Below, in pieces: positions 1-64,000 of a stretch of 64,000 nucleotides of DNA. Position 1 is the first letter of the stretch; every line of letters begins with the position of its first letter. The position numbers were made by a program, and so were the translations under genes. The stretch covers positions 1,798,001 to 1,862,000 of the forward strand of contig CM065880.1 in NCBI GenBank assembly GCA_033439255.1. The letters run 5' to 3'. Below the pieces are notes generated by a model. That model was not told the DNA's origin. It made no database searches and worked only from the letters and a program-made list of their open reading frames with translations. This DNA comes from Hericium rajendrae. Lineage: Eukaryota; Basidiomycota; Agaricomycetes; Russulales; Hericiaceae.

Positions 1-1099
1 CGATATAATTGGTTTCATTCTACAGAACGCTGATGGTCCTTTGAAGGTGCTGGGCTCGGTGTCTGGGTCTCCGGTGGTATCTCCGGTGGTCACATCAATC
101 CCATTGTGAGTCCCGAGCTAGTTTTAGGCGGATGGTTCCCGCTAAGCCATTGCATAGGTTACCCTTGCTCTGGCTGTTTTTAGGGACTTCCCTTGGTACA
201 AGGTCCCGATCTTCATGTTCGCTCAGCTCATTGGGGCGCTGGTTGCCGCTCTAATCGTCTTCGGCAATTATTTCCACGCGATCGACATCTTCGAAGGGGG
301 GGAGGGCATTCGTACAACTCCTGGCACGGCGTCTCTGTTCTCTGTTTACTCGGTGAGCTGTCCGCGACCTCACATTGGAGATGCACGTCTCATAATTCTA
401 TTAGCTGGCATACGTGCCGTCCGCGAACTGTTTCTTCGATGAAGTGTGTTTCCAGCGGCGCTTTCCTCAATTGAGGCCTTAGTGACATCCTATCAGTTTA
501 TTGGTTCCATGCTTCTAGTTCTTGTCGTCTTTGCGATCACGGATAAGAGGAACGGACCTCCCGCGCCCGGTATGGTCCCCTTGGTCATCTTCATCCTCAT
601 TCTCGGGATCGGCGCAGCATTCGGAATGCAGACTGGTAAGGAATGCTGCTTGATCACCATTGCAACAAACTGACCACATGTCGATATCAGGCTATGCCGT
701 CAACCCCGCTCGTGACCTTGGGCCGCGTATCATGACCGCCATGGTGGGATACGGCAGAGCTGGTGGGTCGCTCCCCTGCTATACATTGCGATCGCATTGC
801 TCACAGCCCGATCTACCTGCTAGTGTTCAACTACCGCAGCCAGTTCTGGATATGGTGCCCTATTCTTGGATCCTTCTGTGGCGGACTTGTCGGAGGGGGG
901 CTCTACGACGCGCTCCTGTTCTTGGGCGACGAGTCCTGGATGAATCGACCGTACGTGTTCCTGTCTACAATACAGCGAGCTCCTTACCATTACCTCGACT
1001 TCCAGGAACAAGGCGGCGCGGCAGCACTTCGCGCACGCCCGCTCGGCAGAAAGACAGCGCCCGCCCGCTGGTTTCCCGCACGAGGAGGACGTTGTCTAA
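1..1099 (+). CDS. Aquaglyceroporin (MIP family), 5'-truncated by the window edge
   Basis: Membrane channel for water, glycerol or small solutes. Exons read as about 34-105, 158-352, 405-443, 497-635, 691-762, 824-950 and about 1006-1099, ending at TAA 1097-1099. The joins give a continuous MIP protein: GGISGGHINPI-VTLALAVF (first half-helix), several hydrophobic helices, then GYAVNPARDLGPRI, the second NPA box with the Asp (NPARD) typical of aquaglyceroporins, then VFNYRSQFWIWCPILG and a short basic tail. The first motif is NPI rather than NPA. The N-terminal helices lie outside the window. The acceptor of the first visible exon is uncertain: in the conserved frame there is a TGA at 31-33 just before the conserved Trp, so the exon must start downstream of it or the region carries a small indel. 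Family assignment is firm; substrate is not known. Confidence 0.9.
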
Positions 1100-1481
1100 A
1101 TCCCCAGAGGCAAAACAGCAACTGCTCCAAAGCAGCTATTCTTTTTCCATGGCGAACACATTTTGGGTTCCGGACTGGGTTTGAATCAATGTACTTTACT
1201 GCTGTGGGGTTTCACTGTAGCGAGAAGTACTTACTGGGTTTTTCTATATCGGTTTGGGAATGAAATGAAGGATGGGATCATTTTCTGCATTTCTTGCGAA
1301 TGCATGCGGGCAGCTGCACTGAGGGGTGCTGACGTAAGAGCACAGGACGCGGGTTCGGAGTGGCGGCGGCCTCGGCCTCGACGCAGTCTCGACGTTGAGC
1401 TGCATTGCCCTCCTCAGTTACTTTCCCCACCCTCGTGGTCTTCCACCCTGGCCTCCCCTCCGTTCCTTCCTTCTTCCCACC
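1100..1481. other. Intergenic, aquaporin 3' side / promoter of next gene
   Basis: About 380 bp. The last 100 bp before the next start are pyrimidine-rich (runs of CCTCC/CTTCC), a common fungal core-promoter or 5' leader feature. Nothing else recognised. Confidence 0.5.
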
Positions 1482-3212
1482 ATGTCTTCCTCGCGGCGCT
1501 CGTCAGTGAGCTCCGTCGACTCCATCACTAACCAATCTACCCCGCTCATCGGACCAGCCGAACAAGACGAGCCATCCCCCACACTTGTACTCGTGCACGA
1601 TGAAGAGGCGCAGAATGAATCCTTCGATTTCCTGAGCGACGATGACCTCGAAGACGACTTCTCGACCCAGGTCGACCGCCTGAGCACATCGCCAATTCCG
1701 CTGCTCTCACCGACCCTCATTTTCCTGTACCTCCTCACGCCGTATCTCAAGCTCGGCGCCATGTTTCTACCCAGCACCAATCTCCCGCTCTCCCGCTCAG
1801 TACCTGTGCTCCTGATATTCGCGCTCTTCTCCGCAGCGGCCCGGTATATGTGGTACATGCTTGCGAAGTACATTGGCAGGGCCGATCTAGAGGAGATCGT
1901 CCTGGACGCATTCGCGCGTAGTCGATCGCATGAGCAGCGCAGATCAATTTTACGAGGGCTGGTCCGGGTGGGCAGTGGCGTATTGAGAATTTTGCTCGCC
2001 GTTATGTATTTGAGGGGTCAGTTCGTTTGCAATAATAGCTGTATTCCTGTACTGATTGTGTTCATCGTTCATCGGTACCATAAGACTCGGTGGATGTGCT
2101 TCTTCCTCTTTTCCCCGCAAGTCTGGCTCTTCCCTCGCGCATCGTTCTCAGTCTTGCACTGGCGGTTTTAGTGCTGCCATTGTGTCTAGCGCCCAACTTT
2201 GCTGCTAAGCGAATGGTCTATGCGACTTCATTGTCGCTCGTCGCGTACCTTGTATGGTTTGGATGCGTCTCGTACGCTCACGCGCGCGGCACACTCGAAG
2301 TGAATGCGGGCTGGCTCCGTACAGGCTCCCTCTGGCAAGGAATCAGTTGAGTCGTCCCTCATGCCCTTCGTTTCAGTGAACTTACATATGGCTTGTCCGA
2401 TAGCAACCATCGCTTTTGTCTTCGCGTCTTCTTGGACCCTCCCTCTCTACGCTTCGTTGAAAGCCTCTGCACAACCTATCCGGCTCAGGAAGTCTCGCCG
2501 CCGCTCCTTCAAAGCCCTTTTTGCTCTCGCCACTTTCATTGCGATATCTCTTACTCTACCTTTATGTTTCTATTCGGTGTCACCTAATCACCGCGTAAGC
2601 GCGTCATGTTATTTTCTGATTTCGAGATACAAGTATTCATAAGACTTTTGCATAGGAAACCTCCAACATTCCTCCAAATGCAATCATTGCCATAACGGAA
2701 GCATTGACATTACTGCTCGCCATTCCTTGTCTCATTATCACCACGCCGCCCCTGCCTGTCCCTGGCTCGCTCCGCCGGTTAAGCAAGTTCCCCATATCTA
2801 AAGTTATCATCTATCTGGTTGCTGTTGTGCTTTCTCTGCTCTCTACCTCAGTATCTGCCATCCTCAGCGACATCCTCCTCGTTCTCGCCCTCTCCAGCAC
2901 ATACGTGCTTCCAGGTAAGTCCGCCGGATTTTTTCTTCAGCTCATGACACTTATGAAATAATAGCACTCTTGCACATAACAATTCACGAATTCCACAGCC
3001 CACTCGCTATCGTACTGCCTAGTTCTAGCCCAAGCTCGCCTGTCTCACCCTCAGACGCAGCAGACGAACTACTTCAACGCAAGGAGCGGATACTGCAGCG
3101 ACGTCGTCTGACACGACGGATGGTATGGGACGTCTGCGCCTGGCTGATGCTGCTACCTGTCGGAGGCGGGGGTATTGTATGGGCCATCGGGAGGATCGCC
3201 GGGAAATGGTAG
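1482..3212 (+). CDS. Multi-pass membrane protein, AAAP/vacuolar amino-acid transporter-like
   Basis: Start ATG 1482 follows a CT-rich leader. Exon 1 is 1482-2016 and exon 2 starts at 2085; further introns begin near 2346, 2595 and 2914, each keeping frame. The first ~75 residues are hydrophilic, acidic and Ser-rich (SSRRSSVSSVDS, then STPLIGP), as in vacuolar transporter N-tails. About ten hydrophobic segments follow. The late segment SDILLVLALSSTYVLPALLH resembles the AAAP signature in which a Pro-Ala-Leu motif ends a helix near the C-terminus. A short C-terminal helix ends in IGRIAGKW, TAG 3210-3212. Seen: topology and tail. Inferred: transporter of the AAAP superfamily, probably on an internal membrane. 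A different polytopic family is possible. Confidence 0.7.
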
Positions 3213-3634
3213 AATCAGATGGGCCCAAACACAAGGTAAAACAAGACGGAATTCGGATGACGAAAATGTATCTACATAGGCCAGGTGTTCTGGATGGTTA
3301 TGCTGGACGGACATAGCGGACAATAGATGTATGTCGCGTGGCCCTGGGTATCGCGTGTCGGTGTCGCTGGAGGACAGGCGTCGTGTGGTCATTGTACTTG
3401 TAGCTGGCTCCCTTTACTATTCCGTTCGGCGTTGCTTACGGCTCTTACGGTTTTAGGGATGTGGGTGGACCCACTGTACATGCTAATCTGACAGAACCGG
3501 ATTGTCGCTCGGAAATATCGCTCTTGCTTCAATGCTTGGATGCCTTCTTGGAAGGTCCGGCATTTGCCGGCGTCTGCAGTCCTTGATGCAGAACGTTTCC
3601 AACGTTGGCGTTCACACTCTTCCAGGCTTTCGCC
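3213..3634. other. Intergenic
   Basis: About 420 bp between two plus-strand genes: 3' UTR of the transporter-like gene and promoter of the homeodomain gene. No repeat or RNA gene recognised. Confidence 0.5.
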
Positions 3635-5590
3635 ATGTCTGAACCATATCCTTTACCGCATCCTCGAACCCGCCGCCAGCACGGCAATCCCGCGAGCGGA
3701 CGTGCGAGCAGCAGTCGCGGGCTGAGCGTACCCTCTCCGGGCGAAATCAGCCCCGAACGCCGACGGAAACGCACCAAAGCCATTTTCGCCAAAGACTGGC
3801 AGGTCCGCATCCTCAAAAAGCTATATTCAGAGAACGCGCACCCTTCAGATGCCCAAAAATGCGTCGCTGCCGCCGAGACTGGACTGTGAGTGTCCTTTTC
3901 ATAGCAGTTCCGACCGTTTTCGTTTTATCGGCATCTCGTGTCCTCCGATGTCCCTGGCCGCTGAGACCGTCCTGCTTACCCTCTTTTCTTTTTCTTTCCC
4001 GCTCCCCTTCGTGGCGGACGCGTAGCGATGTCAAATGGATCGGTGCGTGGTTTCAGCGACACAACAACCCGAACAGAAAAAACTCCCTCGCTGCCATCGC
4101 CGCAGACGGTCTTTCGAGTTTCAATACCAGCGCTAGCAGCCCTGACACGTCGTCCGGGTCTTGTCCTCCTGAACCGGGCCCCTCAGGATCGGGCGTGCCT
4201 GTATTCCAATTGCCATTTCCACCGCCGGCCGACTTCAATTCTGCTGGAGGCTGGGTGGGCGACCAGGCATTTGTTCTGGATTCCAACAAAGCTGCTGTCT
4301 TCCCACATCCTCCGGGTCACACCTTCGAGTCTCAGAATGACGAAGCTCCGGTCAGGCTCCGTGGACCTGGTGTCAATGCGACGATGGACGCCCAGCCGTA
4401 CCATCTTGCTCTACCGCATGACAATGACATCGACGCCGATTCTTCGTACAGGCCGACGAGCTCTTCATCCTCGATGATAGGAAATACCGCTGGTAGCTCT
4501 GGCAGCTCTTCGACTTCGATGCCTGTTCCTGCCGCCAGCGACTCTTTGCCTTCTCAGCGGGTCTTGCACTCTCCCAGCCATTCTTCAACTCTGTTTTTCA
4601 ATCATAATACTAGTGTCGCTCGCCCCGTTAGCTTCGTTGAACGTCAGACGAGCTTTTCTTCTACTGGAGCCGAACATCACGCATACAGTCCATCTGAACC
4701 ATCGGTTTCTGCATCTCTAGGCCATTCTGAGGATCCGCGCGATCGGCAATCTGTGCATCTACCTGGCATCCAAAGCATGCTTTTCAACAACAACGATGAG
4801 CATTTTGGATACCCCAACGCATCTCCAGCTTTGCTAGCTCTATCAAATCAGATCCAGAGCAAGATCAAGAGCGAAGATATCGTCGCTCCACGCCCTGTCC
4901 ATTACACGGCGTTTGTCCAGGCACCCGGACTTGAGACAAATAACAATGCTCTTACACCTGGAAGACTTCTCCCATCCGATTTTCCCGCTTTCCCTTACCC
5001 TGGCTCCGCTCCTGGACTTGCATTTCCTGTGCCTGACGGTTTCCCCTTTCCGTACCAACATGCCAACACCGTCACGCATAACCTTGCTGGCGAGCGGACA
5101 CTCATTCGTCATCCGCCTCCACCCATCGCATTTCTGTGCCGCTTCGAAGATGTATCTGCCTTGGCTCGCCGGCTTCGCTCGACGTACTACGCTAACACGG
5201 AGCGAGCTATCCAGGACAACAACGCACCTCTTCCCTCGGACCAAAATGGATGTGAAAGCGGATCCCACGACGGCACCTTCCCCCACGCCGGTCAGGATTT
5301 CAGTCTTTCTACATCTCTTCTGCTACTAACGCACTGTTCCAGACGACGAAGACAAAGAGAACCTCCCGCCGGCCGCGATCGAGCAATCGGGCCCCGATGA
5401 TTCAATCGACGATAACGTCATCCCCGCCATCCCCGCCGCAGCGCCCCTCCCCGCACGTCCCACTACCGCACCCGATGCCGCGGGAGCAGAACGCCGCCCA
5501 GCCCAGCACGATTCGCGCGACGCTGCGGACGCCCCACCCCCTGTGCCGGACTCTCCCGCAGCGGCCGGGGCCGGTGGCATAGAGTCTTGA
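3635..5590 (+). CDS. Homeodomain transcription factor (atypical helix 3)
   Basis: Three exons, 3635-3885, 4026-5290 and 5343-5590; joins are in phase, giving about 587 residues. A short Arg/Pro/Ser-rich N-terminus leads into a homeodomain at about residues 45-105. A basic arm (ERRRKRTK) precedes helix 1 (QVRILKKLYSENAHPS), helix 2 (AQKCVAAAETGL) and recognition helix VKWIGAWFQRHN, with the first intron falling between helices 2 and 3. Core residues Trp48 and Phe49 are present, but position 51, almost always Asn, reads Arg (WFQRHN instead of WFQNRR). The remainder is low-complexity Ser/Pro/Gly/Asn-rich, typical of a fungal regulator's activation region, and ends acidic then Ala/Pro-rich. Expected nuclear. 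Not a recognisable HD1/HD2 mating-type gene, and no partner HD gene lies nearby. Confidence 0.82.
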
Positions 5591-5929
5591 GAGGAGTACG
5601 GACCCATGTCGTCATGTGTCTGCTGGGCAGTGCGACATGACCGGGGCAGTGGATGCTGGGCCGCTCGAAATACGCGCTTGATCGCTCATTGCGTGGTCGA
5701 GTGCTTTTCCCTATTTCTGGAGGCTTGGCTGGGGTCTGTGACTGCCTGAACGCCTGTTGTCTTCCTTTTTTTTTCTTCTGGCCGTCTGTGTGCGGCGTAT
5801 GCGGGTACCGGCTATTGTTATAGAGGCGTTACATTAGGAATTTTACTCGAAGGATCAGCACTTTTATTGTAGAATAAGCAATCATCGTTCGCGAATATGG
5901 ATGATGTCTCCCAGCCGCTACGCATCCAG
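5591..5929. other. Convergent 3' intergenic region
   Basis: About 340 bp between the ends of the homeodomain gene (+) and the DCAF4-like gene (-). It has a T-rich tract near 5765-5780; no other structure seen. Confidence 0.5.
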
Positions 5930-7812
5930 TCAAGCGTCAACAGATATAGATTGCTGGCCCATCGAAAATCTAAGTACATGATTTTCTACTGTCGCATACA
6001 AGTATGTCTTATGCTCTATGTCTATTGCTTGAAGGGAGGTCACAGGATCCCGGAAGACTGTGGCGAAAGGATAGAGAGATATGGCAGATCCCATGCGCGA
6101 GTCGTAGAGCCTCTGGGCAGGCAGAATAGCGGATGGAGGCTGCAGAGGTTGGCCAGTGCGTAAAGACCATCCACGTATTCGACAATCGCTACCGGCGGCA
6201 TAGAGATATTGCTGGCATGGGCTGATGGTATGGGGCTAAAACGACATCAGCTCTGCGTGAACTCACGAGGATGCCACGTACAAGGTTGAGAATATGCGTG
6301 TTCTGATTTCCGTTCAAAATCATGGTTGGATTCTGACCACGAGGGAAGCGTAAGTCGAACACCTTGATCTGTAACCTGTGGTTCAGTATGATATACGCAG
6401 GCAAACGATCAGACATACATCGCCGTGCACTGCGCCGACCACCATCTGCCATTCATTGATGACGTTGAGATATACAATAGAATTTGAATCCTGATGGAAG
6501 ACATCGTCCAGTAATGTGAAGGCGGATGCAGTCAAGGATGGTTCGCGGACATCGCAACGGTGGATACGGCCGTTGCGAGACCCTGTATACAAGAGATGCT
6601 GCAGTCAATGTTTAATATGACTGTTCGCCTTAGATTGCAGATAAGAAATAAACAAACCTCCTCTTGATGTAATGCTAATACGTCGCTCTGGGTATTGAAT
6701 TTGAGAAACTTCTGCGACTGCTCAATGTCTGGCGTCAGCAGCGCCCGTTTTCTCATGCCTGAAAGATGCGTTAAGCATACGGCGAAATTGCAGATCGGCA
6801 AGAATGACACTTGCCCAGGGCCAGAGTTCGGCCGCGGAAACTGCTGGCCCAGACGTCATGCAGGATATAATCGCCTGGCTGCAGAATAAAAGCCCTAATG
6901 CCAGGAGTGAGGTTCCTAGATCGCGGAGATGTTGAAATTTGTATTTTACCTCTCGGTATCACAGTCATGATAGAGTATTTTACATGACGGTCCAAAAGAA
7001 GTGGCTCTAGGTTCCGTCTTTTAATTCAGGACAGGCAATATGACTGCAAAATCAACGTACATATAGCGAGACCCAGAAATGCATATGGACGAGATCTTAC
7101 TCGAATCAGTCTCATAGGCCTCGAGATACATATTGAATTACTCACTCGTGACGACAAGTTCACCTCTGGGACAAACGCGTTGAAATTATCGTGTTCCGAC
7201 AATGTCGATTCGGGGGACAGAACATCATCTCTCTAAACAAAGTTAACTTTCCATGAGTGACTGAAAGGCTTCAATAATTATCAACTTACAGAATATATGA
7301 AGCCATGCGAGTCACCAAGAAGATGCTTGACCTGCCCCGCATATGTTGTTACCTGCATAAATGTCGAATCAAATCGTGTCGACCTGTCAAGCAGGGGCGG
7401 CATTCACCTGTGAAGACGATATTGTCGCATTGTTATAAGGAATAAATGGTATGGTACTGCATTGAGACGTCTGTCTTATGTGTTCAGTCAGGACATCACT
7501 GAGGATCCTAGTTGTTAGCAAGCCAAGCCGAATGGACTGAAACGGCTCCACTCACTGGCGACATCGCTCTCTCTGTCTCTCACTGCGTGTTGTCCGAGAA
7601 AGATGCAGCGATTGCAGCAGTATATTCCTCCGTCGTGAAGGACCTATCGCAGACGTAGATGTAGTGTCCTGTCGTAGTGAGCCTCCGGATGCTGAAGCTG
7701 TAGCCCGGATGCCGGCCTCCTCGCTTGGAGTTTTACGTTTTGGTTTAGATGACACGGGAAAATAGCGGTTCTTCTCCTTATCAAAATAGAATCCCGGAAG
7801 CTCCTTGGGCAT
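5930..7812 (-). CDS. WD40 protein, DCAF4/WDR21-type DDB1-CUL4 associated factor
   Basis: Start ATG at 7812 and stop TGA at 5932-5930, with about eight introns. The N-terminus MPKELPGFYFDKEKNRYFPV is the signature opening of DCAF4 proteins (GFYYD..KNRYF), followed by a Lys/Ser-rich linker. Exon 1 ends at 7556. Later exons give WD-like units: LYTGSRNGRIHRCDVR near 6590-6540, a segment ending IKVFDLRFPRGQNP near 6370-6330, and QYLYAAGSDCRIRGWSLRTG near 6215-6150. Known role of the family: substrate receptor of the CUL4-DDB1 ubiquitin ligase; substrate unknown here. The last exon runs open to the stop. Middle exons between 7000 and 7500 are less certain. Confidence 0.8.
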
Positions 7813-8060
7813 GTTTGGATAATGGCGTGGAATGAAGAGTCAGCACTGGCGCCCCGGCCTGCAAGAGATCTAGATCCCTACGCGATGATGTAACTGTGCA
7901 GATGTCGCGTTCCCGCGGCCCTATTACCTGCCATTCGAACAAGTAATTATTCTATCGTGCATCGACCCATCCAAGTACCAGTATGGCTGCCCGGGATTCA
8001 GACAGAATCATAACAATAAAACGTCTGACCAGTAGCTAAAAGGCTCTCGCAAGTCCCAGG

Positions 8061-8870
8061 TCAAAAGTCCCGACCGCCCTTCATACCGCTCCAGTTGTGC
8101 GCCATCGCAACCTGCACTCTCGGCATCGTGAGTTGAAGACCCTTATCCGTGCGATATGCTCCTCTGCGACATGTTTCTCCGCATGAAGGCATACGATGAA
8201 CCTGTCGAAGGATCCTTGATCTCTACAACCCTCGACTTCCCCGTGATGCGCCAATCGTGGCCCGAATCGCCTCGAGACAAATCCATGCCCTGTCAGAAGA
8301 CGTACGCACTAGGAAGTTGATGTGTCCCTGGACATGTCCCGGTGCATCGATGATGTACATGATTGCTGTAGAAGTCTAACGCGCGGGGAAAGGGACCAAT
8401 TTGTTTCTAGTCTGCGCCGGATGTACGATCGGGTGGCAGGACGTCGGCGGGGTAAAGGGAATGAAAATGCTGTGGATGCATCTTCTCCAGCAGGTGTATA
8501 GCTTCAGCTCCCACAACGAATGTCGAATACGGAAAGAGGAAAGATCGCCAACGTGATCCCAGTGGATATGAGATGGAAAGATGATGCTTATATCGGAGGG
8601 CTTGAGACCGCCCTTGGCAAGCGAATCGACGATGTCGTCCGACACATCAGGGAGAAATACCTCCTTTGCTTCGCCAATGCAGGCGGGTAGTTGTCATAGT
8701 CGTCCCGTATCCAAGATCAAATAGTAATTTTTGCTTGACGATGGAGTGGCGGGGGAGGAACGGTGTTACCGGGATGAGCAGCTTGTCAGCCCCGTCGGGA
8801 ATGGGATGGAGAAGGTAGCGGAGAGGAACTGTATCCTGTCCCCCTTCGAGGGGAGAGCTGGCAAGGTGTA
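8061..8870 (-). pseudogene. Degraded metallo-beta-lactamase-fold hydrolase
   Basis: Read on the minus strand, this stretch encodes in order the landmarks of a lactonase-like MBL protein, but in shifting frames: KQKLLFDLG; DDYDNYPPALAK; SDDIVDSLAKGGLKPSDIS; the metal site SHIHWDHVGD (HxHxDH); STFVVGAEAIHLLEKMHPQ; IGPFPRALDFYSN; MYIIDAPGHVQGHINFLVRT; HDWRITGK; LHAEKHVAEEHIARIR; and a C-terminal VQVAMAHNW ending in TGA at 8063-8061. At least five frame changes and an in-frame TAG (between SGAD and KQIGPF) separate them, and none falls at a convincing intron. No credible start codon was found. A once complete gene, now dead. A TATA-like box remains upstream. Confidence 0.85.
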
Positions 8871-9781
8871 AGAAATGTTTATGAGATGCGCTTTAAGCTT
8901 GGCTGAGCATTTCCCTAGAGAAAGTCTTGAGTGCTTGAACGGCCCAGGCTTTATATAGCTCGAACCTTTTGCACGCCGAGTGACATGCCTTGACAGGTGC
9001 TCACGAGAGACCCGGCCTCTGACATCCGGGGTACCAACAGGGAATAGCCATTGCTACTTGTGCCTGCTCGAGGCAGCAGATGCGTTCTGTTCTTGAACCG
9101 AGATCAACAAATAATTTCGTCACCTACTTCATGTAGATATTAGTTATCCATGGTCGAAGAGCATCTATCTCTTCAAGCTCAACATATAATCCTTGTGCGG
9201 ACTGTTAACACTGAATATCTGCCACAGTTCCGACCAAGTTCAGAGTATTTGATCCCATCCGTCATATCCTGGAGGTTGGTTGATTTACCATGAGCTTACA
9301 CAGTCATCCATGGCCGAAGCCTCCTTTTCATCGCAGGACTTGGTCTCTGTTCTTGAGAATGGCCAAAAACATACTATGCAGAGGTGCACCCTTCCCCGAA
9401 GACCATTGCGCTCGAAAAATCGAATCAATAAGAATGAAGGTGTGTCATCTTTGGGGTGAACCCGCGGTGATACGTAGCGGAGAACAGCACCATCGGAGTG
9501 CATGAGTTGACTTTGGAACCATGTTCGTTGTTCATAGTGTTCACGTGGACGATAGTACATACTGACAGTGAGTGATTCATACCGCAAGGACCGTCGGGAG
9601 TCATAATTTATAGGCGGCGCATCGGCTAAGCATTTTTTGCAAGCAACCGGTGATTAAAGACAATTTCCCTGAAAGTGGGATACGAGATGTCTGTCATATA
9701 TGCACTTCGTCAGAATCCGAGGTGTCGCAATGATACCTGGACGGTCCACATCACCAATCTGTTTGATGCACCTGCCCAGCA
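8871..9781. other. Intergenic
   Basis: About 900 bp upstream of the pseudogene and downstream of the F-box gene. Two similar 12-15 bp pieces (atccatgg-cgaag) occur near 9148 and 9305; otherwise no gene or repeat was recognised. Confidence 0.45.
8951..8957 (-). promoter_or_regulatory. TATA-like box of the MBL pseudogene
   Basis: Minus-strand TATATAA, about 80 bp upstream of the first recognisable coding remnant of the decayed MBL gene. Position fits a core promoter; whether it is still used is unknown. Confidence 0.4.
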
Positions 9782-11787
9782 TCAGCAAGGACACAAAATG
9801 ACCTTCTTCGCAATCTTCCTGCGCTTCAGTTTAGCTACGTTGGATGTGTTTGCCTTGGACAACGGCAAATTCAGCGTATCGAGCATCCCGCCTCGCTTCC
9901 CCCGCTTCTCCAAAACAACTAACAGCCGCTTCCAGAACAGCTTATCTCCGCGGGTCTTCTGCTCGCTGAGATCCAACTTTCTGATCGCAAGGACTTTGAG
10001 GTTGGGCAGAAACAGAGGCGTGTCCGAGTCCGCGCCCTCTCCTTCAAGACCGTCGGCAAGCGCTTCTGTGAACGCCATGGCAGCCACTGTGACGTGGACT
10101 TCCTCGATCTGCGTCTGCGTCCGCAAGATGTCGAGCCACTCCTCCGGACTCAGACTCTTGCCGTAGGCAGCAATGACAAGGCGCTTGCAGGAGGTGAGCG
10201 GCAGCCTGGACATTATCCCCGTCATTGCGAGTGCCCTGTCCCATTCCGCACCATCGTCCTGATGCAACTCCAAGTTGAATATATAGTCTGTAGAGTCTCC
10301 ACCCCTGTTGAACGTATCTGTTGGGTGAGCGCTGGTGATAATGGTCAGGCCCTGAAATCCGCAAGGACGTAAATGGAGCGAGCGAGTGGGACGCTTGTTG
10401 GTTTCGCAGAGCTGATTGCGCTTGAGGAGCAAGTTCACAAGGCGATAGATTGGATCACCCATGAAATCATCTGCATCTTCGAAGTAGCAGCCCAGGGATA
10501 GGTAGGCCGTATAGGGGATGTCGAGGGAGGGAACCAAGGCCAGACAGTCTTCGACCGTCCCTTGGAGTTTCAGCATCGTAAAATGAGAAAGAGCCACTTT
10601 TCGCGCCCACGAGGCTGCAGACACGGCCTCGGCAGAGACACTCGCTATTGCATGATCCAATTGCAAGGTTTTCAGCAATGGCATCCGCGCAAGCATATCC
10701 AAGAGCTCTGAACAAGAAGGTAATTCTGAAGGTGACCAGTGGACCAAGCCATGAGTTGAATGTCCGGAGCTCCATTGAAAAGCCATCATCGCGTCAGTGC
10801 CTTCCTCATCGTTGTTGTCCTCTTCATCGTTGTTGTCCTCCCCATCGTTGCCGTTCTCCCCATCCTCATCCTCCGTGTCGTCATTTACGTGGTCATTGCC
10901 GGGGCCAACTTCCAAAGCAGGAGGCGTATTCTGCTGGGTTTGCTCGTCATCAGCATCGTCATTGAGTACGGGAACATCGGATTCGTCATCACTAAATCCA
11001 GTGTGCGAATACTCATCCGTGGGGAAATCCGGTAGTTCCCTGGGTTCGCCTATCTCAGGTTCGGTTGATCGTGGAGAGATATCCTGCAATATTTCACGGT
11101 CTCGCTGAATACGGGCGAGCTCCACGGGACGATGACGTCTCGCAGGTAGATGGAGTCTAGCCGCGGGGCGTTATTGCCCAGGAACGGAGTTGGTAGCGGA
11201 AGAAGCAAGTCGCTAAATTCATATTGTTGGTGCGCAGCCTCTAGTTCCAAGCTCTCCAGCAATGGCGCAGGCGCCGACAGGAACGACATCCACTTGGGCA
11301 TCTGGAACTTGTCGTGCGTGAACGTGAGAGACTTGATGCGGCTGAACGGTTTGCACAAGGCTTTGACGACCTCATATGGACGATGAGATATATCGACTGT
11401 GAGGGGGTTGTTGCTGGTGCGGACGAGCATCTCCTTCGTCCAACGCAGACCGAGACGGGCGTCGAGGTTGGTCCAGAGTCGGGGGGTGTTTAGCGCTACG
11501 GACCGCCAGTACCAACACACATGCGTCGCCAGAATCCAACCAAGCTTTCTCTTTCGAAGAGGCCGAACGAAGTCGGTCACAGCAAGGAGGGCCAAGATCT
11601 CTGCAACTACCTCGACGGGCAGGGTGCAGATTGTGATACGGCCATTAAGGCGTGCGCGGAGCGCGTATCTCTTGGCATCCAGGGAACGTAGCTCATCTTG
11701 GATCTGTTGACGCTCTTTTTCGATCGCGGCGAGAGCCAAATTCGCGTCGAGCTCTTCTTCACGACGTGTTTCCTTTGGGGAAGCCAT
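9782..11787 (-). CDS. F-box/LRR-like protein, with a frame break
   Basis: Start ATG 11787 (MASPKETRREEELDANLAL); an in-frame upstream ATG exists at 11874. A coiled N-terminus (IEKERQQIQDELRSLDAKR) is followed by an F-box at about residues 55-105 (ICTLPVEVVAEILALLA ... HVCWYWRSVALNTPRLW) and leucine-rich segments. Around 11125-11050 the frame changes: the first frame stops at a TAG after HDQPNLR, while the second frame carries an acidic stretch (Asp/Glu/Asn repeats near 10870-10795), more LRR-like sequence and the tail KKVILCPC. No intron of normal size bridges the two, so a small deletion or sequence error is likely. Architecture and tail match the second F-box gene at 30442. Known family role: substrate adaptor of SCF ubiquitin ligases. 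May be a recent pseudogene. Confidence 0.75.
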
Positions 11788-12513
11788 CCTACTAAAACAT
11801 GAGCGGACATGGGATGATCGCTGAAATGCCAGCTCACTTGAATATTCTAAACGTATACACCTAGTAAGAAACATTACAGTCGACTGCCCAGATCGAGCTC
11901 GTCCGTAAAGCCTGCCATAGACAAATGTATGAGACGCACCGAACTATGCCGCCAGTTCATATAGAATGTAACCAAAGCGTCCCCACGCGTTTTGAAGCGT
12001 CGTCTGTCCAAAAAGCTTTGCCAAACTATGAAGGCAGTTGGTGGAGAGGTAAAGACAAGTCGCTACCCTTGCGGCGAGTCGACGCGTGCGGCGTCTGCGA
12101 GACGCGCCCACGCTTTTTTTTTGTTCATGTCCGGGTGAGCCGGAAGCCGGCGCGGATCCGCGGCCCGCCTCCCTCTGCAAAGTTACCTTGCTTGTCAAGG
12201 TCTCTCGCACCCCCGTAATTATTAGCGCCCCGACTCACATCGACAACAGTGACAAACAAAGGTTCGGCCCACATCATGATCTACTGTTTCAATTTGTCTA
12301 GCACTCCAATCATATACCGGAACCCTTTTTCTCGTCAACGATCGTGTTTTATGTTTCTAAAATTTCTAAGATGCCTTTCTTGTCTAAGAATTAGACAGGC
12401 AAGACGTTACAACTCGAAGAGCCGACATCGTGACTAGTCACAGCCCCGGTGACTTGAATCACACCCTCCCATTTCTCGACAGTCGGCTCACACTAACGTG
12501 CAAGAACTTAGGC
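11788..12513. other. Intergenic, divergent promoter region
   Basis: About 725 bp between the divergent F-box gene and the gene at 12514. It contains two ACGCGT hexamers (near 11983 and 12079) and a T9 tract near 12113. No gene recognised. Confidence 0.45.
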
Positions 12514-13403
12514 ATGCTACCAAGCCCGCAGGGCACAATCAATGTTGCTGTAGAGCATATTCTCAGCATCCCACGAACCAACGGTGAGTTTGATGTAGGC
12601 AGCGCCAATCTCACCAAACCCGTGCACTGCGCGCGCTACGTTCCCCTAGCAATCTGCAGCGTCCAGCACTTCATTTTGGCCTCGCCTTGAGCGAATTCTA
12701 CTACCGAAAGGCCCGCAACTACCAACGCTCCAAGGACGACATGACCTTCTGGGTTTCCTTCGGCTGTCCTCGTCTTGAGTTCGTCTGCAACCACGAGGCG
12801 ATCCTCTACCTCGAGGTGAAGGAGGGCCATCTCTACCTCGAGAACGACAAGGGCGCCCACCCTGACGCGTATATGCATTATCAACTTTGTGTGCTTTGAA
12901 TTCGCTGATGTCGCCTATAGAAAAGGGAAGCAGCTCTTCAACGACAACCTCATCGCTTTTCCCCTCAACTATTCTACCCACACCCTGCGTAACGTTGTGT
13001 GCAAGGCCATTGGAAACGCCAATTCGTACGAGTTGACTCTGCTGGTCCTTGATACCGCGTGTATGTTGCCTTCATCGTCTTGAAAAAATCCCGCCCTCAT
13101 AGTTTCTGACCAGCTGCATCATTCTGCGACTATCTATCGCGTGATCTGGCCCAGAACCAAGACTTCACTGAAGAGCAGATTCAGGAATGTGCGTCTCTTG
13201 TACGCTACCTTGGTCCGCAGTACCTTGGACTCCTCAAGCGCGCCGGATACCACGTCCTTCATGCTCTTCCTGACTTCGATAACTTGTCACGCTCTCGGGA
13301 CGTCGACTACTCGGTCTGCACTGACTCGCACTGCTGCGGCTCTACAGTGAAAGCGGGGCTGGAGCAGGGTGAGGGCATGCGCAAGCTAGGGTGGGAGAAG
13401 TAG
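12514..13403 (+). CDS. Protein of unknown function
   Basis: Exons inferred as 12514-12583, 12667 to about 12870, about 12922-13057 and about 13113-13403 (TAG); three consensus introns each restore frame, which argues for a real gene. Protein about 230 residues. Visible segments: LHFGLALSEFYYRKARNYQ, FWVSFGCPRLEFV, ILYLEVKEGHLYLENDKG, IAFPLNYSTHTLRNVV, YELTLLVLDTA, then FCDYLSRDLAQNQDFTEEQ, YLGPQYLGLLKRAGYHVLH and a Cys-containing C-terminus (VCTDSHCC). It has no signal peptide or membrane helix. The length and spacing look like a compact soluble protein, but I recognise no family. The first exon is the least certain. Confidence 0.6.
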
Positions 13404-14218
13404 TCGTTGCTCAGCATGCGCATGCAGCCAGCGGCGAAGTAGAGTGCGGGCGGCACGAGCGCGTTCGACAGGGGGTCAATGAGGCGGCACGCTTGGACTT
13501 GCTGGCGAGGGCGTGGTGACGATGATGAGGCCTGTGCTGTTCGCTCGAGATCTGCTGGTCTGCATGCTATTGGCTTACGCTCACGAGGCGTCCTGTCACA
13601 AGCTTGCAATTTAGAACCGCGTCTTTGTTTTCTATCGGTCTGTGGTCAACTTGACGACGGAGGACAGCAGTTGGGGAATGCGTGCGGCTACTTGTATACC
13701 TGACCTGTTCACCATTCTGTCATCCAGTAAGTAGCTTCAATAGATGAATGTAGTACGTAGCTCTAAAGATTTGGTGGTGCAAGTATGTGCAGAATATAGT
13801 ATTCATGCGACAAATCTTCTCAGACTCCGTGTGTGATGGAAAATAGTATTTTTCGAATTACAGTATCTGGACCACAGATATGTCGTGCCCGAACTTTTCA
13901 ATAGCCTCCAGCACCCATAAAAACTGTCTAGTATGTAGCATAAGGAAAGCCATTTTGTAACAGTTATGTCTTCGTCAAGACAAGCAAGGTTCATGCCGAC
14001 GCAGTCGGCGCTTCCCTAGTCCCCGATGGGACCTCTAAAGCTGGGGACAGTCCTAGTCTCCGAGCAGACCTTACACAGAAGAAAGTCGTTCTGTGTTTAA
14101 GCAACTTACCCCGTTGGGTAACTTGCGCGTAGATCGCGAGTAGATCGCGGGATGGGCATAAATTCCTTTCGGCCATCTGTCCTTGGCAGAGCAACAATCA
14201 AGCTCAGCTACTCAAAGC
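13404..14218. other. Intergenic
   Basis: About 815 bp, rather AT-rich in 13720-13990. No gene supported. The last ~35 bp may belong to an extended, weaker part of the inverted repeat that follows. Confidence 0.4.
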
Positions 14219-14503
14219 AGCTTGAAGCAGGACCCCTGAATACTCGGTAAAAGGTCAGATCCGGCCCGGGGCCTAATGCGGACGGAAATGGGGGTCATCC
14301 GGGAGGGCAAAAATGCTTTTCCGGGGGTATTTTGGGAAAAATGGCTGCGGGAGTCGAAAGATGGTTTGAATATGTCCTAATCCTTCAATTCAGCTGGCGC
14401 ATTGTGACCAAAACCGGCCCGCCGTATGGAAAACAATGTCAAAAATGTCCGTCCGCATTAGGATCGGACCTCTAGCCGAGTATGCAGGGGTCCTCTTGAA
14501 GCT
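14219..14503. repeat. Imperfect inverted repeat, MITE-like
   Basis: Left arm 14219-14289 and right arm 14445-14503 are reverse complements over about 60 bp, sharing AGCTT-AAG, AGGACCCCTG, ATACTCGG, AGGTC-GATCC and TAATGCGGACGGA. The left arm has about 10 extra bases (a palindromic GGCCCGGGGCC tract). The spacer is 155 bp with no coding capacity. Weak similarity continues outward (TTGGCA-GAGC on both sides), so the full element may span about 14185-14530. No clear target-site duplication could be fixed. It could be a short non-autonomous DNA transposon or an old inverted duplication. Confidence 0.65.
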
Positions 14504-15282
14504 CGGGCGGCTCGGCGCTCTTGCCAATGTTCCCGGCACCTTTCTGGCATTCTGGGCGTCCATGTTCGGCATGTGAATGATCTGTCCGATAAGTATAGGA
14601 CGGCAAACAAACAGTAGGGGGCCTGTCTTGCAACCATCTGACAGGATGTAGATCCAGCGTTCCCATCTTGTTCCCTACATTTTCCGGTAGGCAAAGGTGG
14701 TGGCGTTGTGCCATCTGTCTATGCTTTGATACCACAGATGGATACTCCACCATGCTGCTCTCCAGAGGACGCATGCTCTGGTCAGTCATACGTTTGTAAT
14801 ACTCTGGCAATCCCATTGTGGATGAACTGCGTTGACGTAGATTGACGTTTTGAAGGCGTAGATGGGCGCTGGGTCTTGACGCTTTGCTCAGATTGATGAG
14901 GCCCATGGTCAGTATACAGGCTTTCAGAGTTGATTGACGCGTGAGACCAAGCCGTGGTGTTGGTGTGGGCACAATGGGCGTCTGGGGATAATCCTCGGGG
15001 AGTGTTTAATTCTCGCTGAATGGACGGAGTGACGCACTCCGTTCGGAATATCGGATGCACTGCATGACGCAGGACATGCAGGACAGGCCAAGGACAGGCC
15101 GCGACGGTTGTTTGGAACAACAGCGACGCCGAGCGAGATCTAGAGTTCCTGACGGGGGGCGGCAGGGCGGCAGACGGGAAGCGCCGGTCGTGAGGATGGA
15201 GGCGCTTACATAAATGGGAATGAGGGAGGGTTCAAATTGCATCGACAACTCTCCCGTCCAACCAGAAAACTTTATCGGTGCC
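14504..15282. other. Intergenic with an unexplained open frame
   Basis: About 780 bp. A minus-strand frame stays open for about 167 codons (14972-14472), overlapping the inverted repeat at its end, but it has no family resemblance. The stretch nearest 15283 is the promoter of the RA-PH gene. Confidence 0.4.
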
Positions 15283-18200
15283 ATGGACACGCAGCCCGCA
15301 CGTCCGCTTCCCCGCTCATCCCCTTCCATCGCCGTGAGAAGGGCCGCAGACCATAGCGTGCGTCCGGATCTGCTCTTCCTTCCTGCCTTCCACTCTTTCT
15401 CCGCACTCGCCGATCCCGCAAAGGCACCCCGCTCGATCTCTCCCCCGAGTCTTTCTGCTTTATTCCACAGTCTTGAAGACCTAGGCCCGTTCGGAAAGGA
15501 CTCCGATTCGGATGGATTTTTTCTGGTGAGCTGGCCGTTTATTAGCCTGTTCAGCACATACTGCAGCGTCCGGTAGCAATTCGCGTTGGACGCGTCTTCC
15601 GTCGTCATATCCTGTTGATCATGACAAATGGTCCCCACAGAATAACGTACTATGTTTACTACTGGACTTGACTTGACCCGTCTTCTGCAAGTCGTGTGCG
15701 CTAACGACATCTTGACCGCAGCCCTTCGACTCTCCGCCTTCAACATCTCCGTCATCTCCGTACACTCTAGCTGACACTACGCCCGGCGCGTACTTCGAGC
15801 CATCTGCACCTCGAGCAATGCAGGAATCGTCCTTGCCTCCCACTCGTTTCTCCTACCTCGCGCCTTCGGCGCCCAAGAAACGCCCCTCACTCCAGTCTAT
15901 TTTTACCCCAGCTTTCTTGCAACAGCCTCCCTCCATCTCTCTCGTTTCTCCTGTCACACGACCGCGTTCTAGAGTGCGGTCGCAATCCGCCTCTTCGAAC
16001 GTCGCACAGCAACTATCAGCAGCGTCATCGTCGCGTACTAGTTCCAAGGCCACGTCCCCCCGAGACTCGCCTCCGCCAGAATACCTCATCGACGAGGATC
16101 CATTTGCCGCTCTCTCACCTGGCCCTATTGCTGGGCCATCTACCTCTTCTTACTTCCCGAAAGACTCTTGGTATGATGTGGGGGATATTTCATCCAGCGA
16201 CTCTGGTCCCTACCCCAGCTTTGGGCAACAATCGCCCCGTTTGCCGCGCCGACGCTCACGTACGAATCCGTCTAGTCCGACTGGTAGTATCAGTCGTCCA
16301 CCTCCCCGTCGGTGCTTCACTGAATCGACTGCGCCTGCGCCGAATCCGCGCCGTCCAGTGCCAGCGCATGCCAGGCCGGCATTTGCCCCGCGTCCATCGC
16401 TGCCTTCCCTGCGTACTCTGGCGCAGGCGGATTTCGTGTATCCCATTAAGGTATGTACCATGTCATTAGGTCTATTTTACCTTCTTGATCAAGGAAGCTT
16501 AATATTCCTGGCGCTTCCAGGCTCGGAAGGGCACGCTTGGCGCACGCCTTCCCATCGAACCGTGGAACATGGACCAAGGACCGGAGGTCTCTAGCCCTGC
16601 CACGTCCACCATGTTACAGCATCCGAGCGCTGATCCGAGCACTCACGCCTCGTCGCCAAATACGCTTCACAGTAATCGGGAACAACTTCCCAGCGATAAT
16701 GTGAATGCTCTGTCACCCGATACAGTTCCAGATGGCGTGAGCCTGAACGTGGCGGACCAGTCATTAGGGGACACAGCTTCACACGTGTTCAGTGAAGAGG
16801 AGACAGACCTGGCGTACACACAGTCATCCGCATCTCTTGAAGCCGACGGCCACTACGACACAGACGACAGTGCAGACGACATGTTCTCCTCATTCATCAA
16901 CGCCCTATCTACGCTCTCATCGCCTTCGCACTCCCGATCCTCCTCGCAATCCTCCTCGTCCACGTTCTCTCCCATCCTCTCATCGCCCGAGTCCATCAGC
17001 CAAAGCACCGATGGCATATCGCGCGGCAGCTCTGAGTCGGACCGCTCTGAGTTTGGCGTCATCCACAGTGCGCTGGATCAGTACGACAACTCGCCCGCCT
17101 GCGACTTCGACGACGCCACGCGAGACGTCGCGCGGAGGTCCATACCCATATCCCCCCGCCCGGCCCGCACGCCGCACAACTCGATCTCGCACATGCCAGG
17201 CGGTTTCCCCGGCCTCGACGACTTCACACCCGGCACCTCTCTGGACACGATCCGGGCGTCGGTCACGGCCTCGACTATGCCTGCGGCCGCCAATAGGATG
17301 TCCGTGGCGTCAATCGGCGATGAGGAATGGTTCTCGAGCAACGAGGATGACCTGGATATGCTGGATCTCGATCCAAGCAGCGATGGCGAGCCGGTGGATG
17401 CGGGCGATAGCCACTATGGTGGATCGAGATCTAACGGACAATCGATTTCGGGGGGTGATGAAGGGGGGCGACGCGAGCATTCTGATTCGAGGGGTGCTGG
17501 CCGGGGCTATGGCAATGAGTCTGCTGGAGGTTCAGGCAGTGGCCAGGGAGGTCGGGACGGTCGAGATGGTGATCGGAGAGACCTTCACCATAATGGTGCT
17601 CCTCCATCGTACACGACCTCTGGAGATACTGAATCTTCAGATGACGAGGATCAGCCCCCGAAGCCGACCGCAACACGTCGACAGCGGCCAAGCGTGACCA
17701 GCTCACGAGCGCAGGTTGCGTCCGCCTCCACCGCCGTAGCTGACGACGAGAGCTCGGACGACGACGTTCCGCTTGCGCAGCGTATTCCGACCGCCCTGAA
17801 AGCCCAACGAACCATCAGGCGACAGGTACGCGATGAGACTGACCAGCGCAGGAAGGAGCGGGCCATTCGCCGTTTGCAAGACGCCCTTTCCGCTGATGTA
17901 TCTTTCTCTGCTGGCCCGTCGCCGGACGCGTCACGACGACCATCGAGGGATGTACCTCGTGCTCCTGGTTCTCCGAAGGCCGTCCCCGCCCCAGAGCCGA
18001 CCGTGCCTGCTCCAACGGGCTCCCTCAGACGTCCACGGACGCAGACACTGCCTGGGAACATGTCACGCCCCTTCGCCGTCGATGCACTCACAGAGAAACT
18101 GGCCAAGGTCTCAGCGAATAACACGCCTCCTACCTCTTTCCGCCGGCCCTCCCATCCACCAGACGATGTTCGTATTACCCGACATTCCGAATCAGGCGGC

Positions 18201-19688
18201 GATGAACAATCACATTCGCTGCCCAGAGAACGAACACTGAAGCCGATGCGGTCTTTTCACCGCACCAACATGCCCGACCACGCCATGTCCACCCCCGATC
18301 CAGCACCTATGCCGGTCCAGTCCACGAGTCGCACCCTTGGCCGAAGCTCGACGAGCGCACGCAGACCCAAACGCGAGGAGTCGCAGACGCGGCCTGGCAC
18401 GTCTGACGAGCCTCTGCGCACTAAGTCGATCAAGAGACACAAGTCCATCGACGACTCGGCGCGCGGCAGATCTGGCACGCTCTCCACGCGGACATCCACG
18501 GACAACGACGCCGTGCGCGCCTATCGGCCGCCTGTACCTGCGGTCCCGCCGGCGGAGGTGCTGTCCGCGCTGCTTCCCGCTGGAGCAGCGACGCAGCCTG
18601 CGGCGACGCATACATCGAAGAGCCAGGTTGCGTGGCAGCAGCGCGTGTTCGTCGGAGACATGCAGCGGTTCAATATGGTGGAGATCGGGCCGACGACGAC
18701 GTCCAAGGAGGTCATCGAGATGCTGGACGGGCAGGCGCAGCTCGCGCAGTGGGTCGGAGCCGGCGGATGGATGCTCTACGAGGTGGCGCAGGATTTCGGA
18801 ATGGGTCAGTTGTCGTTGTTTCTACGTCATATTTTCGTTTCTCATCGGATAACCGTACAGAACGACCGATTCGGAACTTCGAGGTCGTTGCAGACATCGT
18901 CAATTCGTGGGACAAGGATCGAACGGTCAACATGCTTGTAGCGCGGAAGACGGTACTTGCTTCCCTTCTGCATTCATCGGTGAGTTGCGAACTTCTCGCA
19001 TGGCGCCTTCATTTCTCGATGCTGATGGAAGCGCCCACAGGCTATGCCTGCCAGTTCCCCTGTCCATCAAGGCTACGTCGAGTGGGAGAGCAAACGGGGC
19101 AAGTGGAACAAGCGGTGGCTTGAGCTAAAAGAACACAGTCTCTGGCTTTCGAAGCGCGACAATGTTCGTCTTTGCTGTTTTGTCTGCGTGTTGCCGAAAA
19201 ACTCACCCGACCGCAGGGCAAAGACTCAACCTTCTTGTGTTCTCTGTCGAACTTCGATGCATACCAGGTTACGCGACCGCACAAGGCCCCGAAGTCGTTC
19301 GTCTTCGCCGTCAAGTCGACTGACAACCTGACATTCTTCGAGAACGCCGCGGATTATGTTCATATATTCTCATGCTTAGATAAAGAGGGCCAGAACTGGC
19401 TAGAGAAGCTTCTCGTTGCTCGGGTGAGTAGCCCATGTCATCTCAATCAGCGAAGGCTGACGTCGCATCTTCCAGTCCTACATCATCAACCAAGAGCGCA
19501 ACATCATTACCAGTGCACCTACGGGTCCCGCAGCACCGTCGAGCAAAAGCCTTTCGCGAGCGGGGACCCGCAAAGGAACACGTCCTACGCAACCTCTTGT
19601 CGGCGTGTCGGCGCCCCAGCCCGGCTTGGCAGCTGCCACGCCTGCCGATAAAGTATTTGCACCCGGCTCGCTCCTGGGTCAACGATAG
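15283..19688 (+). CDS. Large RA-PH domain protein (MRL/RIAM-like architecture)
   Basis: Start chosen at ATG 15283 in good context (gccATGg); ATG 15214 is in frame upstream. Intron 1 is 15525-15720, others lie near 16452, 18804, 18952, 19163 and 19423, and stop TAG is 19686-19688. About 1000 residues of Ser/Pro/Asp-rich disordered sequence (with ISPPSLSALFHSLEDLGPFG near the N-terminus) precede two domains. A Ras-association-like domain runs from VFVGDMQRFNMVEIG to DKDRTVNMLVARKT. A PH domain runs from GYVEWESKRGKWNKRWLELK through SFVFAVKSTDNLTFFE to the Trp-containing last helix EGQNWLEKLLVAR. RA followed directly by PH is the arrangement of Grb7/RIAM/lamellipodin adaptors, which bind Ras/Rap-GTP and phosphoinositides at the membrane. 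Inferred role: effector linking a small GTPase to polarity or actin. Confidence 0.85.
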
Positions 19689-20009
19689 CACTGTTCGAGT
19701 CTCGGCGTATATCTATCTCCTAGACTTATGGATTCGGAATAATGGTTGGTTCTGTGTCGTCATCTATACCCAGATTTCACCCTAGCATACAGATCTGTCC
19801 TGTTCGACCATTCTTTGATTTGATCGCATGCACACTCACTCAGACTATCTGTATCGACATATCCTATTGTATTTATCATCATACCCGGAACTCGGGCGGA
19901 ATATTAAATGATCAGAAATTCAAACCAATGGCTACAGTTTGCGACTAAATAGATACGGACGACGGCCTAGCAAAGCGCGAAAATAATTCAAGTGCAGGGG
20001 GGAACGAAA
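19689..20009. other. Convergent 3' intergenic region
   Basis: About 320 bp between the ends of the RA-PH gene and pob3. No further feature seen. Confidence 0.5.
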
Positions 20010-22276
20010 CTAGTCCGACGTCTTCAGCTTCTTTCTTGCCGGCCCGTCCTCTGCCTCTTTCGCCTTGGGCTTCGCGACAGGCTTGGGTTTGGGCTTTGCT
20101 TTTGGCTTCGCCTTCGGCTTGTCCTCCTCATCAACGTCCATAACATCGTCATCGCTGCCAGCCTTCTTCTTTTTGGGCGCTGGCTTCTTCTTGGGCTTCT
20201 CCCCGTTGGCTTCTGCACCTTTCTTTTTCGTCCCATCTTTAGCGGGGGCCTTTCCTTTGCCCTTGCCCTTCGGCTTGATAAAGTCTCGGTCGCCACTTGC
20301 GTCGGATGCCGTAGCGCCGCCTTCCGATTCGCTGTCGCTCTCACTGGGAGAGCCTTCATCCGTTGACGATGCCTGGAAGTCTTCGTCTGCAAGCAAAAGA
20401 AAATGATGAGCAGCTTATTGGTAACGTGGAAAGTCCGGCACTGACCAAACTCGCTCTCTTCGTCTTCTTCCCCTGTCCGTCTGACATGTACCTCCTCATC
20501 CTCATCACTCGCGACGCTCTGCATTTCCTCGTCTGACTCCTCGACGGCCCGTAGAATTTCGCCTTCTGAGAGCATGTCCGTCTTCACGCGCACCTTCTTG
20601 TCTTTCAAGAACGCGTCTGTAGGCTCGAACTCCTCTTTGTTAATGGATGTGAAGGTGTACTCGGGCCCTGACTTTGTAACGATCTTCATGTCAAAAGTAC
20701 GGGCTGCGACTGCACCCATGGCAGTGCCCAGACGAGAAAACAATACTTGGTGAATGTCGGAGATGTCCACAAGCACGGGCTGCTTTGAAACGAAGAATAT
20801 ATACTTGTCGAGCATATATAAATCACCCTGAATGGCCTTGAGATTGGCTTTGAGGCCAGGATGACCGGCGCGACTGATGACAGCGGGTTAGGGCAACGGC
20901 AGCTGAGATAAATTGTTAATGCTCACCTCTGGAAGCTTCCTGCGCTGATAATCTTCTTCTTCGACAGAGCACGGAATACGCTTGAGACGACCTCAAATGT
21001 GGGATCTTCGTAATTCTTCTTCAGTCGATCGTACTTTGCAATCTCTTCCCTAATTTGCGCGACGTTTCAGAAGATGACTCTAGACGAAGAACACAATACG
21101 TACTCATCCATGTTCAATTCAGCCGTAGTCTCCTCTTCCCTGCTGAACTGCATGACTAGATACTGATACCGTGTTTGGCCTTGCCGGATAGGGATATTCA
21201 GACTAAGCTGTTTGTATCTCATTAGTGCATCGGCTCAATGAGGTTGAGGGAGGCAGTACTCACAATGAATAAAACGTGCAGATCGTCTTTCGGTAACAAG
21301 AAGAGTTTGGAGATGCTTGAATAGACGATCTTGTAATCATATGTTTTGCCGCGCAAGCGCAAGAAATCGGGAAACATGTCGACATCGTATCGACCACGGG
21401 GAGTGAGGACTAGGACTTCCTCGAAACTGAGAATCATGTTGCCGGCGACTTGGCCCAGCTCGGCCTTCTCCTTTACAGCGTCATGGAACGCCTGTGCCGC
21501 ACTGATTTCCTCGCCCTCGCCCTCGCCCTCGTCCTCCGACTTTTGGGAACCATCTTCTGACCCTCGGATGCGAGTACTAGTCCCAGGAACGAAGAAACGT
21601 ATCTCGACCATTTCATCAGCGGCTCCTTTGGCTGGCTTTTTGGTAGCCGTCGAAGGGCTCAGAAACTCGAGCGACACTTCTGTCCGCCCAGCGATGTTCG
21701 AGTTTCCGACATGCTGCAGCGGAAGTTCGAAAGCGGCTTTGTTGGATACGAGGAATGCAAGATCGTCACCTAATGGAGGGTAGGGTAAGCAAACAGTCTT
21801 TGTCGAGCGCCCGAGATAATACCTCGGAAATCAGTGACACCCCAATTCCATCCTTTGAACGAGATGTCCTGTGGTTCAAGGACAATGCCGAAATGCTGCT
21901 TCAGTAGGCTGGCAAGCTTGTCCTGGTCCTAATTTCAGAGAAGATGCTACATTAGTAAAGTAACTCCTGATGACTGAAAGAAAGCACACGCACCTCCCGC
22001 TCGAACCCGTCAAAGGTCTCTTTCCTCCTGTCCTTCAGACCCACTCTGAGTTGAAAACCTCTCGCGACGCGAAACCATTGGGCCCATTTAATCTCGTCTG
22101 AAGACATTGCCACCAATTCAGCCTGGTCTTCCGCCCTCCATGCCATTCCGCTGGCCGCCACTCGAAATTCTAATTTGTAACATGTCAATCGGACTGGTGG
22201 TGATCCGAGGATTTAAACACTCACTTCCAACCTCCATGGACTGGCCATGGAAGATCCTGTCGAATTGCGTCGTCAT
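20010..22276 (-). CDS. pob3: FACT complex subunit Pob3 (SSRP1 homologue)
   Basis: Start ATG 22276 (MTTQFDRIFHG), about seven introns, stop TAG at 20012-20010. The order is that of Pob3: an N-terminal PH-like domain (FRVAASGMAWR ... RVARGFQLRVGL), the SSRP1/Pob3 domain (EVLVLTPRGRYDVDMFPDFL, FLRLRGKTYDYKI), then a second PH-like module (FVSKQPVLVDISDIHQVLF, FDMKIVTKSGPEYTFTSI) and an acidic stretch (EESDEEMQ, DEDEE). The C-terminus is a Lys/Pro/Ala-rich basic tail with KAKPK-type repeats rather than an HMG box, as expected for fungal Pob3, where the HMG protein Nhp6 is separate. With Spt16 it reorganises nucleosomes in transcription and replication. It diverges from alpha-actinin across a 257-bp promoter. 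Confidence 0.95.
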
Positions 22277-22359
22277 AGTGCTAACTGCAAGAGAGATAGG
22301 GAGACGGTGTGAAGGTTGAGGACAAGGAGCGTCGGCGTTGTGGAAGACGGTGAGGCCGC

Positions 22360-22391
22360 CTCGACGCGTCGAGCGGAGTTTGATTACGCGT
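22360..22391. promoter_or_regulatory. Palindromic ACGCGT (MCB-like) sites in the pob3/alpha-actinin promoter
   Basis: A perfect 14-bp palindrome at 22360-22373 (ctcgacgcgtcgag) centres on ACGCGT, and a second ACGCGT lies at 22386-22391, 90-115 bp upstream of pob3. ACGCGT is the MBF-bound MluI cell-cycle box in fungi. A G1/S role here is inferred; the hexamer also occurs elsewhere in this GC-rich window (e.g. 12079, 26803). Confidence 0.4.
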
Positions 22392-22533
22392 CAGCAGCGT
22401 GGCCACCCAGATTCCAGATTGTAATTGAGCGCGCATTCGCCTGCACGCTCGTTGCCTCCTGCACTTAGAGGAGTTTCTGCCATACCCTTTCCTTCAATTT
22501 ATATCAAGAGAGAGAACTCACAGCAGAACGTGC

Positions 22534-25353
22534 ATGGACCTATCTCGTGATACCCAGGAGCGCACATTTTGCAAATGGTGATTCGAATCCGTTGTGCCGT
22601 CCCCGACGACCTGCTGAAAGTACTGGCAACCCTAGGCTTAATACCAAGCTAGAGTCAAATGGATATCCCCCAATGACCTCTTTGGTCAAGGATCTGTCTG
22701 ATGGTGTGAAGTTAATCCAGCTGATGGTGAGTGCCGACCATTGCTTTGTTTGAGATCTTGCAAACAAGACTTGCGATGATCTTAGGAAATAATGGGTGAG
22801 TGCTTGAAGTGTATCTTTCGTGGCTATTCTTACAGGTTCTTCCGTCTTGTCAGGTGATACATCACTGGGCCGATACAACAAGAATCCTCGTATGCGCATT
22901 CAGAAGGCGGAGAATGTCAACCTGGCTCTGGAGTTCATCACGTCTCGTGGCGTCAAGTTGACGAACATTGGTCCTGAAGGTGGCTCTTGATGGCATTATA
23001 TCCTTACTTCGCGGCTGACATCCCAACTGGACCTCAGACATCATCGATGGCAATTTGAAGCTCATACTCGGCATGATATGGACGCTCATTCTGCGGTTTA
23101 CGATCGCGGACATCAGGTCCGTTATCGTATGTCCACTAAATGATCAGTAGCTTATGCCCGTTTCTTACAGTGAAGAAGGTCTGTCCGCCAAAGAAGGCCT
23201 TCTACTCTGGTGTCAGCGCAAAACGGCGCCATACAAGGAAGTTGACGTCCAGGACTTCAGTTACAGTTGGTCTGACGGCCTTGCACTGTGCGTAATGCCT
23301 GAATTATAACGCATCTGCGACCCTGAACCCTTATGGTCTAACGGATCAGTTGCGCGTTGATTCATTGTCATCGACCTGACCTCCTCGACTATGACAAACT
23401 AGACAAGGTATGGTCCGTCCTCGCATCGTGCGCTCTGTGATCATTGAATCTTTGTAGTCAGATCGACACCGAAATACCCAGCTAGCATTTGATGTAGCTG
23501 CAGAGCATCTCGGTATCCCGGTACAGTCATTCCTACATAGTCATTATGTTCAGCTTTAACGATGTTTGCTATCATAGCCACTGTTAGAAGTGGCAGATCT
23601 CTGCGACTCTCACAAACCTGATGAGCGTAGTGTCATGACTTATATTGCCAGTTTCTTCCATGCCTTTTCTACGATGGGTATGTGTTTTGATCGAGACCTT
23701 CGACCTCTAGTGAATTTGCTCTAGATCAAGCTGAGACTGTGTCCCGACGGATTGAAAAATTCGCTGACCTCATGCAGTCCATCTGGGTGAGCCGGAACGA
23801 CTATGAACGACGAGTTCGGGCTGTTCGTACCTTTATCGAAACGTGATGAAGCATTATTGACGAAAAAGCGCTCAATCTAGCTGCTCGGGTCTTTGTCAGA
23901 TATTCAGGATCACTGGCTTTCTGTCAAGTTCGCAGGGACCTATGCTGATGTAAAGAAACATGCGGCAGAGTTTGCATCGTACAAGCAGACCAAGAAACGG
24001 GCTTGGGTCACTGAGAAACAAGATGTCGCGACGCTCTTCGGAAATGTGCAGACGAAGCTGAAGACATACCGCCTTCGCGAATATGTCCCTCCAGTGGGAC
24101 TGACATTGCAGGTGAGTTTATATGCCGCGACGTGTTTCGAGTGCTACATCGTTCTGATACTTAGGATGTCGATGATGCATGGAAAGCATTGCTGTCATCG
24201 GAAGCTCGCTGGTCAAAAGCAATCAATGCCCAGATCCGAGAGTATGACTATCACCTGATATTCAGAGTAACGTATCCTGACGACAATCGCTCTATCTAGA
24301 ATCCAGGAATTTCTGCGCAAGAAATTCGCCGACAAGGCTCATGAGTTCGAGAGACGTTTACATACAGTCTCTTCGGAATTATCCGCCATCGAAGGACCGC
24401 TTGAGGTTAGAATCAACTGTTGCCTTGTCTTCGCGGTTAATAACCATGCCACGGGCCACCGCAGGAACAACAACGTGAGGTAGAACGGCTGCAGACGCGC
24501 ATACCAGCATTGTCGGAAGCGCTGTTGCAGGTGGAAAGTATAGAGGCCGAATGCGTGGCTGCGAAGGTGGAAGAGAATGATTACACTGTCTTCACCTGCC
24601 AGGATCTGGAGTTCGAATTGGAGCTCGTGATCCAGAGCATAGCGAAGAAGATAGCTTTCATTGACAATCAGGTCTGTAGCCCGACACTCGTCTGCTGCTG
24701 TCTCGCACTGATGGCTTATATACAGATCGTCTCGAAGAACATGACCAACCTCACTCCTGCACAACTTGAGCAATTCGAGAGCACCTTCCGCTATTTTGAT
24801 CGCGACGAAACCAACACTCTCAGTCAATCGGAGATGGTTGCTGCGATGGCTAGCTTTGGGATCATTTATCCGGTAAATGACAAGTCCCTCACTGATCCTG
24901 AAGAGGCTCGTCCTAATCCATGCCTTCAGGACGAGGATGTGGACATCATCTACGACCAGCTCTTGCAAGATTATGGTGCAGTGACGTTCGAAGCATTCAT
25001 CAATTTACTGGTACGACTCTTGATTTTCGTATCGTGTCAATTGGTGGCTCACCACATTGCTCCATGCACAGGTCGATATCACGGAAGACCAAACATCGCC
25101 GGACCAGCTGCGGGAAGCCTTCCAAGGCGTTGCAGGCAACAAGGTCAGCATTTCTTACTCAATGCTGTAACTCAGGACCTGTGCTGACATTTGTTCTTGT
25201 CCGCAGCCATATGTCACAGAGTTGGATCTTCGCCTCGCAAGCCTCCCGCCTGGCGCTATTGAGTATCTCCGCGAAGTCATGCCGACCACCCAAAACGAGA
25301 TCGGGGAACCCGAGTTTGATTACGAGGCTTGGTTAGATCGGGTGTTTGAGTAA
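22534..25353 (+). CDS. ain1: Alpha-actinin
   Basis: Start ATG 22534; exon 1 ends in mid-Trp codon and joins to give ERTFCKWLNTKLES. It is split by about 15 small introns; the stop TAA is 25351-25353. Two calponin-homology domains ([16 protein letters not shown] ... [20 protein letters not shown] ... [10 protein letters not shown]; then [19 protein letters not shown] ... [25 protein letters not shown]) form the actin-binding region. A spectrin-repeat-like helical rod follows ([14 protein letters not shown], then a heptad-like [14 protein letters not shown] segment), then EF-hands; the first loop [12 protein letters not shown] keeps acidic or hydroxyl ligands at most calcium positions. Length (about 630 residues) and single short rod match fission yeast Ain1. 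Role: calcium-sensitive actin cross-linking at rings and patches. Confidence 0.93.
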
Positions 25354-25762
25354 GTACACATGGAGTCGCGTCCTAGCAAGTTCAGAGTCCACCATTGTAT
25401 CATACACTAGCTAATCTGTAGCACGATGTACAACTTGCATGTTGAAGCCATGCGCCGTGTTTCTCTTAGACCTACACAGCCCGTTCCTAAAAAAATTGCA
25501 GGTATCAAAACACAGTCAAAGACACCGAGCGCAGCACCTCTTGGCCTGTACTCTCTATGGACGCAATTTACGCTGAAGCGCAGCAGGAAAGCGCATGAGT
25601 CTGAGCCGGAAGTGGCAGATCGTCGGAGTTGCACAAGGTGTGGCAATCGCCGTTGTCGATACGATACCGTACTTGTATCCCGTCTCGTCCATCTCAACTT
25701 CCACAAAGACATCACATCCCCGTTGCCCTCCCCATCCCCCATTCTATCTCGCAACACTCGCA
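25354..25762. other. Intergenic, cofilin promoter
   Basis: About 410 bp between alpha-actinin and cofilin on the same strand. The 120 bp before the cofilin ATG is strongly C/T-rich. No other gene seen. Confidence 0.45.
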
Positions 25763-26418
25763 ATGGTAAGCTCATATCCATACATCCCAGCGTCCACGAT
25801 TGCAGCGCGTTAGGACACTCTGAAACCTCCGCTCACCCGCACGCGCCGCGTTCCTTTCATAGGCCTCCGGAGTCGGCGTGAACCCAGAATGCCTCCAGCG
25901 ATTCCAGGAGCTGAAGCTCGGAAAGAAGTTGAAGTACATCATCTTTACACTCAACTCTGACAACACCGAGGTCGTGGTCGAAAAGACCTCGTCGTCCCAC
26001 GATTACGAGGAGTTCGTGGGGGATCTCCCCGAGGGCGAGTGCCGATGGGCTGTCTATGACTTCGAGTACCAGAAGGGCGACGAGGGCAAGAGAAATAAGC
26101 TGTGCTTCATCATGTGGTGCGTCGTGCTGCGTTCTGTGGCTGTCCACTTGGAGTCTCAGCGCATGCTAATAACCCATCGCCTGCTATCAGGTCGCCCGAC
26201 GATGCGAAGATCAAGCAGAAGATGTTATTCGCGTCCTCGAAGGACGCACTGAGGCGTTCGCTGGTTGGCATCGCTGCGGAGATCCAGGGCACCGACGCTA
26301 GCGAAGTTGCCTACGAGAGCAGTGCGTCCCATCTCTGATCTATTCACCTGCATGCACTCATGCATGCTCACACCTTCTTTAACTTGCAGTCCTCGACAAA
26401 GTTGACCGTCTACGCTAA
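25763..26418 (+). CDS. cof1: Cofilin (ADF/cofilin)
   Basis: The first exon is only the start codon ATG 25763-25765; an intron follows immediately and exon 2 continues as [20 protein letters not shown]. Later introns interrupt after NKLCFIMW and after VAYES; TAA ends at 26418. It is a complete ADF-H domain of about 140 residues: [37 protein letters not shown], the long actin-binding helix [20 protein letters not shown], and the tail ILDKVDRLR. The Ser next to the initiator region suits inhibitory phosphorylation control, and the K-x-KM motif of the long helix is intact. Severs and depolymerises actin filaments in the cytoplasm. It lies just downstream of alpha-actinin, another actin-binding protein. 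Confidence 0.96.
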
Positions 26419-26847
26419 TCGCCTCATTTTCCATCATACATAGCCTGATCTCATCTCCGTAACCTACTATGTACCCACAGAAGATCAGACACCCCTCTTC
26501 CTTTCTTTCTCTCCGTCTCTTTCATTCCACGAGATCGCACAAAGCGGAAGCAAGAACACGATACTGTTGTAGAATCGAATTATTGTCCTGACGTCTAAAG
26601 TTGAACGATTGTTGTATACTGCCCGAGAGTGCTACAGATACTACCTATGCCAAGAGCTCGATACGCACCTATGGTATCTGATCATAATCACAGCGCCTAC
26701 TTAGTTAGGAGTGTCGCGATGATCCTCGGTGTGATCAACCGCTCGCGCTCAGTGCCTCGAATTCTCCGAGTCTGCCATTCCGCGCTTCTTCGTCTCGCCT
26801 CGACGCGTCCATTCACGTGCCGACCCTTTCTCTTGTCCACCACCATT
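26419..26847. other. Intergenic
   Basis: About 430 bp: cofilin 3' UTR and the COX20 promoter. It contains ACGCGT at 26803-26808 and an E-box CACGTG at 26814-26819. An in-frame open stretch extends upstream of the chosen COX20 start (an ATG near 26719) and could be a longer leader. Confidence 0.45.
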
Positions 26848-27493
26848 ATGAGCTCCTCCACCATCCCAGGCATACCAGACGACGATACTTCGGCAGCAGA
26901 GAAAGCGCCCCGCCGCCCCATCTACCAGACGGAAACGACCGGCAACAGGTGGTTAGACTTGCGCGAGGCAGCCAAGGTGCGTCGCCTCCTGTCCGTTCCC
27001 AGGCCGCTCTGCCTTCCACGGCGCGCGGTGGTCTGGCCGTTGAACGGAGCTGATGGAACGAAGGCAGAGACTCTCGACAGATGACCTGCACCGCATAGGC
27101 GAAATTCCTTGTGCGCGCAACGCGCTTCTGGTCGGGATTGGGAGCGGCGTCGGGGTCGGCGTGCTCCGAGGGCTCCGTGCGAGTGCGTAATAGCTTTCTC
27201 TATGAGCTCACTTGGATGGTATGGCTGAGACCATTCCGGATATTTGCAGCACCCTTTGTCGCGTGCAATTGGGCCATGGCGACGTTTATGGCCGTGTCGC
27301 TCGGGAGCTGGTGCGTCTTATGAGCTACGAGCATATCTTGGCCTCTAATCGGCATTGTTATCATAGGACGATCTGCCAGTCGAACATCGAAACGGAACGG
27401 CGCAAGATCCAGCGTGTCGTTGAAGAGCTTCCGAAGCTCAAGCTCAAGAAGAAGTCTGAGGACGACTCGCAATCGGGAGACAGTCCGAAATGA
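26848..27493 (+). CDS. cox20: Cytochrome c oxidase assembly factor COX20
   Basis: Chosen start ATG 26848 (MSSSTIPGIPDDD). The second coding block reads GEIPCARNALLVGIGSGVGVG, the diagnostic COX20 stretch with its first membrane helix. The next exon reads TPFVACNWAMATFMAVSLGSW (second helix), and the last WTICQSNIETERRKIQRVVE with a Lys-rich tail, ending TGA 27491-27493. Known role: inner-membrane chaperone for Cox2 during complex IV assembly. Odd point: the first intron has an excellent donor at 26977 (AAG|GTGCGT), but with the acceptor at 27098 it leaves the COX20 frame off by one base; a different donor (26981) or acceptor (27080) must be used, or there is an indel. The other joins are clean. 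Confidence 0.85.
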
Positions 27494-27715
27494 GCCGCAT
27501 TGGCTAGTCGTTGCCGACATTCACTCCCTCGAGTAGTGCCATGTCTTTCGACAGCTGCGAGCCATGAGCAACAGTGTCCAAGACTCGCTTGGCATGCTTC
27601 AGGCGTCCCAATACACATTTTGTCCATCCCACTTGTGTCAAATTATCAATACACATTAATGCCAACCTGCACTTCTCTCCTATTACATCTGACTATTGCC
27701 GGAATTTGAGGCTCA

Positions 27716-28365
27716 TCACATCCAATCTGCTGCCCACACCTCTGGATCCCAGTTCTCTACCAAGGCAGGGTCGTCCTGGCAGTTATGATCAGAGTCAGTG
27801 ACATATCATCAGTGACATTCCGCACCTTGAACTTGGCCTGAAATTCAGTGAACCCACCACGGAGGACAAAGACTTCGTGTGGCTGGTCCTTGTGAGCAAG
27901 CTCCATACTGTCGCGCATCTGTGCGTATATCTAAAGGACAGGGATCCTGTGAGCGACGACTTTGTAAGGTAGCACAGTATAACATACCCGTGCAGCCTTC
28001 GGTCCTCTATCCAAGTTACGAGGTTAGCACGGCTGTTATGTTTGGATGGACGTGAAGTACGCACCTTTGCTGTGATAGAGCGCAGTGGAAGACGATCATC
28101 GGGATATCTTTCGATTGCCGTACGAGATAGTCCACGTTCAACAAAAACTGACTGGACGGTGCATTGTGACTATGCTTGATGTTCCCGCCAACATAATCAT
28201 CGTCGCGGACGTCCACGATGAGATAGTCTTTTCGGGGTACCTTGTCGGACTTGATGATTTGTGAGAGTTCCTAGTATGCAATCGTGCCCATCGGTTACCA
28301 TTGTATGGACCTCACCCCTGTCAAAGGAAAGACTGTACTTCGTTGGTGATATATTTCACAGGCAT
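27716..28365 (-). CDS. Rhodanese/Cdc25-family phosphatase (Ibp1/Acr2-like)
   Basis: Start ATG 28365 (MPVKYITNEELSQ after one intron), stop TGA 27718-27716. Single rhodanese domain of about 135 residues: YLIVDVRDDDYVGGNI, a spacer, FLLNVDYLVRQS, then the active-site loop in VFHCALSQQRGP, a CX5R motif (Cys-Ala-Leu-Ser-Gln-Gln-Arg), and VFVLRGGFTEFQAKF before a short C-terminal exon ending PEVWAADWM. The five-residue loop between Cys and Arg is the phosphatase/arsenate-reductase form rather than the sulfurtransferase form. Fission yeast Ibp1 and yeast Acr2 are the nearest architectures. Substrate (phosphoprotein or arsenate) cannot be decided from sequence. Confidence 0.88.
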
Positions 28366-28794
28366 GGTATGGATTTCACGATTTTTATCGAGAGAGCGAT
28401 GTCTGGTGGAAAGTGACTGAAAGAGCTTGCGCATGTTGTGATGGGAAGCGTGGCGTCATTTCGCGCACGGAGAGCCGGAAGTGGTCGACATGCTGCCGTC
28501 GGTCCTGTCTAGGCCGCTGTTCTTCTCCTGGGATTTTACAGATTTTTATTGGGCATCTTATGTCCATCTCAAGTGTCACACGAAGGACCGCAAGCCGTGC
28601 GCTGCATTGCATAAAATGAAACGTTACTCTGGCGTGCGCGCACGTTTGAGTGAGGGATTGGCCGGGATGAGGAAGCCGAATGTGCCGTCGTCCGAAATTC
28701 ACACGATACGCCCCGCCCCCAAAACCAACCCGCGTCGTCACGTCACCTCCATTCCTCCCTCTTCTCCTCCTCATCCACTTTTCTTTCACGCGTC
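28366..28794. other. Divergent promoter, phosphatase / porin
   Basis: About 430 bp between divergent starts. The porin side has a C/T-rich tract (28735-28790) immediately before the ATG. No other feature recognised. Confidence 0.45.
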
Positions 28795-29902
28795 ATGTCT
28801 CTTCCTCAGCCCGTTCCCCCCTCATGGAAGGTTCGTTCACAATTTGCAAGCACAGTGACCGTGTTTAACCCACATGTCGATTGCAGGACCTTGGCAAGTC
28901 CTCCAACGACCTCCTCGGGAAGGACTACTACCTCCACGGTACCTCCCTTGAGGTCAAGACCCTCACCCCTAACGGTGTCACCTTCAAGGTCGGCGGAACC
29001 CGGGACACCAAGACCGCAGCCATCACTGGCGAGATTGAGGCCAAATACGCCGACAAGCCCCATGGCCTGACCCTCACCAACACCTGGACCACCTCCAACA
29101 TCCTCCGCACTCAGCTCGAGCTCGAGAACCAGATCGCGAAGGGCTTGAAGATCGATGTTGGCGCGAGCCTGCTCCCCGAGAAGGGCACCAAGGGTGCGAC
29201 CGTCAACGGGACCTACAAGCAGCCTGGCCTGCACACCCGTGCTGCCCTTGACGTCTTCAAGGTGATTGCGCGCACGTTTGTCGTTTAGTCGGGCGCGTAT
29301 TAAACAACGTTGTAGGGCCCCACGTTCACCGCTGACACCGTTCTCGGCCGCGACGGTTTCCTTCTTGGTGCCGAGGCGTCGTACAACGTCACCGAGGGTC
29401 GCGTCACGAAGTACTCCGCCGCCGTTGGCTTCTCGGCGCCGGACTACGCCGTCACCATCCACGGCCTGAGCAATCTCAGCACCTTCGCCGCGAGCTACTA
29501 CCACCGCGTCTCGAAGGACGTCGAGGCTGGCGCCAAGGCGATCTACGATACCAAGGCGACTACCTCCGGCGTGAGTCTCGAGGTCGGCACCAAGGCGTAC
29601 CTCGACCCGGCGGCTTACGTGAAGGCGAAGATCAACAACTCTGGTGTCCTTGCTCTCGGTTCGTGTCGCGTGGTAGAGCGATAATGCAGTGTGCTGAGAG
29701 TTTGTCTTCTCCAGGCTACACTCAGGCTCTCCGCCCCGGTGTTAAGGCCTCCTTCGGTATTGCCGTTGACACTCAAAAACTCAACGACGTTGCTCCCACT
29801 GGCCCCGCGCACAAGGTATGATTGCTTGTATCAGCCTCTTTGATCTTCCTGTTCTCATTGTCATATTAATAGGTTGGCGCCCACTTTATCTTCGAGGCAT
29901 GA
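28795..29902 (+). CDS. por1: Mitochondrial outer-membrane porin (VDAC)
   Basis: Start ATG 28795, a short first exon (MSLPQPVPPSWK), then DLGKSSNDLLGKDYYLHGTS. Introns lie near 28831, 29262, 29659 and 29817; stop TGA 29900-29902. About 290 residues with the alternating hydrophobic pattern of a beta-barrel: LEVKTLTPNGVTFKVGG, ITGEIEAKYADKPHGLTL, KIDVGASLLPEKGTKG, GFLLGAEASYNVTEGRVT, and the C-terminal strand VGAHFIFEA, which fits the beta-signal used for sorting-machinery insertion. It forms the voltage-gated metabolite channel for ATP/ADP and small anions. Codon use is strongly C-biased (GTC, ACC, AAG), consistent with high expression. Confidence 0.96.
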
Positions 29903-30441
29903 GTTTTGGGGTTGGTTAGACGGGCTGCGTAGTGTTCGGATAGACATAATATACGCGACTGTAACTTCGACTCCTTCGTACTTCCTGGCATAAAATTGTG
30001 ATGATGATGTTAAACACTAGCGGAGAGAACATAGAAGTTGGTCATGACGGGCTGTTGTAACGATACGACTGCGACACTCAGGGACTCAACTGCTTCCGTG
30101 TGTCGATACGTCATAGTCTTGGCGGCTGCGATCGTGTACATACGGCTCGAGACGGCTCGTCGCGTCGCCGTCGCTCCTTCGAAAATCGACGCGTCCGATC
30201 ATCCTGGACGTGAACCTCATCTTATCTCCCTGGCAGTCACACAATACAGACAGGCAACTATTTAGTCAGGAGAGCATCTGTGAGTCTTGTTTGATTCTTC
30301 TGATGCTCTAGACGTCATGCATCAGCTCCCAATCCATTGTGGAGAAGTATGATGTTAAAAACGTCCAAATCTCGCATTTTCTCTTGCTATCTGATCGATT
30401 TCGAGGCTCATGCACGTTCCGTCACTCTGATTTTCTAGGTT
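29903..30441. other. Intergenic
   Basis: About 540 bp: porin 3' UTR and promoter of the second F-box gene. No repeat or RNA gene recognised. Confidence 0.45.
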
Positions 30442-32388
30442 ATGCCATCAGTGTCGCGCCTGAGCATCGCCGACGAACGGGAAGAGGTTCTACGACAAAT
30501 TCGCGAAAAAGACACCCTCTATGACAAGCTCAACGCTCGCATACTGGCCAGCACCGCTCCCCTCGAAATTCTGTTGGATATCTTTTTCATTCTTCGCCAC
30601 ATCGATGTCGGTTATGGCGACCCACTTCAGTGGGTGAGAGTTACGCACGTGTGCTCGCGATGGAGAAGGATAGCCCTCAGTGTTCCCGCTCTTTGGAACC
30701 AGATATTTTTCAACTTCAGCCAACGGTTCACAAAAGAAATGTTCCGTCGCTCCAAACCCGCCCAGTTGGATGTATGGTTCTTCGGAGGCACGCCTGCTCA
30801 ATTCCGTGACGTGCAACGGAACATAGAACGCGTCAAGGGTCTCTCGCTCCTGGACGTGGAGGGTGACATATTCTCTGCGTGTCAAAACCTCATTGTGCCT
30901 GCGCCGAATCTCCAATCTCTCGCCATTCAGCTCTTGGACTTCGAATGCTCAACCTCGGATTTGGGGCGCGTGCTACCCCTCCCGGATGGGCTTCTCGGCG
31001 GCGACGCGCCTCAATTGAATAGGCTCCGTCTCGACGGCGCAACACTCGCCTGGAACGCCCGCATTCTCAGGCGAATGCCAAATCTCACGCACTTGCGACT
31101 GGGGCTGCCAACTATCGATGATTATGATTTTGGGGACATAGCTCGGGATTCCGGGGAGTTCAGTGACACTGAAGAGGAGGAGGGGGAAGATCAAGATGAA
31201 GCGGCGATAGCCCATACTGCAAGTGAACATCCCGCGGAAGCATATGTACCTGACGGCCAAGCTCTCCCACCATCATCGGTCCCCCTTTTGCAATCTCCAA
31301 TCACGTCCGCTATCCTCGACGATATGGACGTCGAAGCAATTGTGGCAGCAGCGAACTTGCAGCATGCTGGAGACTCAGACTCAGATTTCGACGGCTCCAA
31401 TACAGGCTCCGAATTTGAGGACGAAGAGATGGACGTCCTGGATCCAAGACCTCCCGCAGAGTGGACTGACATCTTTGGTATGCTGAAAAGCATGCCGAAG
31501 CTTCAAGAACTGGACTTAGCCTATGCTCTTCCTCACCCAGATATCTCTTCCGGCGCTCTTCCCCCCACCGAACAACTTACACTCTCCGATCTCAAGAGCC
31601 TGCACCTTGAAGACCGAGCGGAGAGCATTAAGTTGATCATGCAGCACCTCCATCTTCCAAATCTCCGGCACCTCGTTCTTAAAACCGTCGAGCAGCACGG
31701 CTCGGTTGAAGACTCGACATCATTGTACGAGATCCTCAATGCGCATTGCGAGAAGACGAAGTCCAATGGGAGTGCAGTGCACACTCTCGATATCTCGATT
31801 TCGGACAAATGGACTATAACCATCAAGGGTCTCCTTGCACTTTGGCCCAAAGACGAGAGAGAGCAGGATGCCATTTTCAGGCTGAAGATCCAGCAATCCA
31901 GTCCGCACGACCGGGGGACGGCAGATGTCCTTCTGCCCTTGCTCGAAGGACTGCAGATCCCTTCGCTGAGGCGCGTCGTCGTGCACGGGTTTGGGCAGAC
32001 CATCCAGGGGTGGGACTGGGTAACAGCGTTCCGCCACCTTTCGAACATTGAAGAAGTCTCTGTGGGCGCGGCGGCTCCGCACTTTTTCCAAGCCATGGGC
32101 AGCGCACTTAGCGCTCTGCCTCCAGATATGCCGCCGCCAGCAGAAGGCGAGTGGGAGATATTCCTGCCAAGCCTAAAAATCCTCGAGCTGAGGAAAGGAG
32201 CGCAGCTCAGCAGGAAATCTTACGGCCAACCGATTCGCGGCTGGGAACAACTTGTCGGGGTGCTCGAAGCGCGAGGCGAAGCGCTGGGGCTGGAGAAGCT
32301 GGATATCCGTCAGAGTAAGCTTCGGCCTGCAACGCGGACGGAGATCGAGCGACGGGGCATCGCGAAGACTGTTCTGTTCCCGTCCTAA
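30442..32388 (+). CDS. F-box/LRR-like protein, single exon
   Basis: One uninterrupted frame of 648 residues, unusual here where most genes are intron-rich. A coiled start (DEREEVLRQIREKDTLYDKL) leads to an F-box at about residues 36-86 (STAPLEILLDIFFIL ... VTHVCSRWRRIALSVPALW). Leucine-rich-like segments follow (NRLRLDGATLAWNARILRRM, NLTHLRLGLP). A central acidic insert (SDTEEEEGEDQDE) and a second acidic patch (SEFEDEEMDVLD) precede more LRR-like sequence and the tail RRGIAKTVLFPS. Tail, coiled start and acidic insert match the gene at 9782-11787, so the two are paralogues. The F-box suggests an SCF substrate adaptor; target unknown. Confidence 0.88.
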   Translation: MPSVSRLSIADEREEVLRQIREKDTLYDKLNARILASTAPLEILLDIFFILRHIDVGYGDPLQWVRVTHVCSRWRRIALSVPALWNQIFFNFSQRFTKEMFRRSKPAQLDVWFFGGTPAQFRDVQRNIERVKGLSLLDVEGDIFSACQNLIVPAPNLQSLAIQLLDFECSTSDLGRVLPLPDGLLGGDAPQLNRLRLDGATLAWNARILRRMPNLTHLRLGLPTIDDYDFGDIARDSGEFSDTEEEEGEDQDEAAIAHTASEHPAEAYVPDGQALPPSSVPLLQSPITSAILDDMDVEAIVAAANLQHAGDSDSDFDGSNTGSEFEDEEMDVLDPRPPAEWTDIFGMLKSMPKLQELDLAYALPHPDISSGALPPTEQLTLSDLKSLHLEDRAESIKLIMQHLHLPNLRHLVLKTVEQHGSVEDSTSLYEILNAHCEKTKSNGSAVHTLDISISDKWTITIKGLLALWPKDEREQDAIFRLKIQQSSPHDRGTADVLLPLLEGLQIPSLRRVVVHGFGQTIQGWDWVTAFRHLSNIEEVSVGAAAPHFFQAMGSALSALPPDMPPPAEGEWEIFLPSLKILELRKGAQLSRKSYGQPIRGWEQLVGVLEARGEALGLEKLDIRQSKLRPATRTEIERRGIAKTVLFPS

Positions 32389-32778
32389 GTAGAAGGAAAG
32401 AGACAGGACCATCTCCAATTTCTCATAATTTCGTCCAAACATTTTCATCAATCATCTTAATGACCCACCTGTTACAGGATATCAGGCTAGCTTTGCTTAC
32501 TGGTATCCGTTAGCCCCAGAACCAAAAATGTCCTTTAAATGGGATAGTCAAGCACTCAATTTGCATAATAGATTTGCAGTATAGCCGAGTGATATTGCTA
32601 TAAATGGCCGGGACCCTGTCGAGCAGGCGCAACGCCCAACAAGGTGGAAGTGCCATCTACAACTCTATCTTATGAAGAGTCAGAAGCTTCTTTGGGCCTC
32701 TTGCCCTAAATCAAAGCAATCTATGAGCGTGGCCCCAATAACCATGAGTTGATCAGCTGTGCATACCTCCTTGCTCTG
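32389..32778. other. Convergent 3' intergenic region
   Basis: About 390 bp between the F-box gene end and the end of the minus-strand membrane protein. Nothing recognised. Confidence 0.45.
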
Positions 32779-33635
32779 CTAACGGGCAGCACCGAGATCA
32801 GTGGGCCCAGTAGCATCTGCGGGCTGCACAGTTCCACTCTTGGGGTCGTCATGCGCCTTTTCTGTCTGATCCGGCTTCTTCTCGGCCTCGGCGTCTTGGC
32901 CAGGCTTGCCAGCATCAAAAGTCTCGCCCTTGGCCTCCGCTTCCGAAGCCTCCGTCGGCGGGTCGAAGGCCTGAGTCATAATTAATTAATTAAAGTTGAG
33001 GCTCAACATTGATCGTGTGCTCACTACTGCTTGGGCCGCAGACTCTGCAACCTCCTTGGCGGAAACGGCGGTGCCTTCGTCGTCCGTGACGGTCTCCTCA
33101 GGAGTCGACTGAGGTGCACGGACAATCGCGTCAATAGCGATGATAGACTTCGACAGGCTACTGAAGCTCACCTCAGGCTGAGCCGCTTCCGGCTCGGCCG
33201 TGGGCTCCGAGTGGGACTTGACAGTCTCCGCAGGAGCCTTGGGTTCACCATGGCCAGAGACTGCATGCACAACATGCGGGCCGCGTTTGCGGGATGCAGG
33301 CGACAGCAAATACGCGATCTGTATTTCCAGCACCGAGGTGTTTTAGCCCTTGCTCGGCGCGCGTCTCACAGACACGTAGCAGACGTACCGTGGGGCCGAA
33401 GATAGCAGCGGATCCGATCTTCAAAACAGATACTCCAGCTGAGCACACTCAGCGAGAAGCAGACATAGTAGCATGAAGCACGTACAATCCAAGGGGTGTC
33501 ACTGCCAACGCCGGAGCCTTGCCCTTCAGAGCTCGAGCTCATGCCTCTCCGGGTAAGGCTTCGTCCAGATGCTTGTGGACGCGCAGGGGCGCGCGTGGCA
33601 GAAGCAAACATACGGCGTCCAATGCGCGAGGCCAT
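32779..33635 (-). CDS. Predicted mitochondrial single-pass protein, function unknown
   Basis: Start ATG 33635, three introns, stop TAG 32781-32779. The N-terminus (MASRIGRRMFASATRAPARP) is Arg/Ser/Ala-rich with no acidic residue for over 35 positions, a good mitochondrial presequence. After the first two joins one hydrophobic segment appears (WIIGSAAIFGPTIAYLLS), then KRGPHVVHAVSGHGEPK and a long acidic, Glu/Ala/Pro-rich tail (SEPTAEPEAAQPE; later GETFDAGKPGQ) ending GPTDLGAAR. About 200 residues. Seen: targeting-like start, one membrane helix, disordered acidic tail. I do not recognise a family. It lies among several mitochondrial genes. Confidence 0.7.
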
Positions 33636-34394
33636 TTTGTTTTGCAAGGCTGAAAAACGGTGCTCACGCGAAAAGGAGAGGTGGGCAGGAGGAGAAGGAC
33701 AGAATGACGCTCGCACGAAGTCAACCTCCCTGACCCGGAATTTCCCGCCAAATGACGTTATTTCCGTATACATCTCCGAGCTCGACCAGGGGCAGATACT
33801 CGCGTCGACCTGGTCATGAGGAGGATCGAGGACGGACGAGACGCACTCTCGAGCCTATGGCTCTGATCGAGGTAAAGAAATAGCATGATCGTACCCCGCG
33901 TCTGCTCCACCGATACCTCTGAAGCAGGCGCGCATTCGCAGATACCTCCGCATCAGTTCAGAGTACACCCGAAGCATCCCCGGATGTCCTATACCATACA
34001 TAAATGGCTTGTTCTGTTAAGTGGAATTGCGTTTCGAACATTCGGGCCGGTACCGGACAACGAGGCGTGCTTCGCAATATAATTAGGGCGGGGAGCAGTT
34101 GTTTCGCTCCATGAGACAGCTGCAACATGCACATCGGTGCATCGCGTATCCAAATCGAGCACTTGGCATTATCGGATGCCCAGTTTGTACTGTCGTTTGT
34201 GAGACATGCGTTATGTGCGATGAGATGCTTTCGTAGTCTGATAAGGAAAGGCTCTGCCACTCAGCTGTCACACCAGTAACTGGCTTATAGACTCGGGTCG
34301 GGAACTGTCACCTTGCTCTCTGCAACCACCATCTCGCGCACTCAGCAGCTTCGTAGTGCTCATTGATCGAACTTCATAGAACGCTTGGAAACAC
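33636..34394. other. Divergent intergenic region
   Basis: About 760 bp between two divergent genes. It has several minor open frames on both strands but no family resemblance and no repeat. Confidence 0.4.
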
Positions 34395-36472
34395 ATGGCC
34401 GAAGATAACCCACCCACCTACGCCCAGATCGTAGGTTCTGCCGCTCCGCTTCCTCACCTGAACGGCGCGGGGTCAAGCGGCGAGCGAACACTCCCGGCCT
34501 CCCTCAAACGCAGTGCATCAACGTCCTTTGAAGGCATGAATATGGATAGCAGGAAGAGGTTGAAGGAGGATGTGCCACACGATGGCGCAGGGGACGTAGT
34601 AGAGCCAAAGGCCTTTGACATCTCGGGTCAGCAGCTCGCAGATGACCTCGCTGAGGAGCTGCAGTGCGGATGCTGCTCAGCATTGCTCCATCGTCCGGTA
34701 GTTGTTTCTCCATGCCAACATTATTTCTGTGGGAGGTTCGTTTATTTCTTTGTCACTCGTATGGCCCAGTATTAACTAAAGCTTGCCCGTATAGCTGCTG
34801 TTTGTTATGGGTAAAGGTAAGCACCTGTGGTCAATCGCCTGTATTGTTAGTATCTTTGGCACAACGGCCACGGAATTCTGGCATTTCGTGCTGGCATCAC
34901 TAATGCAGCGCCGCAGTTCAGCGCAATGATACTCTGCCTTTGGCTTTTATTCAGCTGCTCTACTCTACTCTTCTTCATTTCCCTCGACGGTACCTTCAAC
35001 GTCGCTAATAATGTTTATCAATAACAGAATGGCGGAACGAACTGTCCTGCATGCCGAGGCGTCTCAACAAGCGTATCACCCTCTAGACCGCTGCAATTAA
35101 TGGTAGATGTGCTTCTCCGCCACGACCCCACGAGAGCACGACCCGAGCGTGAGCGACAACAGGCCGACGAAGTTTATAGACCCGGGTTCTCATTTTCTGT
35201 AGGTTCCTTTGCATAGTGTTTATCCTACATCGCTGAGCTGACGTTTCGACGATCAAGATACCAACTCCTCGTGAAGCATCCCCTGAGCCCAATATTAACC
35301 AGAGTGCTGATCTTGCGCGTCCCTGCCCACACTGTTCTCCCGACAACCGGTTTGGCTGGGTCTGCTCCCACCCTGTCCCGGATCCTGTAGCAGACCCGGA
35401 CAATGCCTGGCATACCGAAGACGGCAACCCTCCAGGACACGCGTACTGTGGCAACTGGTACGTTCATCTCTCCCATTTATTCCATCCTTTATCATCTCAC
35501 CCTCAATTCAAGCGAGAATCTTTTGGCCCTCCAGGCACCTACGACAACGAAGTGCGACATGTGCCAAACATGGTTTTGCGGCATTAACATCCCCGCGCGG
35601 TGCATCGCGGCCTCGCTTCCGCACCAGCACCCGAACAACATGTCCGACCTCGGCGACCTCATCCTTTCCGCGGACGTGTACGAATGCTTTGACGGCAACG
35701 CGGTCGAGGTCGAAATCATGCTTGACTATCTGACCGTGCAACGCATCTCGCCCAGACACATCTATCGCGACGTACGCATCCGCTGCTCTTCATGCGAGTA
35801 CAGTCAGGCTGATGCATCTGGTTCAGATCGTCGAACACATCCAGTCCCAGCCGCGGAAGTTCGCGCCTCTGATTGAGCGGGACCTATTCGTGGATGTGTA
35901 TAATGTGGTTCCAGGGCCCGATCCAGGAATCGATAGCCTGCGGCAGCGGATTTGCAGAGTGTGTGCGGCGGAGGTCTTCCTCTACGGCCTAAAGGACTGG
36001 TGGATTCGCGAGCGCAATAAGGGTTTCCTTGAGCCTAGCGTTACCGAGAGACCCAATTGTCCCGACGGAAACGACTGTTTGAGGCAGAAAGAGCATGGTA
36101 AGTCTGAATCTTCACGAACGAAAGTGTCTCGCTGACCCCGTGTATCCTAGCGCATGCGAAAGAATGTAGGTGTCTAAACTTACGTCGTGAACGTTATTCA
36201 AAACAGCTGACACATTGATAGTCAATCATATCATTCCTGTTACTCCCTTTCCTGCAGGCTCTGCGCCGTCGACATCAACACAGCCAGTATTCCCATCCCA
36301 ATCTGCTGGCCTACTTTCTCAGGCTTCCGAGGCGGCAGTCAGAGCTGCGCTCATGGACGGCGATGGGTTTGTGCCTCTGCATGTTCCCTCGAGCAGCCCG
36401 CCTCTCGGGGATCCGGACATAGTTATAGGCTCATCGCAAGAGTTCCGTGATGCGGTCGACGCCATGCTCTGA
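34395..36472 (+). CDS. RING-finger E3 ubiquitin ligase, CHFR-like without FHA domain
   Basis: Start ATG 34395 (MAEDNPPTYAQIVG), six or more introns, stop TGA 36470-36472. About 85 disordered residues are followed by a RING finger: LQCGCCSALLHRPVVVSPC, QHYFCGSCCLLWVK (a 23-nt micro-exon supplies part of it) and GGTNCPACRG. A Cys/His-rich module comes next: PCPHCSPDNRFGWVCSHPV, HAYCGNCENLLALQ, KCDMCQTWFCGI. Then come a helical region with YLTVQRISPRHIYRD and VCAAEVFLYGLKDWW, and a disordered tail. RING plus this Cys-rich region is the CHFR mitotic-checkpoint ligase layout, but the N-terminal FHA domain is absent. Expected role: ubiquitination in a nuclear or cell-cycle pathway. Confidence 0.85.
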
Positions 36473-37011
36473 TCCACATCATGCGGTCCGCTCCAGACTG
36501 CGCGCGGACAAGATGGCCATGCACGATGGCCCAGCCTGCTGCTCCAACAAAGCGCGGAATGATGTTCGCAGTTCGCATGTTCATCATGCCTTGTATCACT
36601 ACCTCAGGAACAACGCATTTTTACTTATTTTCCTTCTGCTTTTCTCCGCTTCCGCTTTCTTTTTTTCTACTTCAACTCACCTGCATTTCGCCCTTTGCCA
36701 TTCGTTGTTCTGCATTACTCAGCTCTTATGTCTTAGTGGTAGGTATAATGAAAGCTTCGGAATACAGGGGTAGGGTGATATCAGTAAGGAGTGGCAATAA
36801 CACAACAGTTAGCGTAATGGAATAAGGATAGTCTGTACAACATAGACGCCAAACGCAGGGATATATATGTATCACGAAGGGGTGACAAAGGTGCGAATGG
36901 AAGTCCGTACATCTTTTTTTACAAAACCAAAGAGGGTGGGCCACCACGACCGCGCGTGGTGAATGAATACGAAGTGGATCATCGGGAAACAAGAACTAAT
37001 CCTGCGAAGGA
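36473..37011. other. Convergent 3' intergenic region
   Basis: About 540 bp between the CHFR-like gene and the Kelch-BTB gene, with T-rich tracts near 36620-36670 and 36910. No gene recognised. Confidence 0.45.
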
Positions 37012-40000
37012 TCAAAGGGTCATGCCGCTTACGCCACCATACATAGCGACCTCTCCTGGTCCAAGGGGCGCATGTTTCTTCGCCTCGGTGTGGAGCACAG
37101 TCTCCATCTCTTTCGCGATGGCTCTTTGCTCCGCACGTTTCTTGAGCTCCTCGGCCAGGCGGATGGTCTTCATCCGCGCCTCCTCCTTCCTGCGCCGCTT
37201 CTCCTCTGCCTTGCGCTGCTTCCCCTCCTCTGAAGACGCAAACGAGCTCGAGCCTACGCTCACGTGCTTGTCGTTCGACTTCTTCGGGGACTCGGGCTTC
37301 TCGCCCTTGCTGGTGAAGAAACGGGACAGGGAGAGGGAACTCGAGCTCCGGCTGCCGGAGGACTTCACGCTAGGGGTCCTATGGGACCTCTGTGTTGTCT
37401 CGATAGTTTCGTGATCGGCGATCCGGGATAAAGAAGTGGCACCTGACGTTATGGTGTCCGAAGACGACTTGGATTGAGCGCGCAGCGCCTCCAGGTTCGG
37501 AGAGTTCTGGAGCCACGAAGGTGCGGATTCCTCCGAGTCGATAGGGCTGTCGATTCCAGAATATCGCCGAGGCGAGTCTTCCGAGGGATGCGCAAACGAG
37601 AGCTGGGTCTTGCTCTCCATCGAACTGGTCGAGAATCGTCGAGAATTCGCCATATCATCGTTGTTCAACTCGTTGATAGAGGCGAGTTGGTAATTGGTGA
37701 TGCGTGGTTCGACCTGCTGTGTCATGGCCGATGGGCTGACCGGGGGGGTGTGGAGTATGGTTGACTGGTGGCTCGGATGACTGCTTGAAAAGGAGCTGCG
37801 CGAGACGGAAGAGGTCAAGGAAGGAACGTCGCTATAACGTATGCTATCACTCTTGTGAGGACCAGTGAGGTTGATGGACGGAAAACTGGAGGGGCTTGGC
37901 GAAGTGAAGAGGCGCCCAGGAAGTTCGTCGTCACGATCAGTCTCAGAATCAGAGGAAGTGGTTCGAGATGGCGATGTACCAGGCGACTGCATAGACCACG
38001 GCGACTGCATAGACCACGGCGACTGCACAGATCTAGACGACTGCATCAGCTCCGGAGCCTGCGCAGACTCGCTATGGACCTGCACAGTCAGCCTCTTGAG
38101 TAACTGCGCAGCTTGGGATTTCGACAACGGAGGAAGCTGTATATCCGAGTCCTCGTCATTCTGTTCCGCGGGCGCCTGATCTTGCTGTTCCTCGAAGCGC
38201 GACCGCGTGTCCACCACAGCCGGCGATAACTCCTCCGCAACAGCCCGGCCCTGACCGTCCAGATCCCCATGCACCGACAAGGGACTGAGCAGCTTCTGTT
38301 TTTCCTGCATCTTGCGTTCCAGGAACAACGGCGTCGAAGACCTCGAAGACGAAGGTACCGATTGTTGCGGAGAATTCTGATCTGACATTCAGATTTAGAT
38401 TATCACATTTTACCCAGTCATATATCAGACACCATAGGTAGCCTACCATCTGCCGCAGCGTAGCCCCGCGCGCCACTCATCTGTCTTCCATCCGTTGGTC
38501 GCATCCAAGCGTCCGACATGCCGCGCGGGCGAGCGGTAGCGGGTTGATCGTTTGGCCCTCCGCCGCCGCCGCCGCTACTACCGCTACCGCTACGACCTCC
38601 CACTGCATTATCGGGATGACCACCACGTCCACCTCTGTCTTTATCTTGCTTGTGACGCGACGGACGCTTTTGATTGTACAACTGCCAAATGGGTGAGCGA
38701 TGGATTAGCCAGATTTGTCAGGCAAATTACCATAACTGTCTTCAAAGCTCTGTGGACAGCCTGGGTCAGGCACACGAGGCGAATGGAAGAAGGCACATTA
38801 AAGCTCACCTAATCTGCAAACTTCGACAACTGCAAAGCGTGGCGACCTCATACACCCCCACAGACGTAGAATTGGACAAGGCGCGGTGCATCGCATGTTT
38901 TACAAGGGACTGAAGATGCGGAAGCTCGTAGTTTGTCGCTAGGACCAGGAGGGCACTGAGCACTGCAGGGGCATGCTGCAGCGGTGTGATCAGCGCTAGT
39001 GAATAGAAGTACTGGACCAAAGCCATCGTGACAGGCCAGGGCTCGGAAAGATGCAGCAGGCGTGGCGTCAAGCGCGGATCCGATCGAGGCCCATCTATCG
39101 GCTTCCCGGGAGTATCGGGCAAAGGAAGGTGACTGGAAGATGCGGGAAGGGTTTCCAGAGCTTTGGCCGCAGCCTGCAAAAAGAGCTCTCTCTGCTTCTT
39201 GAACCACGGCCAACGATCTTCCAGGACTTTGCGCGAACAGTTGACTTTACGCTCATCATCACAGACGATCTCAAAGTCCGCGAGAACACCCTCCTCGAGC
39301 GCAGCAAGACCCATCTCTTGCATGCGGATATCTAATTCGAGCCGTGGTGGTTGATAGATTCCAAATGCCTCGAGGTCTATGACAGCAACATGATCCCAGC
39401 TGAGAAGTCTGCGGTTATAGTCGTCGACAAGGTTCCCATTGCGATTGCCGAAAATAAGGAACTTGTTGGCATCAGCCCAGAGGCAGCTCCGGAACCAGGA
39501 GCCGGAAGAGAGCGTGCTCCCAGGGTCGACACGGGACCAGGTCATGTTGATCAAGTCGAGCGCCCATACTGAGAAAGACTGGAAGCTGTGCGCCAGGTAT
39601 GTACCCGCAATGATCAGATGTGTACCAAGGATAGCTCCCGTGGGAAATCGAAGACCTGGAGGAAAGGCATTTCCAGTCATAGATGTTGATTGGTCGCTGA
39701 TACTGAAGTCGTTGCCCGGCAAAGGGGTGAACACTTCGAGCTCACGCTTAACGTCAGTGAACTGGGTATCATCTGTCAGCAATGAATGACAAGAGACGGA
39801 GAGAAATCAACACACGTTGTAGTTACTATACAGATAAATGTCATTAGGAAACTCGTCGGTAGCCTGCGCCGAGTATGGGAGATGCTGGAGAGAAGAGGGA
39901 GACGTAGATGTGGATGAAGAAGGGCTGCCGGGTTGCCTGAACATCGGCCTCGACGGTGCTGGAATAGAGGAGTGCTTGAGCTCCTCCTGAGGATGTCGAA

Positions 40001-40777
40001 CTCGCAAAGTGCCGGCGACAGCGACACTGCGATATGTTCCGCAATGTCGAGGATAGTCCCGACATCGAATCCACGCTCTTGATTTCAGATTGTACACATA
40101 GACGTCGTCCAACCACACATTGGACAGGTCTTGACCGCCTATGATGAATAAACAGTCGCCGGACACAGAGGATAGGTGAGCATAGCGTTCTTTCGGCGGA
40201 CGTATTGACGAGTCATTTGGAGGCTGCTCAGACCATGAAGAAGGCATCCAACGTCGTGCGGTGAGGTCGTAAAAGCGAACGTCGTTGAGGACGCATAGGT
40301 CGTCGGCGTTTTCGGCATCGGGCTTCACACCCATTCCGCCGAAAATAATGAGGTACTGGTCCCCTAGCGATAAGAGTCAGTACCGAGACAGCCTTGGCTC
40401 CAAACCAGCTATGCTCTTACAGGTGTCGGCGCTGTGGAAGTAGCGTGGCCCCGGGAGTTCCTCATCGGGAGAAGTAGGTATTTTCTCCCAGTTCAAAGTC
40501 TCGAGGTCGAAGACGAATAAATCCGAGACCATCCTGCGTTCCGTGACCAGTCGGCCTCCCTATACGCAAGTATAGTTAGCAGAGCGCATTGCTAAATGGA
40601 GATATTGCCTCACAAAAAGATACATTTTGGAACCGACCACCGTCGTCGATGCGCCCTGAACACAGAAACATCAGAAAAAGACAGGCCCAGATAGCTTAAG
40701 CGACTCACAACCAGCTTGGGCGGCACATCTCCCGTGGTCTTCCTGCAGAAAGTGGTCAGGTCGGAGACCGAATGCAT
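37012..40777 (-). CDS. Kelch-BTB protein, Ral2/Mds3-like
   Basis: Start ATG 40777 (MHSVSDLTTFCRKTTGD), stop TGA 37014-37012. Six or more introns; the last join, about 38450 to 38390, is in phase and ties the Ser-rich C-terminal exon to the rest. The N-terminal third is a kelch propeller (GASTTVVGSKMYLFGG, SDLFVFDLETLNWEKI, PRYFHSADTC, DQYLIIFGGMG, RYAHLSSVSGDCLFIIGG, DDVYVYNLKSRAW). The middle holds a BTB-like fold (DFEIVCDDERKVNCSRKVL, HLSEPWPVTMALVQYFYSLA, LSALLVLATNYELPHLQSLV). The last ~480 residues are Ser/Pro-rich with six-residue repeats and a charged coiled coil (KQRKAEEKRRRKEEARMKT). Fission yeast Ral2, needed for Ras1 activation, and budding yeast Mds3/Pmd1 share this layout. Role inferred as Ras or nutrient signalling. 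Confidence 0.87.
37984..38055 (-). repeat. 18-bp coding tandem repeat in the Kelch-BTB gene
   Basis: Two identical 18-bp units (cgactgcatagaccacgg at 37984-38001 and 38002-38019) followed by two diverged units. On the coding strand they give six-residue units of the form (Q)SPWSM(Q), within the disordered Ser-rich region. Confidence 0.85.
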
Positions 40778-42922
40778 GCTGGCGCGCGACGACCGCGTCG
40801 AGGGGAGGCAGGGACGTTGGGGATAAGGGGAGGAGGATGATGGTTGTCGGTATGAGCGGTAGGGGAATACAGCAGCGCTCTTGGGACCGGGATGGGGTCT
40901 TCATCTCTTCCGGGGTCGCCGTGCTATCTTAGATCTTCCCTTATCTTATCATATCGCTCCCACTCCCTTCCTTCCTCCTTTTCATCTTCCCCCCGTTTCC
41001 AGCCCATCCCGACCGGCATGTATTTTTTTTAGCTGCCAAGTTTCCCGGAAATCACAGGTCCTGACAGCGCCTCACATATAACGACACATATATCGTAGGT
41101 CAATCCGTCAGATTCAGGCGCTCGGGAGTTAGTAGACCACGCTAATTAACCATGCGCTTTTCTCACAGAACAGCAGACCGGCATGCACACAGTTCTCATG
41201 GCTGACGGCAGATTTAGGCCTTAGGCGTCACCCATCACGACTGTTTCCGATTCTCGGACTTCTGAAGCTCTGACGATACACACGACCTCACGACGTTCAT
41301 ATTGCTATCGCCAACTCGCCTTCTTTCGACTTCTCACTTCCACGACATGGGAATGGCACTCATGCTAGCGTGGTAGCTTGCGCCAGTGTGCGACTGCCAT
41401 CCTTTCTCCGGATGAATCATAGCCAGAAGCCGCAGCATCACAATACACACTACAGTATTAGCGATCTCATTTCAAACCCTGCTCAACGTTTCATCCGCGA
41501 TGCTCGCAGAGCATCCAATTAGTCCGAGTTCTCTTGCCACATACTGCTAAGTACACATCGTCGCTTGATCTATGCGAGCCATGCGGCGTTTGATCGATTT
41601 GATCATTGGCCGCTGAGTTTTTCGAAATACTGACTAGTCCAGCATCAGGAATAATACGTATGCGGGCTTGCCGCTCGCGTCAAATTTGACATACATAGTC
41701 GGCATCAACCGCTTGATGTATGTGCGACCTCAACGTCGTCATGCATCATGGCTTACTGTAGCATAGTACGCTCCCTTTTTTTTTTTTTTGGAAATCCTGA
41801 ACCTGTGCTCAAGATGACGATCAGCCCATGGTCCCCCTCGTGGATCGCATGAATTCAGTCTCCTGGCTTTATGATTTCTAAGCTCCAGCCCCCAGGTATA
41901 TTGAATTGGACCGATTTCATCCAGAGGTCGCTCCCTCGATACAAGGGCACGATGCTTTGCAGTACTGATGATAGCGTTACATTGGGTTGGTACCAGGGCA
42001 GAGTGCTTCCACAGACGACGGCGTCAGTGCTCGAAGAATCGATCGGCAAAATACCTTCCACATTTTATGGATGATAACATTGCACTCGAGCACCGAAGGC
42101 GAAGTGCCTTCCACAGATGACAGCGTCATACGAGGCGATCATGGACATTTGTGTCCGTTACCAGACTACAACTCAAGCCCCGCCGTTCCAGATGAGCTTC
42201 CGGCAAGCTTAGTGACCAAACCGTCAGACATCGTGAGACTGCTCGTCTTAGGAGTATTATATCGGCTGTCCAGACATTTCAATCACGCATAACAAATGTA
42301 GCGATACCTTTGTGTTTTCAAATATCAAAAGACTCTACATTCAGTCTGTATCCTACTTGTTCCGTGCGATCTGCGGTATTTACGCGGCGCACTCGGGTGT
42401 TCAGACCCGATGGATAATGTTTTCTGAGGCGCAAACAACACATGGCAACCGTCGATCTTAGAATTAAAGGCGGTTCAGTCAGGAAGGCATCTTCCCTTTT
42501 CGGTGCGGTGGCAGCAAAGTACTGTATGTCGAGGCACATCACCGAAAAGCGGGCTCGCTCGAAGACACTCAGTAGATCAAAGAGGACAGGAATTCGTGAG
42601 CCATCAGCTTCAAGACAGTCCGCCCTCCCATTCCACTCCCTCGCATCTGAGCATCATTCTTGTCCGCCCGGTAGGAAATGACGCCGAGATAGTTGCAGAT
42701 CCTCGCTCAAATGTCTCGCTGACTTACAATATTCTTTATGGATGCCAATAAGACCGAAAATGAATAGCAACCTCCACTCCTATCCTACAATCTCCTCCTG
42801 CTGCCTCCACTTCCTGGTCCTTCCCCTTCCTGTGATTCGTTTATTTTGATTTTTTTTTTCCGTTATCTTTGCGCGCGCGTCCGTTTCATCTCCCGGAGCA
42901 AAAGAACACGCCCCGCCAAAAA
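40778..42922. other. Long gene-poor interval
   Basis: About 2.1 kb. The first ~300 bp is the Kelch-BTB promoter side. A T13 tract lies near 41777. Between 41961 and 42129 a short motif recurs three times (listed separately). No gene, intact transposon or RNA gene was supported. Low-level open frames near 41870-42292 are treated as non-coding. Confidence 0.4.
41961..42129. repeat. Three diverged copies of a ~20-bp motif
   Basis: The motif cca-cagatgacagcgtca occurs, with changes, at 41961-41980, 42004-42026 and 42106-42129. All three can be read as Ser-Thr-Asp-Asp-(Ser/Gly)-Val, though in different global frames. It may be a remnant of a minisatellite or of a decayed coding repeat. Confidence 0.5.
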
Positions 42923-43035
42923 GGGCTCAATCGGGAATTGAACCCGAGACCACCCGCACGCATACCCGGGTTCAATTCCTAGGTGAGCATTGTACAGAGC
43001 CCGAAGCGGGTATCATACTACTAGACCATTGAGCC
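42923..43035 (-). tRNA. tRNA-Pro (anticodon CGG) with intron
   Basis: Minus strand, 5' at 43035. The acceptor 5' strand GGCTCAA pairs with TTGAGCC (42930-42924), with discriminator C at 42923. The anticodon stem CCCGC/GCGGG flanks loop TT-CGG-G. The T-arm TCGGG-TTCAATT-CCCGA is perfect. The intron occupies 42999-42959 (41 nt), directly after the base 3' of the anticodon, the usual nuclear position. Mature length is about 72 nt. The sequence GGCTCA..GGTCTAG..GTATGAT matches eukaryotic tRNA-Pro. A 13-nt part of the intron is complementary to this tRNA's own T-arm. CCA is not encoded, as expected. Confidence 0.95.
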
Positions 43036-43389
43036 ATGTACTGACGATTGACGAAACTATATAATTTTCAGTCACTGCAGGAAGCCCCGACATTAAAGCC
43101 TGAAACATTGTGCACCTCTACCAAATTATAATAATAAAATATTAGAGGAGCTGCACGACATGATATCTAATCTGCAACGATGTCAAGGGGTTTGTGCGCT
43201 GCGGAGGTTGCTGGTCTCGGATGCCAGGCCTGGATTGATCATAGCGCCACCTGGTGCGATGAGACGATGTCGTTTTTATCGCCCTTCGGTCCGCGATCAT
43301 GGCGAGTCATATCGACCCTCGTTCGACCTAACGACCACAATACCCTCTCTCCAAGTCGTCTTCGGACGTCGCATCTCCACTCTTTCAGC
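43036..43389. other. Intergenic, upstream of PNP oxidase
   Basis: About 350 bp. The PNPO frame remains open upstream to about 43180 with extra in-frame ATGs at 43180 and 43267, so part of this may encode an N-terminal extension. Confidence 0.4.
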
Positions 43390-44145
43390 ATGGATGCCAT
43401 GGATTCCGCGATCGTTAAGGAGACACCAGATAAAATCCAAGTTGTTCGCCACCAGCAGTACGAGACGCCAGACATCCTCTCTCCGACTACTGTTAAACCG
43501 AATCCAATCGACCAATTTCGTATATGGTTCACCTCGGTGCAAGGCAAGGTCGCTGAGCCAGAAGTCATGACGCTTTCCACCGCTACGGCATCCGGTATTC
43601 CGTCGTCTCGCAACGTCCTCTTTAAACAGCTGGACCCGCGTGGCTTCGTGTTTTTCACGAACTACGAATCACGCAAGTCGCGCGAGCTGCAGGAGAATCC
43701 CCATGCAGCAATCGTGTTCTACTGGCCGGAGGTCCATCGGCAGGTGCGCGTGCTGGGGCGGGCGGAGAAAGTGAGCAAGGAGGAGAGCGAGGCGTACTAT
43801 CGTAGCCGGCCCCTTGGGAGCAGGATCGGTGCTTGGGCGAGCAAGCAGAGCAGCGTTGTAGGAGAGGATGAACTTCCGAAACAGGTGAAGGACGTCGAGA
43901 ATCGTTTTGGAGTTCCGGAGGGAGCTGAGGATGCAGAGATCCCTTTACCTGAGTTTTGGGGCGGATGGAGGATAATCCCAAGGTATTATTCATCTGACAT
44001 CTAAATGCATTTTGATTGACTCCATGACAGCGAAGTAGAATTCTGGGCTGGGAAGCCCTCACGTTTGCACGATCGAGTACGATACCTCCGTCTGGATCCG
44101 GCGCAGCAGTCATCAGAGTGGAAGATAGAGCGACTCTCTCCATAA
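43390..44145 (+). CDS. pdx3: Pyridoxamine 5'-phosphate oxidase
   Basis: FMN enzyme oxidising pyridoxine or pyridoxamine 5'-phosphate to pyridoxal 5'-phosphate. Start ATG 43390 ([15 protein letters not shown]) is chosen by family length; the in-frame ATG 43267 would add a Ser/Arg-rich, presequence-like extension. One intron (about 43984-44030) joins in phase, and TAA ends at 44145. Family landmarks in order: [55 protein letters not shown], the substrate/FMN region [36 protein letters not shown], and the C-terminal [18 protein letters not shown] with the conserved W..RLHDR signature. Complete and intact. Cytosolic, or mitochondrial if the longer start is used. Confidence 0.95.
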
Positions 44146-44321
44146 CCCCCCATATCCACGAGTTGCAGCCGAATGCACACGCAATCATTTGACTTCTGAC
44201 CGGTTAAACTGAAAGAATTGGTGTACAGGTATCTAGAAAGCCGTGAGGCAAGGTACGCCGAGTGCGGAAACTGCAGCAGTGATAATTGTGCGCAAGACTA
44301 CAGCAACATCTGCGTCAACGA

Positions 44322-45790
44322 TCAGAGTCCAAAAAGGCCGTCAACAATCTTGCCTATTCTTGTAAATATTCCTCCTCCCTGACCGCCACTTGCTCGTGCC
44401 TCATTGTATTGCTGTTGTAAGCGATTCATGTGGTTTTGAAGGGCTTGCCTCTCGGCATACGCATCATTTGCCGTTCGCTGGAGCTGATCCTGGAGGACCT
44501 GCATCTGACGAGTGTGTTCCGCCATGGCAGCCTCAGCATCCCTCGCTGCCTGCGCCTGCATCTCCTTCATTGTTATCTCCATCCTGGTCTTTTCCTCCTT
44601 ATACTCAGTCGCCAGCCTCGTTGACTCGTTCTGGAGACGCGACATCTCCCTTTGCAGCCTCTGAGACTCCTGCTCGAGCTCTCTCCTCGTTTCCTCATCC
44701 TTCGCCTGGATAGCGGCCCGCATCTCCTCCTGTAGAAGCTTCAGCTCTTGCCTATGCTTCCGAGCCTGCTCCATGAGCTCGCGACTGAGCGTTTCTCCAG
44801 CCGCCGTCTCCGAGATGTCGAGGTGCTGGTCAACGAGTTCGCGCTGGATCCGCAGCGCCTCGGGGCGGTTCTCGAGCAGATACTGCAGGATCGTCTGCGC
44901 GCTCTCCCGCGTGTTCTCGTGGCGAAGCAGCTGCGCGCCCTTCTCGAGGACAGGTCTGAAGAAGATCTCGTTGTCGCGGAGCTCCGCTTCGCGCTCCTCG
45001 CCGACCTCGCGCTCGACCTGGCCCCACATGTTCGTGACGATGACCACGTTCTTCAACGTCGAGTCTCCGCACAGCTGGCGGAACATGCTGAAGTTCCGCC
45101 TGGAGACACCTCCCATTCGGACATCGGAGATCCGGTGCATGTATACGACGCCGGTGAGCTTCATGCCTTGCTCGTAGCTGCACATGGCTGATCAGCTGTG
45201 AATCTGCGAGGAACGAGACGAACGTACGAGGTCGAAAGAAACAAGGCGATCAGCTTCAGGATGTCGGTGTCGCTCTTATTTGTATCGTCGAACCCGGGCG
45301 TGTCGATGAGCGTGATCCTGTGGCCATCGAATTCAAAGAGGGGCGCTAGCTGCACGTCGCTTGTGCACGATGTGAGGCCTCGTCCAATTCGCATATCGGA
45401 TCCGCTGACGAGGTTGATGAACTGGCCATAGTGAGTCAGGTATTGCCAATCACCACGGTTTGGTATATTTACTGACAGTCGTTTTCCCGCTTCCTGTTGC
45501 GCCCATGACGCTAAAGGTACGCTGCGTTAGAAGACACAGCGAAGTCGGCATCCGGTTCTCGCTCACGCAATCAGTGTTTCATTGGTGCGCTGAGCAAGTA
45601 GTGAGCGGGCAGAACATCAACAAGAACTAAATATACGAACAGTCCTTCTGCTCTCTGCATAAACTTGCCTTGACGCTTGCCTTGGCTGGCTCATGGCCAC
45701 GTTCCGCGACCCATTGGCAGGGGGTGTGTACCGAGGGGGAGTGGCGTAAAGGTCTCTGGAGTTCTGATTGCTGCCTTGCCTGAAAGACAT
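44322..45790 (-). CDS. AIG1/GIMAP-like GTPase A with coiled coil and hydrophobic C-terminus
   Basis: Start ATG 45790 (MSFRQGSNQNSRDLY). Four introns; one falls just before the P-loop (LIA|VMGATGSGKT) and one right after it. The G domain shows G1 GATGSGKT, a G2-like Thr in LTSCTSDVQ, G3 DTPGF and VIVTNMW near the G4 position. Then KLTGVVYMHRISD and NFSMFRQLCGDSTLKN match its two paralogues. From about residue 220 a long charged coiled coil (RELMEQARKHRQELKLLQEE, REMSRLQNESTRLATE) runs almost to the end. The last residues, GGGIFTRIGKIVDGLFGL, form a glycine break and an amphipathic hydrophobic end; there is no CaaX box. AIG1/GIMAP proteins of plants and animals are membrane-associated, self-assembling GTPases of immunity. 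Function here unknown. Confidence 0.88.
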
Positions 45791-47277
45791 TGTGCGAGGT
45801 TGTAAATCGGGTGGTTTGTGGGTTTCAGTGGGCAATGGAGAAGGGAGGTCGAGCAGCGCCGTCTGTAAGCTATTGTGATTTTATTCCTTAGGCAACAATT
45901 TCTTAAACTGAATCGGGCAGTGCCTCGCCATGAAAGCAAGGCAATGCTCATTTAACCTCATCCGACATTCCATGTTTGCAACGGACCCTTCTACGGAACG
46001 CCACTGCGATAACAAACATTGTTCTACGAATCCCTTCGTCCCTCGGAATCAGATCGGTACAGCAGACGCGCGACTTCACGGAATGAAGGCGGGAATAGCT
46101 CACATGGTGGACATGCATCTCCTAAGCTTGCTTCCAGTCATTACTAGTGCGTCAACGGAACAATTGGTGGCGGCGCCACTACTGAATTGACAAACTCCAG
46201 TATATGGCTGGGAACATCCTGGCGGTGCTAGTTCAAGCATTGCTACTCGCTTCCGCGATTAGAGCACCTTCTTGACGGTCACGGAATCACTGCTTCCACG
46301 ATACGTGCAGAAGTTACGAAGGAATGCGGCGTGCTGTTTAAATGGCAAAGAATCCATGTCGGTATATCTATCACAAAACGCGACTTCGATCCACAGTCCT
46401 AGGATGAAGACCCGCAAAGGCACGCAGCAGCGCTTACCCTTGTTGGGATTACGGATGCATCGCGAAAAGACGATCGTGTCTATCTTTGGGAACAAGCCTA
46501 GATTTTGCGATGGACCAGGCGAGAAAGCGGGAGCAGAAGGTTGGTCAGGACGACATGAAACTCAAAATGATGCGTCTCTCCGCGACCTGTGAACCAACAA
46601 ACTGCTTTGCATTGCAGAATTACAGATGATTTGCCTTCGGGCAAGGAGAAATCTTAGCTCTGATATGATTTTTTCCCAGATTGTTTGGCGACCGTCACTA
46701 GTGATTGTAATATGGAATCCTCAACGATAAGACTGAAGAAGGTCACGATCAACAAGGTATACAAGGCATCTCAACGGCATTCCAGACGCCCATCTGTCTG
46801 CCTACGATCTGCAGACGGCGTTGCCCTGTCATCTAAACATCGCTTAGCGCTCCCTGCGGAACACGAGACCACCAAGCATTTGGAGTAGAGTGGTGCAGCT
46901 CAACATGGGAGTGATAAGGCAGGGTCGCCCGTTGTCCCCCTCGAAATCTACCGACGGTGTTTGAGGGGCACAGGATGCCGCTTCCCTTCCGACAAGAAAC
47001 CAAGCGTATCCCGTATCAAGGTTCCTGCCCTGCAGGACCGAAACGTGGGGATGTCTTAGTGCACCAGACACTCCAAAAGAAACCCACGAGGACACAGCAT
47101 TGACAATAACGTTCGATCAAATTCAGCATGCCCGAGAAGTTACCGATGAGTATCGCATTGCATCTATGAACACGGAGCTAAACGCACCTACATATAATCG
47201 CGGGATAACTCACAGGTCAAGCACTATACCATCCTTCTCTCGGCCACCCGGACTCCGTTACACCGTCTACAGTCATC
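45791..47277. other. Head-to-head interval between GTPases A and B
   Basis: About 1.5 kb between divergent starts. A TATA-like CATATAAT lies at 47191-47198, about 85 bp before the GTPase B start. Short open frames near 46270-46590 and 46844-47095 have no family resemblance. No repeat was recognised. Confidence 0.4.
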
Positions 47278-48711
47278 ATGAGCTACCCTCTATACTCCGC
47301 TCCTGCTCTCCCACCGCGGTTAGTTTCTCATCACTGAAAATCATAGGCCATACTGAAGATTTACCATGACTTAGTACAACTTCTACGCAGGCCAGCAAGA
47401 AAAAACAGCGAGTGAGTTTGGGGTCGAACATTTCGACACGCGAGTCTGAGATTAGCCGTCTTCCACTTTTCGCCAGTCAGCAAGTGATAAGGTCACAATC
47501 GCGTACGACTCCTCCCCTCCTTACTGGATGCAATGAGACTCATTCGCCCTATAGCATTATGGGTGCAACAGGGAGTGGAAAATCAACGGTTCGATTTCCC
47601 TACCTTCATGCTGTTCCACCACTTACGTGTATCTCTAGTTTATCAACATGGCTAGTGGATCGCATCTCGGCGTCGGGTTTGGTTTGGAGTCATGTACCAG
47701 TGACGTACAGACCGCGCAGGCGTTCGAGCTCGATGGGCGGAGGGTCATGCTCATCGACACGCCTGGCTTCGACGATACCTCGAAGAGCGACACAGATATC
47801 CTGAAACTAATCGCATCGTTTCTGCAGACCACGTAGGTACTTCCGCTGGTACCTAGGGCGCGGAATATCACTGAGTCGGTTTTATTAGATACGAGAAGGG
47901 AATGAAATTGGCTGGCGTCATCTATATGCATCGCATCATGGACGTCCGCGTCGGTGGCATCTCGAAGCGCAACTTCAGCATGTTCCGCGAGCTCTGTGGC
48001 GACTCTACCTTGAAGAATGTAGCCATTGTCACCACCTTCTGGAGCGAAGTCACGCCTCAGCTCGGCGAGGCGCGCGAAGCGGAGCTACGGGGCAAGGATA
48101 TCTTCTTCAAGCCCGTACTTGACAAAGGCGCTTGCATGCTTCGACATTCCAACACCGTCGACTCTGCCCATGATATTCTGAGGCAGCTCGTCGACAATCG
48201 CCCCACGGCCCTCCGCATCCAACGCGAGCTGGTTGATCAGCACCTAGACATCTCGGAGACAGCAGCTGGTGCCACACTCAGCCGGGAACTCCTCGAGCAG
48301 GCGAAGAAGCATAGAGAGGAGATCAAGGCGCTTCAGGTTGAAATGCAGGAGGCAATCCGAACGAAAGATGAGGAGACCAGGAAGGAGTTAGAGGAGGAGT
48401 CTCGCAAGCTGCAGAATGAAATGCATAAGATGCAGACGGAGTCACAACAGCTTGCCAACGAGTACAAAGTAGAGAAGATCGAGATGGAGCGCCGCATGAA
48501 GGAGATGCAAGAGAAGGCGAGGGAGGAGGCAGAGCAGCAGAGACAGGCACACATAGCTCGTATGCGCGAGCTCGACGAGCAGATGCAAAACTCGGCAAAA
48601 CAGTCGGTTGCGGAGAAGCGGAGGATGCAGGAGCAGATGGATGCTCTGCAAAGGCAATATGATGCTCTGGCCGCGGACGACTCCGATTCTGACTGGTGCG
48701 TCGTGGCTTGA
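47278..48711 (+). CDS. AIG1/GIMAP-like GTPase B with CaaX C-terminus
   Basis: Start ATG 47278 (MSYPLYSAPALPPR); intron 1 ends at the AG before TACAACTTC, and the frame then runs open into the P-loop IMGATGSGKST. An intron after the P-loop joins to FINMASGSHLGVGFG. Motifs: G1 GATGSGKS, G3 DTPGF in RRVMLIDTPGFDDT, and VAIVTTFW at the G4 position. Shared body KLAGVIYMHRIMD, NFSMFRELCGDSTLKN. A C-terminal coiled coil of about 150 residues (REEIKALQVEMQEAIRTKDE onward) ends DSDSDWCVVA, so the last four residues are a CaaX prenylation box. The stop TGA is 48709-48711. It pairs head-to-head with GTPase A and is closest to GTPase C. Confidence 0.87.
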
Positions 48712-49843
48712 AAGTCTGATGGACCGGTTTCGCTGCCTGCTTTGCTCTTGCTCCATTATGCCTGCGATGTTGTCAATGCAGATGAATTTCTTGCTTTGAA
48801 GTCACGTTCGAGAGAAGGAGGCGTGCGCATCTCGACGGCTGTTACAGATTTATTGCTCTCCTTCCGCTGCCATTCACTAAAGCAGGCTTAGCTCCCTTAT
48901 CAAAATAGAGAGTGGACAATGGCAAGCGGGCCATATTTATGGGCTGTAACAGGCCTGGAATCTGCGACGGACAGGTGCCCACTAGTACTAAGGTGCAAAT
49001 GCTGACGGAGATGGTAGGTCGGCACCTCCGGTACGTCCACATGAGGCTCTAACAAATACTCATCATGACCGAGACAGTCATCGCCGTAACTGCGTTTGCC
49101 CAGCTACATCACAGAATCACACTTCATGTCCGCAATCAATAAGCTGTTTCACAGAAGGTATCGTAGCGGCGTCGTCAACGTTCACCCTTCACCCACCGTT
49201 GCAGGACCTTGGCTTCGGACTGGCCATTGTTTACAAGTAATGCTGAATTCTAGATTTTAACCCGTATCGACAGGTCCGTCAAGCATGCAGCTTGACATCG
49301 CAGCGATAAGAGCCAATGCCAACGGCTCACTATCTCTCTGGCACGTGCCAACTTAATCGTATAGTATCCGGCAGGGTCAGTACAAGACGCCGCCTTCATT
49401 CCCGACCAGAAGCCAGGTATATTCCATATCAAGACAGGACCCCTTCTTTGAAGCTTCGAAACGCGTCAATGGTTTCCTACGCCGAATATTCCGAGAAAAA
49501 CATGAGGGTACCGCGTTGACAGTAAGTGATCAATCGTATTCGACCGAAGAAACTGCGGATCGCTGCGGATCTACGGCCACGGACATCTGGATACACACAT
49601 ATTTATACGGCTGGACGGAGCGAAGAATAACCACCGTCTGAACCACCATCTAAGATTTGTCCTTAGCATGCATCACGATCCAGATTCCAGTCCTCCAGTT
49701 CTGACTCCGTGGCGGTGAGCGTCTTGTCATAAAGATGTATGGGCCATGCTGAAATTTTTGAGTACCTAGCAACACCCCCTTCGTGAAACAATTCATCAGC
49801 AAAGCTATCGGAAACTTGGCATCTTTGCCAGCCGCAGTCGCGT
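48712..49843. other. Interval between tandem GTPases B and C
   Basis: About 1.1 kb with no supported gene. The last ~60 bp (about 49835-49895) align with the region just before the GTPase B P-loop, marking the edge of the B/C duplication. Confidence 0.4.
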
Positions 49844-51044
49844 ATGGTCTCATCGCTATTCACCAGCTGCATCGAGACTGATACGTGCTACAGTGTCATG
49901 GGGCCAACGGGGAGCGGAAAGTCCACAGTCAGATATATATATTTTCAGCCTTGATGATGTCTTACCACTGACGCATGGCTAGTTCATAAACATGGCTAGC
50001 GGGTCGCACCTGGGCGTCAGTTCGGGCTTGAAGTCCTGTACTAACGATGTACAGATTTCCAACCCATTCGAGCTGGATGGGCAGAAGATTATCCTTGTCG
50101 ACACGCCCGGTTTCGACGATACGGGAAAGAGCGACGCCGATATCTTGAGGCTCATTGCGTCATGGCTGCAGATCTCGTAGGTTCTTCCGTCGACACCAGT
50201 AAAATATCATTAATTTGGCAATTGGCATAGATACGAGAAGGGCATGAAGCTGACCGGTATAATCTATATGCACCGCATCACGGATAACCGTCTCGGCGGC
50301 ATTTCCAAGCGCAACTTCAGCATGTTTCGAGAGCTCTGCGGTGACTCTACACTGAAGAATATTGCCATTGTCACCACCTTTTGGAACGAAGTAGACCCCC
50401 AGGTCGGGGAGAAGCGTGAGGCGGAGCTACGAGGCGAGGATATCTTCTTCAAGCCTGTACTTGACAAAGGCGCACGCATGCTTCGGCATTCCGACACCGT
50501 CGAGTCAGCCTATGGCATCCTGAGGCAGCTCATTAGAAACTGCCCCACGGCACTTCACATCCAACATGAGCTAGTCAATGAACACAAAAATATATCGGAT
50601 ACAGCAGCCGGTGCGATGCTCAGCCAGGAGCTCCTTGAGCAGGTGGAGAAGCACAAAGAGGAAATCAAAGCACTTCAGGCTGAGAAGGAGGAGGCCATCA
50701 GGAGGAAAGACGAGGAGACGAGGAAGGAGATGGAGGAGGATGCTCTCAAGCTGGAGGCAGAGAGGAAGAAAATGCAGGCAGACTCGCAACAGCTTGCCGA
50801 AGAGTATGAAGCAGAAAAGTTGGAGACAGAGCGCCGTATGCGGGAGATGAAAGGCAAGATGAGGGAGGAAGCAGAGCAGCAGGAAGAAGCATACAGAGCC
50901 CGTATAGACGAGCTCGAGAAGCAAATGCAAGATGCAGTAGCACTGTCGGCTGAGGAGAAGGAGAAGATGCAGGCGGAGTTGCACGAGCTGCAAACGCAGC
51001 GTGACGCTATAGAGGCGCAGTGCCCTGATTGTGTTATAGCTTAG
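49844..51044 (+). CDS. AIG1/GIMAP-like GTPase C with CaaX C-terminus
   Basis: The earliest in-frame ATG, 49844, gives only 18 residues before the P-loop VMGPTGSGKST, so an upstream exon may be missing. Introns follow the P-loop (to FINMASGSHLGVSSG) and the G3 block. Motifs: G1 GPTGSGKS, G3 DTPGF in KIILVDTPGFDDT, and IAIVTTFW. Body KLTGIIYMHRITD, NFSMFRELCGDSTLKN. The coiled coil is longer and more charged than in B (KKMQADSQQLAEEYEAEK, then EAYRARIDELEKQMQD). The protein ends IEAQCPDCVIA, a CaaX box (Cys-Val-Ile-Ala), stop TAG 51042-51044. The G domain is very similar to B throughout: a recent tandem duplicate. Same family and caveats as A and B. Confidence 0.85.
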
Positions 51045-51271
51045 AAGCTGGCGGTCCCCGTTCCGTTTTTTTGTTGACTAGTAAGGATTACAAGATTACG
51101 ACGTTATGAAATTGGCAATACTTGCGGCTTGCTTACCTTGGGTCACCCCTTTTCTCCTAACCAGCCGTTCAAGACAGGAAAAATAGAGAACATTCCACAT
51201 TCATGGCATCTGAAGTCTCACCTCTATCGTACACGTAACAGAAGCGAGCAGTATTTCACGGCGCAGCTGTT

Positions 51272-52599
51272 TTAGACAGCAAGCTCTCCCTTCGCAGCCG
51301 TCCAGCAGACTTTGGCACGCTCTTCGAAAGCCTTCCTCGCGCCAGCCTCGTCTCCGGTGACCCACTTCGTCATGGCATCTCCCTGAAGACCCCTGCCGAA
51401 GGAGAACGTGAGCGGGGGAAGCCGGGTAAGTGCCGACGGCGACTTCGCGGATTTGACAATCTTGTTAATCGTGTGCAGATATGACGCTGCGTCAGAGTCG
51501 GAGAGGCCGCCTGGGTGACATCGGACATCTCAGAAACATTATCAATATAATCTGGAAGCGAAGGACGGACCTGAGAGGAAGACAACCCCCGCCACGCCAA
51601 CGGGGACTGTGCGAGCAAGGACTGTAGCAGTAGCAAGCGCAATATCATCCACGCTAGTTGTTTTGCGAGAAGGATGCTGAAGCCCGGGCTGAGCGAAAGA
51701 TGGCTTAATTAAGGATCCTATGAAGGCGGTGTTCATTCAAGGTGATAATCGGAGATAACATAAACAACAAACCTTCAAGTAGGACGCCATATGCAATGCA
51801 CCTGGCATAGATCATGCTGATGATCTTCGTGTGGACCTCCACGCTCCTCTGCAAGTCAGCGTCACCGGAAAAATCGACATCAGGCTCCACGATAGGGACT
51901 AAGCCTGCCTGCTGGCTGATCGCTGCGAAGCGAGCTAGGTTCTCAGCCTGCGCCTCCAATGCCGCCTGCGTAGGGTACGTCGAAGCCGTGCAGAGGATCG
52001 GGGCGCGCCACTTGGTGAAGCGACCGCCCGCGACTCTGGCAGCTTGCAGACGCGGCAGGAGATCGTCAAGGCCCTGCGTGGCAGGCTCGGCGGGAGAAAT
52101 CGGCAAAGGATGGGAGTCGGTGTCCGCACGCACACCAGGAATGATGCCGCGCTGCTGGAGAGCTGGCGCGAGCTGGAAGTCGACCAAAGTTTCATGGAAC
52201 AAAATGACTCCAGAGATGTACTCTAAATTATACACCGGCAAGTAATCAGCATTGACGTCACATAACAAAGAGGGGCGGGGGGTATTCACCCGTGGGCAAT
52301 GTCTCATACAAGCACTCGCGCCAACGGCGGCGCTTTTCGCGTTGCTCCTCCTCGGACCATGCTTTACCTTGGCCCCCTTCTCCGAACGCGGCGATCAACC
52401 TGGCCTGGATGCCAGCAGGCGTCTCATCCGTGGCATAGATACCTTTTCCACGGGGATTGACGAGGGCAGTAGCAGTGGCGATGAGCTCATCTGCAACAGA
52501 CGAGCTGTGGTAAGGATACAGGAACGAGTTGCTTGCTCCGTGGGCAGCGCCGGTGGAGAAGGTGTAGCCCGGGGTACTCGTTGCGTTAAGGTCAGACAT
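51272..52599 (-). CDS. Fructose-bisphosphate aldolase, class I (Schiff-base type)
   Basis: Start ATG 52599 (MSDLNATSTPGYTFSTG), stop TAA 51274-51272, introns near 52287-52227, 51773-51721 and 51574-51512. Order of class I landmarks: ELIATATALVNPRGKGIYAT DE (family: ..GKGILAADES), then EYISGVILFHETLVDF, RFTKWRAPILCT with the active-site Lys of the KWR motif, VPIVEPDVDF, VEVHTKIISM, the Schiff-base Lys in LLEGSLIKPSFAQPG, VPVGVAGVVFLSGGLSDSDA, and LTFSFGRGLQGDAMTKW. The usual C-terminal Tyr is absent (ends KGELAV). It cleaves fructose-1,6-bisphosphate in glycolysis. Well-studied fungi mainly use the zinc class II enzyme, so this may be a second aldolase. Confidence 0.93.
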
Positions 52600-53086
52600 T
52601 TGTGCAAAAGAAAGGGGTGGAATCGTCAGTGATGTACGAGGACAGATAACGAGTACAGCGTCGCAAGTCGAAGCTATTAAATATAAAAACCAGAGCGTCA
52701 GGTGTTCGGACTCAAGTGTATCTTCGAACGTCAGTCGTTCTCATGACTCTCCACTTGTTGGATCCGACGTCCGCATGTCCTGGATATGAATGGAACATGA
52801 GCTTCTGAAGCAGAGATCTCAGCAATTTAGGTACTTACTAGGATCACAGAAGGATCGCAGAAGGATCACATACCACTGTTGCCGTATGATGGCTGCGATC
52901 GTCTGCCATACAACTTACGTGTCTCTACACCATAGGATATGTAGGCTACAAAACGAAGACGCCGCTGGAGCCCCGGTGGGGAACGCTGGGGCATAGAGGT
53001 AGACGCTGGCACAGCGCGGAGCTCCCTGGCACTCCGTTTACGCGTCGCGTCTGGGGTTCGGGTTAGACGCGTCCCTCTCGACCTCC
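52600..53086. other. Divergent intergenic region
   Basis: About 490 bp. It contains a short tandem repeat of the 12-bp unit ggatcacagaa(g) near 52841-52870, about 2.7 copies. No gene recognised. Confidence 0.45.
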
Positions 53087-53570
53087 ATGTCCTACCATGC
53101 CTTTGCCAGGCTGAACTCCCATTTGTCCCATAAGGCTTCTCGATTTTTTGTTCAGGCGAGAAGTGTATCCGGGGCGGCGCCTCAGAGGCCATCTGCAGGT
53201 GCAAAATCCAAAGATTTCCGTCCACCATGGGTGTACAGAACATCAGCGCTCCTCAGAGTAGTCCTCATTCCTAGTATGTTTCCGTTTCCGAATTCGTGCC
53301 ATTTGCTGAAGTGGGTGCGGCAGGTGCTGTGCTATATGCCGTGCTCTATCATGACTTCGGAGAGGGGGACCATGTGTTCATGCCGGTAAGGAACTTTAGC
53401 TATATCTTCCACACATTCTCATATTTCCTGCTCTTTGACAGCCTAGAAGATGGATCGAAAAGCAAAGAGCTAAAGTCTTTCCATCCGTTATAGTGGAGGC
53501 ATCACACCAGGATGCGCAGTTGTCATCTACGTCTCCACCGCAGGACCCAGTCTCCGGTCCATCAAGCTAG
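53087..53570 (+). CDS. Small predicted mitochondrial membrane protein
   Basis: Three exons: ATG 53087 (MSYHAFARLNSHLSHKASRF, a basic presequence-like start) up to FRPPW, a 44-nt intron, then YVSVSEFVPFAEVGAAGAVL with one hydrophobic helix and YHDFGEGDHVFMP, a second intron, and PRRWIEKQRAKVFPSV with a Ser/Pro-rich tail, stop TAG 53568-53570. About 125 residues. The block after the helix (HDFGE..HVF.P.RRW.EKQR) looks conserved in style, being charged and Trp-containing. I recognise no named family; a mitochondrial inner-membrane assembly or respiratory accessory protein is possible. The exact first donor is inferred from frame. Confidence 0.6.
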
Positions 53571-54130
53571 TCATCGTAACAGCGTCGTGCCATGCTCCAG
53601 GTTTCAGCGTAAACTTATAGACTCCTGTCTTTGACTCTTCATTTGAGCACTTCAGATGCTCTTGAGAGCTCGACAGGTATGTAGCTGACGGTCACCGTAG
53701 CACAGATTGTACCGTGTTGCAAGGCACCATGCCTGCAGTAAATCTCACTTGTTTCGTGAAGATAATCGAACAAAATTCACCTTTGCAATTCGCGAGGCAC
53801 CTTCCCAAAGACCTTGATCATGGGTTACCTTCACATACGGCTTTGAGGTTCCGATGTCGTAGATCGAGTCAATATTATTATAGTACAGCAGTATGCAGAC
53901 CATAAAGCACGTGGCGCGTATTGCTGCGTATTCCTTTACGACACTCTAGCCTTTCCGACATAAATTATCTGGAAAACGTAGATCTTGCGGGAGGATTTGG
54001 TCGACAGTTGAATGCTTCAATGTGTTGCGCAAGTCGGAGGCGGAGTCGCGCCCAGGATCGTCGACGTCGATGACTGTGGCTGAAGGAGTTTGAACGCGAA
54101 CCTTGTCATGAAAAACTGTGCAGCTGAACG
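53571..54130. other. Intergenic
   Basis: About 560 bp before the linker-histone-fold gene. A minus-strand frame (54203-53946) overlaps the next gene's start but shows no family features and is regarded as a shadow. Confidence 0.4.
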
Positions 54131-56222
54131 ATGCAGACAATAATCGACACATCTCCTCCTCAGTCCGCACCAACGACTCATCATCAAACAAATGGTCAAG
54201 CAACTAGTGCATCAGGTAGTTGTTTTTCATATCTACTTCGTACCTTTTCTCGTGATTTTGACACCACTACCCTTTCTTCTCTGCAGTCGATGCAGAACAG
54301 ACCCTCAAAAGGGCCTACTTGACAGCCCTTCCCCATGCACAAGTGGTAGAACTCTGTCTTGCGATCGATGGCCATCTTACTTCAGATGTAAAGGCCACAT
54401 TATGGCCTGCGAATCTGCAGGCCGCCATCGCGTCTCTCCAGGCTCAGCTGCCTCATTCGACCGCCTCTGCAACGCAAAATGGGGCTTCATTCTCCAATGC
54501 GACAATGTCTACTGGTCAGAGTGCTTCTACTGAGCAGCCAAAAGCTGCCGCAGAGCCTCCGATGGCTTCATTGACCGACTTTGCGCCGAATCCTCAGCCT
54601 CAGACAATCGCTTCGATCATCTCGAGCCATCCTGGGACGCCTGCGCCACAGGCAGGCCCATCTAAAATTGATCCTCCAAACCTTTCAGTTTTGCAGACAT
54701 CAACACCTGCCGCTGCATCCGCTTCGACGTCAAATGCTGTCCCCCCATCACAGGGCTCGTACCCTCACGCACCCTATGGCTTCGGCCAGACGCATCAACA
54801 CCCGTATCCGCATGCACCATACTATCCGCCTCCGCCGAACTTCCAGGCCCAGTTTCCACCCTCGTCCTCGTATCCATATTCACCATATCCTGGTCCTCAC
54901 CCACACCTTCCTTACGCCTCGGTTCCTAATTCGCAGCCATCCGGGTCGCCCTTCACATCCGCACCGCTGACGCGCCATGCCCTTACGATCCCACCGGATC
55001 CGAACGCCATGGGTGCCGATGATCTACCTAGCTACGAGGATATGATCGTGGAGGCTCTTAATGATCTCGATGATCCTGAGGGCTGCGCGCCGAAGGCGCT
55101 GTTCACCTGGATGGCGTCCCACTACCCGCTTCAGACGAACTTCAGACCATCTGCGAGCCAGGCCCTGCAAAAAGCGTACAAGAAGGGACGATTAGAGAAA
55201 AGCGAGGCGGGTAAATATAGACTGAATGTTAGTTGGGAAGGCGGGCCTGTACGTAACCATATCGCGATGTATTCCCCATTTGAATCGCGAACCTCACTGT
55301 TCACTCCACGCAGACTAATCGAAGGACGACCCGACGACCGCAGACTCTCAACCAGACGACTTTCGGACAACAGCAAGCGCCACTGTCCTCGCCCTTTACA
55401 CACGCACCCCTCACACACAATCACCACCAATCGGCCTCACCAGCACCCCATCCTCCCCCTGGTGTACTCGGACAACCTCCATATCCGAATTATCCCTATC
55501 CGTTCTCTCGTCCTCCACCTGTTTACCCTGCTTTCCACCCTCACCCTTCTCAACCTTCCGCCACCTCAGCCACTCGTCCAGCAGAAGGCATATTCCCTGC
55601 GCCGCCTCCCGACGCCTCTGCTGCAGAGCCAGCCGGCGCCACCACATCCGCGACCCAACCATCAGCAGCCCCGGTCTCAATCACCACCGAGGATGTTGGC
55701 GAGGGCAGCGATGCTTGGGTCGCAGCGCAGAACATTCTGCAGGCGATTAACTTCGGGACCTTTTTGCAAGGCGACCACCAGAGCTCGACGGCGCCCACCG
55801 AGCATGCAACAGGCCCTCCTCCAGAGCCCTTGGTGGTCTCTTCCCGTGCGGGCGCACCCACGCCTGCGCCTGTGCCCGCACACTCACCGCCGCCTATCAT
55901 CGCGAGTGTGGGCTTCGATCTGACGAGCGCCCCACAGAGGACAGGGCAGACCGCCGCCGAGCCGGGTCCCAGCCGCCCGGCGCCTGCATTGTCGAACGAG
56001 GACCGGGCGTCGCTGCAGGCGCAGCTAGCGCTCCTCGCCGCTCAGCTCGCGGAGATCGCGGAGGACACGCTGGGCGACGATCTGCAGGATGTATCGATGG
56101 ATGTGGACGGGGCCAATGGCTCGATCGAGGGCCCCGATGCTGAGTTCGAGGAGGACAGCGATGACAGCGACGATATGGAGATGGTACCCGTGCCCATGGT
56201 GGCGGATGCCCTACGAACATGA
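54131..56222 (+). CDS. Linker-histone (H15) domain protein, large
   Basis: Start ATG 54131 (MQTIIDTSPPQSAPTT). Intron 1 joins at SASG to VDAEQTLKRAYL, a short helical N-module (LPHAQVVELCLAIDGHL). A long Pro/Ser/Tyr-rich region with HPYPHAPYYPPPP-type runs follows. A winged-helix H1/H5-like domain spans about residues 265-335: LPSYEDMIVEALNDLDDPEG, ALFTWMASHYP, SASQALQKAYKKGRLEKSEA and GKYRLN. Intron 2 after EGGP joins in phase to TNRRTTRRPQ, then more Pro/Ser/Ala-rich sequence and an acidic end (EFEEDSDDSDDMEM), stop TGA 56220-56222. Total about 670 residues. The fold suggests DNA or nucleosome binding, but the protein lacks the Lys-rich tail of a true H1, so a chromatin-linked regulator is more likely. 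Confidence 0.85.
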
Positions 56223-57435
56223 CCCTGACACGATGATCTAGTGTTGTAGATTAGTGTCTCGTATACCGATCTCCCCAGTTATCCCCACACAAGCTACACG
56301 GTCATGATGGCATACTTGACGACATCCTCCTCTGCTGAACCGATTCAAATTGAATGGTTTGCAAATTCCGCCGACGGTACGATGGCGTCTAGATGCTCCG
56401 CCTCAACTCTGCCTACACGGGGAAATGATGTTGATCACTACTTAGTCTTATACCATGATCCCATACGTAACTGATCATGATGTCCACTAACCAAGCACGC
56501 CAACATCTGTTGTTATTCCTGTCAAATGTGGTATTATTGTGGTGCCCTGAGGGCAGGTCGTGGCCTGTCGTGGCCGATGCCCTCCGAGACAACGCGCGTA
56601 CTTACGGATCATAGTTATACACAACCCTCCCCGCCTCGTTGTGTACTAAAGACTGGTCACCAGTCTAGATCATAGTCATTCCACATGCACCTTCTTCAAG
56701 TTCAGCATCATCATACGCATTTGCGAAACAAGGCGGCCATACTGCCACAGCCTGCAGATGTTGCTGGTATAATTCAGGTCCGTTGCTATCTCTCTCGACT
56801 CCGACTCAAATAAGTAGAGAAGATCGGGAGCCAAATAGACTCGGCGGCTACCCGGCTCGCGCACTGTCAGTACCAGGGCCGAAGACCGCACGCAATCAAT
56901 AACAGCTGTTGACAGGTGCTGACGCCGTACATGTGCTCGATATCTCCAAAAGAACTGGAAAATTACTCACGAAAATATTTGCGGCCACACACACACTCTC
57001 GAGCCCCCACCCGTTAAGTACTCGCGAGCTACACGAGCTCATACAGCCTGACAACATCCATTCCGAAGGCCATCGGAGACAACCGATTAATGCATCATCG
57101 CGGAGATCGCTGCGCCGATCTGCAAGATCGACTTTGTCGAGATAACCGCAAAGCGCTAGGGCGACGCGGGACCAGGGCCCATATAAAGCCTGACAGCCCT
57201 TCTGGCGCGCGAAGGACGTTCGATGTCCCACCGTCTCTGACGTGTACCCCCTCTCACGACGCGGGCGAGTGCCCTGCAGTTGTCCCCCTAGGAATCCAAG
57301 GCGCATCGGTTGCGGTGCGGGACCACGGTCTGGAGTCGTGCTCTGCGGGTGATGGAAACGGCTGAGCATGCGGTGCATGTGGCAGCCCACATAATTATGA
57401 TGTGAGCTGGTTCTGTGACTCTGCGAGCTGTGGGA
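56223..57435. other. Gene-poor interval
   Basis: About 1.2 kb. A minus-strand remnant at 56891-56676 ends RMMMLNLKKVHVE, like the C-terminus of DUF6533 proteins (see findings). Nothing else supported. Confidence 0.4.
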
Positions 57436-59107
57436 TTGACTTTCAAGTCGTGATCAGAGACCGCTACAGTATCGTCGGTCAGTTGATTTTAGCCTGTCTT
57501 CGTTCTGCGGTTTACTGACACAATTAAATGCTTCAGCGTGTTGTGAGTCTTGGCAGTCAGTGACAAAGAAAAGCCGAGTCTGACATTTTTTGCTGGCTAC
57601 AGATGCGGTTGTTGTTTATGACTGGTTGACATCGTGTGTTCCCATACTGTGTACAAGCGTAACAATGACCTCACCCTCCACCCAGGCTTGACGAAGAAGT
57701 TGCTCTCGTACGTGCTCTTCTATGTCGCGTGCTGTTTCACATGACAACCTTGCAAAAAGATCCACCAAGTACGATGGACGGTCGTCAAAGCGACTTACCT
57801 AGTGTGCCGCTACTACCCATTGCTCGTTTCTTCATTTCATATCTGGGGCTATATACTGGATCATGACGAAGAGACTTGCGGACGAGTCTTACTTCCTCTT
57901 TATGTTTGCGTCATTCCTCTTGTGTGTCAATTTCATTCGGTGATCCACCGTGCAGGTTCTAACCGTTGAAACAATGCAGCAATTGTCTGCCCAAGGTGAC
58001 ACGTGTGGCTTCCGAGTCTTGTCCATATTACTCAACGTCTAGCCGTTCTAGCGGTGCTCATGCTGCGGACGTACGCCTTCGCGGGGAAAGAGCGATGGGT
58101 CCTCGTCCTTCTGTCCCTGGGCCTCGTCGGCCTGCTCGCATTCTCTCTCTCGGTCCAGATAGCCGATTTGCGGTGTCAGTCACCAAAGCCGTTGTCGCTT
58201 TGTGCCTTGTTGACCGTTTCTTAGTGGTTCAGTCGATATTCGCCACGTTCGGGAAAAGTGGATGTTTTGGAGACACCGATCATGAGGGTCTTCTAGTACC
58301 CGGAACATTGGGTGCTCCGCACATGGGTGTGAGTGAGAAAGCTTAGATCTTTCGATATGTGCGGTTATTGAGTTCGATGTCTGAGCAGTCAATATTTGTA
58401 AGTCACTGCTCGCTCCCTATGCTATACCTCATCAACGCCCTGAACAGATCGCTGCCTTTCTGTACGACGCGATGACTATGTCTATAGTCGTCTACGTGAG
58501 CCCTTCATCTCTAACAAGTTGGTCGATAGCCTCATATCCCTCCGGTGCCGTAGTACTGCATCCGTATCCATGGCGTGCAAGGAAGCCTTGGTTTTGATTT
58601 TATATGTAAAGGCGAGACCGTATCAACATTAATACGACTTCCTGGAGCTGACAGCGTTTCTAGCCGTTGGTGTCTTCGCTGCTATGAGTGCGCTGAATAT
58701 AGTTTCTGCCGCTATGTACCTGAGGTGACATATTTTTCCATCGCATTCATACAGTCCTTGACTCTTGTCCTCCAGCCCAAACCCTTTGTTGAACGGTATG
58801 GGTTCTTATTTTGCGCTTCTTCTTCCGGACGTCTTGGTAAGCGGTTTATCACTGTACTTCTGCCCCGCTCACCCGTGGGGCCCGCTGCAGGCTTGTCGGC
58901 TGTGCGTATGAAATGAATTATTTCCTCGCACCGAAGATCTGACCCTTTCCCAGAATTCTGATGCTTCGCCGAAGACTCAATCCGACCGCGTCGATGCATT
59001 CGCGCGAACGTTCACGTTTGATTCGAGAAGCCATCGAGATGGTGCCTCGAGAACTCGAGCCGGACTCTGTCAATAGTGCCAGTAATATGTTACATGAGCA
59101 TGTATAG
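57436..59107 (+). CDS. DUF6533-like multi-pass membrane protein, 5' end unresolved
   Basis: Exons chained by frame: RDRYSIV (donor about 57477), DAVVVYDWLTS, a 22-nt micro-exon giving LDEEVAL, then VRWTVVKATYLVCRYYPLL and FHIWGYILDHDEETC. This run (YDWL..LDEEV.L.W..RW...K..YL..RYYPL) is the signature of the basidiomycete DUF6533 family. Later exons supply QRLAVLAVLMLRTYAFAGKE, WVLVLLSLGLVGLLAF and FLAVGVFAAMSALNIVSAAM, further membrane helices, then ILMLRRRLNP and a charged C-terminus ending NMLHEHV, TAG 59105-59107. About seven helices are expected. I found no in-frame ATG before RDRYSIV, so another upstream exon is needed or the gene is damaged. Function of the family is unknown. Confidence 0.6.
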
Positions 59108-59558
59108 ATTTTTTGAACGTTGCACCGTCCCGCCGCACCTAACGACAGTCGTCCAATGACGTAGCAGCTATTGCAGGTATGGTGCGGACTTTGAATCTCG
59201 CTATCTCGATCTTATCTACCCCGGCCTGTAGCGGCAAACGTACTTGACCTGCTGTTAGATTTCTCGACTTCATAACGCAAATCATTCGCAACACGAGTCT
59301 ACACAAGGTTGGAAGTCCAATTTTCGTGTCTGCCATTGCAAACCCCAGTAATGATGGTGCCGAAGCGGTCTACAACAGCGCATTAAGTCTCACTCAGGAC
59401 TCCGGCGAGTCGAATGCAAGAGGAATAATACAGCGGGATCATACAAAGGCGCAAATTGAGGAAGACAAATGTAATCACAAGACGAAACAAGCCCGAGCCA
59501 GAGTCCGAGTACCTACTAAAACAACAACGTCCCCCACGGGAGCGTAACTACGAATGGT
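59108..59558. other. Convergent 3' intergenic region
   Basis: About 450 bp between the DUF6533-like gene and FKBP12. No gene or repeat recognised. Confidence 0.45.
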
Positions 59559-60173
59559 TTAGTTGATCTTCAGCAACTGGACCTCGAACCGCAGTGTCGC
59601 GTTCGGGGGAATCACGGGCGGGAAACCCCGCGCACCATAGGCCTGCATTCAGCACACGTCAATAGAGCGTACGGGAGAGGATCGTGGGTCCGTACATAAT
59701 CTGGCGTTGCTTCAAGAAGGGCGATTTCTCCGAGTGTTAGTTGGGGAACGCCTGATGATATCGATAAGTGATTAACTGATGAGGCGATTAGGGGTGCTAA
59801 AAAGGACGCACCCTCATCCCATCCCTTGATGACCTTCCCAACGCCAATCTCTGTCTCGAACGGGATGCCTCTGAATTAGGAGCGTTCTGTCAGCCTAAGT
59901 TAAAAGGAAGTGACGACGTAGAAGCGTACCGATCTCTGCTCGAGTCGAACTTCTTGCCATCGAGCAGAGTACCGACATAGTGTATTGTCACCTTGTCTGG
60001 AAGGAGCGACGACAGTTAGCGGGAACTCCGGGGTCATATGACGGAAACTGAACATACCACCACGCTGAGGCCTGGTAACGCCATCGCCGGCAGAAATGGT
60101 TGTTACAGTGACGCCCTACGCGCAAGGGGGTGTCAGGGGCAATAGGAGGAGCGCTAGGAAGGTTGCTTACCAT
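59559..60173 (-). CDS. fpr1: FKBP12-type peptidyl-prolyl isomerase
   Basis: The first exon is only ATG (60173-60171); an intron follows directly and exon 2 reads [19 protein letters not shown]. Four more introns; stop TAA 59561-59559. Canonical single FK506-binding domain of about 108 residues: [88 protein letters not shown]. Pocket residues seen include the Tyr of HYVG, the Asp of KKFDSS, the central Trp of KGWDE, the Tyr of DYAYG and IPP. Proline isomerase and receptor for FK506/rapamycin in the cytosol. Unlike most FKBP12s, ISP before DYAYG reads ATP. Complete. Confidence 0.97.
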
Positions 60174-60215
60174 GGTTCCAGGTGGGGGACGATGAAGGGA
60201 GGACACACCGAGGAG

Positions 60216-60222
60216 TTATATA
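60216..60222 (-). promoter_or_regulatory. TATA box of FKBP12
   Basis: Minus-strand TATATAA, 43 bp upstream of the FKBP12 start codon, the usual core-promoter position. Confidence 0.55.
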
Positions 60223-63200
60223 GGAGGCACGAGAGCGCGGCATGGTGGCTTTAGACTTATAGTGACGAGGGGCGGAGTGCGGATCTTGATCTGATCTGGC
60301 GTCATCCGACCAGTTTCCTCTCTGGATAACATTCCATTTGAACCTTGAGATTAGAATGAATCGTCTAGACCACTGTTATCGATGTCGATCTATCCAAAAC
60401 ATATGAACAACCAAACTCACCTCTCGATCGGAACCAGATCCAACCTCCTCCTGCTCCGCAAAATTCTCTGCTCTCTCATCGATAAGTCCTATATCGCATC
60501 CTGTCCCCATCTCTGTCCCCCGGTCTCGATCCCTCATCCTTCTCCGAAGCTTCTGCAGAACGTCCTTTTGATCTATCAGACGAATTAGCAAACCCGAAGA
60601 AGCTCTTTTAGAGCGCCATATCACCTTAATTGGCCCTCCTTCACCTGGACATCCTCCCGGATCACTCGACCACCACACCAAAACGTCAACAAAATCGAGA
60701 CCCCAGCCATTTGTCTTTGCCCCTCCATCTTTCGTACATACCCTATTTAGCGCGCGTGGCTCGCCCCTTCCTAGCATGACCGCCTCTGTGCGAACACGAG
60801 GGTGCCGAACACGAACTCGGATTCTGTTGCCACCGCTCGGGATTCGACATCGCCATTCGACACAGTCAGGCGAACAGATAACGAAAACGGCGCAGTCACA
60901 TTGACATTCAAAGCTCGATGGAAGCGATTCTCTCGGAAGAGGACGCATCTGTCACGACGCGATTAGCTCGACTTCTCAGTGACTGTCCGTCGGTGGTGAT
61001 TTATCTCCGTACTCCACTGTACAACAATCTATTTCGGAATGTGAGACTGAAGAAAGACGTACGGAAGCATGACACGAACTGAGCTGGCCGCGCGATGGCT
61101 TGGGCTATCGCTGGCTGCAGAAGCAGAAGTAGCCAGACTACAACCGTGCCCGATTGTCCTTGATAGCACAGAAGCAACGGAGGTGAAGCGAAGCTACAGA
61201 CTTCAGCTTCAGCCTATAAGCACAGCTGACTTCGGAAACATCCTGGCCGCACGGAACTGCCTCGGCTTGCTTGGCCAAACCGGTACCACGAATCAGACTT
61301 ACGCGCCATGAATGGCGAATATGAGCCGCATCGACGGAGAAAAAGAAGCACGAGGGACATACAGAACATGGCCGATCTGCATGAGGTAAAAAGTTTCCTT
61401 GACGTTGGTCGGCGAGTTTCTGTTCGCATGACGCCCCAGTAGGCGACATAATTAGCTGGACACGCTATTCACTGTGCGGGAGTACCTAGGCCCTTCGTAA
61501 GTCGGAGGCAATAAAGTCCAAACTATAACATACTGATCGCGAACATGAAGTGGGAACATTCTTGCATCCTATAAGTATTGCGAAGGTGAGCTTCAGAAAT
61601 GGACAGGATTTTTGTAACCGCGTCCGAATGGCCAGAGCGATGTCAAACACACACGGCTAGTCGCGCATCTGCTCATCCTCGCTCGCAGATCATCGCATTG
61701 CCTCTGAAAGACAAGATACTAGATATTGCGAAGTCGTACTGGCATATGTAGGATGAAGAGAACAAAATGAAGGGACAATGGCCAAGGCAAGATGGTGGCA
61801 ACGAAGAAGCCCGAAATGGAGCGTTCCAGTGCCACCTAAAGCCATCCACGTGATCGCGCATTTGCTTCGATGTCCACGAAACCTTTTCTGTATATATACA
61901 AGTACTTCTTGCTTTACTTCGTGACGACGACGATCTGTGGAACGACATCCCGGTCTCTCTTGACCATTCTCATGCGAAGGAAATCGCGCTTTTTGTGTAA
62001 TCACAAGTCGAATCTGGGACCACAACAAGTTATTCTCATGCAGATCGGTGAGGTGCTTCGCTCGAAGCTGGTTCTCCGAGAATCTCAATTCATTTACGCT
62101 GTCAGCTTTCACCTAGACGTGTGTAAAGAGAAAGGGAACTATTCTACCGTTTCTCTCACATGTATATTCCGGCTGCCGATCGGAAAGAAGGTGCCAAACA
62201 CAACAAGGAAGACACCACCACCGTGTCTCCTACTCGTGGGTGCTGCTCGGTCAAGCATTGATCAGCACCCCACCCTACAATGATCTCACTGAGTACGTTT
62301 GTTTCTCGGAGATTTGTTTTTGATTGCGATTGCTGGGCCCCTCGATATACCGGTCTATCGATGTTGAGATGTATCGGAGCAAAGGGCCCGACAAAGGTGT
62401 CCAGAACGCGACCCATCCAGATCTTGCAGGCGAGCAGATGCCCCAGCATATGATCGTGATGCGTCGCACCAGCGTTATCTCCCAATAATCGGGCCTTCTC
62501 ACCTGAGAAGCGAGTAGCCCGCGCTTTTACGTGCTTGGAACATCGTGCGATGTATCTATACTAACTTGGGACATATCCCCATTGCTGCGGTCCATGGTCT
62601 CAGTCGCGCACGGTACTTTCCGTTATCCTCGAACGTGCAGCGGGATCTGTTCCTTGTGCAGCGTGTGGCTGACATGGCAGCGACGCAGAATCTCGCCCAT
62701 GTCACCTGGTCAAACGTCTTTGCCATTGGCCCACTCAGAGGTGGATAAATTGGATACGTGTTCTGCACAGCGCGATGTGCACGATCTTCGAGCAGGCGCA
62801 ATTTTTGAGGCATCGCACCTACCTCACTGTTTCCCCCATCCATCCACTATTTAATTGGCCGTTTCCAGATAGCGGCAGCACGCTCGCCCCGGACGCTCAG
62901 GATGCAGGTTCAGTCAGTAAAGTGCTGTGAGTACTATATATTTTGCGCGCCAAATTCTTCGATCTCATTTTCCGTTTCGTATATCGTGCACTGGTCCAGG
63001 GCACCCAACTTCTTGATTCTATCAGGCTACCCGCTTCAAAAGTGGGGCACCAATGCTCTCCTTCCTCGCGCATTATCAAGCAGGATCTTGGGGGCACAGC
63101 GGATTTTCTTCCGGATGTCATTCAAGGGCTGGACAAGTCTAGCCTCACCCTAAACATGGAAACATGATATTCATTAAAGACAGCACGCTGGCTGGTATGT

Positions 63201-64000
63201 GCATCTTCTCAGATACAACGAAACCTGGCGAGCCACTGATTGCGCCTGCTGCCCGTGAAGTTCCTTCCGTCGTGGGCGCAGCGATAGCCAACGGGCGCGA
63301 TGTGCATAAGACTGCTGTGTCAGGATCCGATCCTGCTCAACACAGACGCGGTCGCTGATCAAACGGTCGACTGCCCCGCCCGTCAGGGTGAAGCACACAT
63401 TTTCGTACCCGATCGTTTTCCACAGGTTTCATGTCAAGCGCTGCTGGTCCACCCAGAGTATACGTTCGCGACAAAGTTGACACCAAAGGCACAGGGTCTG
63501 TCAGACGCCAACTTCGAGCTGTGCGAATCTCTTTTTGAATATCTAGCTTGCTAAGCCCTTTCTTATCATTATTAGAATCTGCACTCGACCAACTCGCTTC
63601 ACGTGATACTACCGAGTCCGAGCCTCCAAGCAGGCCGTTGATTCGCATCATGGCCCCCCACGGGCCCTGTGGGTTGCCACCCAGATAGAAGCACAACAGC
63701 CGCCTGGGCACTACCCGTCCGGGCTGCATGCGGACTCTCCTATTCCGCGATCCTGATGCGTGTGCGGCCAGTCCTGCTGCAAAAGCGCCGTCCCCACCAA
63801 TCTGGCAAAATGCATCACCGAAGGACCCATTTTTGTCGACGTTGATGCTGATTTCTCCGGCATCCGGCAGCGGCCGAACGCTCAAGCTCAGCGATGTAAG
63901 TTTGAACACGCGGGTGGCCAAGGACACTGGCGTCTCCTCGGCCATCCAAGTTCCAAGGGACATGAACAGGCGGGCGCGTACGATTCACACCTTCTATTCT
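60223..64000. other. Right-end interval without a defensible gene
   Basis: About 3.8 kb. Around 60540-60990 (+) a Pro/Ser/Arg-rich frame (DELANPKKLFLERHITLIGPP ... SARGSPLPSMTASVRTR) looks protein-like but lacks a start and shifts frame before NTNSDSVATARDS. A 208-codon minus frame at 63963-63337 and several shorter frames (61870-62283 +, 62485-62156 -) show no family motifs. No tRNA, transposon or tandem repeat was recognised. A gene may start near the right edge, where a plus frame stays open. Confidence 0.35.

What the first reader, a model, noticed from the sequence alone, without database searches (positions are those of the whole stretch)
44322..51044. Cluster of three AIG1/GIMAP-like GTPases, two with CaaX prenylation boxes
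Three paralogues lie within 7 kb, A and B head-to-head and B/C in tandem. Each has a P-loop (GATGSGKT/S or GPTGSGKS), DTPGF and a long C-terminal coiled coil. B ends DWCVVA and C ends PDCVIA: both stop exactly after Cys-aliphatic-aliphatic-Ala, the substrate form for farnesyl transferase. AIG1/GIMAP proteins of plants and animals self-assemble on membranes in immunity. A prenylated fungal version with a coiled-coil arm would be a distinct membrane-scaffold GTPase system; the immune or allorecognition link is my inference.
Basis: partly seen in the sequence, partly recalled or inferred. Interest (0 to 1): 0.75.

Follow-up and report, generated by a model that had tools for sequence, protein, structure and literature searches.

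The report
Mushroom GIMAP-like GTPases, two membrane anchors
A mushroom carries a cluster of three GTPases that look like the GIMAP immunity proteins of animals and plants, two ending in a signal for a fatty (prenyl) anchor and one in a short greasy helix, and relatives in other mushroom-forming fungi show one or the other ending again and again.

Summary
Three intact spliced GTPase genes lie where stated; B and C end CVVA and CVIA. The closest relatives are Hericium alpestre proteins with the same cluster and ends. By fold search the G domains are GIMAP/Toc-like, though plain sequence searches rank GTPase Der/EngA first. The arginine aligned with GIMAP7's finger is invariant in 172 of 172 rows. 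Prenylation and membrane location remain predictions.

Added here: gene A has a second end type, a 15-residue amphipathic tail. Of 179 proteins (175 database, 4 own), 52 end in CaaX, 82 in this tail, 45 in neither. On a quick G-domain tree CaaX changes 20 times, at least 12 forced by starred branches. Of 27 species with two or more listed members, 12 have both ends. A fourth gene elsewhere ends CIIA. The arm is not a heptad coiled coil in most relatives: period 99.6, not 102.9 degrees.

Likely function: nucleotide-driven dimers anchored at the far end, scaffolding membranes as GBP1 does. Immune or allorecognition roles are untested. A prenylated AIG1 has a plant precedent (PMC6866125, passages).

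The parts
44322..45790 (-). Gene A, 418 aa, exons 45641-45790, 45567-45589, 45477-45510, 45228-45421, 44322-45177; GIMAP-like G domain, helical arm, amphipathic tail
   Evidence: H. alpestre EWM64_g598 is 96% identical; the two 5' exons are by my own splice choice
44325..44378 (-). Gene A C-terminal tail GGGIFTRIGKIVDGLFGL (last 18 codons before the stop)
   Evidence: hydrophobic moment 0.64 over the last 15 residues; this end type in 82 of 179 family members
47278..48711 (+). Gene B, 384 aa, exons 47278-47318, 47375-47411, 47477-47502, 47555-47588, 47639-47832, 47889-48711; GIMAP-like G domain, helical arm, CaaX
   Evidence: H. alpestre EWM64_g597 is 95% identical; Pfam AIG1 30.0 bits
48697..48711 (+). 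Gene B CaaX box CVVA plus stop
   Evidence: sequence; enrichment
49844..51044 (+). Gene C, exons 49844-49927 (5' end uncertain), 49983-50176, 50231-51044; GIMAP-like G domain, helical arm, CaaX
   Evidence: H. alpestre EWM64_g596 matches with 96-100% identity over the last 45 alignment columns but 63-89% per block over the first 280
51030..51044 (+). Gene C CaaX box CVIA plus stop
   Evidence: sequence; CVIA is named as the yeast a-factor CaaX in PMC10320760 (passages)

Best explanation
These are GIMAP/Toc-like GTPases that build membrane scaffolds. The G domain binds nucleotide and pairs with another G domain across the nucleotide, the invariant arginine of each acting on the other's site. 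A roughly 130-residue, straight, amphipathic helical arm leads to a membrane anchor at the far C-terminus: a prenyl group on B, C and the unlinked gene D, a 15-residue amphipathic helix on A. Nucleotide-driven pairing would align two arms and two anchors so that coats form on a chosen membrane, as farnesylated GBP1 does. The two anchor types would send paralogues to different membranes, or let mixed pairs bridge or tune them. Shown by sequence: genes, ends, their recurrence, the invariant arginine, the arm's period. Predicted: fold. Inferred: prenylation, membrane binding, dimerisation, coats, any defence or recognition role.
Against: No expression, localisation or biochemical data. NKxD is absent: the site reads TNMW[GS]E, W in 172 of 172 rows, so guanine specificity is unproven. 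VIA margins over other GTPases are small (17.2 against about 15 to 16), and sequence searches of the PDB put Der/EngA first. The tail's predicted helix lies in a stretch of pLDDT about 46 to 48. 45 of 179 proteins have neither end. D's arm has about equal power at 100 and 103 degrees.
Confidence: 0.6

Rival explanations
1. Membrane tethers whose G domain only senses nucleotide or is structural; the arm lies flat on the membrane like an apolipoprotein and the anchor fixes its end.
For: G4 reads TNMW instead of NKxD. The arm period, 99.6 degrees, suits a straight surface-lying helix. 6 of 66 members match the Pfam apolipoprotein model at E up to 0.001 and apolipoprotein chains appear in a profile search, though composition may explain both.
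Against: The P-loop, switch Thr and the arginine column are kept, which suggests that catalysis is kept.
Confidence: 0.2
2. A general membrane-traffic or signalling GTPase; prenylation is ordinary targeting and the cluster a plain tandem duplication with no scaffold role.
For: Septin, MMR_HSR1, FeoB_N and Dynamin_N models also match; Der/EngA lead sequence searches of the PDB.
Against: GIMAP and Toc structures rank first with both models; a long conserved arm and alternating ends are unlike Ras-type GTPases.
Confidence: 0.15
3. About evolution, and compatible with the best explanation: the apparent swapping of ends comes from gene conversion that homogenises G domains within a species while two old end types persist at separate loci.
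For: C against its H. alpestre counterpart is 63-89% identical per 35-column block over the first 280 columns and 89-100% after that, where B/C-type paralogues are 41-75% alike. On 109 rows the arm tree forces 3 changes by starred branches, the G-domain tree 7.
Against: The arm tree has 61 columns, little resolution, and still needs 13 changes, as many as the G-domain tree.
Confidence: 0.4

Closest known systems
GIMAP (AIG1/IAN) GTPases, e.g. human GIMAP7 and GIMAP2
   Same: G-domain fold, P-loop, DTPG, an arginine at the finger column, clustered paralogues; mammalian members come with and without C-terminal membrane segments (PMC3804274, passages)
   Different: Mammalian members are said to lack prenylation motifs (same passages); G4 differs; the fungal proteins have a long arm and CaaX or amphipathic tail at the extreme end
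Arabidopsis AIG1 (IAN8)
   Same: AIG1 G domain and, by a review, prenylation (PMC6866125, passages)
   Different: Not compared here; whether plants have the amphipathic-tail alternative was not tested
Toc33/Toc34
   Same: Next-best structural matches; two arginines aligned with a Toc34; C-terminal membrane anchoring (PMC12845241, passages)
   Different: Chloroplast protein import (same passages)
Guanylate-binding protein GBP1 (dynamin superfamily)
   Same: GTPase, long helical C-terminal region, CaaX farnesyl, nucleotide-driven pairing and coats (PMC11746146, passages)
   Different: Another GTPase family; analogy only
Septins
   Same: Related G domain; C-terminal helices and amphipathic helices (PMC11238149, passages)
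   Different: Septin Pfam score under its cut-off for A to D; no CaaX in the passages seen
AIG1 proteins already mentioned from fungi
   Same: AIG1 domain: AIG1-Hint proteins of Glomeromycotina (PMC8778642, passage; PMC7490403, passages); AIG1-kinase fusions mentioned for fungi (PMC7053062, passages)
   Different: Other domain layouts; no CaaX or tail mentioned in the passages seen

Membership tests
AIG1/GIMAP family | Pfam AIG1 model over its gathering score | tested here: inconclusive
   B 30.0 over 27; A 22.0, D 23.1 and a C fragment 25.8 under it; 56 of 66 aligned relatives match at E up to 0.001, which is not the cut-off
AIG1/GIMAP family | GIMAP/Toc G-domain fold | tested here: met
AIG1/GIMAP family | Arginine at the trans-acting finger position | tested here: met
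   Aligned with GIMAP7 chain position 108; R in 172 of 172 rows; catalysis untested
AIG1/GIMAP family | RKxE/D-type G4 motif | tested here: not met
   TNMW[GS]E, W in 172 of 172 rows, where GIMAP7 reads TRKEE
AIG1/GIMAP family | Nucleotide-dependent dimerisation | not testable with these tools
   needs purified protein
CaaX prenyl proteins | Cys-aliphatic-aliphatic-X at the exact C-terminus, conserved | tested here: met
   B, C, D and 49 of 175 database relatives
CaaX prenyl proteins | Prenyl group attached | not testable with these tools
   needs mass spectrometry or labelling
Septins | Septin Pfam model over cut-off | tested here: not met
   at most 22.6 against 26.2 bits for the window proteins
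Dynamin superfamily/GBP | Dynamin_N Pfam model over cut-off | tested here: not met
   at most 23.4 against 27 bits for A to D
Heptad coiled coil (arm) | Hydrophobic period near 102.9 degrees | tested here: not met
   Median peak 99.6 in 129 arms, 2 nearer 102.9 than 100; A, B, C peak at 99, D about equal at 100 and 103; two frames of an own-genome myosin-tail-like locus peak at 101.9 and 102.8

The most novel reading that the evidence does not exclude
Mushroom-forming fungi have a GIMAP-like non-self or damage-response system in which paralogous GTPases, one with a prenyl anchor and one with an insertable amphipathic tail, co-assemble through their G domains on straight arms. The tail-bearing partner would insert into and remodel or break a target membrane once recruited by the prenylated partner, with G-domain divergence, as seen in gene C between Hericium species, tuning who pairs with whom.
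Probability: 0.15. Interest if true: 0.88.

Novelty: new variant of a known kind. Interest (0 to 1): 0.6.

Why it matters
GIMAPs have been described as lacking, as far as known, in representative fungi such as yeast, although the same paper mentions an AIG1-kinase form in fungi (PMC7053062, passages), and AIG1-Hint proteins are reported from Glomeromycotina (PMC8778642, passage). Here 1,334 proteins matched gene B at E up to 0.001, a number that may include other GTPases; the named ones among the listed best 120 are, by my recall of their taxonomy, mushroom-forming fungi. Such a family offers a tractable system to ask how these GTPases choose membranes. The repeated pairing of a prenyl end and an amphipathic end on one G-domain and arm plan is a natural experiment in membrane anchoring.

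Tried and rejected
Rejected: CaaX ends as chance. Rejected: A as a truncated CaaX gene; its tail is kept in H. alpestre and this end type occurs in 82 of 179 proteins. Rejected: a heptad coiled coil for the arms of A, B and C. A cruder a/d-position test passed its shuffles for A, P0007 and P0020 and failed for B, C and D; it does not separate periods. D is undecided. In one search the control locus L012 is a myosin-tail-like match under the Pfam cut-off (30 against 38.1 bits); L015, a weak tropomyosin match, peaked at 101.9; for the tropomyosin pieces L013 and L014 the script took wrong frames, so they are no control.

Led nowhere: Pfam AIG1 against the whole own genome gave no hit, probably because exons are short. 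NCBIfam gave no match over a cut-off for P0002, P0003 and P0007. The ten paper searches listed no account of this fungal family; the library holds openly licensed papers only, lists were capped, and 13 papers were opened, for matching passages alone (in one, PMC12609287, no term matched). Fungal genomes other than the window's were not available, so nearness of CaaX and tail genes elsewhere rests on equal contig lengths and locus tags (EWM64_g596-598, Moror_3873/3874, PC9H_009486/009489, VNI00_013245/013248).

Limits: each protein search listed the best 120 of 1,334, 1,111 and 596; the survey is not a census. End classes come from regular expressions, and the tail regex itself demands parts of the motif. 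Trees are quick ones with SH-aLRT only. P0138 has no DTPGF and was left out of the tree. In one search rows were chosen by having D[TS]PGF at residue 45 or later, so D, P, G and F there are invariant by construction; 7 of 179 rows were dropped. In one search, 109 of 114 CaaX or tail rows then at hand were kept, 129 of 134. Alignments for folding used 66 of the 137 database proteins then at hand. The species table was typed by hand from the listings.
Full report
WHAT IS THERE. The three genes are real and intact. Models with GT..AG introns give A (45790 to 44322, minus strand, 418 aa), B (47278-48711, 384 aa) and C (49844-51044, 5' end uncertain). The two introns inside the G domain are at the same sites in A, B and C and in D. 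B ends CVVA, C ends CVIA, A ends in a hydrophobic tail. B versus C looks constrained (dN/dS 0.136/1.07 over the first 200 codons, 0.249/0.70 over the rest). The genome is 46.8 Mb in 19 contigs; the nearest proteins are H. alpestre EWM64_g598 (A, 96%), g597 (B, 95%) and g596 (C), which keep the same ends.

THE REST OF THE GENOME. A search of the own genome, scoring only best candidates, found one further intact member, D, on contig C13, ending GGGGDCIIA, and a broken fragment on C5 with an internal stop and a large deletion that still ends CIMA. So three of the four intact members found end in CaaX. PF00432, the family that includes prenyltransferase beta subunits and also squalene cyclases (recalled), matches over its cut-off at three places, contigs C3, C4 and C8, some pieces with stops inside; which gene is farnesyltransferase was not worked out.

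TWO KINDS OF END. I classed C-termini of 179 proteins (175 database, 4 own genome) with fixed patterns: 52 CaaX, 82 amphipathic tail, 45 neither; among the 175 database proteins 49, 81 and 45. A slightly different pattern on the first 120 gave 26 CaaX. The CaaX pattern occurs at 6 of 28,103 positions in the preceding 160 residues, and 0.05 ends were expected by composition. The last residue is M in 24, A in 10 and Q in 9 of the 52, forms usually taken by farnesyltransferase (recalled); CVIA is the yeast a-factor end (PMC10320760, passages). The tail, roughly [FL]FxxIGRALDxIFGL, runs a median of 15 residues to the stop, with mean hydrophobic moment 0.58 and hydrophobicity 0.73, against 0.31 and 0.01 in 1,394 arm 16-mers of the same proteins. 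Those in neither class include partial models, proteins with other hydrophobic ends, and H. alpestre P0138, the D counterpart, whose listed end looks like a shifted frame of the Gly-rich stretch.

RECURRENCE. On a quick G-domain tree of 178 rows the CaaX label needs 20 changes (shuffled mean 45.3, none of 500 as low), at least 12 forced by starred branches; CaaX against tail alone needs 16. Small sets with both ends include rows from Pholiota molesta, Collybia nuda, Psilocybe cf. subviscida, Amanita muscaria and Somion occarium (species). Against simple swapping: G domains may be homogenised. C and its H. alpestre counterpart differ strongly over the first 280 columns but hardly in the last 80, and a lower-arm tree forces only 3 changes, though it has just 61 columns and still needs 13.

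THE ARM. The models show near-continuous helix of about 130 residues after the G domain. Its hydrophobicity has one sharp period: median 99.6 degrees per residue in 129 arms, 115 between 99 and 100.5, 2 nearer 102.9 than 100; mean power at 100 is 10.2 in the tail group and 6.9 in the CaaX group, against a shuffled maximum near 1.0. A, B and C peak at 99; D is weak and about equal at 100 and 103 (2.3 and 2.25). Two frames of an own-genome myosin-tail-like locus peak at 101.9 and 102.8 by the same script, with power 0.4 and 1.0 at 99.6. The stripe is about 100 degrees wide, more acidic on one flank and more basic on the other. This fits a straight helix pair or a helix lying on a membrane rather than a heptad coiled coil. 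Six of 66 members match the Pfam apolipoprotein model, and apolipoprotein chains appear at E 0.0006 to 0.009 in a profile search; charged helices can give such matches by composition, so this is a hint only.

HOW IT PROBABLY WORKS. Nucleotide-driven G-domain pairing, straight arms, anchor at the far end: the layout of farnesylated GBP1, which frees its farnesyl on nucleotide binding, pairs its GTPase domains and coats membranes (PMC11746146, passages). Membership in GBPs is not claimed. Two anchors would give two destinations or mixed assemblies. Every functional step here is inference.

NOVELTY. Mammalian GIMAPs are said to carry no prenylation motifs (PMC3804274); Arabidopsis AIG1 is listed as prenylated (PMC6866125); GIMAPs are described as lacking in representative fungi such as yeast, though an AIG1-kinase form in fungi is mentioned (PMC7053062) and AIG1-Hint proteins in Glomeromycotina (PMC8778642); all seen as passages. 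The paper searches listed none on the mushroom family. I rate it a new variant of a known kind.

Noticed in passing
window 49844-51044 (gene C): C and H. alpestre EWM64_g596 are 63-89% identical per block over the first 280 columns but 89-100% in the last 80: mosaic divergence, by conversion, introgression or diversifying selection.
   Followed up: partly
L010 (contig C13, 324500-331500): Fourth intact family member D, same G-domain intron sites, Gly/His-rich end GGGGDCIIA; several CaaX proteins listed with it also have His- or Gly-rich stretches before the Cys.
   Followed up: partly
L011 (contig C5, near 2424126): Broken family fragment: P-loop and DT piece running into an arm end that closes GGWCIMA, with an internal stop.
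   Followed up: no
H. alpestre P0124 (EWM64_g154): An extra A-like protein, 64% identical to A over 88%, with no counterpart found in a capped search of the window's genome.
   Followed up: no
window 49844-49927: The intron donor just before the P-loop exon in B and D is not seen in C; the frame reads through from an ATG at 49844, so the 5' end of C is uncertain.
   Followed up: partly
window 43171-44004 and 51705-52394: The cluster is flanked by a pyridoxamine 5'-phosphate oxidase frame and a class I fructose-bisphosphate aldolase frame.
   Followed up: no
window 30439-32388: F-box-like protein; a similar-looking frame lies at 9782-11943 (by eye).
   Followed up: no
L015 (contig C14, near 805014): Open frame with near-perfect heptad repeats of the DQVNQRL kind.
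   Followed up: no
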